Assembly: GCA_029782355.1 (NCBI GenBank)
Contig: JAKOUY010000036.1
Coordinates: 66,193 to 130,192 of the forward strand
DNA length: 64,000 bases
Source of the DNA: Actinomycetes bacterium
GTDB taxonomy: Bacteria; Actinomycetota; Acidimicrobiia; Acidimicrobiales; Ilumatobacteraceae
Direction of reading: 5' to 3'
In this document: positions 1 to 64,000 of the stretch, one piece after another
Numbering within the stretch: position 1 is the stretch's first letter
How the letters are laid out: every line of letters begins with the position of its first letter
Translations under genes and position numbers: made by a program
Notes under the pieces: model-generated
Told to the model about the DNA's origin: nothing
Seen by the model: only the letters and a program-made list of their open reading frames with translations
Databases searched by the model: none

Positions 1-1194
1 CACCGTGCCGGCGTCGGCATCGACCACGTCGACCACCTTGGTCAGCAGCCGGGTGGTGTTCTCGTTGCCCGACTCGTGGGCCAGCTTGGCCGCCTGCCCG
101 AGGAGCACCGTGGCGGTGCGCTCGTCCCCGGCGGCCTTGGCGGCCAGACCGTCGCGGATCGCCGCGGCCAGCTGGGCCTGACCCGTGTAGTGGGCGACGG
201 CTGGGTCGATGCGGGTGGTCTTCTCCACGTCCGTGCTCCACAGCGCCCGCACCAGCCCCTTGGCCAGCACCTGGTCGTTGACGACCACCTCGACCCGCGC
301 CGCCAGGCGCTCCTGGCCGGGATCGGCCACCGGCACGCGCACGGCGATGTGGTAGTCGCGACTCTCGTCGCTCCATGCCCCCGTGGGGTATTCACGGATC
401 AGTGGGGAGATCGACGTCGCCTTCGGCGTCAGGTCCTCCACCGAGGGGGCCACCTGGCGGACGAACAGGACGTCGCTGCCCTGCGGGGCCCACACCCGCA
501 GGCGGGCATCGGCGACGCCCCGCGACATGGCGGTGCGCATCATCTCGGCGAAGTCGGCCTCCAGGTCGGCTGGCTCGGCGACGATGTCGACCGAGCCGAG
601 CAGCGCGTCGGCGATGCCGCGCAGCTCCTCCACGTCCCAGTCGGCCCCGATCCCCCGGCAGTCGCACTGGAACTTGCCGCGGGCCTTGCGCAGCGCATTG
701 GGCAGGACGGAGGCGGCCTCCCCCTCGATCCGCCCGTCGGTCAGCAGGATGGCGTGGCATTGCGGCGACCCGGGAACCTGACCGAACAGCTCGGTCGCCG
801 CAGCCACCCAGGCGCCGATGGCCGTCGCCCCGCCGCTGCGCAGCTGGCCGATGGCCGCCAGGGCATCCGCCCGCGTCCCGGCGGACATTCGCACCATGCC
901 GGGGTTCGGCGGGTAGACCATCTGGGCGATGCTGTGCCCGCTGAGCACGGCGAACCAGGTGCCGTCGAGGATCTCCTCCACCGCCACCGATGCCGCCCGG
1001 CGTGCCGCGTTGATCTTGGCGACGGGCATGTCCATCGAACCGGAGGTGTCGACGATGACGATCTCGGCCGCGGCGGTGCCGCCCTGCCCGGCCGTGCCGG
1101 CGCCGGCGCAGCTGATCGAGACCACCGCATGGGCGTCGGTGGTGCCTTGGGCGAGGTACTCGTTCTGGAACACCTCGGCTGTGAAGTCGGCCAT
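1..1194 (-). CDS. VWA-domain protein (3' end outside window)
   Basis: A von Willebrand factor A domain protein. Starting at the ATG at 1194, 398 codons are open to the window edge, so the C-terminus is missing. A MIDAS motif is visible at residues 49-53 (DTSGS), with further metal-site elements in GGATAIG and LLTDGR, so the metal site looks intact. VWA domains usually mediate protein-protein contacts. There is no signal peptide, so the protein is probably cytoplasmic. It lies 19 bp downstream of the PP2C phosphatase gene and is the last visible gene of the GlnX-GlnH-PknG cassette. I infer that it is a scaffold or partner of the kinase/phosphatase pair; the sequence does not prove this. Confidence 0.85.
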   Translation of the reverse strand, partial: MADFTAEVFQNEYLAQGTTDAHAVVSISCAGAGTAGQGGTAAAEIVIVDTSGSMDMPVAKINAARRAASVAVEEILDGTWFAVLSGHSIAQMVYPPNPGMVRMSAGTRADALAAIGQLRSGGATAIGAWVAAATELFGQVPGSPQCHAILLTDGRIEGEAASVLPNALRKARGKFQCDCRGIGADWDVEELRGIADALLGSVDIVAEPADLEADFAEMMRTAMSRGVADARLRVWAPQGSDVLFVRQVAPSVEDLTPKATSISPLIREYPTGAWSDESRDYHIAVRVPVADPGQERLAARVEVVVNDQVLAKGLVRALWSTDVEKTTRIDPAVAHYTGQAQLAAAIRDGLAAKAAGDERTATVLLGQAAKLAHESGNENTTRLLTKVVDVVDADAGTV

Positions 1195-1213
1195 GGAACC
1201 TCCCGCGCCGAGA

Positions 1214-2305
1214 CTAGTGAGGGCTGACCCGGGCCAGTGCCGCCGTGATGTTGTCGTGACCGCCCTGCGCATTGGCGAACTCGACCAGGTGGGCCGCCAG
1301 GGTGGCGGGCGAGGCGGTCGAACCGACGTGCTCGGCGGCGCGGTCCATCGCGGCGCGCAGCGCGGCCGGGGAGCTGGCGTAGTTCCACAGGCCGTCGCTG
1401 ACCACGGCCACGTACCCGGACGTGTCGAGGCGCCGGGCGGCGATCTCCGGCGTGGCGTCGACCGAGTCGGCACCGAGCCACCGGGTGATCGTGTGGAACC
1501 GCGGGTCCACCTCGGCGTCGGCCTGGGACATCCCCGACCGGACCATCTCCGTGCCGAGCGAGTGGTCGACGGTGAGCTGCTCGCCCTCGCCCTCGTCGGG
1601 CAGCCAGTAGGCCCGTGAGTCCCCGCACCAGCCGACGTGGACCAGCCCGGGCGTGACCACGGCCGCCACGAACGTGCACGACGGTGGCTCCGGCGGATCA
1701 CCGAGGATGTGGGCCGCACCGACGGCTTCGGCGTTGGCCGCCTGCGCCGCCTGACGGAGCACCCCGTCCCAGTGGCGGATCGCCGCGGCCTCGCCGGACC
1801 CCTCCACCGCGGGTGCCGCGGCCAGGACCTGGCAGGCGGCGCGGGATGCGGCCAGCGCGGCCCGGTCGCTGTCCGGTGCGGTGGTCACCCCGTCGCAGAC
1901 CACCATCACCCCGCGGCTGGCGTCGGCGGTGGCCGCCAGGGCCATGGCGTCCTCGTTGCGCGGGTGGGCGATGCCGCGGTCGCACACCCCGGCCAGCCAC
2001 GGCGCCGGTTCCTCGCTCCAGTGGTCGCGGGGGCTCGGCGCCTTGACCCCGCACTCGGTGCAGTAGCCGTCCTCGAGCGCCCCACCGCACGCCCGGCACG
2101 CCGCCGCCTCACCCGTGGGTCGTGGCATCGGTCCGGTGGGGTCGGCGGTCGCGTCCGCCGGGTCGGCGGGCGAGCGGGTGGGTGGATCCGCCGGTGGATC
2201 GACAGCCCCGCCGATCGGCGATCCGCAGGCCTCGCAGAAGGCGTCCGCCGGGTCGTGGGTCGCTCCGCAGGCCGGGCAGGCCGCGGCCGCCGGAGCCTCG
2301 GTCAC
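1214..2305 (-). CDS. PP2C-family Ser/Thr phosphatase with two N-terminal zinc ribbons
   Basis: Predicted 363-residue PP2C (PPM) protein phosphatase. The GTG start at 2305 overlaps the kinase stop codon by 4 nt (GTGA), which fixes the start and indicates translational coupling. Two zinc ribbons come first: Cys10/13/24/27 and Cys70/73/82/85 (CRACGGALEDGYCTECG). A Pro/Asp-rich linker separates them. The PP2C domain runs from about residue 108 to the end, with metal-binding motifs around NEDA and VCDGVTT. The second ribbon resembles the N-terminal ribbon of the neighbouring PknG-like kinase. The likely role is reversal of PknG phosphorylation, on the kinase or its substrate; that substrate assignment is inference. 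No membrane segment is seen. Confidence 0.88.
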   Translation of the reverse strand: MTEAPAAAACPACGATHDPADAFCEACGSPIGGAVDPPADPPTRSPADPADATADPTGPMPRPTGEAAACRACGGALEDGYCTECGVKAPSPRDHWSEEPAPWLAGVCDRGIAHPRNEDAMALAATADASRGVMVVCDGVTTAPDSDRAALAASRAACQVLAAAPAVEGSGEAAAIRHWDGVLRQAAQAANAEAVGAAHILGDPPEPPSCTFVAAVVTPGLVHVGWCGDSRAYWLPDEGEGEQLTVDHSLGTEMVRSGMSQADAEVDPRFHTITRWLGADSVDATPEIAARRLDTSGYVAVVSDGLWNYASSPAALRAAMDRAAEHVGSTASPATLAAHLVEFANAQGGHDNITAALARVSPH

Positions 2306-4545
2306 GTCGGCGTCCTCGGGCGGGCGTCGTTGGCCCGATCGATCATCGCCCAGCGCTGGCGCGGATCGCGCTCCAACCGAGCGGCGTCTCGCCAGGCCTG
2401 CTCGAGGGCCAGCCGCAACGAGCGCTCGTCGGCCGCCGACCCGGCGATCACCGCCGTGGACGGGCCGTGGCGCTGTACCTCGACCAGAGCGTGCTGGAGG
2501 ATGCGGATGTGCAGCGCCTGGCGCTGGGCCGGGTCGAGCGCGGCGCGATCCAACTCGATGGCGGCGGCGGACAGATCGTCGATCCCGGCCGGCCGGTCGG
2601 CGGTCCCGGCCAGCAGCAACGCCCGCTGGTGACGGGCCTCGCCGTAGGCCCGGCTGGTGGTCGGGATGCCCTCCAGGGCGGCCAGGGCCGCGTCGCGGTC
2701 GCCACCGGCCGCCGCCAGGTGGGCCAGGCCGAACTGCCCGGCGGCGACGTAGGACGCATCCGTCCGGGCACACACCGTGTACAGCCGGGCGGCGATGTCC
2801 GCCTCGCCGCCCAGCTCGCAGGCCCGGGCCAGCGCCAGCTTGGGGGCCAACTCGCCGGGGATCTGCCCGTAGACGGCATTGAACGCCTGGATGGCGTCGT
2901 GCGGCCGATCGGCGTGGAGGGCCACGAGGCCCTGGAACCACACCGCCCGCCACTCCCATGGATCGGCGGCCAGGGCGTCGTTGATCGCCGCCACGGCCAG
3001 TTGCTCGTCGTCGCCGTCCAGCGCGGCGTGGGCTTCGGCCAGCATCACGCCCATGGTCCGCTGCGGCGCGGCGCTGAGCGCCTCCAGTCGGGCCTGCGGG
3101 TCCACCGCGGTGATCGACGACAGGTACGCGGCCTGCGGGTCGTCCGGGTCCGTGCGCAGCTCGGGCAGGTCGGCCCAGGGCACCCCGTCGACGGGGATGC
3201 CGGGTGCTTCGAAGGCGCGGGAGGGCGTGCTGGCGGTGACTGCACCGTGGGCCGATGCCGCGGTGACCTCGCGCAGCACGCCCATCAGCTGGTCGCGCAT
3301 CTCCTCGGCGGTCTGGAAGCGGTCCTGCGGGCGCGGTGCCGTGCCGCGCAGCAGGAAGCGGTACAGCGAGTCGTGCTCGGCGAACACGGCCACGTCGGCC
3401 GGCCCGGGCAGCGTGGTCTCGAAGGTCGTCTGGTAGCCGCGGAACTCGAAGATCAGCACGGCCAGCGTGCGCGCCACGGTGTACAGATCGCTGGCCACCG
3501 AGGGACCGTCACTGGCCACCTCGGGCGCTTGGAATCCCACCGTGCCGTAGATCGCCGAGCTGTCGTCGTCGATCCGCCGCACGCCACCGAGGTCGATCAG
3601 CTTCAGGCTGTCGCCGACCTGGATGACGTTGGCCGGCTTGAAGTCGCAGTACAGGAGCCCGAGCCCGTGCAGGTAGCTGAACGCCGGGAGGATCTCGACC
3701 ATGTAGGCGATGGCCTGATCCACGGGGATGCCGGAGAAGACCCCACCGTTGGCGGCCATCCGGTCCTTGAGGATCTGGTTCAGCGAGCGGCCGCCGACGT
3801 ACTCCATGACGATGTAGGACGTCCCGTCGGGCGCGGCGACGAAGTTGTAGATCTCGACGATCAGCGGATGCTCGACCTCGGCCAGGAACTGCTTCTCGGC
3901 CACGGCGGCGCGTGCCGCATCGGGATCACCGGCGTTCAGGAGTCCCTTGACCACCACCCAGCGATCGTTGAGGTTGCGGTCGCGGGCCAGGTAGATCCAC
4001 CCCATCCCGCCGTGAGCCAGGCACCCGACGATCTCGTACTGCCCGCCGAGCAGCATGCCCGGGCGCAGGGTCGGATCGAAGTCGAACGGAGTCCGGCACT
4101 TGGCGCAGAACCCCTTGGTGCGCCCCGGCTGACCGTCACGGCCACGTCCCACGGGGGCGTTGCATGCTGCGCAGAACCGCTTCTCCTCGGCCACCGTCGG
4201 CGGATCCAGCAGGAGCTGGCGGGGGTCGATCTCCGGCACCGGTGGGACGTGGGTGAGCCCGGCGCCGAGCCGCGAACTGGCCGTCGCCGACCCCAGCCGG
4301 CGGGTCGGCCGGCTTGCCGGGCTGGCCGGCGTGCGCGACGAGCCGAGCGGCACGGCGCCCAGCCCACTGGTGGCCGACCGGCTGATCGCCGAGGGAGCAT
4401 CGGCCGGATCGGCTGGGACCTCGGCATCAGGTCCTGCGGCGGCCGCGGGGGCCAGCCCGCAGACGTCGCAGTAGCCGTCGACGATGCTGCCCGAACACCC
4501 GCCGCGGGTGCACGGCGGGGCGGCGCCGCGTGCCGGCGGGGTCAT
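2302..4545 (-). CDS. pknG: PknG-type serine/threonine protein kinase
   Basis: A 747-residue soluble kinase with the full PknG layout. An N-terminal ribbon (Cys12/17/26/29; GCSGSIVDGYCDVCG) is followed by a rubredoxin-like metal site (Cys125/128/147/150). The kinase domain starts near residue 168, with catalytic Lys200, catalytic-loop Asp301 (CDFKPAN) and DLG in place of DFG at Asp318. A TPR-like helical region fills about residues 480-747. In mycobacteria and corynebacteria PknG phosphorylates GarA/OdhI and so controls 2-oxoglutarate dehydrogenase and glutamate metabolism. No GarA homologue is in this window. Overlaps of 4 nt on both sides make it part of a tightly coupled operon with glnH and glnX. 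Confidence 0.95.
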   Translation of the reverse strand: MTPPARGAAPPCTRGGCSGSIVDGYCDVCGLAPAAAAGPDAEVPADPADAPSAISRSATSGLGAVPLGSSRTPASPASRPTRRLGSATASSRLGAGLTHVPPVPEIDPRQLLLDPPTVAEEKRFCAACNAPVGRGRDGQPGRTKGFCAKCRTPFDFDPTLRPGMLLGGQYEIVGCLAHGGMGWIYLARDRNLNDRWVVVKGLLNAGDPDAARAAVAEKQFLAEVEHPLIVEIYNFVAAPDGTSYIVMEYVGGRSLNQILKDRMAANGGVFSGIPVDQAIAYMVEILPAFSYLHGLGLLYCDFKPANVIQVGDSLKLIDLGGVRRIDDDSSAIYGTVGFQAPEVASDGPSVASDLYTVARTLAVLIFEFRGYQTTFETTLPGPADVAVFAEHDSLYRFLLRGTAPRPQDRFQTAEEMRDQLMGVLREVTAASAHGAVTASTPSRAFEAPGIPVDGVPWADLPELRTDPDDPQAAYLSSITAVDPQARLEALSAAPQRTMGVMLAEAHAALDGDDEQLAVAAINDALAADPWEWRAVWFQGLVALHADRPHDAIQAFNAVYGQIPGELAPKLALARACELGGEADIAARLYTVCARTDASYVAAGQFGLAHLAAAGGDRDAALAALEGIPTTSRAYGEARHQRALLLAGTADRPAGIDDLSAAAIELDRAALDPAQRQALHIRILQHALVEVQRHGPSTAVIAGSAADERSLRLALEQAWRDAARLERDPRQRWAMIDRANDARPRTPT

Positions 4546-5567
4546 CGGCCGGCCCCGGTCGGTGGCCGCCGATTGACGGCGTCGACGTAGCGCTGCACCG
4601 CCTGGCGGGCGGCGGCCAGGTCACAGGGCGCCTGCCACAGCTCGTCGGCGGCGGCACGGTACAGCGGTTCGATCGCCGGATCCTCCGCCCCGCCGCGGCC
4701 GGCCGCCTTGTCGCGGAAGGCCTGGAGCAGCCCGCGCAGGTCGTCGCGCTCGGTCAGCGGTGCCTGCAGGCGGCGCTGGGCCTCGGCCAGCGCCGCCTCG
4801 ACCCGCCCGACCTGGTCCAGGTAGGTCCGGACCGAGGCCCGCTGGGCGCTCCACGGTCGCTCGCCGTCGACCTCCGGTGGCGGGCCGAGCCGGTCGACGG
4901 AGGGGATGCCGAGGCGCGGCGGCGAGCTGATCTTCGCCCGGCACCTCGCGGCCAGCTCCGTGACCCGTTCCTCGGTGGCGCGCAGCTCGTCGAGGTGGTG
5001 CTCCACCAGCGCCAGGCGGTGCAACGCATCGTCGCGCTCGGCGGCGAGGCGTTCCAGCCGTTGTCGCAGCGCGCCGGCCTGGCCGGCGACGTCGGCGATC
5101 CGGTCGCGCCGGGCCAACCGGTCGGCCAGCGCCGCAGTGGCGTTGACCTCGCTGCCCAGCTCCTCGGCCAGCGATCGGGCGACCCGCAGATCGGCGTCGG
5201 CGGACGCGGCGGCCTCGGCCTCGGCCAGGGCCGCGGCTTCGAGGGCGCCGAGCCGTCGCTCGACGTCGTCGAGGGCCTGGTCGATCTGCCCGGCGGCGTC
5301 GGCCACACTGCTGCCCACCGGCCGGCCGAGGTCGTCGCCCACCGCCTGGGCGAACAGGGCCTCCACCCGGGCGCCGTCCGTCGTCGCATCGATCTCCTCG
5401 AAGCGCGCCGCCAGGGCCTTGCGGGCGACGAACGCTGCAGCGATCAGGCGCTGATCGTCTGCCGAGGCGTTGGCCTTGGCACGCTCGTCGAGCGCCAGCA
5501 GGCGCTCGGTGCAGCGGGCCAACCAGTCGTGCCACTGGTCGAGCTCGACGGCCGGGCGGCGGCTCAC
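4542..5567 (-). CDS. coiled-coil protein between GlnH and PknG
   Basis: A 341-residue protein of unknown function. The GTG start at 5567 overlaps the glnH stop by 4 nt and its own stop overlaps the pknG ATG by 4 nt, so it is embedded in the operon. It is rich in Ala, Leu, Glu, Asp and Arg, with long stretches of heptad-like spacing (about residues 90-230), suggesting an extended coiled coil. No signal peptide, transmembrane segment, Cys cluster or catalytic motif is visible. Position suggests a cytoplasmic adaptor linking the membrane sensor GlnX to the kinase, but this is inference. I do not recognise the family. Confidence 0.8.
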   Translation of the reverse strand: MSRRPAVELDQWHDWLARCTERLLALDERAKANASADDQRLIAAAFVARKALAARFEEIDATTDGARVEALFAQAVGDDLGRPVGSSVADAAGQIDQALDDVERRLGALEAAALAEAEAAASADADLRVARSLAEELGSEVNATAALADRLARRDRIADVAGQAGALRQRLERLAAERDDALHRLALVEHHLDELRATEERVTELAARCRAKISSPPRLGIPSVDRLGPPPEVDGERPWSAQRASVRTYLDQVGRVEAALAEAQRRLQAPLTERDDLRGLLQAFRDKAAGRGGAEDPAIEPLYRAAADELWQAPCDLAAARQAVQRYVDAVNRRPPTGAGR

Positions 5568-6616
5568 GCCGACCTGCCGTAGATCGGCACCGGCGGGGCG
5601 GGCACGGTGCCGGTCAGCGCGCCCGTGTCCAGCAACCAGTGCCGGTAGCTGTCCGCCCATCCACCGCTGGTGCGCAGTTGCTCGAGCACGGCGTTGACGA
5701 AGCGGACGAAGTCGACCCGGTTCTTGGCGATGCCCAGGCCGTAGGGCTCGTCGGTGAACCGCTCGCCGACCACGGCCGTGTTCGGGTCCTGGGCGGCGAA
5801 CCCGGCCAGCACGGTGTCGTCGCCGGTGATCGCCTCGGCGTCGCCCTGCTGCATGGCCACCAGGCAGTCGGTGATGTCCGGCTTGGCCACGATCCGGGTG
5901 CCGCCGTCGGCGTTGAGCCGCGGGTACTTGTCTGCGTTGCGGATCTCGTCGATGTTGGTGCTGCCCTCGGGCGCGCAGACCCGCGCCGCCGGATCGGCTT
6001 CCAGGTCGTCGATGCTGCGGAAGCTGGCCGAGCGGTTCACCAGCACCTTCTGCCCGGCGGTGAAGTACTCGCCGGAGAAGGCGATGCGCAGCCATCGCCG
6101 GCAGTTGATCGTCATCGTGTGGGCGACGAGGTCGACGCCGCCGTGGTCCGCCCCGGCCTCCAGCTTCGGCAGCCGCTGGGCGTAGGTGATCACCCGGTAC
6201 TCGATGCGCTGGTCGCCGTCGGCGCCGAAGATCGCCCGGGCGACGGCCTTGACCATGTCGATGTCGAACCCTTCGATCGCCCCGCTGATCGGGTTGCGCG
6301 CCCCGAACAGCAGCGTGTCGCCGCTGACGCCGGCGATCAGCCGGCCGCGGCGCTGGATGGCCGCCATCGTCGAGCCGGCCGGCATCTTGCCCGGCGCCGG
6401 CAACGACGCCAGCGGGTCGTAGGAGCGCCGTGGATCCTCGGCCGCCTGTGCCGCGGTGCACTCCGGCTGGGCGGCCGGCGCCGTGGTCGGCGTCGTGGCC
6501 ACGGTGGCCTGCACCGGGTCGGCCAGGTGCCGATCCGCGGCGCACCCGCCCAACGCCACCACGGCGATGGCCAGGGCCACGCCGAGCGGGCGGCGACGAG
6601 TGTCCCGCCGACTCAT
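5564..6616 (-). CDS. glnH: GlnH-type amino-acid-binding lipoprotein
   Basis: A 350-residue exported substrate-binding lipoprotein. Basic residues 1-9 precede a hydrophobic stretch and the lipobox ALGGC with Cys25 as the probable lipidation site. The mature part has the periplasmic-binding-protein type 2 fold of polar amino-acid binders, with motifs such as GFDIDMVKAVARAIFG and GDAEAITGDDTVLAG. There are no ABC transporter genes next to it. Instead it overlaps glnX, the coiled-coil gene and pknG. In mycobacteria and corynebacteria GlnH binds Asp/Glu and signals through GlnX to PknG. The same sensing role is likely here. Confidence 0.93.
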   Translation of the reverse strand: MSRRDTRRRPLGVALAIAVVALGGCAADRHLADPVQATVATTPTTAPAAQPECTAAQAAEDPRRSYDPLASLPAPGKMPAGSTMAAIQRRGRLIAGVSGDTLLFGARNPISGAIEGFDIDMVKAVARAIFGADGDQRIEYRVITYAQRLPKLEAGADHGGVDLVAHTMTINCRRWLRIAFSGEYFTAGQKVLVNRSASFRSIDDLEADPAARVCAPEGSTNIDEIRNADKYPRLNADGGTRIVAKPDITDCLVAMQQGDAEAITGDDTVLAGFAAQDPNTAVVGERFTDEPYGLGIAKNRVDFVRFVNAVLEQLRTSGGWADSYRHWLLDTGALTGTVPAPPVPIYGRSA

Positions 6617-7995
6617 CGGTACTCCGCCAGCCGTTGGCCGAAGCCTCGCCCGGCGAGCAGCGCGGCCAGCAACCCGCCGATCAGGGCGAGGATCCGCAGC
6701 GCGCCCAGCCAGTCGAGCGAGGCGCCCAACCCGTGGCGCGCCGCGCCGGCCTGCTGCCCGATCAGCGAGCGGGCGGCAGCGTCGAACTCGTCGAACGATC
6801 GGGTCAGGGCGCTCTCCGTGGCGGGGGCCAGGGTCGAGGTCACCGCCTGGTCCCAGTCACCCGCATCGTCGGTGTTGCGCATCTGCTGGTGAGCGAGGAC
6901 GTAGGCGTCGTAGATCTGACGGACCTGGCACTCGGCCGCCGGCGTTGGTGGCGCCGGCTCCGGCGACTCGCACGCCGCGGACAGCACGGCGCCCACCGTC
7001 GCCGAGGACCGTTGCCAGGCGGCCTCGTTGGCGGCGCCGTTGCCCCGGTTGATCAACGTCAAGCCCTCCTGCGAGCGGGCGTCGAAGGCGGCGGCCCGAG
7101 CCTGGGCGACCCGGTCGGCGGCGGCCAGGTCGTCGCCCACGGCCGCCGTCGCCCGGTCGAGGGACGAGGTCAGCCCGACGACCACCAGGAGTGCAGCGAC
7201 GACCATCACCAGGCCGGCCCCGGCCAGCGGGACGTTGACCTGGCGGTGGAAGCGGCGGGCCAGCCAGCGGCTGGCAGCGACCACCGCCGCCAGGGCGGCG
7301 ACGGCGGGGAGGATGACCCACAGCCGGTTGCCGGCGGCAGCGTCCAGCCGGGCGTTGATCGCGGCGCGGGTGCGCTGCTCGACGGTGGCCAGCGCCGGAA
7401 GGATCGAACCGCTCAGCACCCCATTGGCTTGCCGCTGGTAGGCCGCCCCGACCGGGAACCCCTGGCGGTTGTTGGCCCGGGCCTGTTCGACGAGGCCGAC
7501 GTAGCGGCCGACATCGGCGCCGGCGGTGGTCAGCGCCGCGGCGTCCGCCGCCGGGAGCTGCTCGCTGACCGCCACCAGCCCGCCGGCTGCGGTCTCGATC
7601 GCCGCGGCGTAGGCGGCGCGGGCCTCGGCGCTCTCCTGCCCGCCCTCCAGGTAGGCCCGGCTGGCCAGGGAGTCGGCGCTGACCGCGGCGACGCGGATCT
7701 CCTGGACGCGCAGCAGGCTGTCGGCGGCGAGGCGCGCCTCGCGCAGGTCGGCCTGGTGCCGGGCGACGCCGAGGGCGGACAGCAGGCCGACCACCACGGC
7801 CAGCACCACCGTGCCGACCTGCCAGGCGCGCAGGCGCGCCGGCGTGCTGGCGAGGATCCGGGCGATGGCGCTCGAGGCCACCGACCCCGAGCCCGAGCCC
7901 GAGCCCGGGCTCGACGACGCGGGAGATGGCGGCGACACCGGCGGTGTGCCCGGCGCCGGCGGGGAGGACCCCACAGGGGGGACGGCGAGACTCAC
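6613..7995 (-). CDS. glnX: GlnX-type four-helix membrane sensor protein
   Basis: A 460-residue integral membrane protein, GTG start at 7995. Four hydrophobic segments are visible: about residues 55-80, 223-247, 256-278 and 430-450. The first and last pairs flank two extracytoplasmic helical regions, the layout described for GlnX of corynebacteria. The N-terminus is a low-complexity Pro/Ser/Gly tail, encoded partly by four tandem CGAGCC units near 7888-7911. It is the first gene of the operon and overlaps glnH by 4 nt. The inferred role is to relay GlnH ligand binding across the membrane to PknG. Loop sequences diverge quickly in this family, so the assignment rests mainly on context and topology. 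Confidence 0.85.
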   Translation of the reverse strand: MSLAVPPVGSSPPAPGTPPVSPPSPASSSPGSGSGSGSVASSAIARILASTPARLRAWQVGTVVLAVVVGLLSALGVARHQADLREARLAADSLLRVQEIRVAAVSADSLASRAYLEGGQESAEARAAYAAAIETAAGGLVAVSEQLPAADAAALTTAGADVGRYVGLVEQARANNRQGFPVGAAYQRQANGVLSGSILPALATVEQRTRAAINARLDAAAGNRLWVILPAVAALAAVVAASRWLARRFHRQVNVPLAGAGLVMVVAALLVVVGLTSSLDRATAAVGDDLAAADRVAQARAAAFDARSQEGLTLINRGNGAANEAAWQRSSATVGAVLSAACESPEPAPPTPAAECQVRQIYDAYVLAHQQMRNTDDAGDWDQAVTSTLAPATESALTRSFDEFDAAARSLIGQQAGAARHGLGASLDWLGALRILALIGGLLAALLAGRGFGQRLAEYR

Positions 7996-8041
7996 TGGGT
8001 CGGCAGTGTACGACGCCGGCCCGATGCGCCGACGCGGCCGG

Positions 8042-8914
8042 TCAGTCGTGGGCGAGGAGGTGGATCAGGCTGCTGGTGTCCCAGCGTCGCCCGCCGCGGG
8101 CCACCACCTGGGCGTAGAACTGGTCGACCAGCGCCGTGACCGGCAGCCGGGCTCCGTTGCGGTTGGCCTCGTCGAGGACGATGCCGAGGTCCTTGCGCAT
8201 CCACTCGACGGCGAAGCCGAAGTCGAACTCGCCCGCCGCCATGGTCGCGCCGCGATGCTCCATCTGCCAGCTCTGCGCCGCCCCGTGGCGGATCGCCTCG
8301 ACCACCGCGGCCGGATCGAGGCCGGCCTTCTGGGCGAAGTTGATCCCTTCGGCCAGACCCTGGACGACCCCGGCGATGCAGATCTGGTTGACCATCTTGG
8401 TCAGTTGTCCGCTACCGGCGGCGCCCATCAAGGCGATGGCCTTGCAGTAGGCGGCCATCACCGGCTCAGCGAGGGCGAAGAAGCCGTCGTCGTCCGAGCC
8501 GCACATCGCCGTCAGTTGGCCCTGCTCCGCTCCGGCCTGACCACCGGACACCGGCGCGTCGACGAACCCGGCACCGAACTCGGCGCAGGCATCGGCCAGC
8601 TCGCGGGCCACCTGGCGCGACGCGGTGGTGTGGTCCACCAGGACCGCCCCCGCTCCGACCCCGGCCAGGGCGCCGTCGGGCCCGTAGACCACGTCGCGCA
8701 CGTCGTTGTCGTTGCCGACGCACATCAGCACGAACTCGGCACCCTCGGCGGCCTCGCGTGGGGTCGGCGCGGCCCGGTGGCCGTACAGGGCGACCCAGGC
8801 CAGGGCCTTCTCCGGGGTGCGGTTGTAGACGGTCACGTGATGTCCGGCGCTGGCCAGATGGCGAGCCATCGGCGCACCCATCACGCCCAGTCCGAGGAAG
8901 GCGACGTTGCTCAT
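8042..8914 (-). CDS. 3-hydroxyisobutyrate dehydrogenase-family NAD(P) oxidoreductase
   Basis: A 290-residue beta-hydroxyacid dehydrogenase (MmsB/GarR family). The N-terminal Rossmann motif GLGVMGAPMA is at residues 7-16. The substrate-site signature DAPVSGGQAGAEQG lies near residue 120, and the catalytic Lys is in GQLTKMVNQ near residue 172. Members oxidise 3-hydroxyisobutyrate, tartronate semialdehyde, 6-phosphogluconate-like or succinic semialdehyde-type substrates, and the sequence alone does not choose among them. It is 19 bp downstream of an SDR gene on the same strand, suggesting joint transcription. Length is normal for the family. Confidence 0.9.
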   Translation of the reverse strand: MSNVAFLGLGVMGAPMARHLASAGHHVTVYNRTPEKALAWVALYGHRAAPTPREAAEGAEFVLMCVGNDNDVRDVVYGPDGALAGVGAGAVLVDHTTASRQVARELADACAEFGAGFVDAPVSGGQAGAEQGQLTAMCGSDDDGFFALAEPVMAAYCKAIALMGAAGSGQLTKMVNQICIAGVVQGLAEGINFAQKAGLDPAAVVEAIRHGAAQSWQMEHRGATMAAGEFDFGFAVEWMRKDLGIVLDEANRNGARLPVTALVDQFYAQVVARGGRRWDTSSLIHLLAHD

Positions 8915-8933
8915 CGGGTCCCAGTCTGGCCGG

Positions 8934-9716
8934 TCACTCGGGCGTCGTGTAGGCCGCGGTGATGCCGCCGTCGACGATCAACGACTGACCGGTCATCCAG
9001 CTCGACTCGTCGCTGGCCAGGAACAGGGCGCCGTTGGCGATCTCGGCGGGCTCACCGAAGCGACCCATCGGGATGTGCACCAGCCGGCGGTTGCGGCGGG
9101 CGTCGTCGGACAGGAACTTGGCCAGCAGCGGGGTCATCACCGGTCCGGGGCACAGGGCGTTGGCCCGGATCCCCTGGCGGGCGTAGATCACGGCGATCTC
9201 CCGGGTCATCGCCAGCACCGCGCCCTTCGACGCGGTATAGGCGATCTGCGGGGTGGCCGCCCCGAGGTGGGCGACGAACGAGGCGACGTTGACGATCGAG
9301 CCCCGCCCCTGGGCGAGCATCTGGGGGATGGCGTACTTGCAGGTCAGCAGGGAGCCGAGGACGTTGATGTCCATCGTCCGCTGGTAGGTCTCGACGCTGG
9401 TGTTGGTCGGGGCGTCGTCGTCGCTCAACATCACCCCGGCGTTGTTGTAGAGCACGTCGAGCGCTCCGAAGGTCTCCACCGTGTGCTCCACGGCCGCCTG
9501 GACCGATGCCTCGTCGGTGACGTCGCAGGCCACGAAGCTGGCCTCGCCGCCGGCGGCAGCGATGGCCTCCACCGCCTCCTCGCCGTCGGCCACGTCGGCG
9601 ATGACCACCCGCGCCCCCTCGGCGGCGAAGCGTTCGGCGCCGACCCGGCCGAGACCGGACGAGGCCCCGGTGATCAGGGCGACGCGACCATCGAGGCGAA
9701 GGCGGGGCTGCTGCAT
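8934..9716 (-). CDS. short-chain dehydrogenase/reductase (classical SDR)
   Basis: A 260-residue SDR beginning at the ATG at 9716; the frame continues open upstream but homology starts here. The cofactor motif TGASSGLG is at about residues 16-23. NNAG and the catalytic Tyr/Lys (YTASK) are also present, and the C-terminal SSWMTGQSLIVDGG is typical of the family. Asp in the ADVAD region after beta-strand 2 suggests NAD preference. The substrate is unknown. It is divergent from the EEP-family gene with a 36-bp gap, so the promoter must lie in or overlap that short spacer. Confidence 0.9.
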   Translation of the reverse strand: MQQPRLRLDGRVALITGASSGLGRVGAERFAAEGARVVIADVADGEEAVEAIAAAGGEASFVACDVTDEASVQAAVEHTVETFGALDVLYNNAGVMLSDDDAPTNTSVETYQRTMDINVLGSLLTCKYAIPQMLAQGRGSIVNVASFVAHLGAATPQIAYTASKGAVLAMTREIAVIYARQGIRANALCPGPVMTPLLAKFLSDDARRNRRLVHIPMGRFGEPAEIANGALFLASDESSWMTGQSLIVDGGITAAYTTPE

Positions 9717-9752
9717 GGCGGCGAACACTACCCGGCGGCCAGACTGACGCCC

Positions 9753-10460
9753 GTGGCCGGCTGGCGGATCCTCACCTGGAACGTCCACGGCTCGGCTCGC
9801 CCCGACCTCGACCGGATCGCCGCCGTGCTGGCCGACCAGCGAGCCGACGTGGTGGCGCTGCAGGAGATCCGCAGCCGTCAGGCACGCCGGCTGGCCGAAC
9901 GACTGGGCTGGTCGGTGCGCTGGGCGCGCAAGCACTACCCGTTCACCCCGCTGCTGTGGTGGCTGGCCGAAGGGGCGGCGATCCTGTCGCCCCACGCACT
10001 GAGCAGTTCGCGGCGGGTGTCGTTGACGCCGGGGGTGTCCAGCTGGACCTTCCGCCACCGGATCGTCCTGGTCGCCACGGCTCGCCGCGGCGCGGGCGGC
10101 GGGCTGCGCTGCTACAACGTCCATCTCTCGACGGCCGACCATCACGAGCGGATCCGTCAGGCCAAGCAGATCGAGTTGCTGATCGTTGCCGACCCCGACC
10201 GGGACGTGCCGCGGGTGGTCGCCGGCGATCTCAACGATCCGGACCCGGTCGACGTCCTCGCCGAGTTCGCCACGGACGGGTTCGTCGACCGGTCCGAGCA
10301 CCCCACCAGCCCGGCCGGGGAGCCGTCCCAGCGGATCGACTACGTCCTCGTCCCCCGCCGCATGGTGCAGCGCGACGGGTGGACTGCACCGGGCGGCCAG
10401 GCGTGGTCGGCGCTGAGCGACCACCTGCCCACGGCGGTCACCGTCGACGTGGCCGACTGA
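9753..10460 (+). CDS. endonuclease/exonuclease/phosphatase-family protein
   Basis: A 235-residue EEP-superfamily metal-dependent phosphohydrolase with a GTG start at 9753. All core motifs are present: LTWNVHG (Asn), LQEIRS (Glu metal ligand), NVHLS (His), AGDLND (Asp/Asn) and the terminal SDHLP (Asp-His). The complete active site implies a functional enzyme. Members include DNA repair nucleases, sphingomyelinases and inositol phosphatases, so the substrate is unresolved. There is no signal peptide, so it is probably cytoplasmic. Its stop codon abuts the converging glutamine synthetase-like gene with no spacer. Confidence 0.88.
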   Translation: MAGWRILTWNVHGSARPDLDRIAAVLADQRADVVALQEIRSRQARRLAERLGWSVRWARKHYPFTPLLWWLAEGAAILSPHALSSSRRVSLTPGVSSWTFRHRIVLVATARRGAGGGLRCYNVHLSTADHHERIRQAKQIELLIVADPDRDVPRVVAGDLNDPDPVDVLAEFATDGFVDRSEHPTSPAGEPSQRIDYVLVPRRMVQRDGWTAPGGQAWSALSDHLPTAVTVDVAD

Positions 10461-11831
10461 TCAGATCTGCTCCCAGTAGCGGCGCAGCTCCCAATCGGTC
10501 ACGGTGCGGTTGAACGCCATCCACTCGGCGCGAGCCATCGTCAGCACGTGGTGGTGGACCTCGTCGCCGAAGCACTCCCGGGCGATGTCGCTGCGCTCCC
10601 ACCGATCGATGGCGTCGGCGATGTTCCACGGGATGCGCTCGATCTCGTCGCTCTCGTAACCGTTGCCGGCGAACGGGGCCCCGAGCTCGAGACCGTGGCG
10701 GATCCCGTACAACCCACCCGCCAGCGTCCCGGCGAAGGCGAAGTAGCTGTTGGCGTCGCTCCCCGGGATGCGGCACTCGACGCGCGTCCCGGAGCCGTGG
10801 CCGACCTTGCGGAAGCCGAGGGTGCGGTTGTCGATGCCCCAGCCGATGCCGGTCGGCGCCCACGAGCCCGGTTGGAATCGCTTGTAGCTGTTGATGGTGG
10901 GCGCCCACAGCAGGCTGAAGTCGCACGCCGTGGCGATCAACCCGGCCAGGTACTGACGGAACGTCTCGCTCATGCCGTGCTCGGCGTCATGGTCGTGGAA
11001 CACGGCTCGGGTTCCGTCTGGCGACCACAGGCTGGAGTGGATGTGGCACGACGATCCGGTGTCGGCGAAGTCGTACTTGGCCATGAAGCTCACCGAGCGG
11101 CCGGCGAAGTGGGCGATCTCCTTGGCGGCCAGCTTGTACACGCTGTTGCGGTCGGCCATCTCGACTGCGGTCGTGTAGTCGAGGTTGATCTCGTGCTGGC
11201 CGCGTCCGGCCTCGCCCTTGCTGAACTCGACCGGGACGCCGGCGGCTTCCAGGGCGCGACGGATGGCCCCGATGACGTACTCGTCCTTGGTCGTCTGCAG
11301 GACGTGGTAGTCCTCGACCCACGGCGAGTGCGGGCGCAGGTCGCGGTAGCCCTTGTCGTGGGCCTCGTCGTAGGTGTCACGGAACAGGTAGAACTCGATC
11401 TCGCTGGCCACCTTCGGCAGGAAGCCCGCCTCGGCGGCCGCCTCGACCTGGCGACGCAGCACCGTGCGCGGGGCCACCTCGATCAGCTCCCCGGTCTCGA
11501 CGTCGTGCAGATCGCAGATCACCATGGCCGTGCGCTCGACCCACGGCAGGGCTCGCACGGTGCCCCAGTCGGGACGGGCCAGCATGTCGCCGTAGCCCTG
11601 GTCGTAGCTGGCGAAGCGGTAGCCGGCCACGGGGTTGTTGTCGATGTCGCAGGCGATCAGGTAGTCGCAGTTCTCGGTCCCGTCCTCGGCGACCCGTTCG
11701 ACGAAGAACCGACCCGTGGTCCGCTTGCCCACCAGGCGGCCCTGGAGGTCCGGGAACACCATCACGACGGTGTCGATCGACCCGTCCTCGATACGAGCCT
11801 GGAGATCGGAGCGGGTCAGGAGCGCGGCCAT
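10461..11831 (-). CDS. glutamine synthetase-like ligase (type I fold)
   Basis: A 456-residue GS-family enzyme from the ATG at 11831. Hallmarks include EIEFYLF (metal-binding Glu), GQHEINLDY, the GSSCHIHSSLW nucleotide/ammonia region, the NSYKRFQPGSWAP glutamate-flap region and RVECRIPG. I do not see the adenylylation Tyr loop (NLYDLPPEE-like) of assimilatory GlnA, so it is more likely a GlnA3/GlnA4-like gamma-glutamyl-polyamine or -ethanolamine synthetase. That specificity is inference. It lies 34 bp downstream of the DUF885 peptidase gene and converges with the EEP gene. Confidence 0.88.
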   Translation of the reverse strand: MAALLTRSDLQARIEDGSIDTVVMVFPDLQGRLVGKRTTGRFFVERVAEDGTENCDYLIACDIDNNPVAGYRFASYDQGYGDMLARPDWGTVRALPWVERTAMVICDLHDVETGELIEVAPRTVLRRQVEAAAEAGFLPKVASEIEFYLFRDTYDEAHDKGYRDLRPHSPWVEDYHVLQTTKDEYVIGAIRRALEAAGVPVEFSKGEAGRGQHEINLDYTTAVEMADRNSVYKLAAKEIAHFAGRSVSFMAKYDFADTGSSCHIHSSLWSPDGTRAVFHDHDAEHGMSETFRQYLAGLIATACDFSLLWAPTINSYKRFQPGSWAPTGIGWGIDNRTLGFRKVGHGSGTRVECRIPGSDANSYFAFAGTLAGGLYGIRHGLELGAPFAGNGYESDEIERIPWNIADAIDRWERSDIARECFGDEVHHHVLTMARAEWMAFNRTVTDWELRRYWEQI

Positions 11832-11865
11832 CGGCGCGACATTAGGTGCCGGGAGCCGGCGGCCG

Positions 11866-13548
11866 TCACGCCGGCTGGAAGGCGTCGAGTTCGGCGCGCA
11901 GCTGGTCGAGGCCCACCGCCCCCTTCGCCAGGGCGAAGGAGTGGAACTGGCGCAGGTCGAACGCCGCACCCAGCCGGGCCATCACCTGGTCGCGCGCCCG
12001 CTGCCACTCGCGCTGACCGATCTTGTAGGAGATCGCCTGGGCCGGCCACCCGAGATACCGATCGATCTCGCTCTCCATGTACTCGCGGGTGTTGCCGGTC
12101 TCGACCATGCTGAACTCGACGGCGAGATCGCGGCTCCACACCTCCCCGCCGTGGAACGGCCGGCCGTCGCTCAGCACGGTGCCGTCGGGGATCGACAGAC
12201 CGAGGTGCATGCCGATGTCGACGATGACTCGCACGGCGCGCAGCTGCTGGCCGGCCAGGAAGCCGAGACGATGGTCGGGGTTGGCGAACCAGCCGAGCTC
12301 GTCGCAGAGCTGCTCGGCGTACAGCGCCCAGCCCTCGCCGTGGCCGGGGATGAAGGCGTGACGCTGGTAGCGGGACAGGTGCTCGGCCTGCGTCAGGGCA
12401 GTGCCGAGTTGCAGGTGGTGCCCGGGAACGGACTCGTGGTAGCAGGTCGTGACGTCCGACCACATCGGGAACCGGCTCCGTCCGAGGGTCGGCCACCACG
12501 TCCGCCCTTCGCGACCGAAGTCCTCCGAGGGCGGGGTGTAGTAGGGCGCAGCGCTGGACCCCTCGGGCGGCAGCATGACCGTGCACCGGTCGATCACCGG
12601 AGCGATGTCGAAGTGCTCGGCGGCGCGGGCCAGGGCGTCGTCGGTCATCTCCTGCAGCCAGCGGCGGTAGGCCTCGGCCGTGTCGAGCGAGCGACCGGGG
12701 TCGGATTCGAGCAGGTCGACCACCTCGGGGAACGTCGCGCCCGGCAGGATCTCGGCGCACACCTCGGCGATGGCGGCGCGCAGCCGGGCGAACTCGTCCC
12801 ACGCCCAGCGGTACATCTCCTGCGGGTCGAGGTCGGCGCCGAGGTGGGCGCGGACGTGCAGCCGGTATCGATCGGCGCCGCACCCGTCGAGCGGATCGGC
12901 GGCCGGGGCGTAGACATCGCGCAGGTACGCGGCGTGCTCGGCCAGGGCGGCGTCGGCGCCCTGGCCGGCGTGCCGCAGGGTGTCAACCAGGTCGGTGCCG
13001 ACACCGGCCCGTGCCGCCTCGTCGGCCAGCGAGGCGAACCAGCCGTCGTCGGACCACCGCTGCGACTGGGTGGCCTCGGCCAGTGCCTGACGACGCGATC
13101 CGCGGATGCCCTGGGCCAGGGCGGCGTCCAGCGTCGCCCGACCCCCGGCCAGGCACGGCCCGACCTCGGCCAACCGGGCGGCGATGTTGTCCCACGCATC
13201 GCCACCGTGGCGCGGCATCATGTCGAACACGGCGCGCACGGCTTGCGTCTCGCCCAGGTACTCGCCCAGGTGACGTCCCCACTCGCCGGCCTCGTGGAGG
13301 GCGATCTCACTGCCCAGGCGCTCGGCCAACAGGTCACGGCACAGCCGGTCGTCCTCGCCGGTCACCTCCAGATCGGCGAGCGCGGCCAGGGTGTCGACGT
13401 CGAGCCGGTGACGGGCCTCCACCCCGATCGGGGAGAAGTCCGGGAGCTGGCGGTCGTAGGCCACCTCGCCGACGACGGTGGCGTTGATCGGGTGGAGACG
13501 CAACGATTCGGTCACGTAGTCGTCGGCCAGTTGGAAGATGGGACTCAT
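11866..13548 (-). CDS. DUF885-family zinc metallopeptidase-like protein
   Basis: A 560-residue DUF885 protein. ATG 13548 is preferred over the upstream GTG at 13557, which would overlap the neighbouring spacer. The zincin-like motif HESVPGHHLQ is present near residue 350, followed by HGEGWALYAEQL, which carries the third-ligand Glu. Members are cytoplasmic or lipoprotein metallopeptidases of mostly unknown substrate. No signal peptide is present here, so a cytoplasmic location is likely. It starts 10 bp after the stop of the GGDEF-EAL gene, so co-transcription is likely, though a shared function is not obvious. Confidence 0.88.
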   Translation of the reverse strand: MSPIFQLADDYVTESLRLHPINATVVGEVAYDRQLPDFSPIGVEARHRLDVDTLAALADLEVTGEDDRLCRDLLAERLGSEIALHEAGEWGRHLGEYLGETQAVRAVFDMMPRHGGDAWDNIAARLAEVGPCLAGGRATLDAALAQGIRGSRRQALAEATQSQRWSDDGWFASLADEAARAGVGTDLVDTLRHAGQGADAALAEHAAYLRDVYAPAADPLDGCGADRYRLHVRAHLGADLDPQEMYRWAWDEFARLRAAIAEVCAEILPGATFPEVVDLLESDPGRSLDTAEAYRRWLQEMTDDALARAAEHFDIAPVIDRCTVMLPPEGSSAAPYYTPPSEDFGREGRTWWPTLGRSRFPMWSDVTTCYHESVPGHHLQLGTALTQAEHLSRYQRHAFIPGHGEGWALYAEQLCDELGWFANPDHRLGFLAGQQLRAVRVIVDIGMHLGLSIPDGTVLSDGRPFHGGEVWSRDLAVEFSMVETGNTREYMESEIDRYLGWPAQAISYKIGQREWQRARDQVMARLGAAFDLRQFHSFALAKGAVGLDQLRAELDAFQPA

Positions 13549-13558
13549 GGCGACCACC

Positions 13559-16108
13559 CTACGCAGAGGCCTCCGAGCGCAGGACGGTCACGGCGGCGGC
13601 GGTGGGCGGCAGATCGCCGGCGAACGACTCGATCAACTGCTCGGGCGATGCCGGACGGCCGAACAGGTAGCCCTGGGCTCGGCGGCAGTGCATCTCCACC
13701 AGCGCGTCGCGCTGCTCGGCGGTCTCCACCCCCTCGGCCACGACGTGCAGGTGCAGGGCGTCGGCCAGCTGGATGATGCCGCGGACCAGGAGCCGTGACT
13801 CGGCGCCCAGCCCCAGGCGAGCGACGAACGCCCGGTCGATCTTCACCAGCGCCAACGGCAGTTCCTGCAACTGCGACAGCGACGAGTACCCGGTGCCGAA
13901 GTCGTCGAGCCCGAAGCGGACCCCGGCACCGGCCATCGTCTCCAGCACCACCTTGGTCGGGCGGGGATCGTCGATGAACAGGGACTCGGTGATCTCCAGG
14001 ACGAGCCGCTCGCCGGGGACGCCGTAGGCCCGCAGCAGGGCGAGGACGTCCTCGGCGAAGTGCGGCTCCTTCAACTGCCGAGTCGAGACATTGACCGACA
14101 GGTAGAAGTCGGTCCCGGCGATGACCGGCTCCCAGGCGGCGAGCTGCTGCAGGGCCTGGCGGAGCACGTACCAGCCGAGCTCGACGATCCACCCGGACTC
14201 CTCCGTCAGCCGCAGGAACGCGCCGGGGCTGAGCTCGCCGCGTTCGGGGTGCCGCCAGCGGACGAGCGCCTCGGCCGCGGCAACCCGCCCGCTGCCCAGC
14301 TCGACGATCGGCTGGTAGGCGAGGACGAACTCGCCGCGGTCGATCGCCGTCGCCAGGGCCGACGTCAGCTCGAGGCGCTCCTGCGCCTGGGCATGCATGA
14401 CCGGCTCGAAGCGGGCGAAGCGTCCCTTGCCCTGCGACTTGGCGTTGTACAGCGCCAGGTCGGCGTCGCGCAGGACGTCGGCGGGCTGGTCCGGCACGCC
14501 GCCGGTCCGGCGCAGGCCGACGGACGCACCGATGCCCACCTCACGCCCCTCGAGATGGGTGACCTGCGACAGGGCCCCGATGATCCGCTGGGCGGTGCGC
14601 TCGCAGGACAGGTCGTCGGCATCGCGCAGGATGATGGCGAACTCATCGCCGCCGAGCCGGGCGACCAGACCGCCGGCGCCGATGCACCCGACCAACCGTT
14701 GGGCCACCGTCTTCAACAGCTCGTCACCGGCCACGTGCCCGAGGCTGTCGTTCACGGTCTTGAAGTCGTCGAGGTCGACGAGCAGGACGGCGTGCTGGCC
14801 GTTCTGGGTGCGGCACAGGTCCGCCAGCTCGGTCATCAGGTGGTTGCGGTTGGCCAGCCCGGTGACGCTGTCGTAGAACGCCTGCTGGCGGAGCTGTCGT
14901 TCGAGCTCGACGAGCTGGTGGATCGAGCGCTCCAGGTCGCCGCGCTCCAGGGCCATGCCGATCTGCTTGGTCATCATCTCGACCATGCCGATGTCGGACT
15001 TGCTGAGCCGGTCGGCCGACCCGGCCCGGGCGTCGACCACCACCACACCGGCGCGCTCGTCGTTGCGGCGGACCGGCGCCACCACCGTGTCGCCATGGGC
15101 GAAGACCGAGACGGCCCCGCTGGTGACCTCCACCGAACCGGCCCGGTAGAGCGTCACATCGTCGACCTCGGCGGCCAGCCGGCGAGCCGCTGACTCCTCG
15201 GTCGGGGCCGCCGCCGTCATGGCCGTGCCGTCCTCGATCCGCTCGCCCACCGCGCAGGTCACGGCGCCCTCCGGCGTCAGCAGGACCAACCGGGCCCACT
15301 CGGCGCGCAGCGCGCCGCGCAGCTCACCGAGGACGGACAGCAGACCGTCGTCGAGGTTGGGTTGCTCGTGGAGTGCAGCCGTGGCCCGGTACAGCAGCTC
15401 GGAGCGGTCGGTCACCCGCTGCTGGCGGCGCAGCGTGGAGTACACCGCGAAGAGCACGATGACGAAGGCCGCCGGCACGAGCGCCAGCGGCACGGCGATC
15501 GATCCGAGGAAGACCGCCTCGACGGCGACCGAGCTGTTGGCGATGGAGCACACGGTGCCGGTCCACAGCGCCCGCAGCGGTGACTGGGCCGTCCCGGACG
15601 CCAGCCGGGTGACCCCCGAGACCGCCAGCTGGCAGAACATCGCCATCACCAACCCGCCGGCCATCGCGGCGAAGCCGGAGCGACCGCTGAACTGGCGGGT
15701 GTCGCCGAGCAGGTCGAACACGACGGTGCCGGCCAGCGCACCGACCGACTCCTGGGCGATGTTGAACAGGAACTTCACCAGCGGCGGCCGCTGGAAGAGG
15801 GCGGCGATCACGGCGCCGGCGGCGAGGCCGGCCGGGATGGTCCACAGCTGGCCGAGGAGCAACGCCACCACGAAGGCCAGGTCGGCCATGACGAACGAGA
15901 TGGTCGCGGTGCGGGTCGCGTGCAACTCGACGCGCAGGAACCGGCCGACGACGAACAGGGCGACCGTGGCCACCCACGGCCACGGATGCGGGGCGTGCCG
16001 AGGAACGTGCGCCAGGGCTTCCGGCCAACCGGCGGCCGCGATGACGCCGAGCAGCAGCGTCAGGACCCACGGTCCCCACACCCGGCGCGCCCGCTGCACG
16101 GTGGTCAC
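13559..16108 (-). CDS. membrane GAF-GGDEF-EAL cyclic-di-GMP protein
   Basis: An 849-residue c-di-GMP turnover protein, GTG start at 16108. An N-terminal membrane module of about 240 residues has several hydrophobic helices (MASE-like). A GAF-like domain follows at about 255-395, then GGDEF at about 425-575 and EAL at about 590-835. The GGDEF motif is intact in ARLGGDEFAIIL. The EAL motif is intact (AEALVRW), with EITES and the DDFGTG loop also present, so either or both activities are possible. The GAF domain probably tunes activity to a ligand. It is the first large gene downstream of the tandem micropeptide array on the same strand and could be on the same transcript. Confidence 0.93.
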   Translation of the reverse strand: MTTVQRARRVWGPWVLTLLLGVIAAAGWPEALAHVPRHAPHPWPWVATVALFVVGRFLRVELHATRTATISFVMADLAFVVALLLGQLWTIPAGLAAGAVIAALFQRPPLVKFLFNIAQESVGALAGTVVFDLLGDTRQFSGRSGFAAMAGGLVMAMFCQLAVSGVTRLASGTAQSPLRALWTGTVCSIANSSVAVEAVFLGSIAVPLALVPAAFVIVLFAVYSTLRRQQRVTDRSELLYRATAALHEQPNLDDGLLSVLGELRGALRAEWARLVLLTPEGAVTCAVGERIEDGTAMTAAAPTEESAARRLAAEVDDVTLYRAGSVEVTSGAVSVFAHGDTVVAPVRRNDERAGVVVVDARAGSADRLSKSDIGMVEMMTKQIGMALERGDLERSIHQLVELERQLRQQAFYDSVTGLANRNHLMTELADLCRTQNGQHAVLLVDLDDFKTVNDSLGHVAGDELLKTVAQRLVGCIGAGGLVARLGGDEFAIILRDADDLSCERTAQRIIGALSQVTHLEGREVGIGASVGLRRTGGVPDQPADVLRDADLALYNAKSQGKGRFARFEPVMHAQAQERLELTSALATAIDRGEFVLAYQPIVELGSGRVAAAEALVRWRHPERGELSPGAFLRLTEESGWIVELGWYVLRQALQQLAAWEPVIAGTDFYLSVNVSTRQLKEPHFAEDVLALLRAYGVPGERLVLEITESLFIDDPRPTKVVLETMAGAGVRFGLDDFGTGYSSLSQLQELPLALVKIDRAFVARLGLGAESRLLVRGIIQLADALHLHVVAEGVETAEQRDALVEMHCRRAQGYLFGRPASPEQLIESFAGDLPPTAAAVTVLRSEASA

Positions 16109-16162
16109 CTGATGCAGGTTATGCGACGCTGTCGGCGACGCTGCCGACGGCGCGCTCGGGCA

Positions 16163-16264
16163 TCACCAGTTGACGTTCTGCGGACGCACGGCGCCGAACA
16201 CGGCAACGGCGGCGGCGAACACGCCAGCGGCACGGACAGCAGCAGCAAACAGGGTGGTCTTCAC
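16163..16264 (-). CDS. 33-residue hydrophobic micropeptide, copy 1 (promoter-distal)
   Basis: GTG-started ORF of 34 codons. The peptide begins M/V-KTTLFAAAV, has an Ala/Val/Phe-rich core and ends RPQNVNW. It differs from copy 2 by one base in the coding region, changing the tail His to Gln (RPHNVNW in the other two). A GAAGGA Shine-Dalgarno sequence lies about 10 nt before the start, in the 32-bp spacer. The single Lys at position 2 plus the hydrophobic core suggests a membrane-inserting or exported peptide. No homologue is recognised. It is 54 bp upstream of the GGDEF-EAL start. Confidence 0.72.
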   Translation of the reverse strand: MKTTLFAAAVRAAGVFAAAVAVFGAVRPQNVNW

Positions 16265-16296
16265 GGGTACGGGTCCTTCGATCTGGAAACGGCGGG

Positions 16297-16398
16297 TCAC
16301 CAGTTGACGTTGTGCGGACGCACGGCGCCGAACACGGCAACGGCGGCGGCGAACACGCCAGCGGCACGGACAGCAGCAGCAAACAGGGTGGTCTTCAC
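16297..16398 (-). CDS. 33-residue hydrophobic micropeptide, copy 2 (middle)
   Basis: GTG-started, 34 codons. The peptide is the same as copy 3: starts KTTLF after the initiator, has a hydrophobic Ala/Val core, and ends RPHNVNW. A GAAGGA ribosome-binding site lies in the spacer upstream. The two base differences from copy 3 in the coding region are both synonymous (a Leu TTG/CTG and an Ala GCT/GCC). That pattern is evidence that the peptide sequence itself is under selection. Function unknown; see the copy 1 and copy 3 entries. Confidence 0.75.
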   Translation of the reverse strand: MKTTLFAAAVRAAGVFAAAVAVFGAVRPHNVNW

Positions 16399-16430
16399 GG
16401 GTATGGGTCCTTCGATCTGGAAACGGCGGG

Positions 16431-16532
16431 TCACCAGTTGACGTTGTGCGGACGCACGGCGCCGAACACGGCAACGGCAGCGGCGAACACGCCAGCGGCA
16501 CGGACAGCAGCAGCAAACAAGGTGGTCTTCAC
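16431..16532 (-). CDS. 33-residue hydrophobic micropeptide, copy 3 (promoter-proximal)
   Basis: First gene of the three-copy array. GTG start at 16532, preceded by a good Shine-Dalgarno sequence (AGAGGGAG, about 7 nt before the start). That supports starting here rather than extending the open frame further upstream. The peptide has the layout Lys2, hydrophobic core and RPHNVNW tail. Its upstream region (16533-16690) is unlike the inter-copy spacers, so this copy probably carries the promoter. The family is unrecognised; plausible roles are a membrane-active toxin, a secreted signal or a small membrane regulator. Confidence 0.77.
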   Translation of the reverse strand: MKTTLFAAAVRAAGVFAAAVAVFGAVRPHNVNW

Positions 16533-16642
16533 GGATGGGCTCCCTCTGAGTGGGTGATGGACGAGTGAATTCGGGCACACGCGGAGTGTCGTGGACTCGG
16601 GTGTGCCCACCCTGTGAGGCCACGTTCGCACTCCCGGTAGCC

Positions 16643-16648
16643 ATCGTA
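16643..16648 (-). promoter_or_regulatory. candidate -10 element for the micropeptide array
   Basis: Reading the minus strand, TACGAT fits the actinobacterial TANNNT -10 pattern and lies about 110 nt upstream of the copy 3 start. No convincing -35 is visible. A 5' leader of about 100 nt would be long for a micro-ORF and might hold regulation. Weak support from sequence alone. Confidence 0.35.
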
Positions 16649-16727
16649 ACGGGCGCGCCGCCAGGAAGCGAGAGCGAACACATTTTCACGAGCGCGACCA
16701 GACCGGCCGGCAGCGCCGACCGGACAT

Positions 16728-16757
16728 CTCGCCGGCGTTCTCGAACGCCGCGGCGAG
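16728..16757 (-). terminator. hairpin downstream of carD
   Basis: Inverted repeat with arms ctcgccggcgttc and gaacgccgcggcgag, a 2-nt apex and a 2-nt bulge. It lies about 50 bp past the carD stop and before the micropeptide array. There is no U-tract, as is common in high-GC actinobacteria. It may isolate the array from carD transcription. Confidence 0.5.
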
Positions 16758-16809
16758 CCCGCGTGGGGCCGGGGGTGTGCTGCCCCGCGGCCGGAGTGGC
16801 GGCCTCGGC

Positions 16810-17328
16810 CTACTTGGCCTTGGCGTCCTTCCCCGGCTTCAGCACACCGCGAGCAAGCGCCTCGTCGAGGTACTTCTCGGCCTCCTCGGCACTGACCTTC
16901 AGCGCCGGGGCGATCTCACTGATCAGGTTGATTCGAGCGCGATCGTACATCGTCCGCTCGGCGGCCGACAGCGAGGCGTCGCGGTTTCGCGCCGCCAGGT
17001 TCCGGACCACCTCGGCCACCTGGTACACGTCGCCGCTCTTCAACTTCTCCTGATGGTTCTTGAACCGCCGGCTCCAGTTGCTCGGGACGCGCGGGTCGGG
17101 CTTGGAGAGCACCGACACCAGGTCCTCGAGCTCGTCGGGATTCACCGGTGGCCGGACACCCACCTCGGCGGCCTTGGCCGTCGGCACCGAGAGGGTCATC
17201 TCGTTGATGACCGTCTTCAGGATCAGGTACTCCTGGGTGGAGCCGAACGCCTCCATCTTCTTGGTGCCCTGGACGATGCACGCCCCGTGCTGGGGGTAGA
17301 TGACCGTGTCACCCTTCTTGAACTTCAC
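16810..17328 (-). CDS. carD: CarD-family RNA polymerase-binding transcription regulator
   Basis: A 172-residue CarD protein, GTG start at 17328 with a GGGAAGG ribosome-binding site upstream. The N-terminal Tudor-like RNA polymerase interaction domain (about 1-55: GDTVIYPQHGACIV, GTKKMEAFG, YLILKT) is followed by the helical DNA-binding domain, including SNWSRRFKNHQEKLKSGD. The Trp in that stretch matches the residue mycobacterial CarD uses to wedge open the promoter bubble. CarD stabilises open complexes at rRNA and many other promoters and is essential in mycobacteria. A candidate -10 (TACCCT, minus strand 17363-17368) lies upstream. Confidence 0.95.
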   Translation of the reverse strand: MKFKKGDTVIYPQHGACIVQGTKKMEAFGSTQEYLILKTVINEMTLSVPTAKAAEVGVRPPVNPDELEDLVSVLSKPDPRVPSNWSRRFKNHQEKLKSGDVYQVAEVVRNLAARNRDASLSAAERTMYDRARINLISEIAPALKVSAEEAEKYLDEALARGVLKPGKDAKAK

Positions 17329-17437
17329 CGTGGTCGCTCACCTTCCCTCGCGCGCCGCGACCAGGGTAGGCCACGACCGCCCCAATTCCCCGCAGCGCAC
17401 GGTCGTCGACCCGGCGAGCGAACGGCGTGACACCCGG

Positions 17438-17510
17438 CGCCCCCGGTAGGACTCGAACCCACAACCGACGGGGTAGAAACCCGCTGCTCTCTCCATTGAG
17501 CTACGGAGGC
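17438..17510 (-). tRNA. tRNA-Arg (UCU anticodon)
   Basis: 73-nt cloverleaf on the minus strand. Acceptor arms are GCCTCCG and CGGGGGC. The D-arm GCTC/GAGC, anticodon loop TTTCTAC with anticodon TCT, and a T-arm with TTCGAGT are present. The discriminator base is G and CCA is not encoded. It reads AGA (and AGG by wobble), rare codons in a genome this GC-rich. Confidence 0.93.
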
Positions 17511-17522
17511 GATCACTGCATG

Positions 17523-18764
17523 TTAGGAGCAGTGCCGGCGCAACAGGTCGAAGGCGGTGATCACGCTGAGCTCGCGCATCTGGCGACGCTGGCCGGGCAT
17601 CCGCACCGTGGTGGTGTGGCGCACCATCGGCGTGATCAACCCGATGCACAGGGTGCCCACCGGTTGGCCGTCCTGCTCGGCGGGTCCAGCGACCCCGGTG
17701 AGCGACAGGCCGACGTCCGACCCCAGCACCCGGCACGCTCCGGCGGCCATCGCCAGTGCCGCCGCTTCGCTGACGACCGGACCGTCGGGGACGCCGAGCA
17801 GATCGAACTTGACCTCGCTGGCGTAGCTGACGACCGATCCGCGCAGGACGTCGCTGGCCCCGGGGACGTCCGTCAGCCGACCGGCGACGAGACCGCCGGT
17901 GACCGATTCGGCCAGCCCGAGCGACCATCCCCGCCGGCGGAGCAGCTCCAGCACCACCGACTCCATCGTGTCCTCGTCGACCCCGTAGACGTGTTCGCCG
18001 ACCTCCTCACGGACCACCGACTCCCAGTGGTCGAGCAGCACCACGGCCTGCGCAGCGGTCGAGGCCCGGGCCGTGAGTCGGACCTTCATGCCGTCCCACC
18101 CGCTGGCCAGGAACGCCAGCGTCGGGTTGCCCGCCTGATCGAGATCGGCGATCACCCCATCGAGCCGCTGGTTCAGGCCGCTCTCGCTCTCCCCCCACGT
18201 CTTCAGCGTCCGGCTGACGATCGTGCCGGTCTCGCCGGCGCGGCGGCAGAGGTCCGGGACCACGGCCCGCTCGATCATGTCGACCATCTCGTGGGGCACG
18301 CCGGGGACGGCGTAGACCACCCGATCGTGGCCGCCGACGCGCACCGGGCAGATCAGGCCGGGCGCGGTGCCCCGCGTCTGGGGGATCACGGTCGCGCCAT
18401 GCGGCACCATCGCCTGGCGCAGGTTGTTCGGGGCCATCGCCCGGCCACGGGCGGCGAACAGGTCACGGATGGTCGTGGCCACCCCCTCGTCGTGCTCCAG
18501 CGGCACACCCATCACCGCGGCGATCGACTCACGAGTCAGGTCGTCATGGGTCGGCCCGAGCCCGCCGCACACCACCAGGGCATCGGCCTCGGTCAGGGCG
18601 TCGCGCAGCAGCCGTTCGAGGCGATCCTGGTTGTCGCCAACCTTGTACTGCACGTGGCAGTTGATCCCGGCGGCGGCCAGCCGTTCGCCGATGACCGCGC
18701 TGTTGGTGTCGACGATCTGGCCGAGCAGCAACTCCGTGCCGACGGCGACGACGTTACAGCGCAT
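17523..18764 (-). CDS. cinA: CinA family protein (NMN deamidase / competence-damage protein)
   Basis: A 413-residue two-domain CinA. The N-terminal MoCF/COG1058 domain has VGTELLLGQIVDTNS and the GGLGPTHDD loop, with pyrophosphatase-type activity known in the family. The C-terminal CinA/PncC domain (about 255-413) contains LGLAESVTGGLVAGRLTDVPGASDVLRGSVVSY split over conserved segments, including the Ser-Thr/Val-GG motif of the NMN deamidase. The role is NAD pyridine-nucleotide salvage, converting NMN to NaMN. It lies 3 bp from pgsA and downstream of rimO on the same strand, a common bacterial arrangement (rimO-pgsA-cinA). Confidence 0.95.
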   Translation of the reverse strand: MRCNVVAVGTELLLGQIVDTNSAVIGERLAAAGINCHVQYKVGDNQDRLERLLRDALTEADALVVCGGLGPTHDDLTRESIAAVMGVPLEHDEGVATTIRDLFAARGRAMAPNNLRQAMVPHGATVIPQTRGTAPGLICPVRVGGHDRVVYAVPGVPHEMVDMIERAVVPDLCRRAGETGTIVSRTLKTWGESESGLNQRLDGVIADLDQAGNPTLAFLASGWDGMKVRLTARASTAAQAVVLLDHWESVVREEVGEHVYGVDEDTMESVVLELLRRRGWSLGLAESVTGGLVAGRLTDVPGASDVLRGSVVSYASEVKFDLLGVPDGPVVSEAAALAMAAGACRVLGSDVGLSLTGVAGPAEQDGQPVGTLCIGLITPMVRHTTTVRMPGQRRQMRELSVITAFDLLRRHCS

Positions 18765-18767
18765 CGG

Positions 18768-19328
18768 TCAGACCACCACGGGCTGACCGTGGGAACGATG
18801 CACCCGCCACATGTACTGGGCTGCGCTGACCAGCGCCAGGACCACCGACACCCAGAGCAGACCGATCCACAGCCAGGTCGCCCGCCGGGCGGTCAGCGGG
18901 GCGATGGCGAACCCGACGGCCAACTGCTGGGCGAACGTCTTCCACTTGGCCGTCTTGCTGGCCGGCATGCTGACCCCCTTGGAGACGATGAACGTCCGGT
19001 AGAGGCTGATCAGCAGTTCGCGCACGGCGATGATCACCACCGGCACCACCCAGAACACGTCGCGCTCGACCAGCGTGAACATCGCTCCGAGCACCAGGAT
19101 CTTGTCGGCCAGCGGGTCGAGGAACGCCCCGAGGTTCGTGGTCCCGTGACGGCGGGCGAGATAGCCGTCGATCCCGTCGCTGGAGCACAGCACGAACCAC
19201 AGGGCGAAGGCGACCCACGATCCGGCGCGGCCCTCGGGGATCAACCAGAAGGCCAGCGGGGCCACCAGGATCCTGGCAACCGTCACCACGTTGGCCCAGG
19301 TGGCGATCGCCGTCGGCTCGACCGTCAT
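18768..19328 (-). CDS. pgsA: CDP-diacylglycerol--glycerol-3-phosphate 3-phosphatidyltransferase
   Basis: A 186-residue integral membrane enzyme of the CDP-alcohol phosphatidyltransferase family. The signature D-x2-DG-x2-AR-x8-G-x3-D-x3-D is seen as DGIDGYLARRHGTTNLGAFL followed by DPLAD. About four or five hydrophobic helices are visible. It makes phosphatidylglycerol phosphate, the first step to PG and cardiolipin. The start overlaps the rimO stop by 4 nt, so the pair is translationally coupled. Confidence 0.93.
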   Translation of the reverse strand: MTVEPTAIATWANVVTVARILVAPLAFWLIPEGRAGSWVAFALWFVLCSSDGIDGYLARRHGTTNLGAFLDPLADKILVLGAMFTLVERDVFWVVPVVIIAVRELLISLYRTFIVSKGVSMPASKTAKWKTFAQQLAVGFAIAPLTARRATWLWIGLLWVSVVLALVSAAQYMWRVHRSHGQPVVV

Positions 19329-20605
19329 CCGCGGCCCACCGCGACGTCGACGCCCACCAGATCCGGTCCGAGCGCGTCGACGATGTGCACGTCGTGCAGC
19401 TCACCCACGGCCAGGTGATCGGGCACTTCGATGATCCCGTCGATCTCCGGCGCTTCCCGGGCACTGCGCGCCTCGCCCGGGCGATCGACGAGCACCCGCA
19501 CCGTCGCACCGATCAGCTCGTCGCGCCGCGACGCGGTGATGTCGTCCTGCATCGCCCGCAACTCTGCCAAACGCTCGTCGCGCAGCACGGCATCGACCGT
19601 TCCATCCAGGCCGGCGGCATGTGTCCCGTCCTCCGGGCTGTAGGCGAAGAACCCGCACCAGTCCAGCCGGGCCTGCTCGACGAACTCGAGCAGCCGATCG
19701 TGGTCGGTCTCGGTCTCGCCGGGGTAACCGACGATGAAGTTGCTGCGGAACGCCGCATCGGGGCGGCGCCGGCGGATGTCGTCGATCCGCTCGAGGAAGC
19801 GAGCCCCGTCGCCCCAGCGACGCATGCGCCGCAGCAACGGCTTGCTGACATGCTGGAGCGAGAGATCGAAGTACGGCACGTCGGAGGCGCAGATCTGGTC
19901 GACGAGCTGGTCGGTCAGGTCGCTCGGATAGAGGTACAGCAGGCGAGTCCAGTCGACCCGCTCCGACACCCGCCGGACCAGCTCGACGATCGAACCGGCG
20001 CCCAGCTCGGCGGGACGATCCCTGCCGTAGCTGGCCAGATCCTGGGCCACCAGCACCACCTCTCGGACGCCCAGCGCGTCGACCTCCTCCAGGATCGACT
20101 CCATGTCACGGCTGCGCTGCGGGCCGCGGAACGACGGGATCGCGCAGAACCCGCACGACCGGTCGCAGCCCTCGGCGATCTTCACGTAGGCCCACGGCCG
20201 TTCGCTGGCCGGGCGGGGCAGGTTCAGCAGGTCGAGTGACGGCACCGGCGGCCTGCCGGCTGCTCCGCCCGGGCGCCGCCCGATGGTCACCGGCACGCCG
20301 AAGCCGGCGACCTGGTCGACCTCCGGCAGCGCCTCGGCCAATTCGGTTCCGTAGCGTTCGGCCAGGCACCCGGTCACCACCAGGCGCGACCCCGGGCGGC
20401 GCTGGGACTCCAACGCCAGGATCGTGTCGATCGACTCCCGGCGGGCCTCGTCGATGAACGCGCAGGTGTTGACCACCACGAGGTCGGCCTCCCCCGCTTC
20501 ACCCACCGGCCGCATCCCATCGGCCACCAAGGTGCCGACCAGCTTGTCGCTGTCGACCTGGTTCTTCGGGCATCCGAGGGTTTCGACGAAGAACGTGCCG
20601 GGCAC
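19325..20605 (-). CDS. rimO: ribosomal protein S12 methylthiotransferase RimO
   Basis: A 426-residue radical-SAM methylthiotransferase. The GTG start at 20605 is chosen because the conserved N-terminus (TFFVETLGCPKNQVDSD) begins right after it. An N-terminal UPF0004 domain is followed by the radical-SAM cluster CDRSCGFC at about residue 147 and a C-terminal TRAM domain (about 360-426). It adds a methylthio group to the conserved Asp of ribosomal protein S12. First gene of rimO-pgsA-cinA. The divergent upstream spacer is shared with a SigF-type promoter for the gene on the other strand. Confidence 0.95.
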   Translation of the reverse strand: MPGTFFVETLGCPKNQVDSDKLVGTLVADGMRPVGEAGEADLVVVNTCAFIDEARRESIDTILALESQRRPGSRLVVTGCLAERYGTELAEALPEVDQVAGFGVPVTIGRRPGGAAGRPPVPSLDLLNLPRPASERPWAYVKIAEGCDRSCGFCAIPSFRGPQRSRDMESILEEVDALGVREVVLVAQDLASYGRDRPAELGAGSIVELVRRVSERVDWTRLLYLYPSDLTDQLVDQICASDVPYFDLSLQHVSKPLLRRMRRWGDGARFLERIDDIRRRRPDAAFRSNFIVGYPGETETDHDRLLEFVEQARLDWCGFFAYSPEDGTHAAGLDGTVDAVLRDERLAELRAMQDDITASRRDELIGATVRVLVDRPGEARSAREAPEIDGIIEVPDHLAVGELHDVHIVDALGPDLVGVDVAVGRG

Positions 20606-20639
20606 GGTGGTCGAGGCTACCGCGGCAGGCGCGCGGCGG

Positions 20640-20665
20640 GTTTGGGGGATCGGACCGAGGGGTAC
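20640..20665 (+). promoter_or_regulatory. SigF/SigB-type promoter, GTTT-N16-GGGTAC
   Basis: GTTT at 20640-20643 and GGGTAC at 20660-20665 with a 16-nt spacer match the SigF/SigB alternative sigma consensus (GTTT-N14-17-GGGTA). It lies 44 nt before the ATG at 20709, leaving room for a ribosome-binding site (GAGGAAG). A SigF-type sigma gene lies within 5 kb. Confidence 0.72.
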
Positions 20666-20708
20666 CCGCGCCGGGCAACGCCCCGACTCACCCGAGGAAG
20701 TACCCATC

Positions 20709-21113
20709 ATGGATTCCAAGCTGCTCGACCCCAAGATCCTCGACACGGCGGCCAGCGCGATCGGTTCCGCGGTCGACACCATTGCCGAGACCGTCGGCAA
20801 CCTCCCGGGAACGCTGGCCACGGCGGCCGGCCAGGTGGGCGATGTGGTCAGCGACGCAGCCGGCAGCGCCCGCACGCTGTGGCGCCGGCAGTCCCGCCAG
20901 GCCCGCCGGTGGTGGTCGCGGCGTCAGGGCGGTGGCCGGTCGTGGACGACCTGGGTGCTCGCCGCCGCCGGCGCGGCGACGCTGGCTGCCGTGGCGGCCA
21001 AGGCATGCCGTTCTCGTTCGTGCCCGACGACGACCGCCGCGGCGACCCCGTCGACCGACGCCCCGACCACCACGACCACCGCAACCGACAGCTCGACCGA
21101 CCGGGTCGCCTGA
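20709..21113 (+). CDS. small stress-type membrane protein with Thr/Ser-rich tail
   Basis: A 134-residue protein of unknown family. Residues 1-55 form an Ala/Gly/Val-rich amphipathic region resembling apolipoprotein- or YtxH-like stress proteins. A very basic Trp/Arg stretch (about 58-78) follows, then one transmembrane segment (about 82-98) and a Thr/Pro/Ser-rich tail. ATG 20709 has a GAGGAAG ribosome-binding site. It is preceded by a SigF-type promoter and is probably a general-stress protein. Function unknown. Confidence 0.8.
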   Translation: MDSKLLDPKILDTAASAIGSAVDTIAETVGNLPGTLATAAGQVGDVVSDAAGSARTLWRRQSRQARRWWSRRQGGGRSWTTWVLAAAGAATLAAVAAKACRSRSCPTTTAAATPSTDAPTTTTTATDSSTDRVA

Positions 21114-21246
21114 GCGCGGGGGCGGGAGCCCCGCACCGGCGCGCCGGCGGCCCTGCCGCGACGGAGGCGGTGCGGTTCACCCGAACGGATGAACGCGTCC
21201 CTGGCACTGTTCATCCGGGCGAGCGAATGGGCGAGGGCTCAGTAAG

Positions 21247-22830
21247 GTGGCCGCCGTGGCAGGCGGGGCGGAACCGGGCGCACGGTTCAGCCTGTGGAAC
21301 CGCAGCCGCACCGTGATCGCGGTCGGCGCCCTGATCCTGGCCACCTTGGCGGCCGCGGCGGTCACCAGTGCGTGGCGCAGCGGCACGGCCCTCGAGCGCC
21401 GGCGAGTCGCCCGGGACCGCGCCGTCGAGGTGGCCACCGCCGACAGCGCGATCACCGATCAGCAACTGGTCGTCCTGCGCGCCGCAGCCGCCGGGCGACC
21501 CGTGGACGCCGCCGACCTGGCATCGGGTCGCACGACTGCGGAAACCGCTCTCGCCAGCCTGCGGGCCGCCGCGGGCCAGTGGTCCGGCGCAGCCCCGGTG
21601 GTGGCGAACGCCGATGCCTGGCGAGCCTGGCTCGACCGGGTCGTCACCTCGGGGGCAGTTCCCGACGCGGCTGCGCTGGACGCGGCAGCGGCACCGGTCC
21701 GCACGGCGCTGCAGCGCTTGGGCGTGGAGTCCCGGGCCGAGCTGTCCCTCGACGACCGGCGGGCTGCTCGCTGGCAGCAGCGGGCCCGGTGGAGCCTCGG
21801 CGGGTTCCTGGCCGCCGTGCTGGCCATCGCCGTCGTCGGCGTGGTGCTGCTCCGCCGGGCGATCCTGCGCCCGCTGGCCACCATCGCCGACACCGCGGCC
21901 CGCTTGTCCACGGATCAGTCCGGTCCGGCGAGTGGGGTGGCGACCTTTCCCGCCCAGCGCTCGGCGGAGATGCAACGGCTCAGCGAAGCGGTGTCGACGA
22001 TGCACGCCGACCTCCGTTCGTCACGCGACGAGGCAGTGCGTGCCCTGCAGGCGATGACGCAGAGTGCCGTGCTGGCCATCCACGTCCGCTCGGAGCTGGC
22101 ACCGGACGAGGAGCCCGTGCGAGCCGCCGGGTGGTCCTTCGCCACGTCGATGCGCGCTGCCGAGGGCTTGGCGGCCGGCGACTGCTCGGATGTCGCCCTG
22201 CTCGACGAGCACCACGTCTACGTGCTGCTGCTCGACGTCACCGGCCACGGGGCGCTGGCGGCGGTCACCGCGCTGACCACCAAGTCGCTGCTGCGCTCGG
22301 CCTTGCGTGCCGGGCTGTCGCCGGGCCACGCCATCCGCTGGACGTGGGAGCATGGCGAGCGCCGCGAGGAGGCCGGGTACCTCACCGCCTTCGTCGCCCG
22401 GATCGACCTGAACACCGGTCGGTGCACCTACGCCAACGCCGGCCACCCGCCGGCGCTGGTCACCAGCGGGGAGACGATCGCCGAACTGGGCGCGACCGGA
22501 CCACTGGTCGGTCCGTTCGACGCCACCTGGGAGGACCGCACCGTCGTGCTCGACATGGGCGCCGTGATGCTGATCCACAGCGACGGGTTGACCGACGCCG
22601 TCGACCGGGAGCGAAACCGCTTCGGTGAGCAGGCCGTCCAGTCCGAGTTGGTGACGGCCTGCCGCGATCCGCGTGCCGATGCGTCGGCCACGCTCGACCA
22701 TCTCGCCCGGCGGCTCGACCACCACGCGGCGAGCTACCCGGACGATGTCACCGTGGTGTGCATCGCCCATCGTCCACCGTCGGACGCACGCCAGCCGCCG
22801 CTGCTGAGTAGTTTGGTCGGCAATGTCTGA
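21247..22830 (+). CDS. RsbU-like membrane PP2C phosphatase (HAMP-SpoIIE)
   Basis: A 527-residue sensor phosphatase. Transmembrane helices at about 20-40 and 179-201 bracket an extracytoplasmic helical sensor region. A HAMP-like segment follows (about 202-255), then a SpoIIE/PPM phosphatase domain (about 290-510). The domain has GDCSDVALLDE, LLLDVTGHG, YANAGHPPALV and HSDGLTDA metal and core motifs. It should dephosphorylate the STAS antagonist encoded next, releasing the sigma factor. GTG 21247 is used; GTG 21256 is equally possible. The STAS gene overlaps its end by 8 nt. Confidence 0.9.
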   Translation: MAAVAGGAEPGARFSLWNRSRTVIAVGALILATLAAAAVTSAWRSGTALERRRVARDRAVEVATADSAITDQQLVVLRAAAAGRPVDAADLASGRTTAETALASLRAAAGQWSGAAPVVANADAWRAWLDRVVTSGAVPDAAALDAAAAPVRTALQRLGVESRAELSLDDRRAARWQQRARWSLGGFLAAVLAIAVVGVVLLRRAILRPLATIADTAARLSTDQSGPASGVATFPAQRSAEMQRLSEAVSTMHADLRSSRDEAVRALQAMTQSAVLAIHVRSELAPDEEPVRAAGWSFATSMRAAEGLAAGDCSDVALLDEHHVYVLLLDVTGHGALAAVTALTTKSLLRSALRAGLSPGHAIRWTWEHGERREEAGYLTAFVARIDLNTGRCTYANAGHPPALVTSGETIAELGATGPLVGPFDATWEDRTVVLDMGAVMLIHSDGLTDAVDRERNRFGEQAVQSELVTACRDPRADASATLDHLARRLDHHAASYPDDVTVVCIAHRPPSDARQPPLLSSLVGNV

Positions 22831-23134
22831 CGAGCCGATCCTGCGGGTGGATGTCGACGGTGACGCGGTCACCCTCGACGGCGAGGTCGACGCGTCGAGC
22901 GTCGAGCTCCTGGAGGACGCCCTGGCCGAGCTCGACCCCTCGACGATGGCCGCCCTCGACCTCGCCGCAGTGAGCTTCATCGATTCGACCGGGCTGCGCG
23001 CCCTGCTCGACGGGCACCAGCGCTTCGAGGCGGCAGGCGGGGCGTTGCGGATCGTCGCCATGTCGGCCCCGGTCGAGCGGCTGATCGACATCGCCGGCGT
23101 CACCGCCTACCTGCACATCGCCGAACGCGACTGA
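22823..23134 (+). CDS. STAS-domain anti-sigma factor antagonist (RsbV-like)
   Basis: A 103-residue single STAS domain. The phosphorylatable Ser is Ser55 in FIDSTGLRALL, the canonical position in RsbV/SpoIIAA. It starts inside the end of the RsbU-like gene (8-nt overlap), so antagonist and phosphatase are made together. Dephosphorylated antagonist would bind an RsbW-like ATPase and free the sigma factor. It is convergent with the anti-sigma and sigma genes 1 kb away. Confidence 0.93.
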   Translation: MSDEPILRVDVDGDAVTLDGEVDASSVELLEDALAELDPSTMAALDLAAVSFIDSTGLRALLDGHQRFEAAGGALRIVAMSAPVERLIDIAGVTAYLHIAERD

Positions 23135-23138
23135 CCTC

Positions 23139-23164
23139 GTTTGGAGGAGGCCGGCAGCGGGTAG
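23139..23164 (+). promoter_or_regulatory. SigF/SigB-type promoter, GTTT-N16-GGGTAG
   Basis: GTTT at 23139-23142 and GGGTAG at 23159-23164 with a 16-nt spacer. The last -10 base is 11 nt before the ATG at 23175, so the transcript would have only a few leader nucleotides. It begins 5 nt after the stop codon of the STAS gene. Confidence 0.7.
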
Positions 23165-23174
23165 GTGCCCGCGC

Positions 23175-23537
23175 ATGTCTCGCCTGCTGTCGCCGTTCCG
23201 CAAGTTCCGCCGGGGTGTGTGGTTGTTGCTGCTCTGGTCGAACCGTCATCTGCTCGGGCTGTGGGCCCGCTCGTTGAGCCAGGAGCTCCGCCACCCCGTC
23301 GACCCGGCCCGGACGCTGCGTCTGGTGCGTGGGCTGCTGCGGGTCACCTCCGACAGCCGGCTCTCCAATGCGCCGGAGCTGCGCTCGCTGCGCGTCGTCG
23401 ACGATGCCGTGATCGCCACCGCCGACGCCTCGTGGCGCCACCGGTCCACCGTGCGGACGGTGCTGCAGGGTATCTCCCGGGTCAACCGGGTCGACTTCGA
23501 CGACATCCCCGGCACCGCTTCGGTCGCCGCGGCCTGA
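23175..23537 (+). CDS. uncharacterised 120-residue protein under a SigF-type promoter
   Basis: No family recognised. The N-terminus is basic and hydrophobic (FRKFRRGVWLLLLWSNRHLLGLW), suggesting membrane association. It is followed by an Arg/Leu-rich helical middle and a C-terminal region with predicted beta-alpha character (SLRVVDDAVIATADASWRHR). The near-leaderless SigF-type promoter and its position between the STAS gene and the response regulator mark it as a stress-regulon member or regulator of the switch. The next gene starts 3 nt after its stop. Confidence 0.75.
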   Translation: MSRLLSPFRKFRRGVWLLLLWSNRHLLGLWARSLSQELRHPVDPARTLRLVRGLLRVTSDSRLSNAPELRSLRVVDDAVIATADASWRHRSTVRTVLQGISRVNRVDFDDIPGTASVAAA

Positions 23538-23540
23538 GTC

Positions 23541-24164
23541 GTGGCCATCTCCGTCGCGCTGGTCAACGACTACGAGGTCATCGTCGCCGGCCTGGCTGCC
23601 GGGCTGCGGCCGTTCGCCGACCGGGTCCAGGTGGTCGAGTTGAACGTCGGTGACGAGCCCCGCCGACAGGCCGACCTGGCCCTGTTCGACACGTTCGCCA
23701 GCCGTCAGGACTCCCTCCATCGGGCACGCAAGATGGTCGAGGACGATGTCGTCGGCGACGTCGTGCTGTACACGTGGGATGCATCGTCGCGGCTCATCGA
23801 GCTGGCCGACGACATCGGGGTGGCGGCGGTCCTGCTGAAGACCCAGCCGATGTCCGTGGTGGTCGAGACCCTTGAGAACGTCGCCAAGGGCAACACCGGG
23901 GCACCGACGCGAGTCCGCCGCGGGCGTTCGACGATGCAGCCCAACGAGCTGTCCGAGCGGGAGCTGGAGGTCCTCGCCCTGGTGTCGGCCGGGCTGAGCA
24001 ACCGGGAGATCGCCGAGCAGCTGTTCGTGTCCGTCAACACGGTCAAGACCCACATCGCCCGGCTGTACCGCCGCCTCGGGGTTCGCAACCGGGTGGAGGC
24101 CGCCAGCATCGCCGCCGAGCACCGCCTCGGGCCGCCGCCACGCCGCCGGCCTCCGGGCGACTGA
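23541..24164 (+). CDS. LuxR/NarL-family response regulator
   Basis: A 207-residue two-domain regulator, GTG start at 23541. The N-terminal receiver-like domain (about 1-115) keeps a phospho-acceptor Asp in LALFDTF, the Thr in LYTW and the Lys in LLKT. The usual acidic pair is Asn-Asp (VNDYE). The C-terminal LuxR HTH (about 135-195) has SERELEVLALVSAGLSNREI and TVKTHIARLYRRLG. No histidine kinase is adjacent, so its phosphodonor is unknown. Probably co-transcribed with the 120-residue gene, so it may be SigF-dependent. Confidence 0.92.
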   Translation: MAISVALVNDYEVIVAGLAAGLRPFADRVQVVELNVGDEPRRQADLALFDTFASRQDSLHRARKMVEDDVVGDVVLYTWDASSRLIELADDIGVAAVLLKTQPMSVVVETLENVAKGNTGAPTRVRRGRSTMQPNELSERELEVLALVSAGLSNREIAEQLFVSVNTVKTHIARLYRRLGVRNRVEAASIAAEHRLGPPPRRRPPGD

Positions 24165-24180
24165 CCAGACCGGGTGATCG

Positions 24181-24564
24181 TCAGGCCAGTTCGAGCGCTG
24201 CCTTCGCCACCGTCACGTGATCGTCGGCGACCTCGAAGCGGTCGACCACCGCAGCGGCGATCCGCCGAGTGAGGTCATCGGCCTCGGCCGGCCGGCGCCC
24301 GTCCTGCGCACGGAACGTCACCTCGATCCGGCGGTCGTGCAGATCGAACGACACCACCGCCCGGCCGACGTGGTCGCCGCCGGCCAACAGCAGCGAGAAC
24401 GCCTCGCTGAGCGCCAGCTTGACGTCATCGATCTCGTCGACCGACCAGCCGGCATCCGCCCCGAAGGCCGCGGCGACCAGGCGGATCGTCGACAGCGAAC
24501 TGCCGTCGAGGTCGACCACCAGGTCGACGACTCGACCGCCCGCGGCCCGCGATGCGACGTCCAT
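24181..24564 (-). CDS. degenerate RsbW-like ATPase-fold protein
   Basis: A 127-residue protein from the ATG at 24564, resembling the HATPase fold of anti-sigma kinases (DEIDDVKLALSEAFSLLL). The N-box Asn expected four residues after Glu54 is Leu58, and no Gly-rich ATP lid is visible. Kinase activity is therefore doubtful. It could bind the sigma factor or antagonist without phosphorylating it. It lies 40 bp downstream of the intact RsbW-like gene on the same strand. Confidence 0.72.
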   Translation of the reverse strand: MDVASRAAGGRVVDLVVDLDGSSLSTIRLVAAAFGADAGWSVDEIDDVKLALSEAFSLLLAGGDHVGRAVVSFDLHDRRIEVTFRAQDGRRPAEADDLTRRIAAAVVDRFEVADDHVTVAKAALELA

Positions 24565-24604
24565 GGCCCGGCAGGTTATCCCGCCGCCAGGCGTCGGGTG
24601 TGGG

Positions 24605-25021
24605 TCATCGGGCCGCCCACGGGAACCGGCAGGCGATGGTGAGCAGCTGATCGTGGTACTGGACACGCACGTCCCCGGACAGGGTGGCCACCAGGAACAG
24701 ACCCCGCCCGCTGATCTGGTGCGGCGGTGGCGCCGCCCATCCGCTGGGTGGGCCGACCGGGCGACTGTCGGCGGCGGGCAGTCCGGACGTCACGGCCAGC
24801 GCTGCCGGCGGACCCGGCTCGAAGCCCACCCCGATGTGCCCGCCGGCTCCATGGACGACGCCGTTGGTCACCAGCTCGCTGACCACCAGTTCCAAGTCGG
24901 CGAGCAGCGCCGGGCTGATCCCGGCTGCCTGAGCCTCCGTTCGCACCAGCCCGCGGGCAGCACGCACCGACGCCAGATCGGCGGTGAACTGCGTACCGCG
25001 CAGCGGAAGGACGGAATCCAC
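24605..25021 (-). CDS. RsbW-like anti-sigma factor / serine kinase (HATPase)
   Basis: A 138-residue GHKL ATPase-fold protein. The N-box is intact (Glu49, Asn53 in ELVTNGVVHG) and the lid motif GRGLFLV is at 106-112. A Pro/Gly-rich insert (about 82-102) is unusual. The likely role is to sequester the SigF-type sigma and inactivate the STAS protein by phosphorylation. GTG start at 25021 lies 10 nt after a SigF-type -10, so the sigma factor probably drives its own inhibitor. No ribosome-binding site precedes the start, consistent with a near-leaderless message. The sigma gene is 50 bp upstream. Confidence 0.87.
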   Translation of the reverse strand: MDSVLPLRGTQFTADLASVRAARGLVRTEAQAAGISPALLADLELVVSELVTNGVVHGAGGHIGVGFEPGPPAALAVTSGLPAADSRPVGPPSGWAAPPPHQISGRGLFLVATLSGDVRVQYHDQLLTIACRFPWAAR

Positions 25022-25030
25022 GGCCCCGGG

Positions 25031-25056
25031 CTACCCAGGTGGGTCGCCGGGCAAAC
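25031..25056 (-). promoter_or_regulatory. SigF/SigB-type promoter, GTTT-N16-GGGTAG
   Basis: On the minus strand, GTTT (25056-25053) and GGGTAG (25036-25031) with a 16-nt spacer. It lies in the 50-bp gap between the sigma factor stop and the RsbW-like GTG start. The predicted transcript begins within a few nt of the GTG. Confidence 0.72.
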
Positions 25057-25071
25057 GTCGGCGACAACCGG

Positions 25072-25818
25072 TCACGAGGTCGATGGCAGCCAGGTGCGCA
25101 TCAGCTCGAACGACTTGCGCAGCAGCCGGGACACGTGCATCTGGGAGATGCCCAGCGAGGCGGCGATCTCGCTCTGCGACCGCTCCTCGAAGAAGCGCTG
25201 TCGGACGATCTCTCGCTCTCGGGCGGGCAGCTTGTCCATCAACCGGGTGACGACACTGGCGTCGAGGACGTCGCCGTAGCCACGCTCGTGGTCGGCGACC
25301 GCCGGTGGCGGACCGTCCGGTCCGCCCACGGGCGCGTCGAGCGACCCGACCTCGTACGCCGCTCCCGCCGCCAACCCACGGATCACCTCGTCCTGGTCGA
25401 CGCGCAGATGGGCTGCCAGCTCCGCGACCGTCGGCGATCGGCCGAGGCGTTGGGTCAGCTCCTCGCTGGCGCGGCGGATCGCCAGGTGCAACTCCTTGGC
25501 CGAGCGAGGGACGCGCACCACCCAACTGGCGTCGCGCAGGAACCGCTTCAGCTCCCCTTCGATCGTGCTGCCGGCGAAGGCGCTGAACGGAAACCCGAGA
25601 TCCGGGTCGAAGCGGTCGACGGCCTTGATCAGGCCGATCATCGCCGCCTGGCGGACGTCCTCGGCCCGGCCGCGACCGGCGAAGCGCTTGGAGATGTGCG
25701 TGGCGAGGCCCATGTAGCGCTCGACCAGCAGGTTGCGGGCGACACGATCGCCACCCGCCGACCGTTCGAACAGGGCGCGCTCCTCGTCGGACAGCGCGAC
25801 GCGTTCGACCGGATCCAC
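25072..25818 (-). CDS. sigF: SigF/SigB-type general stress sigma factor
   Basis: A 248-residue group 3 sigma-70 factor. Region 2 (about 30-95) has DVRQAAMIGLIKAVDRFDPD and FSAFAGSTIEGELKRFLRD. Region 3 (about 100-160) has VPRSAKELHLAI. Region 4 (about 190-245) has LPAREREIVRQRFFEERSQ and the HTH SEIAASLGISQMHVSRLLRK. These match the SigB/SigF/WhiG branch. It is the probable reader of the four GTTT-N16-GGGTA promoters in this segment and the target of the neighbouring partner-switching proteins. No SigF-type promoter is seen upstream of its own start. Confidence 0.93.
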   Translation of the reverse strand: MDPVERVALSDEERALFERSAGGDRVARNLLVERYMGLATHISKRFAGRGRAEDVRQAAMIGLIKAVDRFDPDLGFPFSAFAGSTIEGELKRFLRDASWVVRVPRSAKELHLAIRRASEELTQRLGRSPTVAELAAHLRVDQDEVIRGLAAGAAYEVGSLDAPVGGPDGPPPAVADHERGYGDVLDASVVTRLMDKLPAREREIVRQRFFEERSQSEIAASLGISQMHVSRLLRKSFELMRTWLPSTS

Positions 25819-25844
25819 GACGTGAGCCTACGACGTGCGCCGAC

Positions 25845-25882
25845 GCGCACGGAGGGGCCGCATGAGCGGCCCCTCCGTGCGC
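25845..25882. terminator. perfect 17-bp stem hairpin
   Basis: Arms gcgcacggaggggccgc (25845-25861) and gcggcccctccgtgcgc (25866-25882) around the loop atga. It sits between the 22-residue ORF and the sigma gene, both on the minus strand. It fits a terminator after ftsK/micropeptide that insulates sigF. Confidence 0.75.
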
Positions 25883-25895
25883 GGTCGAGCGCCGG

Positions 25896-25964
25896 TCAGC
25901 GCCGGCCGAGGATGAACAGCAGCAGGGCGATGATGGCGAGGATGATCAGGATGGTGTACAGCAT
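25896..25964 (-). CDS. 22-residue transmembrane micropeptide
   Basis: ATG 25964 opens 22 codons: MLYTILIILAIIALLL followed by FILGRR. This is essentially one transmembrane helix with a basic Arg-Arg cytoplasmic anchor. It resembles the start of short Lmo0937-type hydrophobic stress proteins, but similarity over so few residues is not proof. It has no ribosome-binding site but has a SigF-type -10 ending 10 nt before the ATG, consistent with leaderless translation. The perfect hairpin follows 13 bp after its stop. Promoter, ORF and terminator together form a complete small transcription unit. Confidence 0.7.
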   Translation of the reverse strand: MLYTILIILAIIALLLFILGRR

Positions 25965-25973
25965 GGCCCCGCT

Positions 25974-25999
25974 GTACCCCCGGCTCGATCCGGCGAAAC
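25974..25999 (-). promoter_or_regulatory. SigF/SigB-type promoter, GTTT-N16-GGGTAC
   Basis: On the minus strand, GTTT (25999-25996) and GGGTAC (25979-25974), 16-nt spacer, between the ftsK stop and the micropeptide ATG. The last -10 base is 10 nt from the start codon. Confidence 0.75.
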
Positions 26000-26012
26000 T
26001 CGTTTGTGCAGC

Positions 26013-28475
26013 TCAGCGGTCACGTTCCTGGAGCAGCTCGAACTCCTCGACTGACATCAGCACGGCGCGGGCCTTGCTGCCCTCACTGGGCCCGACCACG
26101 CCGCGCTGCTCGAGCAGGTCCATGACCCGGCCGGCACGGGCGAAGCCGATCTTCAGCTTGCGCTGCAACATCGACGTCGAGCCCAACTGGCTGCGCACGA
26201 CCAACTCCATCGCCTGGCGCATCAGGGCCTCGTCCTCGTCCTCGTCGGCTCCGTTGCCACCGAAGGCCCCGCCACCGAGCTGGCCCTCGTGCTCGTCGCC
26301 CTCGACCCCGCTCACGTAGACGACCTCGGGCGCCTGTCGGCGCCAGTGGGCGACGACCTTGCGGACCTCGTCCTCGCCGACGAAGCACCCCTGGATGCGC
26401 TGGGAGACGCTCGTGGTCCCCGGGAGCAACAGCATGTCGCCCTTGCCGACCAGCTTCTCGGCACCCGGCTGGTCGAGGATCACCCGGCTGTCGGTGAGCG
26501 AGCTGACGGCGAACGCCATCCGCGCCGGGATGTTCGCCTTGATCACCCCGGTGATCACGTTGACGCTGGGCCGCTGGGTGGCGACGATCAGGTGGATGCC
26601 CACCGCCCGGGCCTTCTGGGCGATCCGGGTGATGCTCTCCTCCACGTCGCGGGCGGCGACCATCATCAGGTCGTTGAGCTCGTCGACGACCACGACGATG
26701 TACGGCAAGCGCTCGTAACGCGCCGCGGCCGGCTCGGCGCCCGCCTCCGGGTGGGCCGGGACCACACCGAGCGCCTCGTTGGTCAGCTCGCCGCGGTCGT
26801 AGGCCGCGTTGTAGCCGGTGATGTCGCGGAAGCCGACCTCCGTGAGCACGTCGTAGCGGCGCTCCATCTCCTTGACCGCCCAGGCCAGGGCGTTGGCCGC
26901 CTTCTTCGGGTTGGTCACCGGCTGGGTCAGCAGGTGCGGCAGGCGGTTGTACTGGCCCATCTCGACCTGCTTGGGGTCGATGAGGATCAGCCGGACCTGC
27001 TCGGGGGTGGTCCGCATGAGCAGGGAGGTGACGATGCAGTTGATCCCGCTGGACTTGCCCGCACCGGTGGTGCCGGCGATGAGCAGGTGCGGCGTGGTGG
27101 CCAGATTGAGGAACACCGAGCGCCCGGCGATGTCCTTGCCGATGGCCACGTCGAGCGGATGGGTGGCCGTCTTGGCCTCCGGCGAGGACATGATGTCGGC
27201 CAAGGCCACCAGCTGACGGGTGTGGTTGGGGACCTCGACCCCGATCGCCGAGCGGCCCGGGATCGGTGCCAGGATGCGCACGTCGACCGCGGCCATGGCG
27301 TAGGCGATGTCCCGGTTGAGGCTGGTCACCCGGGCGACCTTGACCCCGGGGCCGAGCTCGAGCTCGTAGCGGGTGACGGTCGGGCCGACGGTCTGCCCGA
27401 CCAGTTTGGTCTCCACCCCGTGGGAGTCGAGGGCGTCGACGAGGGTCTTGCCGCGGGCCTCGACCTCGGCGAGGTTGATGGCCTGGTTGGACGACTTGAC
27501 CAGCAGGTTGGACGGCGGCAACGACCACTGGCCACGCTGGGCGCCGGGGCCGAGGTCCAGCTCGGCCTGCTCCCCCGCCGGGCCGGCCTCCAGCGCCGGG
27601 ACCGGCTTGGCCGCCCGGCCCTTGCGCGGCGCCGGGCCGGGTGCCGCCCAATCGGCATCGTCGGCGTCGTCGAAGACCTCCGGCGTGGGGATGTCGGCGG
27701 TGATCTCCCGGTCGCTGCGCAAGGTGGACATGTCGCCGAGGGCTCGGCGGGCCCGCCGGCCGAGCGGGCGGGCGATCGTGCCCGCCGCCCGCCCGGTGTT
27801 GCCCAGCATCCGGCGGGTGTGCCAGGCCAGATCGCGCACCGAGGCCTGGGTGACCAGCATCACCCCGACGAGCAGGACGGCGCAGACGGCCACGGCTGCG
27901 CCCACCCGGCCGAGCAGGGCGTTCAGCGGCGCACCGAGGATCAGCCCCAGCCAGCCGCCGGATCGCCGCTCGTCGAAGTGGGCGGTCGGGGTGCGGATCA
28001 CGAAGAGCAGGGCCAGCGCCGCCAGGCTGATCAGCCCCCAGCCCAGCGCCAGGCGATAGCGGTGCTCGCTCTGCCCACGACGGACCAGGGAGACGCCGAT
28101 GGCCACCAGGGCGACCGGGACCATGAACTTGCCGAGGCCGGCCACCCAGGCCACCGTCTCACTGACCAGCCGCCCCACTGGACCGGCGACCCGCAGGTAG
28201 ATGCCCAGGCCGAGCAGGACGCCGAGGGCGATCAGACCGATCCCCCAGATGTCGCTGAGCCGCTCGTTGTCCTCGCCCTTCAACTCGGCGGTCACCCGTT
28301 GGCGGCGAGTCTGACCGGTGGGATCCGCCGTCGCCGGGGCCACGGCGCCACCCGACGGGCCGCTGCCACTGCCGAGGGCGGGGCGCCCGCTCCCGATCGC
28401 CCGGCGCGTCGACCCGATGGCCTTGGTGCGGCGCGGGTTGGTGTCGCGCTTGCGCGGGGGACCCCAGGTGGCCAT
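26013..28475 (-). CDS. ftsK: DNA translocase FtsK/SpoIIIE
   Basis: An 820-residue septal DNA pump. A basic N-terminus of about 85 residues is followed by four hydrophobic helices (about 78-97, 108-125, 133-155, 170-195). An alpha/beta RecA-like motor follows, with Walker A GTTGAGKSSG near residue 465, Walker B YIVVVVDEL, and a C-terminal gamma winged-helix domain (from about 750: LGSTSMLQRKLKIGFARAGRVMDLLEQRGVVG). It moves chromosomal DNA through the closing septum. The linker is short, as in other SpoIIIE-like actinobacterial forms. Gene order with rnj and dapA is common in the phylum. Confidence 0.96.
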   Translation of the reverse strand: MATWGPPRKRDTNPRRTKAIGSTRRAIGSGRPALGSGSGPSGGAVAPATADPTGQTRRQRVTAELKGEDNERLSDIWGIGLIALGVLLGLGIYLRVAGPVGRLVSETVAWVAGLGKFMVPVALVAIGVSLVRRGQSEHRYRLALGWGLISLAALALLFVIRTPTAHFDERRSGGWLGLILGAPLNALLGRVGAAVAVCAVLLVGVMLVTQASVRDLAWHTRRMLGNTGRAAGTIARPLGRRARRALGDMSTLRSDREITADIPTPEVFDDADDADWAAPGPAPRKGRAAKPVPALEAGPAGEQAELDLGPGAQRGQWSLPPSNLLVKSSNQAINLAEVEARGKTLVDALDSHGVETKLVGQTVGPTVTRYELELGPGVKVARVTSLNRDIAYAMAAVDVRILAPIPGRSAIGVEVPNHTRQLVALADIMSSPEAKTATHPLDVAIGKDIAGRSVFLNLATTPHLLIAGTTGAGKSSGINCIVTSLLMRTTPEQVRLILIDPKQVEMGQYNRLPHLLTQPVTNPKKAANALAWAVKEMERRYDVLTEVGFRDITGYNAAYDRGELTNEALGVVPAHPEAGAEPAAARYERLPYIVVVVDELNDLMMVAARDVEESITRIAQKARAVGIHLIVATQRPSVNVITGVIKANIPARMAFAVSSLTDSRVILDQPGAEKLVGKGDMLLLPGTTSVSQRIQGCFVGEDEVRKVVAHWRRQAPEVVYVSGVEGDEHEGQLGGGAFGGNGADEDEDEALMRQAMELVVRSQLGSTSMLQRKLKIGFARAGRVMDLLEQRGVVGPSEGSKARAVLMSVEEFELLQERDR

Positions 28476-28553
28476 AGGGCTTCCACGGTACCAACGGGTG
28501 GCATGCCGCCACCGCCTTGCGCCCGGGGAGCGTCGCCCCGCCGGCCCCGTCGC

Positions 28554-29084
28554 TCAGGCGTCGGCCACGCTGACGACCGAGCCGGTGGGGTCGACGACCA
28601 CGAGCATCGTCGTCCCGGTCGGGGAGTGGACGATGACCGTGATACGTGTGGTCCCCGCCGGGCCGCCGACGATCTCGACCCCCTCGATGACCGAGCCGGG
28701 CAGCTGGGTGCGCACCCGGTCCAGCAGGTGGGTGGCATCGAGGTGCAGCGCCGAACCGGCGAAGGTGTGCCCGGACGCCGCGCCAGCCGGTTTGGAGGCC
28801 ACGGTCCCGTCGACGTAGGTGAAGGCCTCGGCCCGGGTGGCGGCGTGCACGGCGACGAACAGGTTGACCACCAGCGGGGTGGCGTTGATCTCGAAGAACT
28901 GCTGCGGCCCGCCGAGCTTGGCCTCCACGGCGGCGACGGCCGCGGCGATGTCGGCCACCTTCGGCAGGGCCCCGGCAGCCTGCACGTTGGTGCCGCGTGT
29001 GGCCGGCGGGGGCAGCGGCGGATCGTCGCAGGCCGCCAGCCCGACCGCGACGGCCACCGTGATCAGGGCGGCGATGCGCCCCAT
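28554..29084 (-). CDS. putative lipoprotein, function unknown
   Basis: A 176-residue protein from the ATG at 29084 with a short signal peptide and lipobox GLAAC, giving Cys19 at the mature N-terminus (CDDPPLPPP). A Pro-rich spacer leads to an Ala/Val-rich domain with alternating helix and strand (AAAVAAVEAKLGGPQQFFEI). This resembles LppA/LppX-like or LpqN-like small lipoproteins only in layout. There are no catalytic motifs. It sits 16 bp after rnj and 78 bp before ftsK on the same strand. Probably anchored outside the membrane; role unknown. Confidence 0.82.
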   Translation of the reverse strand: MGRIAALITVAVAVGLAACDDPPLPPPATRGTNVQAAGALPKVADIAAAVAAVEAKLGGPQQFFEINATPLVVNLFVAVHAATRAEAFTYVDGTVASKPAGAASGHTFAGSALHLDATHLLDRVRTQLPGSVIEGVEIVGGPAGTTRITVIVHSPTGTTMLVVVDPTGSVVSVADA

Positions 29085-29100
29085 GGCACCCACCGAGGGC

Positions 29101-30762
29101 TCACGCCTCCATGACCACGGGCACGATCATCGGCCGGCGGCGGGTGCGCTCGTTGACGAAGCGGCCGGCGGCCCGGCGGACGTCGCGCTCCAGCGCATCG
29201 ATGTCGCGCACCCCGTTGGCCAGGGCCTGCTCGACCACCTCGGCCACCCGGTCGCAGGCCTCGTCGAGCAGGTCCTCGGCCTCCGGTGCGTACACCCAGC
29301 CGCGGGTGATGATCTCCGGACCCGTGAGCACCTTGCCGGACTCGACGTCCACGGTGACGACCACGACGACGACGCCCTCCTCGGCCAGCACCCGGCGGTC
29401 GCGGAGCACGCCTTGGCCGACGTCGCCGACGATCCCGTCGACGTAGAGGTAGCCGGCCGGGACCCGCCCGGTGGGCGCCAGGCCGTCGTCGGTGAGCTCC
29501 AGCACGTCACCGTCCTCGCACACCAGGACATGGTCACGGGTGACGCCCATGGTGACGCCGAGCCGAGCGTTGGCCATCAGGTGGCGGTACTCGCCGTGGA
29601 TCGGGACGTAGAACTCGGGGCGGGCGATCGACAGGTAGGTCTTCAGTTCGTCGGCCTGGGCGTGGCCGGTGGCGTGCACGTCGGCGACACCCGAGTGGAT
29701 CACGTCGGCGCCGGCGCGCAGCAGGCCGTCGATCACCCGGTTGACGTTGGCCTCGTTGCCCGGGATGGCGTGGCTGGACAGGATCACCGTGTCCCGGTCG
29801 CCGATCTTCACCCACTTGTTCTCGCCACGGGCCAGCAGGGCCAGCGCCGACATGGGCTCTCCCTGGGAGCCGGTGGAGATGATGCACACCTTGGCCGGAT
29901 CAAGCTGATCGAGGTCCTCGATGTCGCGCAGCTGCGATTCGGGGATCCGCAGCACGCCCAGCTCCCGGCCCATGCGCACGTTCTTGCGGATGCTCAACCC
30001 GAGGGTGACCACCACGCGACCCTCGGCGATGGCCGCGTCGGCGATCTGCTGGATGCGATGAAGGTGGCTGGCAAAGCTGGCTGTGATGATCCGTCGGCCG
30101 CGCTGCGCGGCGAACAACTGGCGCAGGACGCCGCCGACGGTGGTCTCGCTGGGGGCGTGGCCGTGCTCCTCGGCGTTGGTCGAGTCGGCCAGCACGACGC
30201 GGATGCCGTCGGTCGATGCCAGCGCCCCGATGCGCGCCAGGTCGGTGCGCCGGCCGTCGACCGGGGTCAGATCGAGCTTGAAGTCGCCCGTGTGCAGGAT
30301 GACGCCCTGGGGGGTGTGCAAGGCGATGGCATGGGCGTGGGGCACCGAGTGGGTCACCGGGAGGAACTCGACGTCGAACGGCCCGATCCGGCGCCGTTCG
30401 CCGTCGGCCACGGCGATCAGCTCGGTGCGGTCCAGCAGGCCGGCCTCCTCGATGCGGTTGCGGGCCAGCCCGAGCGTCACGGCCGATCCGTAGATCGGGA
30501 AGCGCAGCTCGCGCAGCAGGAAGCTCAACCCACCGACGTGGTCCTCGTGACCGTGGGTGGCGACCAGCCCGACGATGCGCGCCGCGTTGTCGCGCAGCCA
30601 GGTGAAGTCCGGCAGGACCAGGTCGATGCCGTGCATGTCGAGGTCCGGGAACATCAGCCCGCAGTCGATGAGCAGGACGCGGTCGTCCTGCTCGACGGCC
30701 ATGCAGTTGCGCCCGATCTCCCCGAGCCCCCCGAGGAAGATCAGCCGGATGGGTGCCGGCAC
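29101..30762 (-). CDS. rnj: ribonuclease J
   Basis: A 553-residue metallo-beta-lactamase/beta-CASP ribonuclease, GTG start at 30762. Motif II THGHEDHVGG (near residue 73), HTGDFKLDLTP and the beta-CASP ADSTNAE are all present, followed by the C-terminal dimerisation region. It has 5'-to-3' exo- and endoribonuclease activity in mRNA decay and rRNA maturation. The start is 1 nt past the dapA stop; rnj-dapA linkage is typical of Actinomycetota. Confidence 0.96.
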   Translation of the reverse strand: MPAPIRLIFLGGLGEIGRNCMAVEQDDRVLLIDCGLMFPDLDMHGIDLVLPDFTWLRDNAARIVGLVATHGHEDHVGGLSFLLRELRFPIYGSAVTLGLARNRIEEAGLLDRTELIAVADGERRRIGPFDVEFLPVTHSVPHAHAIALHTPQGVILHTGDFKLDLTPVDGRRTDLARIGALASTDGIRVVLADSTNAEEHGHAPSETTVGGVLRQLFAAQRGRRIITASFASHLHRIQQIADAAIAEGRVVVTLGLSIRKNVRMGRELGVLRIPESQLRDIEDLDQLDPAKVCIISTGSQGEPMSALALLARGENKWVKIGDRDTVILSSHAIPGNEANVNRVIDGLLRAGADVIHSGVADVHATGHAQADELKTYLSIARPEFYVPIHGEYRHLMANARLGVTMGVTRDHVLVCEDGDVLELTDDGLAPTGRVPAGYLYVDGIVGDVGQGVLRDRRVLAEEGVVVVVVTVDVESGKVLTGPEIITRGWVYAPEAEDLLDEACDRVAEVVEQALANGVRDIDALERDVRRAAGRFVNERTRRRPMIVPVVMEA

Positions 30763-30763
30763 G

Positions 30764-31666
30764 TCAGCCCACCGTGGCGAGGCGAGCGGCCTGCAGGCGT
30801 TGCCAGACCTGCCCGGCCCGCTCGACCACCGCGGCCGGCGCCGGGCCCATCGGCAGGCGGGCCTCGCCGACCCGGAAGCCGAGGTGGCGCATCATCGCCT
30901 TGGTGGGCAGCGGGTTGGGGGCGTCGTCACCGGTCTCGAAGGCGAAGCTCTCCAGCATCCGGGCGTTCACCCGCCGGGCCCCGGCGACGTCGCCGGCCTC
31001 CCAGCAGGCGAACAGCTCCTGGTGGTCGGGCCCGGTCCAATGGGTGGCCACGCCGACGGTGCCGACGGCTCCGACCGCCAGGAGCGGCAGGGTCATGCCG
31101 TCGTCGCCCGAATAGACCTCGAACCCGGCCGGGGCCTCGCTGATCAGCCGCGCCGTCTCCGCCGGGTTCCCCGCGGCGTCCTTCAGGGCGACGACGTTGC
31201 CCACCTCCTCGGCCAGCTTCCGCAGCAGGCCGGTGGCGATCTTGCGCCCGGTGCGCACCGGGATGTCGTAGATCATCTGCGGGAGCCCGGTGCACTGGGC
31301 CATGGCCCGGAGGTGCGCCTCGATGCCGGCCTGCGACGGCCGGTTGTAGTACGGGCAGAGGGCGAGGATCCCCGCTGCGCCGAGCCGCTCGGCCTCGCGC
31401 GTCAGATGGACGGAGTGGGCGGTGTCGTTGGTGCCGGTGCCGGCGATCACCGGGATGGTCACCGCCTCCACCACCGCGGCGATGAGCGAGAGGCGCTCGT
31501 CGTCGGTCAGCGTGGGAGCCTCGCCCGTGGTCCCGGCGATCACCAGGCCCTCGTGGCCCTCGTCCTGGAGGTGGCGAGCCAGCCGCTTGGCTTCGTCGAG
31601 GTCGAGTTGCCCATCGTCGCCGAAGGGCGTGATCATCGCGCTGAGCACACGTCCGAACCTGGCCAT
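30764..31666 (-). CDS. dapA: 4-hydroxy-tetrahydrodipicolinate synthase
   Basis: A 300-residue TIM-barrel class I aldolase. Motifs include GTTGEAPTL at residues 45-53, the catalytic Tyr in PYYNRPSQ and MIYDIPVRTG, and the Schiff-base Lys in VALKDAAGN. It condenses pyruvate with aspartate semialdehyde, the first committed step to lysine and diaminopimelate for peptidoglycan. It lies between the enoyl-CoA hydratase and rnj genes in one minus-strand run. Confidence 0.95.
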   Translation of the reverse strand: MARFGRVLSAMITPFGDDGQLDLDEAKRLARHLQDEGHEGLVIAGTTGEAPTLTDDERLSLIAAVVEAVTIPVIAGTGTNDTAHSVHLTREAERLGAAGILALCPYYNRPSQAGIEAHLRAMAQCTGLPQMIYDIPVRTGRKIATGLLRKLAEEVGNVVALKDAAGNPAETARLISEAPAGFEVYSGDDGMTLPLLAVGAVGTVGVATHWTGPDHQELFACWEAGDVAGARRVNARMLESFAFETGDDAPNPLPTKAMMRHLGFRVGEARLPMGPAPAAVVERAGQVWQRLQAARLATVG

Positions 31667-31695
31667 CGCCGGTCGAGCGTAGTGGACCGTCCTGC

Positions 31696-32463
31696 TCAGC
31701 GCCCGGTGAATGTCGCCTTGCCGGCGCCGTGCTCGAGGAAGCTACGGACCCCGATCCGGCTGTCCTCGGTGCGGAACACCTCGGTGAACTGCTGGCGCTC
31801 GACGGCCAGTCCGGCCTCCAGCTCACCGGACAGGCCGACGTCGACGCACTGCTTCACCAGGCCCTGGGCCACCGACGCGCCGCGGGCCACCTCCGTGGCC
31901 AGGGCCATGACCCGTTCGTGCAGTGCCTCGGGCTCGACGACCTCGTCGGCCAGCCCGATGCGCAGGGCTTCCTCGGCGCGCACCTGGCGGCCGGTGACCA
32001 TCAGCTCCTTGGCCCGCGACGGGCCGACCAGGCGGGCCAGTCGTTGCGTGCCGCCCCCGCCCGGGATGATCCCGAGGAGGATCTCCGGCTGGCCGAACAC
32101 GGCCTTCGTGCTGGCGATGCGGTAGTCGCAGGCCATAGCCAACTCGCAACCACCGCCGAGGGCGTAGCCGCTCACTTCGGCGATGACGAATCGGGGGATC
32201 GTGGCCACCGCGGTCAGCGCCCGGTGAAAGCCCATGGCAATCGTGGCGCCTTCGTCCGGTCCACCGAACTCGCTGATGTCCGCGCCGGCGGCGAACAGTC
32301 GCTCGCCGCCGGTGACGACCACCGCACCCGGCGGTGTGGCCGTCAGGGCCAGGGCGGCGTCGTGGAGCTCGCCGAGCACGGCCTGGGAGAGGGCGTTGAC
32401 CTTCGGGTTGTTGAGGCGGACCACGGCCACCCCGTCGTGCTGTTCGATGTCGACCAGGGCCAC
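31696..32463 (-). CDS. enoyl-CoA hydratase/isomerase family protein
   Basis: A 255-residue crotonase. Oxyanion-hole segments FAAGADISEF and GYALGGGCELAMACD, plus the catalytic-Glu region GIIPGGGGTQRL, are present, so the enzyme looks like a true hydratase. GTG 32463 is preferred because AAGTAGG lies 9 nt upstream. A TTG at 32472 would add three residues but sits directly on that site. It probably hydrates short- or medium-chain enoyl-CoA in fatty-acid or branched-chain amino-acid breakdown. The gene upstream is meaB, linked to propionyl/methylmalonyl-CoA metabolism. Confidence 0.92.
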   Translation of the reverse strand: MALVDIEQHDGVAVVRLNNPKVNALSQAVLGELHDAALALTATPPGAVVVTGGERLFAAGADISEFGGPDEGATIAMGFHRALTAVATIPRFVIAEVSGYALGGGCELAMACDYRIASTKAVFGQPEILLGIIPGGGGTQRLARLVGPSRAKELMVTGRQVRAEEALRIGLADEVVEPEALHERVMALATEVARGASVAQGLVKQCVDVGLSGELEAGLAVERQQFTEVFRTEDSRIGVRSFLEHGAGKATFTGR

Positions 32464-32496
32464 GTCGTGCAACCTACTTCGCCGGTCGGGCAGCCC

Positions 32497-33459
32497 TCAC
32501 GCCTGAACGGCGGCGAGCATCTCGTCGGCGGCAGCCCACGGGTCGAGTCGGTGCTCGGTCACCTGGCGGCGCAGGTCGTCCCAGCGCTGCCCGCTGGTGA
32601 GCTGCCGAGCGCGCTGTTCGAGGCGGCGGGCGACGACCTCGCGCAGCTCCTCGCCCAGGCGGAACCGGCGCCGGCTGGCCAAGGTGCCGTTGGCCTCGAT
32701 GGCCGCACGGTGCGCTTCGACGGCGGCCCACACTTCGTCGATCCCGGTCCGCTCCGTGGCCACCGCGGCGACGATGGGCGGCCGCCAGGCGTCGTCGGCG
32801 AGGTCGGACAGCTCGAGCATCTGCTCGAGGTCGCGACGGGTCTCGGGGGCACCCTTGCGGTCGGCCTTGTTGATCACGAAGACGTCGGCGATCTCCATCA
32901 GCCCGGCCTTGTTGGCCTGCACCGAGTCACCCCAGCCGGGGTTGACCACCACGACCGTGGTATCGGCCTTGCCGGCCACCTCGACCTCGACCTGGCCGAC
33001 CCCGACGGTTTCCACCAAGACGAGGCGCTTGCCGGCTGCGTCGAGCAGCCGAGCGGCCTCCGGGGTCGCCAGCGACAGGCCGCCCAGATGGCCGCGCGTG
33101 GCCATCGAGCGGATGAACACGCCGTCATCGGTGGCATGGTCCTGCATGCGCACCCGGTCGCCGAGGATCGCCCCACCGGTGAACGGGGACGACGGGTCGA
33201 TGGCCAGCACGGCGACCTCGTGACCCTGGGCGCGCAGGTGGCCGATCAAGGCCGACGTCAGCGTGCTCTTGCCGGCGCCCGGCGCCCCGGTGAGCCCGAC
33301 CGTGTAGCCCTGCCCGCTGAGCGGGTAGGCCAGCCGGCCGATCTCCCGGGCTTCGTCGCCGCCACGCTCGACGAGGGATAGCAAGCGGGCCAAGCTGGCC
33401 CGATCGCCGCGGCGGGCGGCGTCGAGCAACTCGCCGACCGGGCGGTGACGGCGACTCAT
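32497..33459 (-). CDS. meaB: MeaB/ArgK-type methylmalonyl-CoA mutase GTPase chaperone
   Basis: A 320-residue G3E GTPase. P-loop GAPGAGKST (near residue 58), DPSSPFTGGAILGDRVRM switch region, ETVGVGQ and NKAD guanine specificity motifs. It protects and reloads coenzyme B12 on methylmalonyl-CoA mutase. The mutase itself is not in the window. ATG 33459 overlaps the nfu stop by 4 nt. Confidence 0.94.
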   Translation of the reverse strand: MSRRHRPVGELLDAARRGDRASLARLLSLVERGGDEAREIGRLAYPLSGQGYTVGLTGAPGAGKSTLTSALIGHLRAQGHEVAVLAIDPSSPFTGGAILGDRVRMQDHATDDGVFIRSMATRGHLGGLSLATPEAARLLDAAGKRLVLVETVGVGQVEVEVAGKADTTVVVVNPGWGDSVQANKAGLMEIADVFVINKADRKGAPETRRDLEQMLELSDLADDAWRPPIVAAVATERTGIDEVWAAVEAHRAAIEANGTLASRRRFRLGEELREVVARRLEQRARQLTSGQRWDDLRRQVTEHRLDPWAAADEMLAAVQA

Positions 33460-33716
33460 CCGCCGAGCTCGGGATCGGTCGATTCGAGGTTGGCGAGGTT
33501 GACCACCTCGGTGACGCCGTCGACCCGGTCGCGCATGATCCGCTCGATGCCCGCCTTCAGGGTCTGCGTCGAGGCCGGGCACGTCCCACAGGCGCCCACC
33601 AGGGTCACGGTGACCACCCCGGTGGCCTCGTCGACATCCCGTAGGACGATGTCGCCACCGTCGGCCTGGAGCGCCGGACGGATGACCTGGATCGTCTGCT
33701 CGACCTGTTGACGCAT
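33456..33716 (-). CDS. NifU C-terminal-domain Fe-S scaffold protein
   Basis: An 86-residue Nfu domain. The CxxC cluster-binding motif is in GACGTCPASTQTLKAGIE and the N-terminal IRPALQADGGDIVL is characteristic. ATG 33716 is chosen because GGAAAG lies at the right distance; an open frame extends seven codons further. It carries Fe-S clusters to apo-enzymes. Overlap with meaB suggests shared expression. Confidence 0.93.
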   Translation of the reverse strand: MRQQVEQTIQVIRPALQADGGDIVLRDVDEATGVVTVTLVGACGTCPASTQTLKAGIERIMRDRVDGVTEVVNLANLESTDPELGG

Positions 33717-33779
33717 GGGGGAACTTTCCGACGGCACCGGCCGACCATTGAACCAGGACCGACCCTAGGATTGCGACCC

Positions 33780-34316
33780 ATGATCCGACATGCCCGACGG
33801 CTCCACGGCGCGCTCGCCGTCGCCGCCCTGCTCGGGAGCGGGCTGAGCGCCTGCACCAAGGACACCGCCCCGGCGACCCAGCCGACCACCGCGGTGACGC
33901 CGATCGAGCAGGGGACCACGCCGATCGATCCCACGGTCACCGTGCCGGCGGCGCTGTCCAGCGTCGATCCGGACGGCACGGAGCCCCCGGCGCCCACCGT
34001 GGCCGATCGGACGACGGCCGTCGTCAGCGACGTCACCACCCACTCCAACCCGGCGGGCCCGGTGCAGATCGACATCCAGGTGGGCATCGACTCGGGGCCG
34101 AACCGCGTCGAGATCATCGCCAAGGGCTCTGCCGTGCAGATCAACCTCACCGACCCGGCAGCCGCGCAGGAGTACCACCTCCACGGCTACGACATCGAGC
34201 AGCAGGTGGCCAAGGGCGAGACGGCGACGTTGAACTTCACGGCCGACCAGACCGGAACCTTCGAGATCGAGAGCCACGAGACCTCCCAGGTGCTCGCCGT
34301 CATCCAGGTGCGGTGA
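33780..34316 (+). CDS. cupredoxin-like lipoprotein
   Basis: A 178-residue exported lipoprotein. A signal peptide with lipobox GLSAC (Cys25) is followed by a Thr/Pro-rich linker (about 26-75) and a cupredoxin-type beta-barrel at the C-terminus (about 95-178). The copper-site region keeps His residues (YHLHGYD, IESHE) but lacks the Cys-x-Met loop of blue copper proteins. Metal binding is therefore uncertain. It may belong to a copper or redox stress response. The following small gene overlaps by 4 nt. Confidence 0.83.
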   Translation: MIRHARRLHGALAVAALLGSGLSACTKDTAPATQPTTAVTPIEQGTTPIDPTVTVPAALSSVDPDGTEPPAPTVADRTTAVVSDVTTHSNPAGPVQIDIQVGIDSGPNRVEIIAKGSAVQINLTDPAAAQEYHLHGYDIEQQVAKGETATLNFTADQTGTFEIESHETSQVLAVIQVR

Positions 34317-34495
34317 ATCCCCTGGGCGCAGTGCTGCTGGCCCACCAGGGCGGCTGGGACGAGATCCTCTTCGTCCTCGGGCCGATCCTGCTGATCGGCG
34401 GACTGCTCGTGCTGGCCCGCAAGCGGGTCGGTCAGACGGCCACCCGCTCGACGTCGGCACCGATCGACGACAGCCGGCCGACCAAGTCCTCGTAG
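34313..34495 (+). CDS. small single-pass membrane protein
   Basis: 60 residues, GTG start overlapping the lipoprotein stop (GTGA). One transmembrane helix (about 17-36: [20 protein letters not shown]) is followed by a Lys/Arg/Ser/Thr-rich tail. Its 3' end overlaps the convergent murA gene by 64 nt, which is unusual and makes the ORF less certain. Probably a membrane partner of the cupredoxin lipoprotein. Confidence 0.62.
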
Positions 34496-35712
34496 CCCCG
34501 ATCGATGTGGTGCACGCCCTGCACGGACGTGCTGCCCACCGCGGCCAGCCCGGCAACCACCAGCGCCGCGCCAGCGCGGATGTCCGGGGCCTTCACCGGA
34601 GCGCCGCTGAGCGCCGGCACGCCGCGGACCACCGCATGGTGGCCATCGGTGCGGACATCGGCCCCGAGGCGCTGCAGCTCCTCGACGTAGCGGAACCGCC
34701 CTGGATACAGGTTCTCGGTGACGATGCCGACGCCGTCGGCGACGGTCAGCATGGTGACCAGCAGCGGCTTGTAGTCGGTGGCGATCCCCGGGTACGGCAG
34801 GGTGGCCAGGTCGACGCTGCGCAGGCGGGCGTCACGACCGACGGTGATCGAGTCCGGACCGACACTGGTCTCCAACCCCATCCGGGCGAAGCGGGCCAGC
34901 ACGTGCTCCATGTGGTGATGGCGGGCGTCGCGCACCACCACCTCGCCACCGCAGACCCCGACGGCGGCCATGTACGTGGCCGCCTGGATGCGGTCGGGCA
35001 CGACGCGATGACTGGTGGCGTGCAACTCGCCCGGCGCGACGCCATCGATGGTCAACGTCGAGGTGCCGATGCCGTCGATCACCGCGCCCATGCCGACCAG
35101 CATCGTGCACAGGTCCTGGATCTCCGGCTCGCGCGCCGCATGGTGGATCACCGTCTCACCCTTGGCGTGGACGGCCGCCATCAGCAGGTTCTCGGTGGCG
35201 CCGACGCTGGGGAAGTCGAGGACGATGTCGGTCCCGTGCAGCCGCCCGGTCCCGGTGGCGATGCGGGCCATCACGTCGCCGTGGTCCAGCTCGAACTCGG
35301 CGCCCATGGCCTCCAGGCCACGGATGTGCATGTCGATCGGGCGGCTCCCGAAGTCGTCACCACCGGGGAGGGCCACGGTCACCTGCCCGAAGCGACCGAG
35401 CAGCGGGCCGAGGACGTTGATGCTGGCGCGGATCCGCTCGACCAGCTCGTAGGGGGCCACGGGGGTGATCTGGCCGGTGTTCTCCAGGCGCAGCGTCCCA
35501 TCGGCCAGCAGATCGCAGCGCACCCCGATCGCCCCGAGCAGTTCGCCCATGATGCCGACGTCGACGATGTCCGGCACGTTGGTCAGCTCGTACACCCCGT
35601 CGGCCAGCAACGCCGCAGCCATCAGCTTGAGCACCGAGTTCTTGGCCCCGGGAACCCGCACCTCGCCCTGCAGCGGCCCGCTGCGGCGCACGACGATCCG
35701 CTCGCCATCCAT
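34432..35712 (-). CDS. murA: UDP-N-acetylglucosamine 1-carboxyvinyltransferase, Asp-type active site
   Basis: A 426-residue EPSP-synthase-fold enzyme from the ATG at 35712, preceded by CTGGAG. It catalyses enolpyruvyl transfer from PEP to UDP-GlcNAc, the first committed step of peptidoglycan synthesis. The PGAKNS substrate motif and DIRAGAALV near the C-terminus are present. The active-site loop reads [15 protein letters not shown]: the Cys of E. coli MurA (Cys115) is replaced by Asp, as in mycobacteria. By family knowledge this predicts fosfomycin insensitivity. Confidence 0.96.
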
Positions 35713-35824
35713 CGGCTCCAGTATGCCCCCACGGACCGGCGCGACGAGTGACACCGCAGGACCCTGGGGCGGCGTTCCGCGGCCCCCGGCCGGCGGAGGC
35801 CGGCCATCGCTAGCCTGACCGGCC

Positions 35825-37327
35825 ATGCGTTCGGCCGGCCGCCTCGTGCAGCACTGGCCCGATGGGAGCCAGCCGGCGTCGCTGCGCTGCCAGGTCCGAC
35901 ACGACGTGGTCGACGAGATCGCCGACGACCACCAACCTGGCGTGTTCGTCCAGCGACGTGGGCCGTTCACCCACTACCGCCGCACGCTCCACACCGACGC
36001 CGGCGAGACGACCGAGACCATCGAGTACCGGATGGACATCCCGTGGTTCGCCTGGTTGCTGCACTGGCCGGTCCGCCACACGCTGCGCCGTCCACGGCCC
36101 GACGGGGCGCCGCCGTGGTGGTCACCGCCGGACCGCCTCGACAGCCGCCAGGTGCGCGTCCTGGCGCTGCTGGCCGCGGCCTCGTTCACCGCGGTGTTCG
36201 CCAACACCCTGTTCACCCAGACGGTCAGCTTCGCCGCCGACAGCTTTCGCGTCGGCAGCCGCGGCCAGGGCATCGCCGGGGTGGTCGTCCGCCTCGGCGT
36301 GGTCATCGCCCTCCCGTTCACGGTGCTGGCCGATCGGGTCGGTCGCCGGCGGATCCTGGTCGGGCTGGCCTGGGTCACGCCGGTGGGGTGTGCCATCGGT
36401 GCCGCCGCGCCCTCGTTCGCCGCCCTGGTCGTCTCCCAGACCGTCGCTCGACCGCTCGGTCTGGCGATGAGCGCGCTGATCGCCGTGGTCGCCACGGAGG
36501 AGGTGCCGCGCAACAGCCGGGCCTACGGCATCAGCGTCATCACCATGGCCGGCGGGTTCGGCGCCGGCATCGCCGTCCTGGCGTTGAAGCTCGCCGATCT
36601 CGGCGCCGAGGGCTGGCGGCTGGTGTACGTCGTCGCCCTGATCTGGCTGCCCGTGGCCTGGTCGCTGCAGCGCGGCCTGCCCGAGACCCGCCGCTTCGCC
36701 GTCGCTCACCCCGTCACCGCGACACTGCCCCGGCGGCGGTTCGCCGTCATCGCCGCCGTGTCGTTGATCGGCAACGTCTTCGTCGCCCCGGTGTCCTACT
36801 ACCAGAACCGCTACCTGAACCACGTCCGCGGCTACTCAGCGGGCGACATCGCCGTGTTCACGCTGGTGACGGCGACCCCGGCGTCGATCGGGTTGGTGCT
36901 GGGTGGTCGGATCGCCGAACGCGTCGGCCGGCGGGCCGTCATCCTGGTGTGCCTCCCCGCGGCTGCCGCCCTCCTGGTGGGCACCTACGCGGTGGGCGGC
37001 CCGGCGATGTGGGCGATGGCGCTGGCCGGAGGGATCATCGCCGGGGTCTCCTATCCGGCCGTCGCCGTGTACCGCACCGAGCTGTTCCCGACGGGCAGCC
37101 GCAGCCGGGCCAACGGCTGGATCACCGTCGCCGCCCTGGCGGGCGGGAGCGCCGGGTTGCTGGGCGTCGGTTGGGCGCTCGACCACCACGGCGCCTTCTG
37201 GCCGGCGATGGCGGTGGTGGCCGTGTTCCAGCTGGCCGCCGCGGTCCTGGCCTACGCCGCCTACCCGGAGACCGCCCACCTGACCCTCGAGGAGATCAAC
37301 CCCGGCGACCCGACCGTCGAGCCCTGA
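35825..37327 (+). CDS. MFS transporter with N-terminal soluble extension
   Basis: A 500-residue major facilitator with about 12 hydrophobic helices from residue about 112. The conserved loop motif ADRVGRRR follows helix 2, with a second copy (ERVGRRAV) in the C-half. The first about 110 residues are soluble and contain beta-rich text ([27 protein letters not shown]) not part of the standard fold. Substrate unknown; the pattern suits sugar/drug symporters. It is divergent from murA with a 112-bp spacer; a possible -10 TAGCCT lies shortly before the ATG. The 3' end overlaps the convergent hydrolase by 32 nt. Confidence 0.88.
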
Positions 37328-37904
37328 CCGGGTCGGCCTGGCCGAGCGTGGCTGCCAGCCAACCGGCGACGATCTCGGCCACCGCGGCATCGGCGCCCTT
37401 GAGGTCGTGGCCGGCGCGTTCGATCCAGTGGTGGGTGACCGCGCCGGGGATCGTGGCCGTCCAGTGGACCAACTCGTCCGGGGAACCGAAGGCGTCGCGG
37501 GTACCGGACACGAACAGGCAGGGCAGGTCGAGGCGGCCGAAGTGCTCGACCCGCAGCCGGTCCGGGCGACCCGGAGGATGCAGCGGGTAGCTGACCAGCA
37601 CCAGCGCCGCGGCCGGGAGCGGCTCATCGGCATCGCCGACCGCCATCGAGCAGATCCGCCCGCCCATCGACCGCCCGCCGAGCACCAGTCGACCAGGTCC
37701 ACCGGCGGGACCGGCCAGCTCGGCGGCGTGCTGGCGCACGCAGGCCAGGAGGACCGGCGGGCGATCCGGCGCCCGCCGGCCGGCCAGTCGGTACGGGAAG
37801 TCGGCCCGGCGGCACGGCATCGGCGCGACGGCCTGCTCGATCGCCACCAGGCTGGGCGACGCCGACGACGAGCCGGCACCCGGGAACAGCAACAACGCAC
37901 TCAC
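37296..37904 (-). CDS. alpha/beta-hydrolase of the KANL3/Tex30 type
   Basis: A 202-residue serine hydrolase-fold protein. The N-terminus LLLFPGAGS forms the oxyanion region, GGRSMGGR the nucleophile elbow, and the C-terminal RAGHDLKG the His. SGTRDAFG supplies the acid. The full triad is present. Substrate unknown, probably a small ester or thioester. It overlaps the J-domain gene by 4 nt upstream and the MFS gene at its 3' end. Confidence 0.87.
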   Translation of the reverse strand: MSALLLFPGAGSSSASPSLVAIEQAVAPMPCRRADFPYRLAGRRAPDRPPVLLACVRQHAAELAGPAGGPGRLVLGGRSMGGRICSMAVGDADEPLPAAALVLVSYPLHPPGRPDRLRVEHFGRLDLPCLFVSGTRDAFGSPDELVHWTATIPGAVTHHWIERAGHDLKGADAAVAEIVAGWLAATLGQADPVRARRSGRRG

Positions 37905-38593
37905 TGCAGCAGGATCCTCCTGGCCTCGTTGAGTTCCTCGATGTCGGCGGCCGCCGCCGCGACGTCGCCCCCGTGATCGGGATGGACCTGGCGCAGGCGC
38001 GAGCGGAACCGGCGAAGGATCTCACGCTCCCCCACGGCCGGCGCCTGCGGGTCGAGACCGAGCACGGACAGGGCCCAGGCCCGCGGATTGGCCCGAGTCA
38101 CCACCGAGACGTGTCCCGCGCCGGCGACGTTGGCGATGAACGCCGGACCGATCGTCCCGCGCCAGCGCATCGCCCGGACCAGCGTGTCGTGCAGGGCGAC
38201 CCGCCCGGCGACCTCCAGCCGCTCGAGGGCGTAGATCGCTCCGAGCACTTGCGCCAGGGGGCGACCGGCGCTGTGCAGCTCGAAGCGGACCTGCTCGCCG
38301 TCACCGACCATCCGGTGCACGCTGGCGGCCAACCCGTGGCGATCGGCCTGGAAGCGGTGCAGCAGCCGGGGTTGGACGATCCGCTCTCCGGCGGTCACCT
38401 GATCGAGCAGGCGGCGAAGGTCGTGGTGATGATCGCCCGGCACGTCGGCGAGATGGGCGGCGACCACGGCGGCCAGCAGGACCCCGCCGAAGCCGGGGGC
38501 CGGCTCGACCGGGAGCACGAGATGTCCGAGGGCCAGGCGACGCGTCGGGGCTGCCGGGCGGGTGTGCCAGATCTGCAGCTCGGCCAGCAGCAC
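37901..38593 (-). CDS. protein with C-terminal J-domain
   Basis: A 230-residue protein. The last about 60 residues form a DnaJ-like J-domain, with VLGLDPQAP, helix II RFRSRLRQVHPDHGGD carrying the HPD tripeptide, and helix III ELNEARRIL. The first about 165 residues are unrecognised and rich in His, Leu and Arg. J-domains stimulate Hsp70 ATPase, so the N-terminal part probably supplies client specificity. A stop codon just upstream in frame makes GTG 38593 the only practical start. It is coupled to the hydrolase gene by a 4-nt overlap. Confidence 0.82.
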   Translation of the reverse strand: MLLAELQIWHTRPAAPTRRLALGHLVLPVEPAPGFGGVLLAAVVAAHLADVPGDHHHDLRRLLDQVTAGERIVQPRLLHRFQADRHGLAASVHRMVGDGEQVRFELHSAGRPLAQVLGAIYALERLEVAGRVALHDTLVRAMRWRGTIGPAFIANVAGAGHVSVVTRANPRAWALSVLGLDPQAPAVGEREILRRFRSRLRQVHPDHGGDVAAAAADIEELNEARRILLQ

Positions 38594-38611
38594 GCCGTCG
38601 TGCGCCCCGTC

Positions 38612-39412
38612 CTAGATGTACGGCCGGAGCAGGTCACGCAGCTGCTCGGCCACCACGCCGGCCCGCTCGACGTCGGGCTCGTCGCCGTCGCCGAGCGCGC
38701 CGGCCAACTCGTCGGACAACCCGCAGGCCCGCTGCCACAGGGCCCGCTCGACGCCGTACGGCGGGTTGGCCGGGTCGGCCACGTCGACCGCCTCGAGCAG
38801 GTGGGCCAGGCCATCGGCGTCCAGCTGGTTGCGGGCCAGCCGCTCGCCTGCCAGGAAGAAGGTGGTCAGCGTCTCGAACGGCAGGTCGGGCGCGTCGCCG
38901 GAGCCCGCCGGCTCGGTGTCGAGATCGCCGACGACGTCGCCGCGCTCGACGGCGTCGAGCACGCTGTCGACAGTGGCCTCGTCGGCCGCGGCGATCAACA
39001 GCGTGGTGCCGTCCCACCGGTGACGGATGGTCCCCTCGTCCAGGGTCCGGGCGATGGCGGCGCGATCGTCGTGCGGCCACTCGCCCAGGTCGTACTCGAC
39101 GGTCGGCTCGTCGTCGGCCAGCTCGGCACGCGACAGCACCCCGAGGCCGACGCCGAGGCGAGCCTCGAGGTCGGCGATGATCTCGTCGGCCCGGGTCTCG
39201 GCCGACTCCGGAACCAGCAGCTCATCGGCCTCACCCCAGGCGTGCGGGACACCCGCGGCGGCCAGTTCGGCGATCAGCTCGGCCTGGTCGTCGTGCGCCC
39301 AGGCGCCGAGGTCGTAGTGGACGATGGTGGCGTCCGGGTCGTTCGGATCGAAGTCCTCGATCGATTCGGCCGGATCGGGATCGCCCTCGCCGCTGGTGCG
39401 GTAGAAGCTCAT
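38612..39412 (-). CDS. acidic protein with two internal YDLG repeats
   Basis: A 266-residue, Asp/Glu-rich cytoplasmic protein. Two copies of a roughly 70-residue module are seen: VHYDLGAWAHDDQAELIAEL (from about residue 31) and VEYDLGEWPHDDRAAIARTL (from about 105). Each is followed by a strand with HxWxxxxLLI/V. The modules look like two ferredoxin-like or DUF2007-like signal domains. The C-terminal part is helical. It is 18 bp upstream of the J-domain gene and 12 bp downstream of the S9 peptidase gene. Function unknown. Confidence 0.8.
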   Translation of the reverse strand: MSFYRTSGEGDPDPAESIEDFDPNDPDATIVHYDLGAWAHDDQAELIAELAAAGVPHAWGEADELLVPESAETRADEIIADLEARLGVGLGVLSRAELADDEPTVEYDLGEWPHDDRAAIARTLDEGTIRHRWDGTTLLIAAADEATVDSVLDAVERGDVVGDLDTEPAGSGDAPDLPFETLTTFFLAGERLARNQLDADGLAHLLEAVDVADPANPPYGVERALWQRACGLSDELAGALGDGDEPDVERAGVVAEQLRDLLRPYI

Positions 39413-39424
39413 CGGCGCTCGACC

Positions 39425-41188
39425 CTATCGGGCATGGCGGGCGAGGAACGCCCCGATCCGCGCGTAGGCGTCGAGGTGCGTCGCCGGCTGCCGCCACCCG
39501 TGGCCCTCTCCGTCGTAGACGTGCAGCTCGACGTCGCCGCCGGCGGCGCGCACCGCCTCGGCCAGGCGGATGCTCTGCTCGACGGGCACCACCGGATCGG
39601 CCGTCCCGTGCAGGATCAGCAGCGGGCAGTGCGCCAGGCGCTGCGGGTGATCGATCGGCGACCGCCGGCGGATGACGTCGGCCGAGCCCGGCAGCGGGCC
39701 GACCAGGGTGTCGTGGTAGTGGGCCTCGTAGCGGTGGCTGCGCTCGGCCAGGTCGGCGAGGTCGGTGACCGGGAAGCTGGCGACGACGCCGGCGATCGGC
39801 GGTGTCCGGCGCGCCGCGAGCTCCAGGGCGGTGAACCCGCCGGCCGAGCCGCCGATCGCGAAGGTCCGTGAGGGCATCGCCCACCCGGCGCTCACCGCAT
39901 GGGCGATGGCGGCGGCCACGTCGTCGACGTCGGCGACGCCCCACTGACCGCGCAGGGCCTGCTGGAAGTCCCGCCCGTGCCCGGTGGAGCCGCGATGGTC
40001 GGGGACCAGCACGTGCCAGCCGCGCGACCGCCAGTAGGCCACGGTCGGCTGGAAAGCGACCGGCCACTGATCGGTCGGCCCGCCATGGATCAGGCACAGC
40101 AGGCGCCCGTCGTCCCGCTCGGCGCGGTACAGGCGAGCCGGCACGGGTCCGGCCGGACCGGCCACCTCGATCGGCTCCGGCTCGGTCAATCCGGCGTGGT
40201 CCCAGCCCTCCACGGCACCCCTGGCGATCACCCGCCGGGAGTGGTCGGTGGTGTCGTAGACCACCACCTGCGGTGGGGTGACCGCCCCGCTGCGCACCGC
40301 GCCGACGTGCCGACCCACCCAGCTCAGCTGACCGTGCACCCCGCGCCCCAGCTCGACGGCGGTGCCGCGCTCGACGTCGGCCAGGACGAGCGAGCCGAAG
40401 CCGGCCTGATTCCGGCACACGGCCACGGTGCGGGCGTCGGCGGAGACGGCGTAGGAGCGCTGGCCCGGGCCCCACAGCGGCCCGGCGTGCTCGGCGGCCT
40501 CGGCCAGCACCGGGCGGTCGTCGAACCACACGTTCAGCCACCCGTCGTCGTCGCGCACCCAGCTGGCCCGACCGTCGCGCAGGACGCGGACCTGCTGGAT
40601 CGCCGCCCGTGGGACGTCGTCGTCGATGGCCATCCCGTCGAACACCACCCGCTGGACGCGCGTGGCATCCCACGGCATGTTCGGGACGTCCCAGGCGATC
40701 CATCGCGCCCCGGTCCCGTCGGGCAGCGGGCACGGGTCGATCACGAAGTCGGCCTGACCCCGGTCGAGGCGTTGATGGGCGGATCCGTCCAGCGCACTGC
40801 GCCAGACCTCGGCGTCGTCCAGGGTGTAGATCACCCACCGATCGTCGGGCGTGCACACCGGCGATGCCGCGCTGCGCTGGCCGTGGTCGGTCACCCGCCG
40901 AGGCTCGCCGAGGCGCGGTTGGAACCAGATCTGCCCGTCGACGGCGGCGACGAACACGACGCCATGGCCGGACGTGGTCCACTGCCAGACCCCGCCGCCC
41001 AGACCGCGCGCCGGGCGCGGGGCCGGCCAACTGGTCAGCTGATTCGGCGGTGTCCCGTCGAGGGGGTGCCACCACAGTGCGGCGACCCCCGCGCTGCCGG
41101 CCAGATAGCCGATGGCCGGCGCGCTCGGGTGCAGACGCGGCTCGCCGAGATCGCGCCCGCCGGTGCACCACGCCGCCGGGATCTCCAT
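39425..41188 (-). CDS. S9 family prolyl-oligopeptidase-like serine peptidase
   Basis: A 587-residue enzyme with an N-terminal beta-propeller (about 20-340) and a C-terminal alpha/beta-hydrolase domain (about 350-587). Catalytic Ser is in GGSAGGF, Asp in HGTADPVVP and His in GEGHGWRQ. It cleaves or trims peptides, probably acyl-peptide or dipeptidyl substrates. No signal peptide. ATG 41188 is chosen, but GAGGAG touches it and a GTG at 41233 is open in frame, so the N-terminus is uncertain by about 15 residues. First gene of the group leading to the repeat protein, J-domain and hydrolase genes. Confidence 0.9.
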   Translation of the reverse strand: MEIPAAWCTGGRDLGEPRLHPSAPAIGYLAGSAGVAALWWHPLDGTPPNQLTSWPAPRPARGLGGGVWQWTTSGHGVVFVAAVDGQIWFQPRLGEPRRVTDHGQRSAASPVCTPDDRWVIYTLDDAEVWRSALDGSAHQRLDRGQADFVIDPCPLPDGTGARWIAWDVPNMPWDATRVQRVVFDGMAIDDDVPRAAIQQVRVLRDGRASWVRDDDGWLNVWFDDRPVLAEAAEHAGPLWGPGQRSYAVSADARTVAVCRNQAGFGSLVLADVERGTAVELGRGVHGQLSWVGRHVGAVRSGAVTPPQVVVYDTTDHSRRVIARGAVEGWDHAGLTEPEPIEVAGPAGPVPARLYRAERDDGRLLCLIHGGPTDQWPVAFQPTVAYWRSRGWHVLVPDHRGSTGHGRDFQQALRGQWGVADVDDVAAAIAHAVSAGWAMPSRTFAIGGSAGGFTALELAARRTPPIAGVVASFPVTDLADLAERSHRYEAHYHDTLVGPLPGSADVIRRRSPIDHPQRLAHCPLLILHGTADPVVPVEQSIRLAEAVRAAGGDVELHVYDGEGHGWRQPATHLDAYARIGAFLARHAR

Positions 41189-41272
41189 CTCCTCGACGCT
41201 ACGCGAAATTCGCTGGCGTGCCGCCGGGTCCACCTGGCACGATGCCGGTCGACGACGAAAGGAGGTGCCCCG

Positions 41273-41347
41273 ATGACCCGGTTGACCACGAACATCACGC
41301 TCGACTGCGCCGGCGGCGCCCCTGTCGCCCTGCGCCGGCCCCGCTGA
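41273..41347 (+). CDS. 24-residue micro-ORF with a consensus ribosome-binding site
   Basis: ATG 41273 is preceded by AAAGGAGGTG, the strongest Shine-Dalgarno sequence seen in the window, at ideal spacing. The peptide starts MTRLTTNITLDCAGGAP and ends VALRRPR: one Cys, a Gly-Gly pair and a basic tail. It has no recognised family. It could be a leader peptide, a precursor peptide cut after GG, or a small regulator. It lies divergent from the S9 peptidase (84-bp spacer) and ahead of a palindrome-rich tract. Confidence 0.55.
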   Translation: MTRLTTNITLDCAGGAPVALRRPR

Positions 41348-41418
41348 CGCATTCCGTCACCACCACCCCGGCCGCCCAGGCGCTGCGCCGTCGCCCTCAC
41401 CGGTCTGCGACCCGGACC

Positions 41419-41447
41419 CGAGTCGGGCCCGACTCGGGCCCGACTCG
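41419..41447. repeat. overlapping palindromes (CGAGTCGGGCCCGACTCG)
   Basis: An 18-bp perfect palindrome at 41419-41436. Its half CCCGACTCG is then repeated (GGGCCCGACTCG), so two alternative hairpins share arms. It could be a terminator for the 24-residue ORF, which ends 72 bp upstream, or a protein-binding site. Confidence 0.75.
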
Positions 41448-41465
41448 CGCCGCACCCCACCCAGC

Positions 41466-41506
41466 TGGTCAGCGAATCCTGGCCACTGAACCGGAATCGC
41501 TGACCA
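41466..41506. repeat. inverted repeat, 14-bp arms, 13-nt loop
   Basis: Left arm tggtcagcgaatcc (41466-41479), right arm ggaatcgctgacca (41493-41506), pairing with one mismatch. It would form a stable stem-loop in RNA; its role may be termination or regulation. Confidence 0.7.
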
Positions 41507-41518
41507 CCTTCGGCGGAC

Positions 41519-41637
41519 CCGGCTCCGGCCGGGCAGGCGGGCGGGCGGCGGGCAGGCGGGCGGCGGGCAGGCGGGCGGGCGGCGGGCGGCGGGCGGCGGG
41601 GCAGCGGGGGCGGCGGGCGGGCGGCGGGGCCGAGCTG
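41519..41637 (+). repeat. G-rich low-complexity tract
   Basis: About 115 bp built from GGGC, GGC and GGCAGGCGGGC units on the plus strand, with many runs of three to five G. It can in principle form G-quadruplexes and is likely prone to slippage. It ends about 70 bp before the His-rich 43-residue ORF. Confidence 0.85.
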
Positions 41638-41706
41638 AATCCGCATCCCATCCGCATCCCCTCCGCATCTCATCACCACCACATCGATCACCAGTCCGGA
41701 GTTGCC

Positions 41707-41838
41707 GTGAACCACTATCCCCACCCCTACCTGTCCAAGCTGCACGAGCACCGAACCCGCGAGCTGCAGCCCGACCACCATCGCCAGCGCGGGCGCCCGC
41801 CCACCCGGCGGAGCATCACCCGTCGAGGCCGGCGATGA
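41707..41838 (+). CDS. 43-residue basic, His-rich small protein
   Basis: GTG 41707 with GGAG five nt upstream. The N-terminus MNHYPHPYLSKLHEHRTREL is followed by a very basic tail (RGRPPTRRSITRRGRR). The tail could bind nucleic acid. Short proteins opening with a (Y/H)PHPYL motif occur in actinobacteria as I recall, but no function is known to me. It lies 63 bp before an SDR gene on the same strand. Confidence 0.55.
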   Translation: MNHYPHPYLSKLHEHRTRELQPDHHRQRGRPPTRRSITRRGRR

Positions 41839-41901
41839 TCCCGGCGGCCGGTTCCCGACCATCCACGGGGACCGGCCGCCGGACCCCACTATCGTGAGCC
41901 G

Positions 41902-42678
41902 ATGACGACCTATCCGTTCCAGTCGGCGCTGATCACCGGGGCATCCAGCGGCATCGGCGAGGCCATCGTCCGCGAGCTCGGCCCGTCGGCGATCCCTCAG
42001 GTCGTCGTGGCCCGCCGCGAGGACCGCCTGACGCGGCTGGCCGCCGAGATCGGCCAGGTCGAGGTACTCGTCGCCGACCTCACCGACCGCCGCGGCCTGG
42101 CACGCGTCGCCAAGCGCGTCGGCTCCACTGCCCAGCCGATCGACTTGATGGTCAACAACGCCGGCTTCGGCACGGCTGGGCTGTTCCACGACGCCGACGC
42201 CGCACGGCTGCACCGCGAGGTCGCCCTCAACGTCGACGCGCTCACCACCCTCAGCCATGCGGCCGTCACCGCGATGCGCGCCCGTGGCCGCGGCTACCTG
42301 CTCAACGTGAGCAGCGTCGCCAGTTTCCAGCCCGCCCCCAAGCTGGCCGTCTATGCGGCCACCAAGGCCTATGTCACCAGCTTCACCGAGTCGCTGCACG
42401 AGGAAGCCCGCGGCTCGGGCGTGCACGTGACCGCGCTGTGCCCTGGTCTGACCCGCACCGAGTTCATCGAGGTCTCCAGCGGGACGGAGATGTCCGAGAC
42501 CTACCCGTCGTTCGCCTGGATGACGGCTGCGGAGGTTGCCCGCACCGGCCTGCGCGACGTGGCCGCCAACCGGGCGCTGTCGATTCCTGGCGCGTTGTAC
42601 AAGGCGTTGGTGGCTGGCAGCGGCGCCCTGCCGCGCAGCGTCCTGCGCCGCCTGTCCCGCGTCGTGCAGTCGCGGTAA
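41902..42678 (+). CDS. short-chain dehydrogenase/reductase
   Basis: A 258-residue classical SDR. TGASSGIGEA is at residues 13-22, with NNAGFGT, the Ser in LNVSSVAS and the catalytic YAATK. It has the extended C-terminus and FIEVSS loop seen in DltE/YqjQ-like reductases. Arg residues after strand 2 (VVARREDR) favour NADP. The substrate is unknown, perhaps a lipid or ketone. No clear operon partner. Confidence 0.9.
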   Translation: MTTYPFQSALITGASSGIGEAIVRELGPSAIPQVVVARREDRLTRLAAEIGQVEVLVADLTDRRGLARVAKRVGSTAQPIDLMVNNAGFGTAGLFHDADAARLHREVALNVDALTTLSHAAVTAMRARGRGYLLNVSSVASFQPAPKLAVYAATKAYVTSFTESLHEEARGSGVHVTALCPGLTRTEFIEVSSGTEMSETYPSFAWMTAAEVARTGLRDVAANRALSIPGALYKALVAGSGALPRSVLRRLSRVVQSR

Positions 42679-42777
42679 TCGACGAACTCGGGAACTCGGC
42701 CGGCCCGACCGACGACCTGTGGGCAACGACTCGGCCGACGCCGAGCACAGCGGCCATCGGGCAGAAGGGAACTGACC

Positions 42778-44271
42778 TTGAGCGAGACCAGCGATGCCTT
42801 GTCGCGCCCGGAAACAAGCGACGTGCTCGCTGCGGCGAGCCGAAGGTGGCGCACCATCTGGCGGATGCACTTCTACGCCGGTGTCATTGCCGCGCCATTC
42901 CTCGTCTTGCTGGCGCTCACCGGTTTGGTCATCCTGTACCGCGGCCCGGTCGAGCGACTGACGCAACACGATCTGCGCGTCGTGCACGACGCCGGGACTC
43001 CCCTGCCGTTGACCCAACAACTCGCCGCGGTGAAGGCCGCATACCCGGACGCCGAGGTGACCTCGCTGGACGTTGCCAAGGACTCGACATCGTCGTCGAG
43101 TTTCGGCCTCGACAACAACAGCGTCGTGTTCGTCGACCCATACACGGCAAAGGTGCTGGGCAGTGCCGGCTGGGACGACGGCATCGTCCAGCTGGCCAAC
43201 CGCCTCCACGGCAACCTCAACAACGAGCGGGTCAAGGTCCCGTTCGTTTCGATCGGAGCGCTGGTGGGCGACGGAGGGTGGATCAAGCACTACGTGGTGG
43301 GCGACATGGTGCTGGAGATCGCCGGAGGATGGATCCTCGTGCTGGCCGTTTCCGGCCTGTACTTGTGGTGGCCGCGACGTAGCCGGGAACCGCGCTCGAC
43401 ACGCAAGGCGCGATGGTGGCCGAGGTTGACCAAGACCGGCAGGGCGAGGTGGCGTGATCTCCACGCCATTCCCGGCGTGCTGTACTGCGGCGTGCTGGTG
43501 TTGACCGTGTTCTCCGGCTTCTTCTGGGCCGATCACTGGGGCACCAACTTCACCTCGGTCGCCAACAAGCTCACCCCGAACTCGTGGCAGGACGCGCCGA
43601 ACTCCGCGCTGCCCAAGCTCGGCGACGTCGACCGCCAGGGCTCGAAGATCCCGTGGAACACGGGATCGGCCACCGTGCCGAACTCGTCCGCTGGAGCCGC
43701 CGCGCTACCGGCGCCGCTGACGTTGGATGCCGTCGCCGCGATCGCCAACGACGTCGGGATGAAGCCGGGCTACACGATCAGCTTCCCCACCGACGGCGAG
43801 GACGAGGCGGGCAACCCGACCTACGGCAGCTTCACGCTGAGCAACTCGTGGCCGCGGGCCACCGGTGAGGCCCGCTCGGTGTTCGTCGACCAGTTCTCGG
43901 GCAAGACATTGGGCGAGATGAACGTGTACGGCTACGGCGGTGTCTCCTATGCGGCGGACACGCTGGTCAGCATCCACATGGGCACCCAGTTCGGGATCTT
44001 CGACAGGATCCTGATGACCGTGATGTGCGTCGGCACGCTGTGGTCGGTGATCAGCGGCGCGGTGATGTACGTCAAGCGTCGCCGCCGTGGCACGCTGGGC
44101 TTGCCGCGGCGGCCGCTTGACCTTCGTCTCGGCAACCGTCTGATCGTGATTGCCTGCGTGATGGGCGTGGTGTTCCCGCTGTGGGGCCTCACCCTCCTGA
44201 TCGCCCTGGTGGTCGATCGGTTCATCATCCGCCGAACGCCACGGCTGCGCCACGCGTTCGGTCAGCGTTGA
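42778..44271 (+). CDS. PepSY-associated transmembrane protein
   Basis: A 497-residue PepSY_TM protein with a TTG start at 42778, supported by AGAAGGGA seven nt upstream. Five hydrophobic helices are visible (about 31-55, 178-201, 222-240, 415-436, 456-484), with PepSY-type extracytoplasmic domains between them. The helices carry conserved His residues. Relatives (PiuB-like) act in iron or copper uptake or flavin-dependent reduction at the membrane. The copper chaperone gene that follows overlaps by 4 nt (TTGA), favouring a copper role. Codon use looks slightly less GC-biased than neighbours. Confidence 0.88.
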   Translation: MSETSDALSRPETSDVLAAASRRWRTIWRMHFYAGVIAAPFLVLLALTGLVILYRGPVERLTQHDLRVVHDAGTPLPLTQQLAAVKAAYPDAEVTSLDVAKDSTSSSSFGLDNNSVVFVDPYTAKVLGSAGWDDGIVQLANRLHGNLNNERVKVPFVSIGALVGDGGWIKHYVVGDMVLEIAGGWILVLAVSGLYLWWPRRSREPRSTRKARWWPRLTKTGRARWRDLHAIPGVLYCGVLVLTVFSGFFWADHWGTNFTSVANKLTPNSWQDAPNSALPKLGDVDRQGSKIPWNTGSATVPNSSAGAAALPAPLTLDAVAAIANDVGMKPGYTISFPTDGEDEAGNPTYGSFTLSNSWPRATGEARSVFVDQFSGKTLGEMNVYGYGGVSYAADTLVSIHMGTQFGIFDRILMTVMCVGTLWSVISGAVMYVKRRRRGTLGLPRRPLDLRLGNRLIVIACVMGVVFPLWGLTLLIALVVDRFIIRRTPRLRHAFGQR

Positions 44272-44759
44272 AGACAGCGCACTGCCTCGCCACTGCCGTG
44301 ATGGCACTGGGCGTTGCCGCGTGCTCCGGCGCAGCGGCGCCGAGTCACCTCACGGTGACCGGCGCCTGGGCGCGCTCGACCCCCGAGGGAGCCACGAACG
44401 GGGTCATCTACCTCACCATCAGTGGGCCGACTGACGTCCTCGTGGGGGTCGCCGTGGCGCCGTCGGATGCCGCGTCGGTATCGATGCACGAGACCATGGG
44501 CGGTGCCGGTGACGCCGCGCACATGCCCGGAATGGACATGAGCGGCGACGCCGGCGCGGCAATCCACATGGCGGCGCTCACCACCGTACCCGTCGCCCCA
44601 GGCAACGAGGCCCGGTTCGAGCCCGGAGGCCGGCACATCATGCTCGAAGGGCTGCATCACCCGTTGGTGCGCGGCATGACCCTGACGCTGACATTGACGT
44701 TCCGGATCGCCGGCCCGATGCGCGTCGACGTGCCGGTGCTGGACAACCCGCCCGCCTGA
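44268..44759 (+). CDS. PCuAC-type copper chaperone lipoprotein
   Basis: A 163-residue exported protein. The TTG start at 44268 is chosen because it overlaps the PepSY gene stop and yields a full signal peptide ending in lipobox GVAAC (Cys20). The PCuAC domain starts at VTGAWARSTPEG and contains Met/His ligands: HETM, a Met-rich insert HMPGMDMSG, and LEGLHHPL near the C-terminus. It delivers Cu(I) to cytochrome oxidase or related sites outside the membrane. The His/Met insert is a plausible extra copper-binding loop. Confidence 0.9.
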   Translation: MKTAHCLATAVMALGVAACSGAAAPSHLTVTGAWARSTPEGATNGVIYLTISGPTDVLVGVAVAPSDAASVSMHETMGGAGDAAHMPGMDMSGDAGAAIHMAALTTVPVAPGNEARFEPGGRHIMLEGLHHPLVRGMTLTLTLTFRIAGPMRVDVPVLDNPPA

Positions 44760-44798
44760 GCCGGTTGAGTCGCCGCACCGCGGCCGACCTTGACGGCT

Positions 44799-44834
44799 CA
44801 CGGCGACCTGGCTTACAGCCCGCCGGTCGCCGTG
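44799..44834. terminator. hairpin between the PCuAC and atpC genes
   Basis: Arms cacggcgacc (44799-44808) and ggtcgccgtg (44825-44834), 10 bp perfect, 16-nt loop. It overlaps the last codons of atpC and follows the PCuAC stop by 40 bp, so it could terminate both converging units. Confidence 0.5.
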
Positions 44835-45208
44835 ATCCGGGCCTGGGCCCGGCTGAGCGCGGCCTTGGCCTCGCCGCTTGCCTCTTGGACCATCAACTGC
44901 TGCGCACGGTCGCGCGCTGCCATCGCTCGGCCGCGGTCGATGTCGTCGGCCAGCTCGGCCATGTCCGACAGGATGCTCACCGTGTTGCCGTTGACCTGGA
45001 CGAACCCGCCGTGGACGGCGACGTCGAGCTGGCGGCCGTCGGCCAGGCTGACCCGGGTGTGACAGGTGTCGAGGGCCCCGAGGAACGGGGCGTGGCCGGG
45101 CAGGAAGGCGATCTCCCCGCCACCCAGGGTGCGGGTGATCACCTGGGTGGCCTCGCCGGAGAAGACGACCTTCTCCGGCGACACCAGCTCGACCTGCATG
45201 GTGGCCAT
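44813..45208 (-). CDS. atpC: ATP synthase F1 subunit epsilon
   Basis: A 131-residue epsilon subunit. The N-terminal beta-sandwich (VELVSPEKVVFSGEATQVI, GEIAFLPGHAPFLGAL) is typical, and the C-terminal helical hairpin (RAMAARDRAQQLMVQEASGEAKAALSRAQARI, seen in parts) is present and may allow rotary inhibition. Last gene of the atp operon, starting 2 nt after the atpD stop. Confidence 0.95.
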   Translation of the reverse strand: MATMQVELVSPEKVVFSGEATQVITRTLGGGEIAFLPGHAPFLGALDTCHTRVSLADGRQLDVAVHGGFVQVNGNTVSILSDMAELADDIDRGRAMAARDRAQQLMVQEASGEAKAALSRAQARITATGGL

Positions 45209-45210
45209 GA

Positions 45211-47651
<2,441 letters not shown>

Positions 47652-47653
47652 GG

Positions 47654-49252
<1,599 letters not shown>

Positions 49253-49277
49253 GTCGTGTCCTTGTCCTTGGCGATTC

Positions 49278-49805
49278 CTAGAGACGGCTCTTCAACTGAT
49301 CGATGCGGGTGCGCACGGTGCCGTCGATGACGGTGTCGCCCACCGTGGCGACCAACCCGCCGAGCACCGTGGGGTCGACGACGACCTTCAGGTTGACCTG
49401 CTTGCCGGTGGCCTTGGCCAGCCCGGCGGCGAGGCGCGCCTGCTGGTCCTCGCTGAGCGGGACGGCGGTGCGGACCTCGGCCACCTCCTGGCTCTTGGCC
49501 GTGCTGGCCCGGGCCACGAGACGGTCGACGATGGCCGGCAGATCGCGGCCGCGGCCGGCACCGATGACCATCGAGACCAGCTGGGTGGTGGTCGGGTTGG
49601 CCTTCGGTCCGAGCAGGTCCTCGACGATCGAAAGCCGGCGGGTGGCCGGGATCATCTCGTCGGTCAGGGCGTTGCGCAGGTCGTCGTTGGATTCATAGGT
49701 CCGGGCGAAGCGGAACAGCTCGTCCTCGACCGTGTCGATGTTGCCCTCGGCGCGGGCCACCTCGAACAGCGCCCGGGCGTAGCCGTCGATGCGCGGGTCG
49801 CTCAT
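49278..49805 (-). CDS. atpH: ATP synthase F1 subunit delta
   Basis: A 175-residue separate delta subunit (OSCP), not the b-delta fusion of mycobacteria. The N-terminal helical bundle ([22 protein letters not shown]) and the C-terminal [25 protein letters not shown] (in parts) are typical. It connects the stalk to alpha3beta3. ATG 49805 overlaps the b subunit stop by 4 nt. Confidence 0.95.
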
Positions 49806-50383
49806 GCCATGGCCTCCAGTCGGGAGATGAACTGCTCGATCAGGTCCTGATGGGTCGACTCGTCGAGCGATCCGCTGACGACGTGGTCGACCGCGGCGCT
49901 GGACAGCCGGGCGATCTCGCTGCGCAGCTCGTCGCCCACCCGACCACGGGCGGCGGCGATGTCGGCGTGACCCTTGGCTTCGAGATCGGCCAGCTCGCTG
50001 GCCAGGCGGGCGGCGCTGTCCTGGCGGATGGCCGCGGCCTGGGCCTCGGCCTCGGCCATGATCCGGCTGCGCTCGGCGGCGATGTCGCCCTTGGCCTGGC
50101 GGATCTGGGCGGCCTCGGCGGTGGCGGCGGCCTTGGCCTGGGCTGCCCCGTCGAGCTGGTCCTGGATCCGTTGGGTGCGGGCGGCCATGCCTTTCTTGAT
50201 GGCCGGGCCGGCGAACTTGACGAGCAGGAAGAAGATGATCAGCGAGGCCAGGCCGCCCCAGATGATCTCCGCCGTCTCCGGCAGGATCCAGCTGTGGGTG
50301 GTGACGTGGCCCTGCGAGTCGACGACGATCTCTTCGCCGGCGAGGAAGTGGCCGGCGGTGACGGCGATGCCCAGAACGTTCAT
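49802..50383 (-). CDS. atpF: ATP synthase Fo subunit b (second, b'-like)
   Basis: A 193-residue peripheral-stalk protein. One N-terminal membrane helix (about 41-60: IIWGGLASLIIFFLLVKFAG) is followed by a long Ala/Arg/Glu coiled coil. It is one of two different b-type subunits in the operon and overlaps both neighbours by 4 nt. The pair probably forms a b/b' heterodimer. Confidence 0.93.
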   Translation of the reverse strand: MNVLGIAVTAGHFLAGEEIVVDSQGHVTTHSWILPETAEIIWGGLASLIIFFLLVKFAGPAIKKGMAARTQRIQDQLDGAAQAKAAATAEAAQIRQAKGDIAAERSRIMAEAEAQAAAIRQDSAARLASELADLEAKGHADIAAARGRVGDELRSEIARLSSAAVDHVVSGSLDESTHQDLIEQFISRLEAMA

Positions 50384-51015
50384 CGTGCCATCACCTCGCT
50401 GACCACCCGGCTGACCACGTCGTCGGCGGGACGCCGGCCGGTGGCCAGTTCGCCCGCTCGCCCGGCCACATCGCCCACCGCGGCGGCGATCTGGCTCTGC
50501 GCCGCCTGGCGGGCTGCCTCGGCCTCGGCAGCGGCGGCACTGCGCTGCTCACCGAGTGAGGCCTGGAGCGCAGCGACCTTGGCCTGGCGCTCGGCCTCGA
50601 CCTCGTTGCGAGCTGCGTCGACCACCTGATTGGCCTCGGCGCGGATCGCCGCCACCTGGGCCTCGTAGTCGGCCACCTCGGTCCGGGCCGCCTGGCGGGC
50701 GGACTCGGCGGCGGCGTGGTCGGCCTGGATCCCCTGGTAGCGGGCATCCATGCTGCGCTTCAACCGCGGGAAGAGGAACCAGCGCATGAGCACGGCGAGG
50801 ACGATGAACGACCCGGCGCCCCAGGCCAGCTCCTTCATCTCCGGGACGATCGGACCAGGCTTGGTCAGGTCGCCGGCCGGGACGTGCTCCTCGGTGCCGG
50901 TGGTGGCCTCGCTGGTGGCGGGCGCGTCGGAGCCGGTGGCCGGCGACGTCGAGGCGGTCCCGCTGCTCGACGCGTGCCAACCGGCCCCCTGGAGGTGAAT
51001 GACGGCGGTCAGCAC
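50380..51015 (-). CDS. ATP synthase Fo subunit b with N-terminal extension
   Basis: A 211-residue b-type subunit. GTG 51015 with AAGGAG upstream fixes the start. A 70-residue N-terminal region rich in Ser, Thr, Ala and Gly precedes the membrane helix (about 72-90: WGAGSFIVLAVLMRWFLFP), then a long coiled coil (SMDARYQGIQADHAAAESARQAAR in parts). This extracytoplasmic or leader-like extension is absent from the second b subunit. It starts 41 bp after the atpE stop. Confidence 0.92.
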   Translation of the reverse strand: MLTAVIHLQGAGWHASSSGTASTSPATGSDAPATSEATTGTEEHVPAGDLTKPGPIVPEMKELAWGAGSFIVLAVLMRWFLFPRLKRSMDARYQGIQADHAAAESARQAARTEVADYEAQVAAIRAEANQVVDAARNEVEAERQAKVAALQASLGEQRSAAAAEAEAARQAAQSQIAAAVGDVAGRAGELATGRRPADDVVSRVVSEVMAR

Positions 51016-51056
51016 GTCAGGCTCCTTCGGTAGACGGAATGGAACTGCAAGATCGA

Positions 51057-51389
<333 letters not shown>

Positions 51390-52157
51390 TCAGTGCTCGG
51401 GGTGGGCGGCACCGCCGATGTACACGGCGGTGAGGATGGTGAAGATGTAGGCCTGCAGGAAGGCGACGAGGACCTCGAACGCCGTGAGGAACACGAGCAT
51501 GAAGAACGGCAGGATCGCCATCGGCTTGAGCATGAACTGCTTGGTCTCGGCGGTGATCAGCGACTGGGTCAGCAGGGCGAAGGTGACCAGCAGGATGTGC
51601 CCGGCAAGCATGTTGGCGAACAGTCGGACCGTCAGGGAGAACGGGCGGACGATGATGTTGGAGACGAACTCGATCAAGCCGACCAGCGGCTTCAACATCG
51701 TGGGCACCCCGGGAGGCCAGATCGTGTGCGTCAGGTACTTGACGCCCTGGTGCTTGAACCCGACGCCGTTGTAGACCACCCAGACCAACAGGGCCAGGAA
51801 CAGCGGGATGGCCATCCGCGCCGTGGCCGGCATCTGCAGGATCGGGATGATGCCGGGGGCGTTGCACAGGTAGATGAACACGAACAGGCTGAGCAGGAAC
51901 GGCGTCCAGCCCAGGCCGTCCTTGCCCATGGTCTGCATGACGATGCCGTTCTCGATGAACTCGACGGTCGACTCGGCCAGGTTGCGCACGCCCTTGGGCG
52001 CCTTCGACCCGTCCTTGCTGCCGGCCAGGAGGAACACGACGATACCGATCAGCGAGGCGGCGACGGCGATCATGGCCACCTTGTTGAAGGTGGAGAACAG
52101 GTCCTTCCAGCGCAGGATCGAGTTGATCAGCGGGAACTTGAACGATTCAGCGAGCAT
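51390..52157 (-). CDS. atpB: ATP synthase Fo subunit a
   Basis: A 255-residue membrane subunit with about five or six helices. The essential Arg is in RPFSLTVRLFANMLAGHIL, and YIFTILTAVYIGGAAHPEH ends the protein. It forms the proton half-channels against the c ring. Start at ATG 52157 lies inside the end of the upstream atpI gene (11-nt overlap). Confidence 0.95.
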   Translation of the reverse strand: MLAESFKFPLINSILRWKDLFSTFNKVAMIAVAASLIGIVVFLLAGSKDGSKAPKGVRNLAESTVEFIENGIVMQTMGKDGLGWTPFLLSLFVFIYLCNAPGIIPILQMPATARMAIPLFLALLVWVVYNGVGFKHQGVKYLTHTIWPPGVPTMLKPLVGLIEFVSNIIVRPFSLTVRLFANMLAGHILLVTFALLTQSLITAETKQFMLKPMAILPFFMLVFLTAFEVLVAFLQAYIFTILTAVYIGGAAHPEH

Positions 52158-52641
52158 CGTGTGAGTCCTGAGGTGAGGTGCGGGCAGGTTTCAGACCGGG
52201 GTGGGCCAGGGTGATGGCCAGGTACTTCATCTCCCAGACCAGCAGTCCGAGGTGCGTCACGATGATGGTCGCTCCGAGCGCCGGAAGCGAAATCCACGAG
52301 GTGTGACGCACGGCGAACACGGCGAGGAAGATCAGGCCGAGGCGGATCAGGTAGCCGCCGAGGATGGCGGCCATCATCATCGACAGGCTGATGCGCGCCG
52401 ACAGGGCGATGGCCCCGGCGGCGAGGGCGAAGTTGACCAGCACGAGGGCCACGCCGTAGGCACTGGACGCCGCCCCGTGCGGGCCCCAGATCACCCAGCA
52501 CAGCCCGACGAGCAGCGGGGCGACGATCAGGCCACGACGGAGCAGATCGCGCGAGATGCGCACCTCCGGCGCCTCGCCGGCGACCGGGCGTTGCATGATC
52601 CCCGGGTCGACGGGCGCCACACGGGCCGCGGCGCGAGACAT
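52147..52641 (-). CDS. atpI: AtpI-like membrane protein
   Basis: A 164-residue protein with four hydrophobic segments after a soluble N-terminus of about 35 residues. It is in the position and has the topology of ATP synthase protein I, which helps assemble the c ring. ATG 52641 overlaps the preceding stop by 1 nt (TGATG). Sequence similarity within AtpI is low, so context carries weight. Confidence 0.82.
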   Translation of the reverse strand: MSRAAARVAPVDPGIMQRPVAGEAPEVRISRDLLRRGLIVAPLLVGLCWVIWGPHGAASSAYGVALVLVNFALAAGAIALSARISLSMMMAAILGGYLIRLGLIFLAVFAVRHTSWISLPALGATIIVTHLGLLVWEMKYLAITLAHPGLKPARTSPQDSHDAR

Positions 52642-52916
52642 CAGCGCTCGCTCCGCCGGGCCTGGGCGGCGCCAGCGCGCCGCGACTCCAACTCCTGCAT
52701 CTTGGCGTCGTAGACGTAGCGCAGGCGGACGAACTCGCCGATCACGGCCAGCAGCACGAACACGATCATGAACAGCGGCTTGGTGCCCACCCAGCGGTCG
52801 AGCAGGTAGCCGGCCCCGAGGAACAGGGCGGTGATGATGGCCACGTCCATGCCGCGGCCGAGCGTCGAGTCGAGATGCGACGAGTCGTCGAGGGGGCGCG
52901 GGGTGAGTCGGTTCAC
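52641..52916 (-). CDS. AtpZ/AtpI-type small membrane protein
   Basis: A 91-residue protein with two helices (about 24-43 ITALFLGAGYLLDRWVGTKP and 45-62). The GxxxGxxxDxxxGTxP pattern is that of AtpZ-like subunits (PF09527). GTG 52916 is fixed by TTGGAG four nt upstream. First gene of the atp operon. In other bacteria AtpZ with AtpI forms a Mg/Ca channel or assembly factor. Confidence 0.85.
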   Translation of the reverse strand: MNRLTPRPLDDSSHLDSTLGRGMDVAIITALFLGAGYLLDRWVGTKPLFMIVFVLLAVIGEFVRLRYVYDAKMQELESRRAGAAQARRSER

Positions 52917-52973
52917 GGGGCTCCAAGTGCGGTGCGCCACGAGCGGGCCGGGACCGCTTGTGAACGCGCACAC

Positions 52974-52979
52974 AATCTA
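52974..52979 (-). promoter_or_regulatory. candidate -10 for the atp operon
   Basis: Minus strand TAGATT fits TANNNT, about 58 nt upstream of the first atp start and in the 147-bp spacer divergent from the TetR gene. A TTTCTG-like -35 lies 18 nt further up. Moderate support. Confidence 0.4.
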
Positions 52980-53063
52980 GCCGACCCGGCCACCGCACAG
53001 AAACGTGGGGGACGCCGTCCATCGAGTGCACCCTGCGCGGGTGCCGCGCTACGGTCGGTGGGC

Positions 53064-53837
53064 GTGCGTCGGACGGCTGCGGAGACCCGGGAACTGTTGC
53101 TGTCGACGGGCGTGGCCATGCTGTTCGAGACCGGCGTGACCGCCGGGGTCGGCCACATCCGTCTGCAGGAGGTCGTCCGCCGGGCCGGGCTGACGACCGG
53201 GGCCGCCTACCGCCTGTGGTCCGACCAGAGCCACTTCCACCGCGAGCTGGTGCGCGCCGCGGCCCGCTGGCGGTCCGAGTCGCCCCTGCACCAGACCGTC
53301 CAGGCGATCCGCCACGTGGTCGACCGGCGCGGCCCGCTCGACGAGGTGATCCGCCTGGGAGCCGGGGCGTTGATCGCCGACATGTCCGGCGCCGACCAGG
53401 AGCCCGACGGTCGGGCCAGCCCGTTCCTGACCTCCGTGGCCCTGCGCGCCGGGACCCGCCACGACCCCGAGTCGCGCCAGGCCAGCGCGTCGCGGCATCA
53501 GGAGTCGGTCGGCGAGTTCGCCCGGCTGTACGAGGCCTTGATGGCGGTGTACGGCCTGCGCCTGCGCGACCCGTTCACCATCGAGCACTTCGCCTCGGCC
53601 ATGGCGGCGCTGGGCGAGGGCTTCGCCCTGCAGTCGATCGAGGGGGAGCCGCACCCGCTCGTCGACCTGCCCGCCGACGACCGCGACGATCCGGCGGAGG
53701 ATCGCTCCGAGGACGGCACGGCGCACTGCACGGAGACCGGTTGGACCCTGTTCGCGGTCTGCGTCCGGGCGCTGGTGGAACTGTTCACCGAGCCCGCCCC
53801 GCCGCCGGCCGGCGGGGTGCCGGCGACGGATAAGTAA
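53064..53837 (+). CDS. TetR-family transcriptional regulator
   Basis: A 257-residue regulator, GTG start near 53064 (GTG 53058 also possible). The N-terminal HTH (about 25-55: IRLQEVVRRAGLTTGAAYRLW) is typical of TetR/AcrR, with a large helical ligand domain after it. The C-terminus is Pro-rich. It is divergent from the atp operon and 83 bp upstream of the phospholipase gene on its own strand. The ligand is unknown. It may control one of these neighbours, but no operator was identified. Confidence 0.87.
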   Translation: MRRTAAETRELLLSTGVAMLFETGVTAGVGHIRLQEVVRRAGLTTGAAYRLWSDQSHFHRELVRAAARWRSESPLHQTVQAIRHVVDRRGPLDEVIRLGAGALIADMSGADQEPDGRASPFLTSVALRAGTRHDPESRQASASRHQESVGEFARLYEALMAVYGLRLRDPFTIEHFASAMAALGEGFALQSIEGEPHPLVDLPADDRDDPAEDRSEDGTAHCTETGWTLFAVCVRALVELFTEPAPPPAGGVPATDK

Positions 53838-53920
53838 GTTCTTTCCGCTCGACTCGCCGGCGCCTGGGGCGCACGATGCCCAGCGACGAATCACCCCGGT
53901 TCGCCAGAACGGAGCATCCC

Positions 53921-54412
53921 GTGAAGCATCGACTCGGCATCCTGTCCGCGCTGGCCGGCGCGGCACTGACCCTCTCCCTGTTCGGCGCGGCCGATGCGTC
54001 CGCCGCACCGGCCGAGCACGCCACCGTGCACACGACGGCCCGCGTCGTCGCCGGAGCGAGCGCCGCCCAGCTGATCCGCCCGGCGGCGGTGCCCTACGAC
54101 AGCCACATCACCATCCCGTCGAACTACGTGTACAACCCGACGACCACCTACCAGCGGACGCTGCACGACTACTGCAGCTACTCGCCGGACTCGTTCTTCT
54201 CGGCCAACTTCCGCGGGCCGTGCGCCCGGCACGACATGTGCTACCAGTACCACCAGCAATCGCAGGTCGGCTGCGACAACTGGCTGTGGATCAACCTGTC
54301 CAGCGAGTGCCGGTACACCTACGCCTGGTACAACCCGATGCGCCAGTCCTGCCTGAACACCGCGGACATCTACTACGCCGCCGTGCTACTGCACACGATC
54401 TGGCCGTTCTGA
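53921..54412 (+). CDS. secreted prokaryotic phospholipase A2
   Basis: A 163-residue exported enzyme. GTG 53921 with GGAG upstream gives a clean signal peptide (basic KHR, hydrophobic LGILSALAGAALTLSLFGA, cleavage near ASAAP). The mature part holds the prokaryotic PLA2 signature DYCSYSPD...FRGPCARHDMCYQ with the catalytic His-Asp pair, plus several Cys for disulfides. It hydrolyses the sn-2 acyl ester of phospholipids, needing calcium. An intervening region of about 45 residues between signal and domain may be a propeptide. A strong hairpin follows the stop. Confidence 0.9.
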   Translation: MKHRLGILSALAGAALTLSLFGAADASAAPAEHATVHTTARVVAGASAAQLIRPAAVPYDSHITIPSNYVYNPTTTYQRTLHDYCSYSPDSFFSANFRGPCARHDMCYQYHQQSQVGCDNWLWINLSSECRYTYAWYNPMRQSCLNTADIYYAAVLLHTIWPF

Positions 54413-54431
54413 GCGCAGCGGTCCGTTCCCC

Positions 54432-54470
54432 CGCCGGAGCGGTGGCACCACCGGTGCCACCGCTCCGGCG
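54432..54470. terminator. perfect 18-bp stem bidirectional terminator
   Basis: Arms cgccggagcggtggcacc (54432-54449) and ggtgccaccgctccggcg (54453-54470), loop acc. It lies exactly between the converging phospholipase and wecA stops. Confidence 0.85.
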
Positions 54471-54473
54471 CGT

Positions 54474-55586
54474 TCACGACCGCGTCCGGCGCCACTGCGG
54501 GTGGAGCACGGTGAACAGGGCCAGCACCAACATGCCGGCGCCGATGGGGATCAGGCTGAACCCGCTCTGGGTGAACACCGGGTAGAGCACCATGGCCGAC
54601 AGCAGCGCCGTCCAGGTCCACAGGATCACCACGGCGCGGCGGGTGCCGTGGCCCATCTCGATCAGGCGGTGATGCAGATGGCGCTTGTCGGCCGTGGCCA
54701 CGCCGGCGCCGGCCTTGGCCCGGCGGAGGATGGCGAACAGCGTGTCGACCACCGGCACACCGAGGATCACCAGCGGGATGATCAGTGGGGCCAGGAAGAA
54801 GTACGACTGGCCGACGAAGCGCTGCTCGGTGGGGTCGGCCCGCCCGCCGACCACGCTGGTGGCCACCGCCATGAGCAGGCCGAGCAGGAGCGCCCCGCCG
54901 TCACCCATGAAGATCCGCGCCCGGTGGAAGTTCCACGGGAGGAAGCCGACGCAGACGCCGACGGCGACGATGGCCACCAGCGGACCGACGTTGGGCGGGG
55001 TGAGCAGGTGCTGGTCGGCGAGATGGATGCTGTAGACGAAGAAGGCCCCGCCGGCGATGGCGACGATGCCGGCGGCCAGCCCGTCGAGGCCGTCGATCAG
55101 GTTGATCGCCTGGGTCATGCCGAGCAGCCAGACGACGGTGAGCAGCGGCGTCCAGTCGTCGCCGACCACCACCACGTCGAGGTACGGCAGACGGAAGTAG
55201 TACATGGTCACGCCCTGCAGGACCAGGACCAGGCCGACCAGCACCGTGCCGGCCACCTTGGCGGGGGCGGACAGCTCGCGGATGTCGTCGGCGAACCCGA
55301 CCAGGAACATCAGCACGGCGGCGATGACTACGCCGCGCGGCTCGCTGTTGCGGCTGAACAGCGGGTCGAAGGTGTCCCACAGCCGGGCCGTGGCGAGGGC
55401 GGCCAGCACCCCGACGATCATGGCGATGCCGCCGACGTCGGGCGTGGTGACCGTGTGCACCCGGCGCTCGTCCGGTTCGACCACCCAATCCAGCCGCCGG
55501 GCGAGGACGATGACCAGCGGGGTGACGGCCAGCGTGGCCGCTGCGCCGACCGCCCCGACCACCAGGTAGGCCCAGGTGGGAGGCAT
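54474..55586 (-). CDS. wecA: undecaprenyl-phosphate GlcNAc-1-phosphate transferase (WecA/TagO family)
   Basis: A 370-residue polyprenol-phosphate glycosyl-1-phosphate transferase with about 10-11 hydrophobic helices. The catalytic Asp pair is in VGFADDIREL, NLIDGLDGLAAG is the second Asp motif, FMGDGGALLLG the third, and HHRLIEMGH the terminal His box. It starts arabinogalactan, teichoic or other lipid-linked polymer synthesis. ATG 55586 shares one base with the upstream stop (TGATG). Linked to glyA and rpiB as in other actinobacteria. Confidence 0.94.
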   Translation of the reverse strand: MPPTWAYLVVGAVGAAATLAVTPLVIVLARRLDWVVEPDERRVHTVTTPDVGGIAMIVGVLAALATARLWDTFDPLFSRNSEPRGVVIAAVLMFLVGFADDIRELSAPAKVAGTVLVGLVLVLQGVTMYYFRLPYLDVVVVGDDWTPLLTVVWLLGMTQAINLIDGLDGLAAGIVAIAGGAFFVYSIHLADQHLLTPPNVGPLVAIVAVGVCVGFLPWNFHRARIFMGDGGALLLGLLMAVATSVVGGRADPTEQRFVGQSYFFLAPLIIPLVILGVPVVDTLFAILRRAKAGAGVATADKRHLHHRLIEMGHGTRRAVVILWTWTALLSAMVLYPVFTQSGFSLIPIGAGMLVLALFTVLHPQWRRTRS

Positions 55587-56119
55587 CAGACCTCCGACTC
55601 GGACCGTTCGGCGGGGGCGCTCGGCGCCGGACCTGGGGCGTGGTACAGGCGGACGAAGGCCGGATGGGCCCGGTGCGGGCCGCGGCCACCGACGAAGCCG
55701 GACAGCCCGGCGGCGGCGGCCAGCCAGACGTAGTGCACCGGCCAGACGGAGAACCCGACGGTGAAGACATCGGCGACGATGGTCGGGTTGGCCCACGCCG
55801 GGATGTGGTTGCGTGGATCGCGGTTCAACGACTCGCGCTGGACGAAGTAGATCATCACGAGCACGGCGGTGAGCGTGATGGCAACCGAGTAGAGGGCGTA
55901 GGCGAATCCGTGGCGGCGGGCGACGCGGGTCATGATCGCCGCCACCGCCCACCCGACCAGCAGCGACACCGGCATCATCTGCGACTGCGTCCCGACCAGC
56001 GCCAGGTACCAGAACACCCCGACGACGAGCGCCGCGCCGGCGCCGGCCAGCACCCCGCCGTGCAGGCGTGGTGGGGCGGCGGCGTCGTCGGCGGCCGGCG
56101 ACCGGGCCGGTTCAGCCAT
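55586..56119 (-). CDS. four-helix membrane protein of unknown function
   Basis: A 177-residue membrane protein with hydrophobic helices at about 23-42, 49-66, 73-92 and 124-143. It has an Ala/Pro-rich N-terminus and a C-terminus rich in Pro and acidic residues. No family recognised. It begins inside the end of glyA (8-nt overlap) and ends in a 1-nt overlap with wecA, so it is locked between them and may support envelope synthesis. Confidence 0.8.
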
Positions 56120-57353
56120 AGACCGGGAACCTGGCACACAGCTCGCCGACGTCGCGCCGGGCTGCGGCGATCTCCGCCTCGTCCTCACGATGGCGCAACA
56201 CCCGGGCGATCAGCGCGGCGATCTCGGCCATCTCCGCGGGGCCCATGCCCTGCGTGGTCACCGACGGCGTGCCGATGCGCACCCCGCTGGTGACGAACGG
56301 GCTGCGCGGGTCGTCGGGGATCGTGTTCTTGTTGAGGGTGATGCCGGCGAGATCGAGTACGGCCTGGGCCTGCTTGCCGGTCAGGTCGGCATCGAACGGG
56401 CGGAGGTCGACGACCATCATGTGGTTGTCCGTCCCCCCGCTGACCAGCCGGAAGCCCTGCCCGACCAACGCCTCGGCCAGCGCGCTGGCGTTGGTGACGA
56501 TCTGCCGGGCGTAGCCGGCGAACTCCGGCTGGGCAGCCTCGAAGAAGGCCACCGCCTTGGCGGCGATGACGTGCTCCAGCGGGCCTCCCTGCCACCCGGG
56601 GAACACCGCCTTGTCGATGGCCGTGGCGTGCTCGGCGGTGGACAGGATGCACCCGCCGCGCGGGCCGCGCAGCGTCTTGTGGGTGGTGAAGGTGACCACG
56701 TCGGCGTGGGGGACCGGGTTCGGATGGGCGCCCCCGGCGATCAACCCGGCGATGTGCGCGGCGTCGAAGAGGAACCGCGCCCCGACCTCGTCGGCGATGG
56801 CCCGGAACGGGACCGGGTCGATCCGTCGCGGGTAACTGGTCGTCCCGGCGACGATCAGCTTGGGCCGGTGCTCCAGGGCCAGGTCGCGGACCTGGTCCAT
56901 GTCGATGCGCTCGTCGCCCGGCGTCACCCGGTAGGCGACGAAGTGGTACAGGCGACCGCTGGCGTTGACGGGTGAGCCGTGGGTCAGGTGGCCGCCGTGA
57001 TCGAGGCTGAGGCCCAGCACGGTGTCCCCTGGCTGGATCAGCGCCTGGTACGCGCACATGTTGGCGTTGGCGCCACTGTGCGGCTGGACGTTGGCGTGCT
57101 CGGCGCCGAACAGCGCCTTGACCCGCGCGATGGCCAGCGCCTCGACGTCGTCGATGACCTCGTTGCCGCCGTAGTAGCGCTTCCCGGGATAGCCCTCGGC
57201 GTACTTGTTGGTCAGCACGCTGCCCGTGGCGCGCATGACCGCCGGAGAGGTGAAGTTCTCGCTGGCGATCAGCTGAATGCCGGTGATCTGACGGATCCGC
57301 TCGCGCTCGATCAGCTCGCGGACGGCAGTGTCCTCGACGGTGGGAAAGGTCAT
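56112..57353 (-). CDS. glyA: serine hydroxymethyltransferase
   Basis: A 413-residue PLP enzyme. The N-terminal [21 protein letters not shown] (in parts), [13 protein letters not shown], and the PLP Lys in [15 protein letters not shown] are present. It converts serine and THF to glycine and methylene-THF. The start shares one base with the rpiB stop. Length and motifs are normal. Confidence 0.97.
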
Positions 57354-57799
57354 CAGAACTCCTCTTCGAGTGCGCTGAGCTGGGCGACCCGCCGGGCGTG
57401 GCGGCCGCCCTCGAACGGGGTGGCCAGGAACACGGCGACGATCTCCTCGGCCAAGCCGACGCCGACCACCCGCCCGCCCATGCTCAGTACGTTGGCATCG
57501 TTGTGCGCCCGGGCCATCCGGGCCGTGTACAGGTCGTTGCACAGTGCGGCACGCACCCCACGCACCTTGTTGGCGGCCAGTTGCTCGCCCTGACCGCTGC
57601 CGCCGATGACGATGCCGAGCTCGGCCTGGCCATCACGCACCGTCCGGCCGACACCGGCGCAGATCGGCGGGTAGTCGACGGGCTCGGTGGACCACGTGCC
57701 CTGGTCGTCGACGTCGTGACCCTGGCTGCGCAGCAGCTCGACCACGTGGGCCTTGAGCTCGTAGCCGGCGTGGTCCGAACCGATGGCGATCCTGGTCAT
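57353..57799 (-). CDS. rpiB: ribose-5-phosphate isomerase B
   Basis: A 148-residue RpiB/LacAB-family isomerase. [13 protein letters not shown] at the N-terminus, the [17 protein letters not shown] site and [12 protein letters not shown] are typical. The catalytic Cys of E. coli RpiB is Ser here (GSGQG), as in mycobacterial RpiB. It interconverts ribose- and ribulose-5-phosphate. Confidence 0.95.
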
Positions 57800-57851
57800 C
57801 CCGCCGAGTGTAGGGAGGCCGAGCCGTCCCGGACCCCTCGGTCGGCCGCGC

Positions 57852-58196
57852 TCACCACGTGGCGTGGGCGACGACGTAGAACGCCGGCTCCTCGTAGGGA
57901 TGGGCGCCGCGCATCGCCTCGACGACGTCGGTCCGCCGGGCCCGTGGCAGCACCACCTCGACCCGATCCTCGTCGACCAGTTCCAGCGCACCGAGCTGCC
58001 CGATGGCCGGCCTGGCGTCACCCACCGGCCGGAACTGGCCGCGGCCCCGGCTGACGAAGGCGCATTCACGGTACTCGCCGATCGCCCCCGCCCCGGCGGC
58101 GAACACGGCGTCGAGCACCGCCTGGGTGAACCCGACCGGGACGTAGACCACCAGCGTGTCCAGGGCATCGGTGGCGTGGGAGCGGTCCTCGACCAT
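57852..58196 (-). CDS. YqfO/CutA-like small protein (NIF3 insert domain)
   Basis: A 114-residue stand-alone domain like the central insert of NIF3/YqfO proteins. Signature elements are VVYVPVGFTQAVLDAVFAAGAGAIGEY (in parts), FRPVGDARPAIG and the C-terminal HPYEEPAFYVV. The fold is CutA/PII-like, so trimer formation and small-ligand sensing are possible. Function is not established. It is divergent from the nucleoside hydrolase with only 30 bp between starts. Confidence 0.88.
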   Translation of the reverse strand: MVEDRSHATDALDTLVVYVPVGFTQAVLDAVFAAGAGAIGEYRECAFVSRGRGQFRPVGDARPAIGQLGALELVDEDRVEVVLPRARRTDVVEAMRGAHPYEEPAFYVVAHATW

Positions 58197-58226
58197 CGGC
58201 CAACGTTACGTGCCAAGCTGGCAGGC

Positions 58227-59192
58227 GTGCCCGAGCGCCCGGCCATCATCCTCGACTGCGATCCCGGCCACGACGACGCCATCGCCATGGTGGTGGCCGC
58301 CCGGCACACCGAACTGGTGGGCATCACCACGGTGGCCGGCAACGCCCCGCTGGCGCGCACGACGCGCAACGCCCTGATCATCCGCGACCTGCTGGGCATC
58401 GACGCGCCCGTGCACCAAGGGTCGGCCCGCCCGCTCCTGCTGGAGGCGCACGCCGCGCCGGAGGTCCACGGCGCCACCGGGCTGGACGGGGCCGACCTGC
58501 CCGAGCCGAGCGGTCCCCCAGCCAGCACCGACGCCGTGGCCTTCCTGGTCGACACCTGCCGGGCGCGCGAGGGGCTGTGGTTGGTGCCCACCGGTCCGCT
58601 GACCAACATCGCCCTGGCGCTCCGTCAGGCTCCGGATCTCCGCCGGCGCATCGCCGGGATCTCGCTGATGGGCGGCGGGACGTTCGGCAACTGGTCGCCC
58701 GTCGCCGAGTTCAACGTCTGGGCCGACCCGCACGCCGCGGCGATCGTCTTCGACGCCGGCGCTCCGCTGATGATGTGCGGGCTCGACCTGACCCACCGCT
58801 TCCAGGCCACCGCCGAGCGGATCGATCGGATCCGCAGCGCGCCCGGCCGGCTGGCCGCGGTCCTGGCCGATCTGCTCGACTTCTTCAGCGCGGCCTACAT
58901 CGGTCGCCACCATCACATGGAGGGAGCTGCCGTGCACGATCCATGCGCCGTGCTGGCCGTGACCCACCCGGCCTTGTTCGAGTCCGAGGAACGCCATGTG
59001 GCCGTCGAGACCACGGGCCAGTTGACCCGCGGGATGACCGTGATCGACCGCCGCGACCTGCGCTCGGTCCCCCCACCGAACTGCCGGGTGATGACCTCGA
59101 TCGACGCCGATGCCGGCTTCGACGTGATCGTCGAGGCCATCCGCACCCGGTCGGCGGCCGGGGCACCGGCCGACGCCGAGGTGGTCCGGTGA
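58227..59192 (+). CDS. inosine-uridine-type nucleoside hydrolase
   Basis: A 321-residue calcium-dependent nucleoside hydrolase, GTG 58227. The N-terminal DCDPGHDDAIAM is the metal-binding Asp cluster. PTGPLTNIALAL and MGGGTFGNWSPVAEFNVWADP are the ribose-binding regions, and HDPCAVL carries the last Asp. It splits nucleosides into ribose and base for salvage. The stop overlaps the next ATG by 1 nt (TGATG). Confidence 0.95.
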   Translation: MPERPAIILDCDPGHDDAIAMVVAARHTELVGITTVAGNAPLARTTRNALIIRDLLGIDAPVHQGSARPLLLEAHAAPEVHGATGLDGADLPEPSGPPASTDAVAFLVDTCRAREGLWLVPTGPLTNIALALRQAPDLRRRIAGISLMGGGTFGNWSPVAEFNVWADPHAAAIVFDAGAPLMMCGLDLTHRFQATAERIDRIRSAPGRLAAVLADLLDFFSAAYIGRHHHMEGAAVHDPCAVLAVTHPALFESEERHVAVETTGQLTRGMTVIDRRDLRSVPPPNCRVMTSIDADAGFDVIVEAIRTRSAAGAPADAEVVR

Positions 59193-61294
59193 TGAGCGGC
59201 GCCTCGTCGTTCCCCCGCCAGTACGCCCGAACGCAACGACTGACGCTGGGCGAACCGCGCTCGATCTCCGTCTCGCCCGACGGCCGCCGTGTCGTGTTCG
59301 CCAGGTCGCGCGCCGGGGACGATCCGGTCAACTGCCTGTGGACCTACGACGTGACCAGCGGTGAGGAACGCCTGGTCGCCGACCCGCTGGTGTTGGGCGA
59401 CGTGCTGGAGGAACCGGGCGATCTGCCACCCGAGGAGCGTGCCCGGCGCGAGCGGTTGCGTGAGGCCGCCGGCGGGATCACCGCCTACGCCACCGACGAG
59501 GACGTCACCGTGGCCGCCTTCGCCCTCGGCGGGCGCCTGCACGTCGCCGATCTGATCGCCGGTACCGCCCGGGCCACCGACCTCGCCGACCAGGTCGTCG
59601 ATCCGCGCCCGGCACCGGACGCCTCTCGGCTGGCATACCTCAGCGGGCGAGCCCTGCGCATCGCCGAGCTGGACGGATCCAGCTGGGAGCTGGCCGGGGA
59701 GGACGACCCGGACATCAGCTGGGGTGCCGCCGAGTTCATCGCCGCCGAGGAGCTCAATCGTTACCGCGGGTACTGGTGGAGCCCGGACAGCCGGTTCATC
59801 GCCGCCTGCCGGGTGGACAACTCCCCCGTCCATCGCTGGTACATCGCCGACCCGGCGCGCCCCGACGAGCCCTCCCGGGAGATCCGCTACCCCGCCGCCG
59901 GCACCCCCAACGCGGTGGTCAGCCTGCACGTCCTCGACCTCGACGGTGGCAGCGTCGAGGTCGTCTGGGACGACCAGCAGTACCCGTACCTCGCCGACGT
60001 GCTGTGGGGCGACGGGGGGCGGCTGTTGCTCACCGTGCTGTCGCGGGATCAGCGCCACCTCTCCGTGCTGGAGGCCGATCCGACTACCGGGACCACCGAC
60101 CCGCTGTTCGAGGACGACGACGACGCCTGGGTCGAGCTGGTGCCCGGCTCGCCGGCACTGCTGCCCGACGGCCGGTTGGTGGTCACGGCCGACCGCGACG
60201 GCGCCCGGCGGGTGATGCTCGACCGCTCGCCGGCGACGCCGCACGACCTGCAGGTGCGGGCCATCGTCGGCTGCGACGAGGGCGGGGTGACGTTCGTCGC
60301 CAACCACCTCGACGACGCCACCGTCACCCACGTCTGGCGGCTGCACGACGACCAGCTGACGTGCCTGACCGAGGAGCTCGGCGACGGGGTCCACGGCGCC
60401 GTCGTGGGCGGCGCGCTGACGGTGATCCGCCGGGCCACCCTCGACCGCCCCGGCACGGCCACGCTGGTCGGCGGCCATCGGCTGACCGGCGTCGCGGAAA
60501 CGCCGCTGGTCACGCCGAACGTCACGATCCACCACCTCACCGACCGCCGGCTGGCCACGGCGATCCTGCTCCCCCACGGCCACGACGGAACGCCACTTCC
60601 CGTCCTGCTCGACCCCTACGGGGGACCCCACGCCCAACGGGTGACCCACAGCCACAACGCCTTCGTGTCGTCGCAGTGGTTCGCCGACCAGGGCTTCGCC
60701 GTGGTCGTTACCGACGGTCGAGGGACGCCGGGGCGCGGCACGGCGTTCGAGCGCGCCGTCCACCTCGACCTGGCCACGCCGGTGCTCGACGACCAGGTCG
60801 ACGCCCTCCACGCCGCAGCGCAGCTGGCCCCGCTCGACCTCGGCCGGGTCGCCATCCGCGGCTGGAGCTTCGGTGGCTACCTGGCCGCGCTGGCGGTCCT
60901 GGCGCGGCCCGACGTGTTCCACGCAGCCATCGCCGGCGCGCCGGTCACCGAGTGGCGGCTGTACGACACCGGGTACACGGAGCGCTACCTGGGCGACCCC
61001 ACCGAGGACGCCGCTCCCTACGCGGCGACCTCGCTGCTGGCCATCGCCCACCGGCTGACCCGCCCGCTGCTCCTGGTCCACGGCCTGGCCGACGACAACG
61101 TCGTCGCCGCGCACACGCTGCAGCTCAGCCAGGCGTTGCTGGCGGCCGGCAAGCCGCACGAGGTCCTCCCGCTGGTGGGCGTGACCCACATGACCCCCCA
61201 GGAGGTCGTCGCCGAGAACCTCCTGCTGCACCAGCTCGACTTCCTCCGCCGGGCGCTGCCCCGGCCACGGTTGAGTAGGGTCGGCGCCGGATGA
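59192..61294 (+). CDS. dipeptidyl-peptidase IV-like S9 peptidase
   Basis: A 700-residue S9B enzyme. An eight-bladed-propeller-like N-terminal domain holds the paired Glu motif (AAEELNRYRGYWWSPD) that binds the substrate amino terminus in DPP IV. The C-terminal hydrolase domain has Ser in GWSFGGYLA, Asp in HGLADDNV and His in GVTHMTP. No signal peptide, so probably a cytoplasmic aminodipeptidase. It is coupled to the nucleoside hydrolase (1-nt overlap) and the TerB-like gene (4-nt overlap). Confidence 0.94.
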   Translation: MSGASSFPRQYARTQRLTLGEPRSISVSPDGRRVVFARSRAGDDPVNCLWTYDVTSGEERLVADPLVLGDVLEEPGDLPPEERARRERLREAAGGITAYATDEDVTVAAFALGGRLHVADLIAGTARATDLADQVVDPRPAPDASRLAYLSGRALRIAELDGSSWELAGEDDPDISWGAAEFIAAEELNRYRGYWWSPDSRFIAACRVDNSPVHRWYIADPARPDEPSREIRYPAAGTPNAVVSLHVLDLDGGSVEVVWDDQQYPYLADVLWGDGGRLLLTVLSRDQRHLSVLEADPTTGTTDPLFEDDDDAWVELVPGSPALLPDGRLVVTADRDGARRVMLDRSPATPHDLQVRAIVGCDEGGVTFVANHLDDATVTHVWRLHDDQLTCLTEELGDGVHGAVVGGALTVIRRATLDRPGTATLVGGHRLTGVAETPLVTPNVTIHHLTDRRLATAILLPHGHDGTPLPVLLDPYGGPHAQRVTHSHNAFVSSQWFADQGFAVVVTDGRGTPGRGTAFERAVHLDLATPVLDDQVDALHAAAQLAPLDLGRVAIRGWSFGGYLAALAVLARPDVFHAAIAGAPVTEWRLYDTGYTERYLGDPTEDAAPYAATSLLAIAHRLTRPLLLVHGLADDNVVAAHTLQLSQALLAAGKPHEVLPLVGVTHMTPQEVVAENLLLHQLDFLRRALPRPRLSRVGAG

Positions 61295-61692
61295 ACGAGG
61301 ATCTGCGCCGGCTCTACGACCACGTCGCCGTGCATGCCACGGCCCAGCGCGAGCACGAGGCGGTGATCGAGCTGCTCCTGCTCGTCATGCTGGCCGATCA
61401 CCGGATCAGCTCGGAGGAGATGGACACCATCCGGGCGATCTCCGAGGACTCCGGCTTCGAGACCGACACGTTCTCCTTCGACCAGTACCTCGGGCCGGCG
61501 GCGGCGACGGTCCGGGCCGCGGTCGCCGAGCATCACGTCGACCAGCTGCTCGACAGCATCGACCAGCGGGTGTCCAGCCGGGTGCTGCGCACGTCGCTGT
61601 TCGCCGCGGCCCGCGACGTGGCCACCGCCGACGCCCACGTCGACGCCGACGAAGAGGACCTGCTCGGTCAGATCGCCGCCCGCTTCGACTGA
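61291..61692 (+). CDS. TerB-like small acidic protein
   Basis: A 133-residue all-helical acidic protein similar to TerB/DjlA N-terminal domains: LLLLVMLADHRISSEEMDTI (in parts), and ATADAHVDADEEDLL near the end. Such domains may bind metal or act as scaffolds in stress systems. The role here is unknown. It overlaps the peptidase gene by 4 nt. Confidence 0.8.
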   Translation: MNEDLRRLYDHVAVHATAQREHEAVIELLLLVMLADHRISSEEMDTIRAISEDSGFETDTFSFDQYLGPAAATVRAAVAEHHVDQLLDSIDQRVSSRVLRTSLFAAARDVATADAHVDADEEDLLGQIAARFD

Positions 61693-61697
61693 CCCGA

Positions 61698-61733
61698 CCG
61701 CCGCCCCCTGCCCACGATCAGGTGGGGCGGCGG
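61698..61733. terminator. convergent hairpin
   Basis: Arms ccgccgcccc (61698-61707) and ggggcggcgg (61724-61733), 16-nt loop. It spans the 25-bp gap between the TerB-like stop and the prmC stop and may terminate both. Confidence 0.55.
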
Positions 61734-62584
61734 GCGACGGCGATGCGGTCCAGGCCGGCGGCGTCGGCGCGGATCTCCACCTCGCCCAGCCCGGCGTCCC
61801 CGGCCAGTGCTCGGACCGCGGCCGCCTGGGACGAGCCGATCTCGCAGACCAACCACCCGCCCGGGCGCAGCCAGTGCGGCGCGCCGGCCACCACGACCCG
61901 CAGGGCGTCGAGCCCGTCGGGCCCACCGAACAGCGCCAGGGCCGGCTCGTGGTCACGGACGATCGCCTCCAGGTCGGCCGCCTCGTCGGCCACGTAGGGC
62001 GGGTTGCTGACGAGCAGATCGAAGCCACCGGCCAGGTCGGCGGGGAGGGCGTCGTACCACGAGCCGGCGGCGAAGCGGACGTTGACCGCGGCCCGGCCGA
62101 GGCCGGCGGCATTGGCCCGGGCGACGTCGAGCGCATCGGTCGAGGCGTCGGTCAGCCACACCTCGGTCCGGTCGACGGGCAGCTCGGCTGCAAGCGACAG
62201 CCCGATCGCCCCGCTGCCGCACCCCAGGTCGGCCGCGCGCAGCACGCCGGCCCGATCGGCCATCAGCCGCACGGCGGTCTCGACGACCTCCTCGGTCTCC
62301 GGTCGCGGGATCAGCACCCGCCGGTCGACCATCAGGTCGAGGCGCCGGAACCCCCAGCGCCCGAGGACGTATTGCAGCGGCTCGCCGGCACGCAGCCGGA
62401 CCACCATCGAATCGAGGTGAGCCACCATCCGGGCGGTCGCCGGACGGTCGAGCTCGGCCAGGAACTCGGCGCCGTCGCAGCCGCTCGCCGTCTCGCACAA
62501 CCACCGGGCAGGGGGCCGGCCGACCTCGTCGGCGAGCTGCTGCCACAGCACCCGCCAGGTCACGCCAGCGCGGTCCTCGACCAT
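61718..62584 (-). CDS. prmC: peptide chain release factor N5-glutamine methyltransferase
   Basis: A 288-residue SAM methyltransferase. PRPETEEVVE, DLGCGSGAIGLSLA (SAM site) and NPPYV (substrate Gln site) are intact. It methylates the GGQ glutamine of RF1 and RF2. It lies 13 bp after prfA, the usual pairing. Confidence 0.96.
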   Translation of the reverse strand: MVEDRAGVTWRVLWQQLADEVGRPPARWLCETASGCDGAEFLAELDRPATARMVAHLDSMVVRLRAGEPLQYVLGRWGFRRLDLMVDRRVLIPRPETEEVVETAVRLMADRAGVLRAADLGCGSGAIGLSLAAELPVDRTEVWLTDASTDALDVARANAAGLGRAAVNVRFAAGSWYDALPADLAGGFDLLVSNPPYVADEAADLEAIVRDHEPALALFGGPDGLDALRVVVAGAPHWLRPGGWLVCEIGSSQAAAVRALAGDAGLGEVEIRADAAGLDRIAVARRPT

Positions 62585-62597
62585 CCGTGGCCGTCGA

Positions 62598-63683
62598 TCA
62601 GTCGTCGGTCTCGCCGGCCAACTGGCGGGCGCGCAGGTCGGCCGCCAGGGCCTCGACGACGGGGTCGAGGTCGCCGGCTAGCACATCGGCCAGCCGGTAG
62701 ATGGTGAACCCGATTCGGTGGTCGGTGACCCGGTTCTCCTTGACGTTGTAGGTCCGGATCTTCTCGCCGCGCCCGCCCCCACCCACCTGGGCCCGGCGCT
62801 CGGCGGACAGCGCGGCGTCCTGCTCGTCCTGAGCCAGCTTCAGCAGCCGGGCGCGCAGCACCTGCATGGCCCGCGCCCGGTTCTGGATCTGGCTGCGCTC
62901 GTCCTGCATGGTGACCATGACACCCGTGGGCTTGTGGGTGATCCGCACCGCCGAGTCGGTGGTGTTGACGCTCTGCCCGCCGGCGCCGCTGGAACGGTAG
63001 ACGTCGACCTGCAGGTCGCGCTCGTCGATGTCGACCTCGACCTCCTCGGCCTCCGCCAGCACGAGGACGGTGGCCGACGAGGTGTGAATCCGGCCCTGGC
63101 TCTCGGTGACCGGGACGCGTTGGACGCGGTGGGGTCCGCCCTCGAACTTCAGCCCGCTCCAGGCCGTGTCGCCGCGAACCATCACCGTGGCCTGGTTGAC
63201 CCCGCCCAGGTCGCTGGGGTCGTGGGACAGGACCTCGAAGCTCCAGCCGTGGCGGGCGGCGTAGGCCCGGTACATGTCCAGCAGGTCGCCGGCGAACAGG
63301 TTGGCCTCCTCCCCGCCCTCGGCGCCGCGGATCTCCATGATCACCGCCCGCCCGTCGTTGGCGTCCGTCGGCAGCATCAGCAGGCGCAGCTCGTCCTCGA
63401 TCGCGGCGATCTCGACCTCGGTGCGATGCAGCTCCTCGCGCAGCTGGCTCCGCTCGTCGACGGTGGCCAGGTCGAGCAGTTCGTGGGCGGTGTCGGCGTC
63501 AGCTTGGCGGGCACGCAGCCGATTGATGCAGTCGACCACCGGGGTGAGGTCCTTGTACCGCCGGGAGACGCGGCGCAACGCGGCTTGGTCGGCCAGGACA
63601 TCGGGGTCGCTGAGGCTCGACTCGAGCGAGACGAACTCGTCCTGGAGGGCACGCAGTCGGTCGGGGGCGACCGGTTCCGACAT
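62598..63683 (-). CDS. prfA: peptide chain release factor 1
   Basis: A 361-residue class I release factor. The catalytic RSSGAGGQSVN (GGQ near residue 233) and downstream RITHKPTGVMV are present, together with the N-terminal helical domain. It reads UAA and UAG. ATG 63683 is the first start consistent with the family; nothing upstream in frame resembles RF1. Confidence 0.96.
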   Translation of the reverse strand: MSEPVAPDRLRALQDEFVSLESSLSDPDVLADQAALRRVSRRYKDLTPVVDCINRLRARQADADTAHELLDLATVDERSQLREELHRTEVEIAAIEDELRLLMLPTDANDGRAVIMEIRGAEGGEEANLFAGDLLDMYRAYAARHGWSFEVLSHDPSDLGGVNQATVMVRGDTAWSGLKFEGGPHRVQRVPVTESQGRIHTSSATVLVLAEAEEVEVDIDERDLQVDVYRSSGAGGQSVNTTDSAVRITHKPTGVMVTMQDERSQIQNRARAMQVLRARLLKLAQDEQDAALSAERRAQVGGGGRGEKIRTYNVKENRVTDHRIGFTIYRLADVLAGDLDPVVEALAADLRARQLAGETDD

Positions 63684-63740
63684 CACACCGAGGCTATCGA
63701 CACCGGGCCGATCCCTGCCGGCTCGCGGTCCCGGTGCGAT

Positions 63741-63836
63741 GTGGTCCTGCACGCCAACAGCAACGAGTGGTCGACGATCGACCAGCTCCAGCAGGTCGTG
63801 GACGAGATCCACCGTGCCGCCGTGGCCAGCTCATGA
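63741..63836 (+). pseudogene. possible C-terminal gene remnant or 31-residue ORF
   Basis: A plus-strand frame reads VVLHANSNEWSTIDQLQQ then VVDEIHRAAVASS before a stop. It has ordinary protein-like composition, unlike the Arg/Pro-rich shadow frames around it, but no ribosome-binding site and almost no room before prfA. It may be the tail of a gene disrupted near the adjacent insertion element. Low confidence. Confidence 0.3.
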
Positions 63837-63895
63837 CCGTGACACGGCACCGAGCCGCGATCGGCGGTGGCTAAGGACTTGAGCGGGTAGGTGTT

Positions 63896-64000
63896 CAGTC
63901 GGGGCTCCATCGGTTGCGGTAGTCGATGAGGCGTCCGACGATGAGCACGACGGTGGCCAGTTGTAGGGCGGCGTGTCGGTGGCTGGTCTTGCGGTCGGTG
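63896..64000 (-). mobile_element. 3' end of an insertion-sequence transposase (runs off window)
   Basis: Minus strand, open from the window edge to a TGA at 63896-63898. The C-terminus reads TDRKTSHRHAALQLATVVLI then VGRLIDYRNRW, typical of IS5-type DDE transposase ends. The element boundary probably lies between about 63865 and 63895; no terminal repeat can be checked because the other end is outside the window. Confidence 0.75.

Follow-up and report, generated by a model that had tools for sequence, protein, structure and literature searches.

What is the full gene set around pknG outside the mycobacteria, and what would such a set do? Control of GarA/OdhI by GlnX, GlnH and PknG is established in mycobacteria and Corynebacterium glutamicum (PMC6069109, PMC9769921), and the operon arrangement is called conserved in PMC6069109 with reference to STRING. 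The locus described here lies at the start of a 64,000-nucleotide stretch of an Ilumatobacteraceae genome (the window) and carries more genes than this sensor-kinase module, raising the question of whether they were added here or lost elsewhere. A search of the open-licence literature found no paper that treats the seven genes together.

A seven-gene operon around pknG

Open reading frames in the window define six genes, all on the minus strand, in the order glnX, glnH, coiled-coil gene, pknG, PP2C phosphatase gene and VWA gene (Table 1). The initial annotation had described these six as an extended GlnX-GlnH-PknG system with an added helical protein, phosphatase and VWA protein; all six are confirmed as described, and a seventh member, encoding an FHA protein, lies beyond the window. 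The operon has seven genes, not six, and the window edge cuts it within the VWA gene, leaving the last 30 residues, which include the conserved tail, outside. A window-edge artefact is ruled out, as the operon runs on in the genome contig. No eighth gene is conserved downstream, the largest cluster covering 9 of 84 loci. The canonical glnX-glnH-pknG adjacency is not found here: the coiled-coil gene sits between glnH and pknG, and it lies upstream of pknG in relatives as well.

Table 1. Coordinates of the operon genes and their zinc-ribbon segments
Feature	Position	Strand	Product and evidence
glnX	6613..7995	-	four-TM signal transduction protein, 460 aa, GTG start; NF058618, hydrophobic segments
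glnH	5564..6616	-	amino-acid binding lipoprotein, 350 aa; SBP_bac_3 E 1.6e-16, lipobox
coiled-coil/helical protein	4542..5567	-	341 aa; helix-only AF2 model, position upstream of pknG in relatives
pknG	2302..4545	-	747 aa; PknG_rubred, Pkinase, PknG_TPR over cut-off
PknG extra N-terminal zinc ribbon	4459..4512	-	C12, C17, C26, C29 (sequence)
PP2C phosphatase	1214..2305	-	363 aa; PP2C_2 E 5e-15
PP2C N-terminal zinc ribbons, two	2048..2278	-	cysteine patterns; DZR for first
VWA gene, ArnB-like	1..1194	-	428 aa, first 398 codons inside window; VWA_3, VWA_3_C
FHA gene (zinc ribbons + FHA)	L009:11504-10797		seventh gene, outside window; GTGA overlap with VWA

GlnX exceeds the NF058618 cut-off (259 bits versus 250) and has four hydrophobic segments, but falls short of NF041460 (83 versus 780), the more stringent equivalog for the protein kinase G-activating protein GlnX. 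GlnH carries a lipobox, LGGC, from residue 22. The coiled-coil protein matches no Pfam family at E 0.1 and gives SMC-type coiled-coil matches below cut-off, with nothing stronger; its AF2 model consists of helices only (pLDDT 89.6). A PDB search returned no match at E<=0.001 (its 28 hits had E values above 1 and were set aside), and a viral scan gave 6 pattern matches, 0 of them confirmed.

PknG combines rubredoxin, kinase and TPR regions in one chain, and its best PDB match is PknG itself (2pzi, E 3e-127, across 90-744). Catalytic residue K200 is kept in 84/87 aligned sequences (3 gaps), and D301, N306 and D318 in 87/87, the window's PknG included. The phosphatase keeps its metal-site Asp together with its relatives (alignment); its ribbon cysteines are C10, C13, C24, C27 and C70, C73, C82, C85, the first ribbon scoring 27.5 bits against a DZR cut-off of 27.3. 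It is not the cell's sole member of its family: a second PP2C_2 match exists, at C4:45318, near two FHA matches.

Four consecutive 4-nt overlaps couple five of the six window genes, as first noted: ATGA between glnX and glnH (6616-6613), GTGA between glnH and the coiled-coil gene (5567-5564), ATGA between the latter and pknG (4545-4542), and GTGA between pknG and PP2C (2305-2302). PP2C and VWA are separated by a 19-nt gap with no overlap, and the VWA/FHA junction supplies a fifth 4-nt overlap. The same pattern recurs across the named loci, where a downstream start codon lies in the -4 overlap at 46/48 GlnX-GlnH, 35/49 GlnH-coiled coil, 48/56 coiled coil-PknG, 55/60 PknG-PP2C and 51/75 VWA-FHA junctions, and at only 6/71 PP2C-VWA junctions. 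Chance would place about one third of junctions in the overlap frame, and this test is fairer than start picking that favoured the overlap start; the counts rule out overlap by chance. They suggest translational coupling only. The ‘fixed stoichiometry’ once read into them is unsupported, as most overlaps are not kept in 10 Streptomyces-type copies: glnX-glnH, the sole junction kept throughout, retains the overlap start in 10/10, coiled coil-pknG in 4/10, pknG-PP2C in 2/10 and the other three junctions in 0/10.

Gene order in relatives and the three-gene form

The set is rare in the window's class: PknG scores over cut-off in 8 of 247 genomes, its rows from this class forming no single clade in a quick tree. 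The added genes are present in all eight, rearranged in one (G223). All seven genes occur in this order at 49 of the 80 named VWA loci and in 10/10 main copies of the Streptomyces-type family f71, so that the order is common to the window's class, Streptomyces-type genomes and many other families. A gene-order survey around pknG had been proposed as a check; in it, the extra genes are neither absent nor separated in most relatives. Among the f71 main copies, L048 has pknG split over two frames and L043 has a short helical gene.

Departures from the order are of several kinds. The VWA-FHA pair stands apart from PP2C and/or pknG in L077, L108, L111, L135 and L137. In seven loci whose order is otherwise intact, no GlnH was detected, and L139, L142, L059 and G223 have GlnX and GlnH either absent or at another place. 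In L130, PknG was not found because of long N runs (3860 N); in L133, a single reading frame matches both PknG and PP2C. The 80 named loci include two repeats (L067 of G015, L074 of G203), both left out of the residue-conservation, PknG-ribbon, downstream-gene, TelA and overlap-start counts. L023, which is also G203, was omitted from the residue-conservation and PknG-ribbon counts, and G203 is therefore in neither. L050, L051 and L055 were excluded from the family profiles in the locus survey; family f76 (inferred Mycobacteriaceae) contributes 6 rows to the residue-conservation alignment (L055 out) and seven to the PknG-ribbon count.

Only one family, f76, showed glnX-glnH-pknG without the added genes; its clade has an SH-aLRT of 100 in the quick tree. 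At 7 loci, f76 pknG stands without PP2C, VWA and FHA; genome-wide, the VWA family is found in 0/14 f76 PknG genomes versus 12/12 others. The extra PknG ribbon is absent in the same clade, its pattern occurring in 74/81 non-f76 and 0/7 f76 PknG proteins. The other PknG lineages examined carry the larger set, two diverged paralogues aside. The word ‘extended’, applied to this locus at the outset, is thus probably backwards, and the three-gene form is probably a reduced version of the larger set. Because the tree was built quickly, with an outgroup on a long branch, and has a weak root, the direction of loss is likely rather than proven.

The VWA and FHA proteins and the Sulfolobus Arn network

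The VWA protein matches VWA_3 and VWA_3_C in profile searches and is orthologous over its full length, tail included, to 4FX5 (E 7e-111), the vWA protein Caci_2163 of Catenulispora acidiphila. Compared with solved structures, the model of a 77% identical relative superposes on 4fx5 with Z 52.1, on ArnB (8s05_A) with Z 31.7 over 363 residues (rmsd 3.2) and on the ArnB paralogue 5a8j with Z 26.6, the next row having 24.6. This relative's model has the three domains of the ArnB fold, namely a vWA domain, a beta-sandwich and a C-terminal helical bundle. By the model and the solved orthologue, the VWA protein has an ArnB-like fold. The C. acidiphila vWA protein is named among ArnB structural orthologues in PMC12852372, which also describes proteins of ArnB architecture outside ArnAB as mostly not engaged in multi-phosphorylation processes. 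The link of the operon VWA to 4FX5 and the ArnB fold is new.

MIDAS residues are kept in 96/96 sequences, as is the tail motif S-T-x-T-x-R (S416, T417, T419, R421). In the AF2 model the tail is not clearly disordered, with a block mean of 88 for 411-420 and 58 for the last six residues. The adjoining gene encodes zinc ribbons, assigned by cysteine pattern (DZR 25.9, just below the 27.3 cut-off), and an FHA domain (32.9 over a cut-off of 20.7): an N-terminal zinc finger with a C-terminal FHA, the layout expected of the partner in an ArnA/ArnB-type switch. Its FHA residues are conserved (Arg 93/93, Ser 92/93, Asn 90/93, the rest gaps). The FHA profile matches ArnA (5a8i, 8s05_C), GarA and many other FHA domains; because FHA and vWA domains are common, the match to ArnA by sequence is only domain-level.

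ArnA-ArnB assembly in Sulfolobus follows nutrients under the control of a kinase and a phosphatase (PMC7472852, PMC12852372), the network comprising ArnA (zinc finger and FHA), ArnB (vWA), kinase ArnC and phosphatase PP2A. The operon shares the three-domain vWA fold encoded beside a zinc-ribbon FHA gene, a Ser/Thr kinase with a repeat region, a Ser/Thr phosphatase and a predicted nutrient input, and by this analogy its VWA, FHA partner, kinase and phosphatase resemble the ArnA/ArnB/ArnC/PP2A switch. It differs in being bacterial, in its single operon with a membrane amino-acid sensor, and in using PP2C rather than PP2A. The phosphosites of ArnB lie in its helical bundle, whereas the candidate phosphosite of the operon VWA is the short C-terminal tail.

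A candidate phospho-switch and its alternatives

We put at even chances that the operon is an amino-acid-controlled phospho-switch acting on VWA/FHA. In the switch that we infer, from ligand and phosphosite to molecular interactions and downstream output, the GlnH lipoprotein would bind an amino acid outside the cell and GlnX would relay this event through the membrane to PknG, with the helical protein as a likely adaptor beside the kinase. PknG would phosphorylate Thr/Ser of the VWA tail, the zinc-ribbon FHA protein would bind the tail once phosphorylated, in the manner of Sulfolobus ArnA on ArnB, and PP2C would reset it. Docking, possibly on VWA, is the likely role of the zinc ribbons in PknG, PP2C and the FHA protein; GarA, whose gene lies outside the operon, may serve as a second substrate. 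The initial annotation's ‘self-contained’ device misses this likely output, a VWA/FHA pair resembling ArnB/ArnA.

A mycobacterial mode of action, in which GlnH-GlnX-PknG controls GarA and 2-oxoglutarate dehydrogenase, PP2C resets GarA and the VWA/FHA pair has an accessory part in assembly, is doubtful, though it follows the known PknG route. The sensor, the binding protein and the rubredoxin- and TPR-bearing kinase have homologues in the GarA/OdhI pathway, in whose canonical form Asp/Glu prompt GarA phosphorylation by PknG. Genes for a GarA-like FHA protein (best PDB matches GarA and OdhI, E 1e-29), adjoining a putative gcvH-like ORF, and for a two-in-one OdhA are present in the genome. With both encoded away from the operon, the earlier interest in GarA stays sensible. 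In Saccharopolyspora erythraea, too, GarA is phosphorylated at an ETTS motif (PMC12321487); the GarA of this genome aligns with the mycobacterial protein only past the N-terminal segment that bears ETTS elsewhere, and ETTS was not confirmed here. The operon departs from that pathway by four more genes (helical protein, PP2C, VWA, FHA) and the N-terminal PknG ribbon. GarA control leaves unexplained the invariant VWA tail and the joint absence of VWA, PP2C, FHA and PknG ribbon from the clade in which PknG control of GarA/OdhI was worked out.

The TerY-P triad consists of vWA, PP2C and kinase, the same three protein kinds as in the operon, and is not known to have an SBP/GlnX sensor. A Ter/Tel-kind stress module, with kinase, phosphatase, vWA and TelA answering toxic anions or envelope stress and GlnH/GlnX as input, is improbable: of the 76 loci with 2.5 kb or more of sequence upstream of glnX, 54 have TelA there in the same orientation (with an AAA ATPase domain in between in L069 and L072), but TelA has no match in the window's genome and is upstream of glnX in 0/10 Streptomyces-type loci. 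Ordinary operon linkage, in which extra genes of unrelated roles are kept together for co-expression only, accords with the five loci where VWA-FHA lies away from pknG or PP2C and is very improbable given the order shared by the window's class, Streptomyces-type genomes and many families, and the joint absence of extra genes and PknG ribbon in one clade.

Returning to the phospho-switch, we tentatively propose that the original PknG output in Actinomycetota was a bacterial ArnA/ArnB-type switch, in which kinase, phosphatase and FHA reader would dock through their ribbons on a VWA hub, and sensed amino acids would set the phospho-tail; mycobacteria and corynebacteria would have lost hub, reader, phosphatase and ribbon, and been left with GarA control alone. 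Such a switch would be a bacterial counterpart of archaeal ArnAB whose sensor, kinase and phosphatase share a single operon, would be accessible in tractable hosts such as Streptomyces, and would give a function to the vWA family of PDB 4FX5. Work on PknG, in the sources cited here, concerns mycobacteria and corynebacteria, the holders of the three-gene form. In the relatives of the tuberculosis bacterium, the much-studied system may be a shortened form of a larger set; if the three-gene form is indeed reduced, half of the circuit (dedicated eraser, scaffold and reader) has been missed, and the natural PknG substrate may be a VWA protein.

A conserved seven-gene module around pknG

The six genes of the initial annotation were all found in their places on the minus strand by reading of the sequence, as were its four 4-nt overlaps, which join glnX, glnH, the coiled-coil gene, pknG and the PP2C gene. 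A gap of 19 nt separates the PP2C stop from the VWA start. The window corresponds to G000:C14:66193-130192, and the VWA gene, truncated by its edge, extends 93 nt beyond the window start when the contig is read onward; there its end overlaps, as GTGA, with the next gene, the seventh of the set, whose product has a pair of zinc ribbons plus an FHA domain. The neighboring ORFs, named by reading, are acyl-CoA dehydrogenase-like downstream of the seventh gene and hydroxyisobutyrate-dehydrogenase-like upstream of glnX. A glutamine-synthetase-like ORF, named in the same way, also lies near this amino-acid-sensing operon.

GlnX scores above the cut-off of its NCBIfam subfamily model, GlnH belongs to family 3 of the solute-binding proteins, and PknG combines rubredoxin, kinase and TPR domains, matching PDB 2pzi over 655 residues. 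The coiled-coil protein matched no Pfam family; its AlphaFold2 model (pLDDT 89.6) is made of helices and matched no PDB entry at E<=0.001. The PP2C retains its metal-site Asp residues and bears zinc ribbons at the N-terminus. Elsewhere, the genome encodes a GarA-like protein adjoining a gcvH-like ORF and a two-in-one OdhA; it also has another PP2C, close to two FHA matches.

Gene order around pknG was surveyed within the class, where PknG exceeds the Pfam cut-off in 8 of 247 genomes, with four further genomes giving weak matches only. The proposed association of the additional genes with pknG was borne out, as the helical gene, PP2C, VWA and FHA are present in all eight. GlnX occurs in the same eight genomes (six above cut-off, one at 243.5 versus 250 bits, one as a contig-end fragment), and four others have weak GlnX matches only. 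Five of the eight (G000, the source genome, G227, G115, G170 and G015) carry the seven genes on a single contig in the same order; in G203 and G111 the set is divided over contigs in a consistent arrangement. G223 has its glnX on the opposite strand, with GlnH absent from the short contig.

A sample of named genomes, annotated for the best 80 VWA loci of a longer list, gave all seven genes on one strand and in one order at 49 loci. For 17 of the other 31, a contig end lies too near upstream to show the set; among these, L137 (5.3 kb upstream) and L123 (1.1 kb upstream) have no PP2C immediately before VWA. The remaining 14 comprise seven lacking detectable GlnH only, L139 (no GlnX or GlnH), L142 (GlnX downstream, no GlnH), L130 (the stretch expected to hold PknG is full of N), and L077, L108, L111 and L135, with VWA-FHA or PP2C-VWA-FHA apart from pknG. 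The contiguous core from the coiled-coil gene through pknG, PP2C and VWA to FHA is therefore kept in 58 of the 63 loci with enough sequence. Complete loci, among the matches listed, include Nocardioidaceae, Propionibacteriaceae, Cellulomonadaceae, Kineosporiaceae, Microbacteriaceae and Intrasporangiaceae. The window's overlap pattern is found again among relatives' loci; in Streptomyces-type copies it is kept at the glnX-glnH junction only. The seven-gene set is a conserved module; the observation is genuine and goes beyond its first description.

The seven loci lacking only a detectable GlnH (L090, L096, L104, L117, L122, L126 and L143) keep a diverged GlnX, providing a natural test of whether GlnX senses without GlnH. 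A TelA (toxic anion resistance) gene shares the strand of glnX and lies upstream of it at 54 of 76 loci that have at least 2.5 kb upstream, among the matches listed, with an AAA ATPase domain in between at L069 and L072; TelA was not found in the window's genome.

Coordinates of features near or related to the operon
Feature	Location	Source
Glutamine-synthetase-like ORF	10461-11969	window
TelA gene (example)	L026:811-2283	one of the 54 loci
Fragments of PknG_TPR and family VWA	G581:C25:47538-50563	f71 genome
Diverged PknG paralogue L051	G268:C1:529000-548900	Streptomyces-type genome

The VWA-FHA pair and the archaeal ArnA/ArnB system

The VWA protein is orthologous over its full length to 4FX5 of Catenulispora acidiphila (E 2.9e-172). 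The main text of Hoffmann et al. 2019 (PMC6509490), which does not mention PknG, describes a three-part fold common to 4FX5 and the archaeal ArnB paralogue vWA2. For a VWA relative of 77% identity, the model matched 4fx5 (Z 52.1), ArnB 8s05_A (Z 31.7) and 5a8j (Z 26.6), followed by mostly single vWA domains at Z 24.6 and below; on this modeled relative, the ArnB-type three-part fold is confirmed. All 96 VWA sequences share the MIDAS residues D49, S51, S53, T124 and D153 and, in the C-terminal tail, S416, T417, T419 and R421. In 93 FHA sequences the phosphothreonine-binding Arg is invariant, with Ser in 92 and Asn in 90, the remainder being gaps. The FHA profile matches the ArnA structures 5a8i and 8s05_C, as well as GarA and numerous further FHA domains.

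In the archaeal system (PMC7472852, PMC12852372), ArnA carries a zinc finger at its N-terminus and, at its C-terminus, an FHA domain that binds after ArnC phosphorylates the ArnB C-terminal bundle, a nutrient-responsive step reversed by PP2A. The predicted output of the operon resembles this Sulfolobus ArnA/ArnB pair, with the mechanism put forward as a hypothesis.

Distribution in the phylum and direction of change

The PknG_TPR cut-off was passed by 31 of 396 phylum genomes. At least 100 bits were scored by 26: 14 of family f76 and 10 of the Streptomyces-type f71, which we infer to be Mycobacteriaceae and Streptomycetaceae, plus G419 and the source genome; the remaining five scored 27 to 49 bits. 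The family VWA (at least 600 bits) is present in precisely the 12 non-f76 genomes of the 26, the f76 genomes giving at most generic VWA matches (<=55 bits). Twenty loci were read. All ten f71 main copies hold the seven genes in order, G419 has glnX-glnH on the opposite strand, and the seven f76 loci read (of 16 PknG matches) hold glnX-glnH-pknG at most, one being pknG alone. Two f71 loci, L050 and L051, hold diverged PknG paralogues, come from two different genomes and lack most of the set; L051 has diverged VWA and helical-protein matches and no GlnX, GlnH or FHA match. One low scorer, the f71 genome G581, retains PknG_TPR and the family VWA as fragments only, and its operon looks as if decaying.

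An extra N-terminal zinc ribbon was detected by pattern search in 74 of 81 non-f76 PknG sequences. Two of the seven negatives have the ribbon with Trp instead of Tyr/Phe; the rest, five in number, are either fragments or sequences whose start is broken or doubtful. The ribbon occurs in none of seven f76 sequences, and is therefore missing together with the VWA, PP2C and FHA genes. This joint absence agrees with, and does not prove, a putative docking of the ribbon on VWA.

A quick-method PknG tree of 48 rows groups the f76 rows in a single clade on a long stem (SH-aLRT 100). With two long paralogues as a weak root, the Streptomyces-type PknG falls outside that clade. Read simply, the tree suggests the loss of four genes in a single lineage. 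Four changes are needed on it to account for the rows of the window's class, and transfer between lineages is therefore also likely. The initial annotation called the set "extended", correctly as to the added genes and probably not as to direction: the textbook PknG system is probably a reduced form of the seven-gene module.
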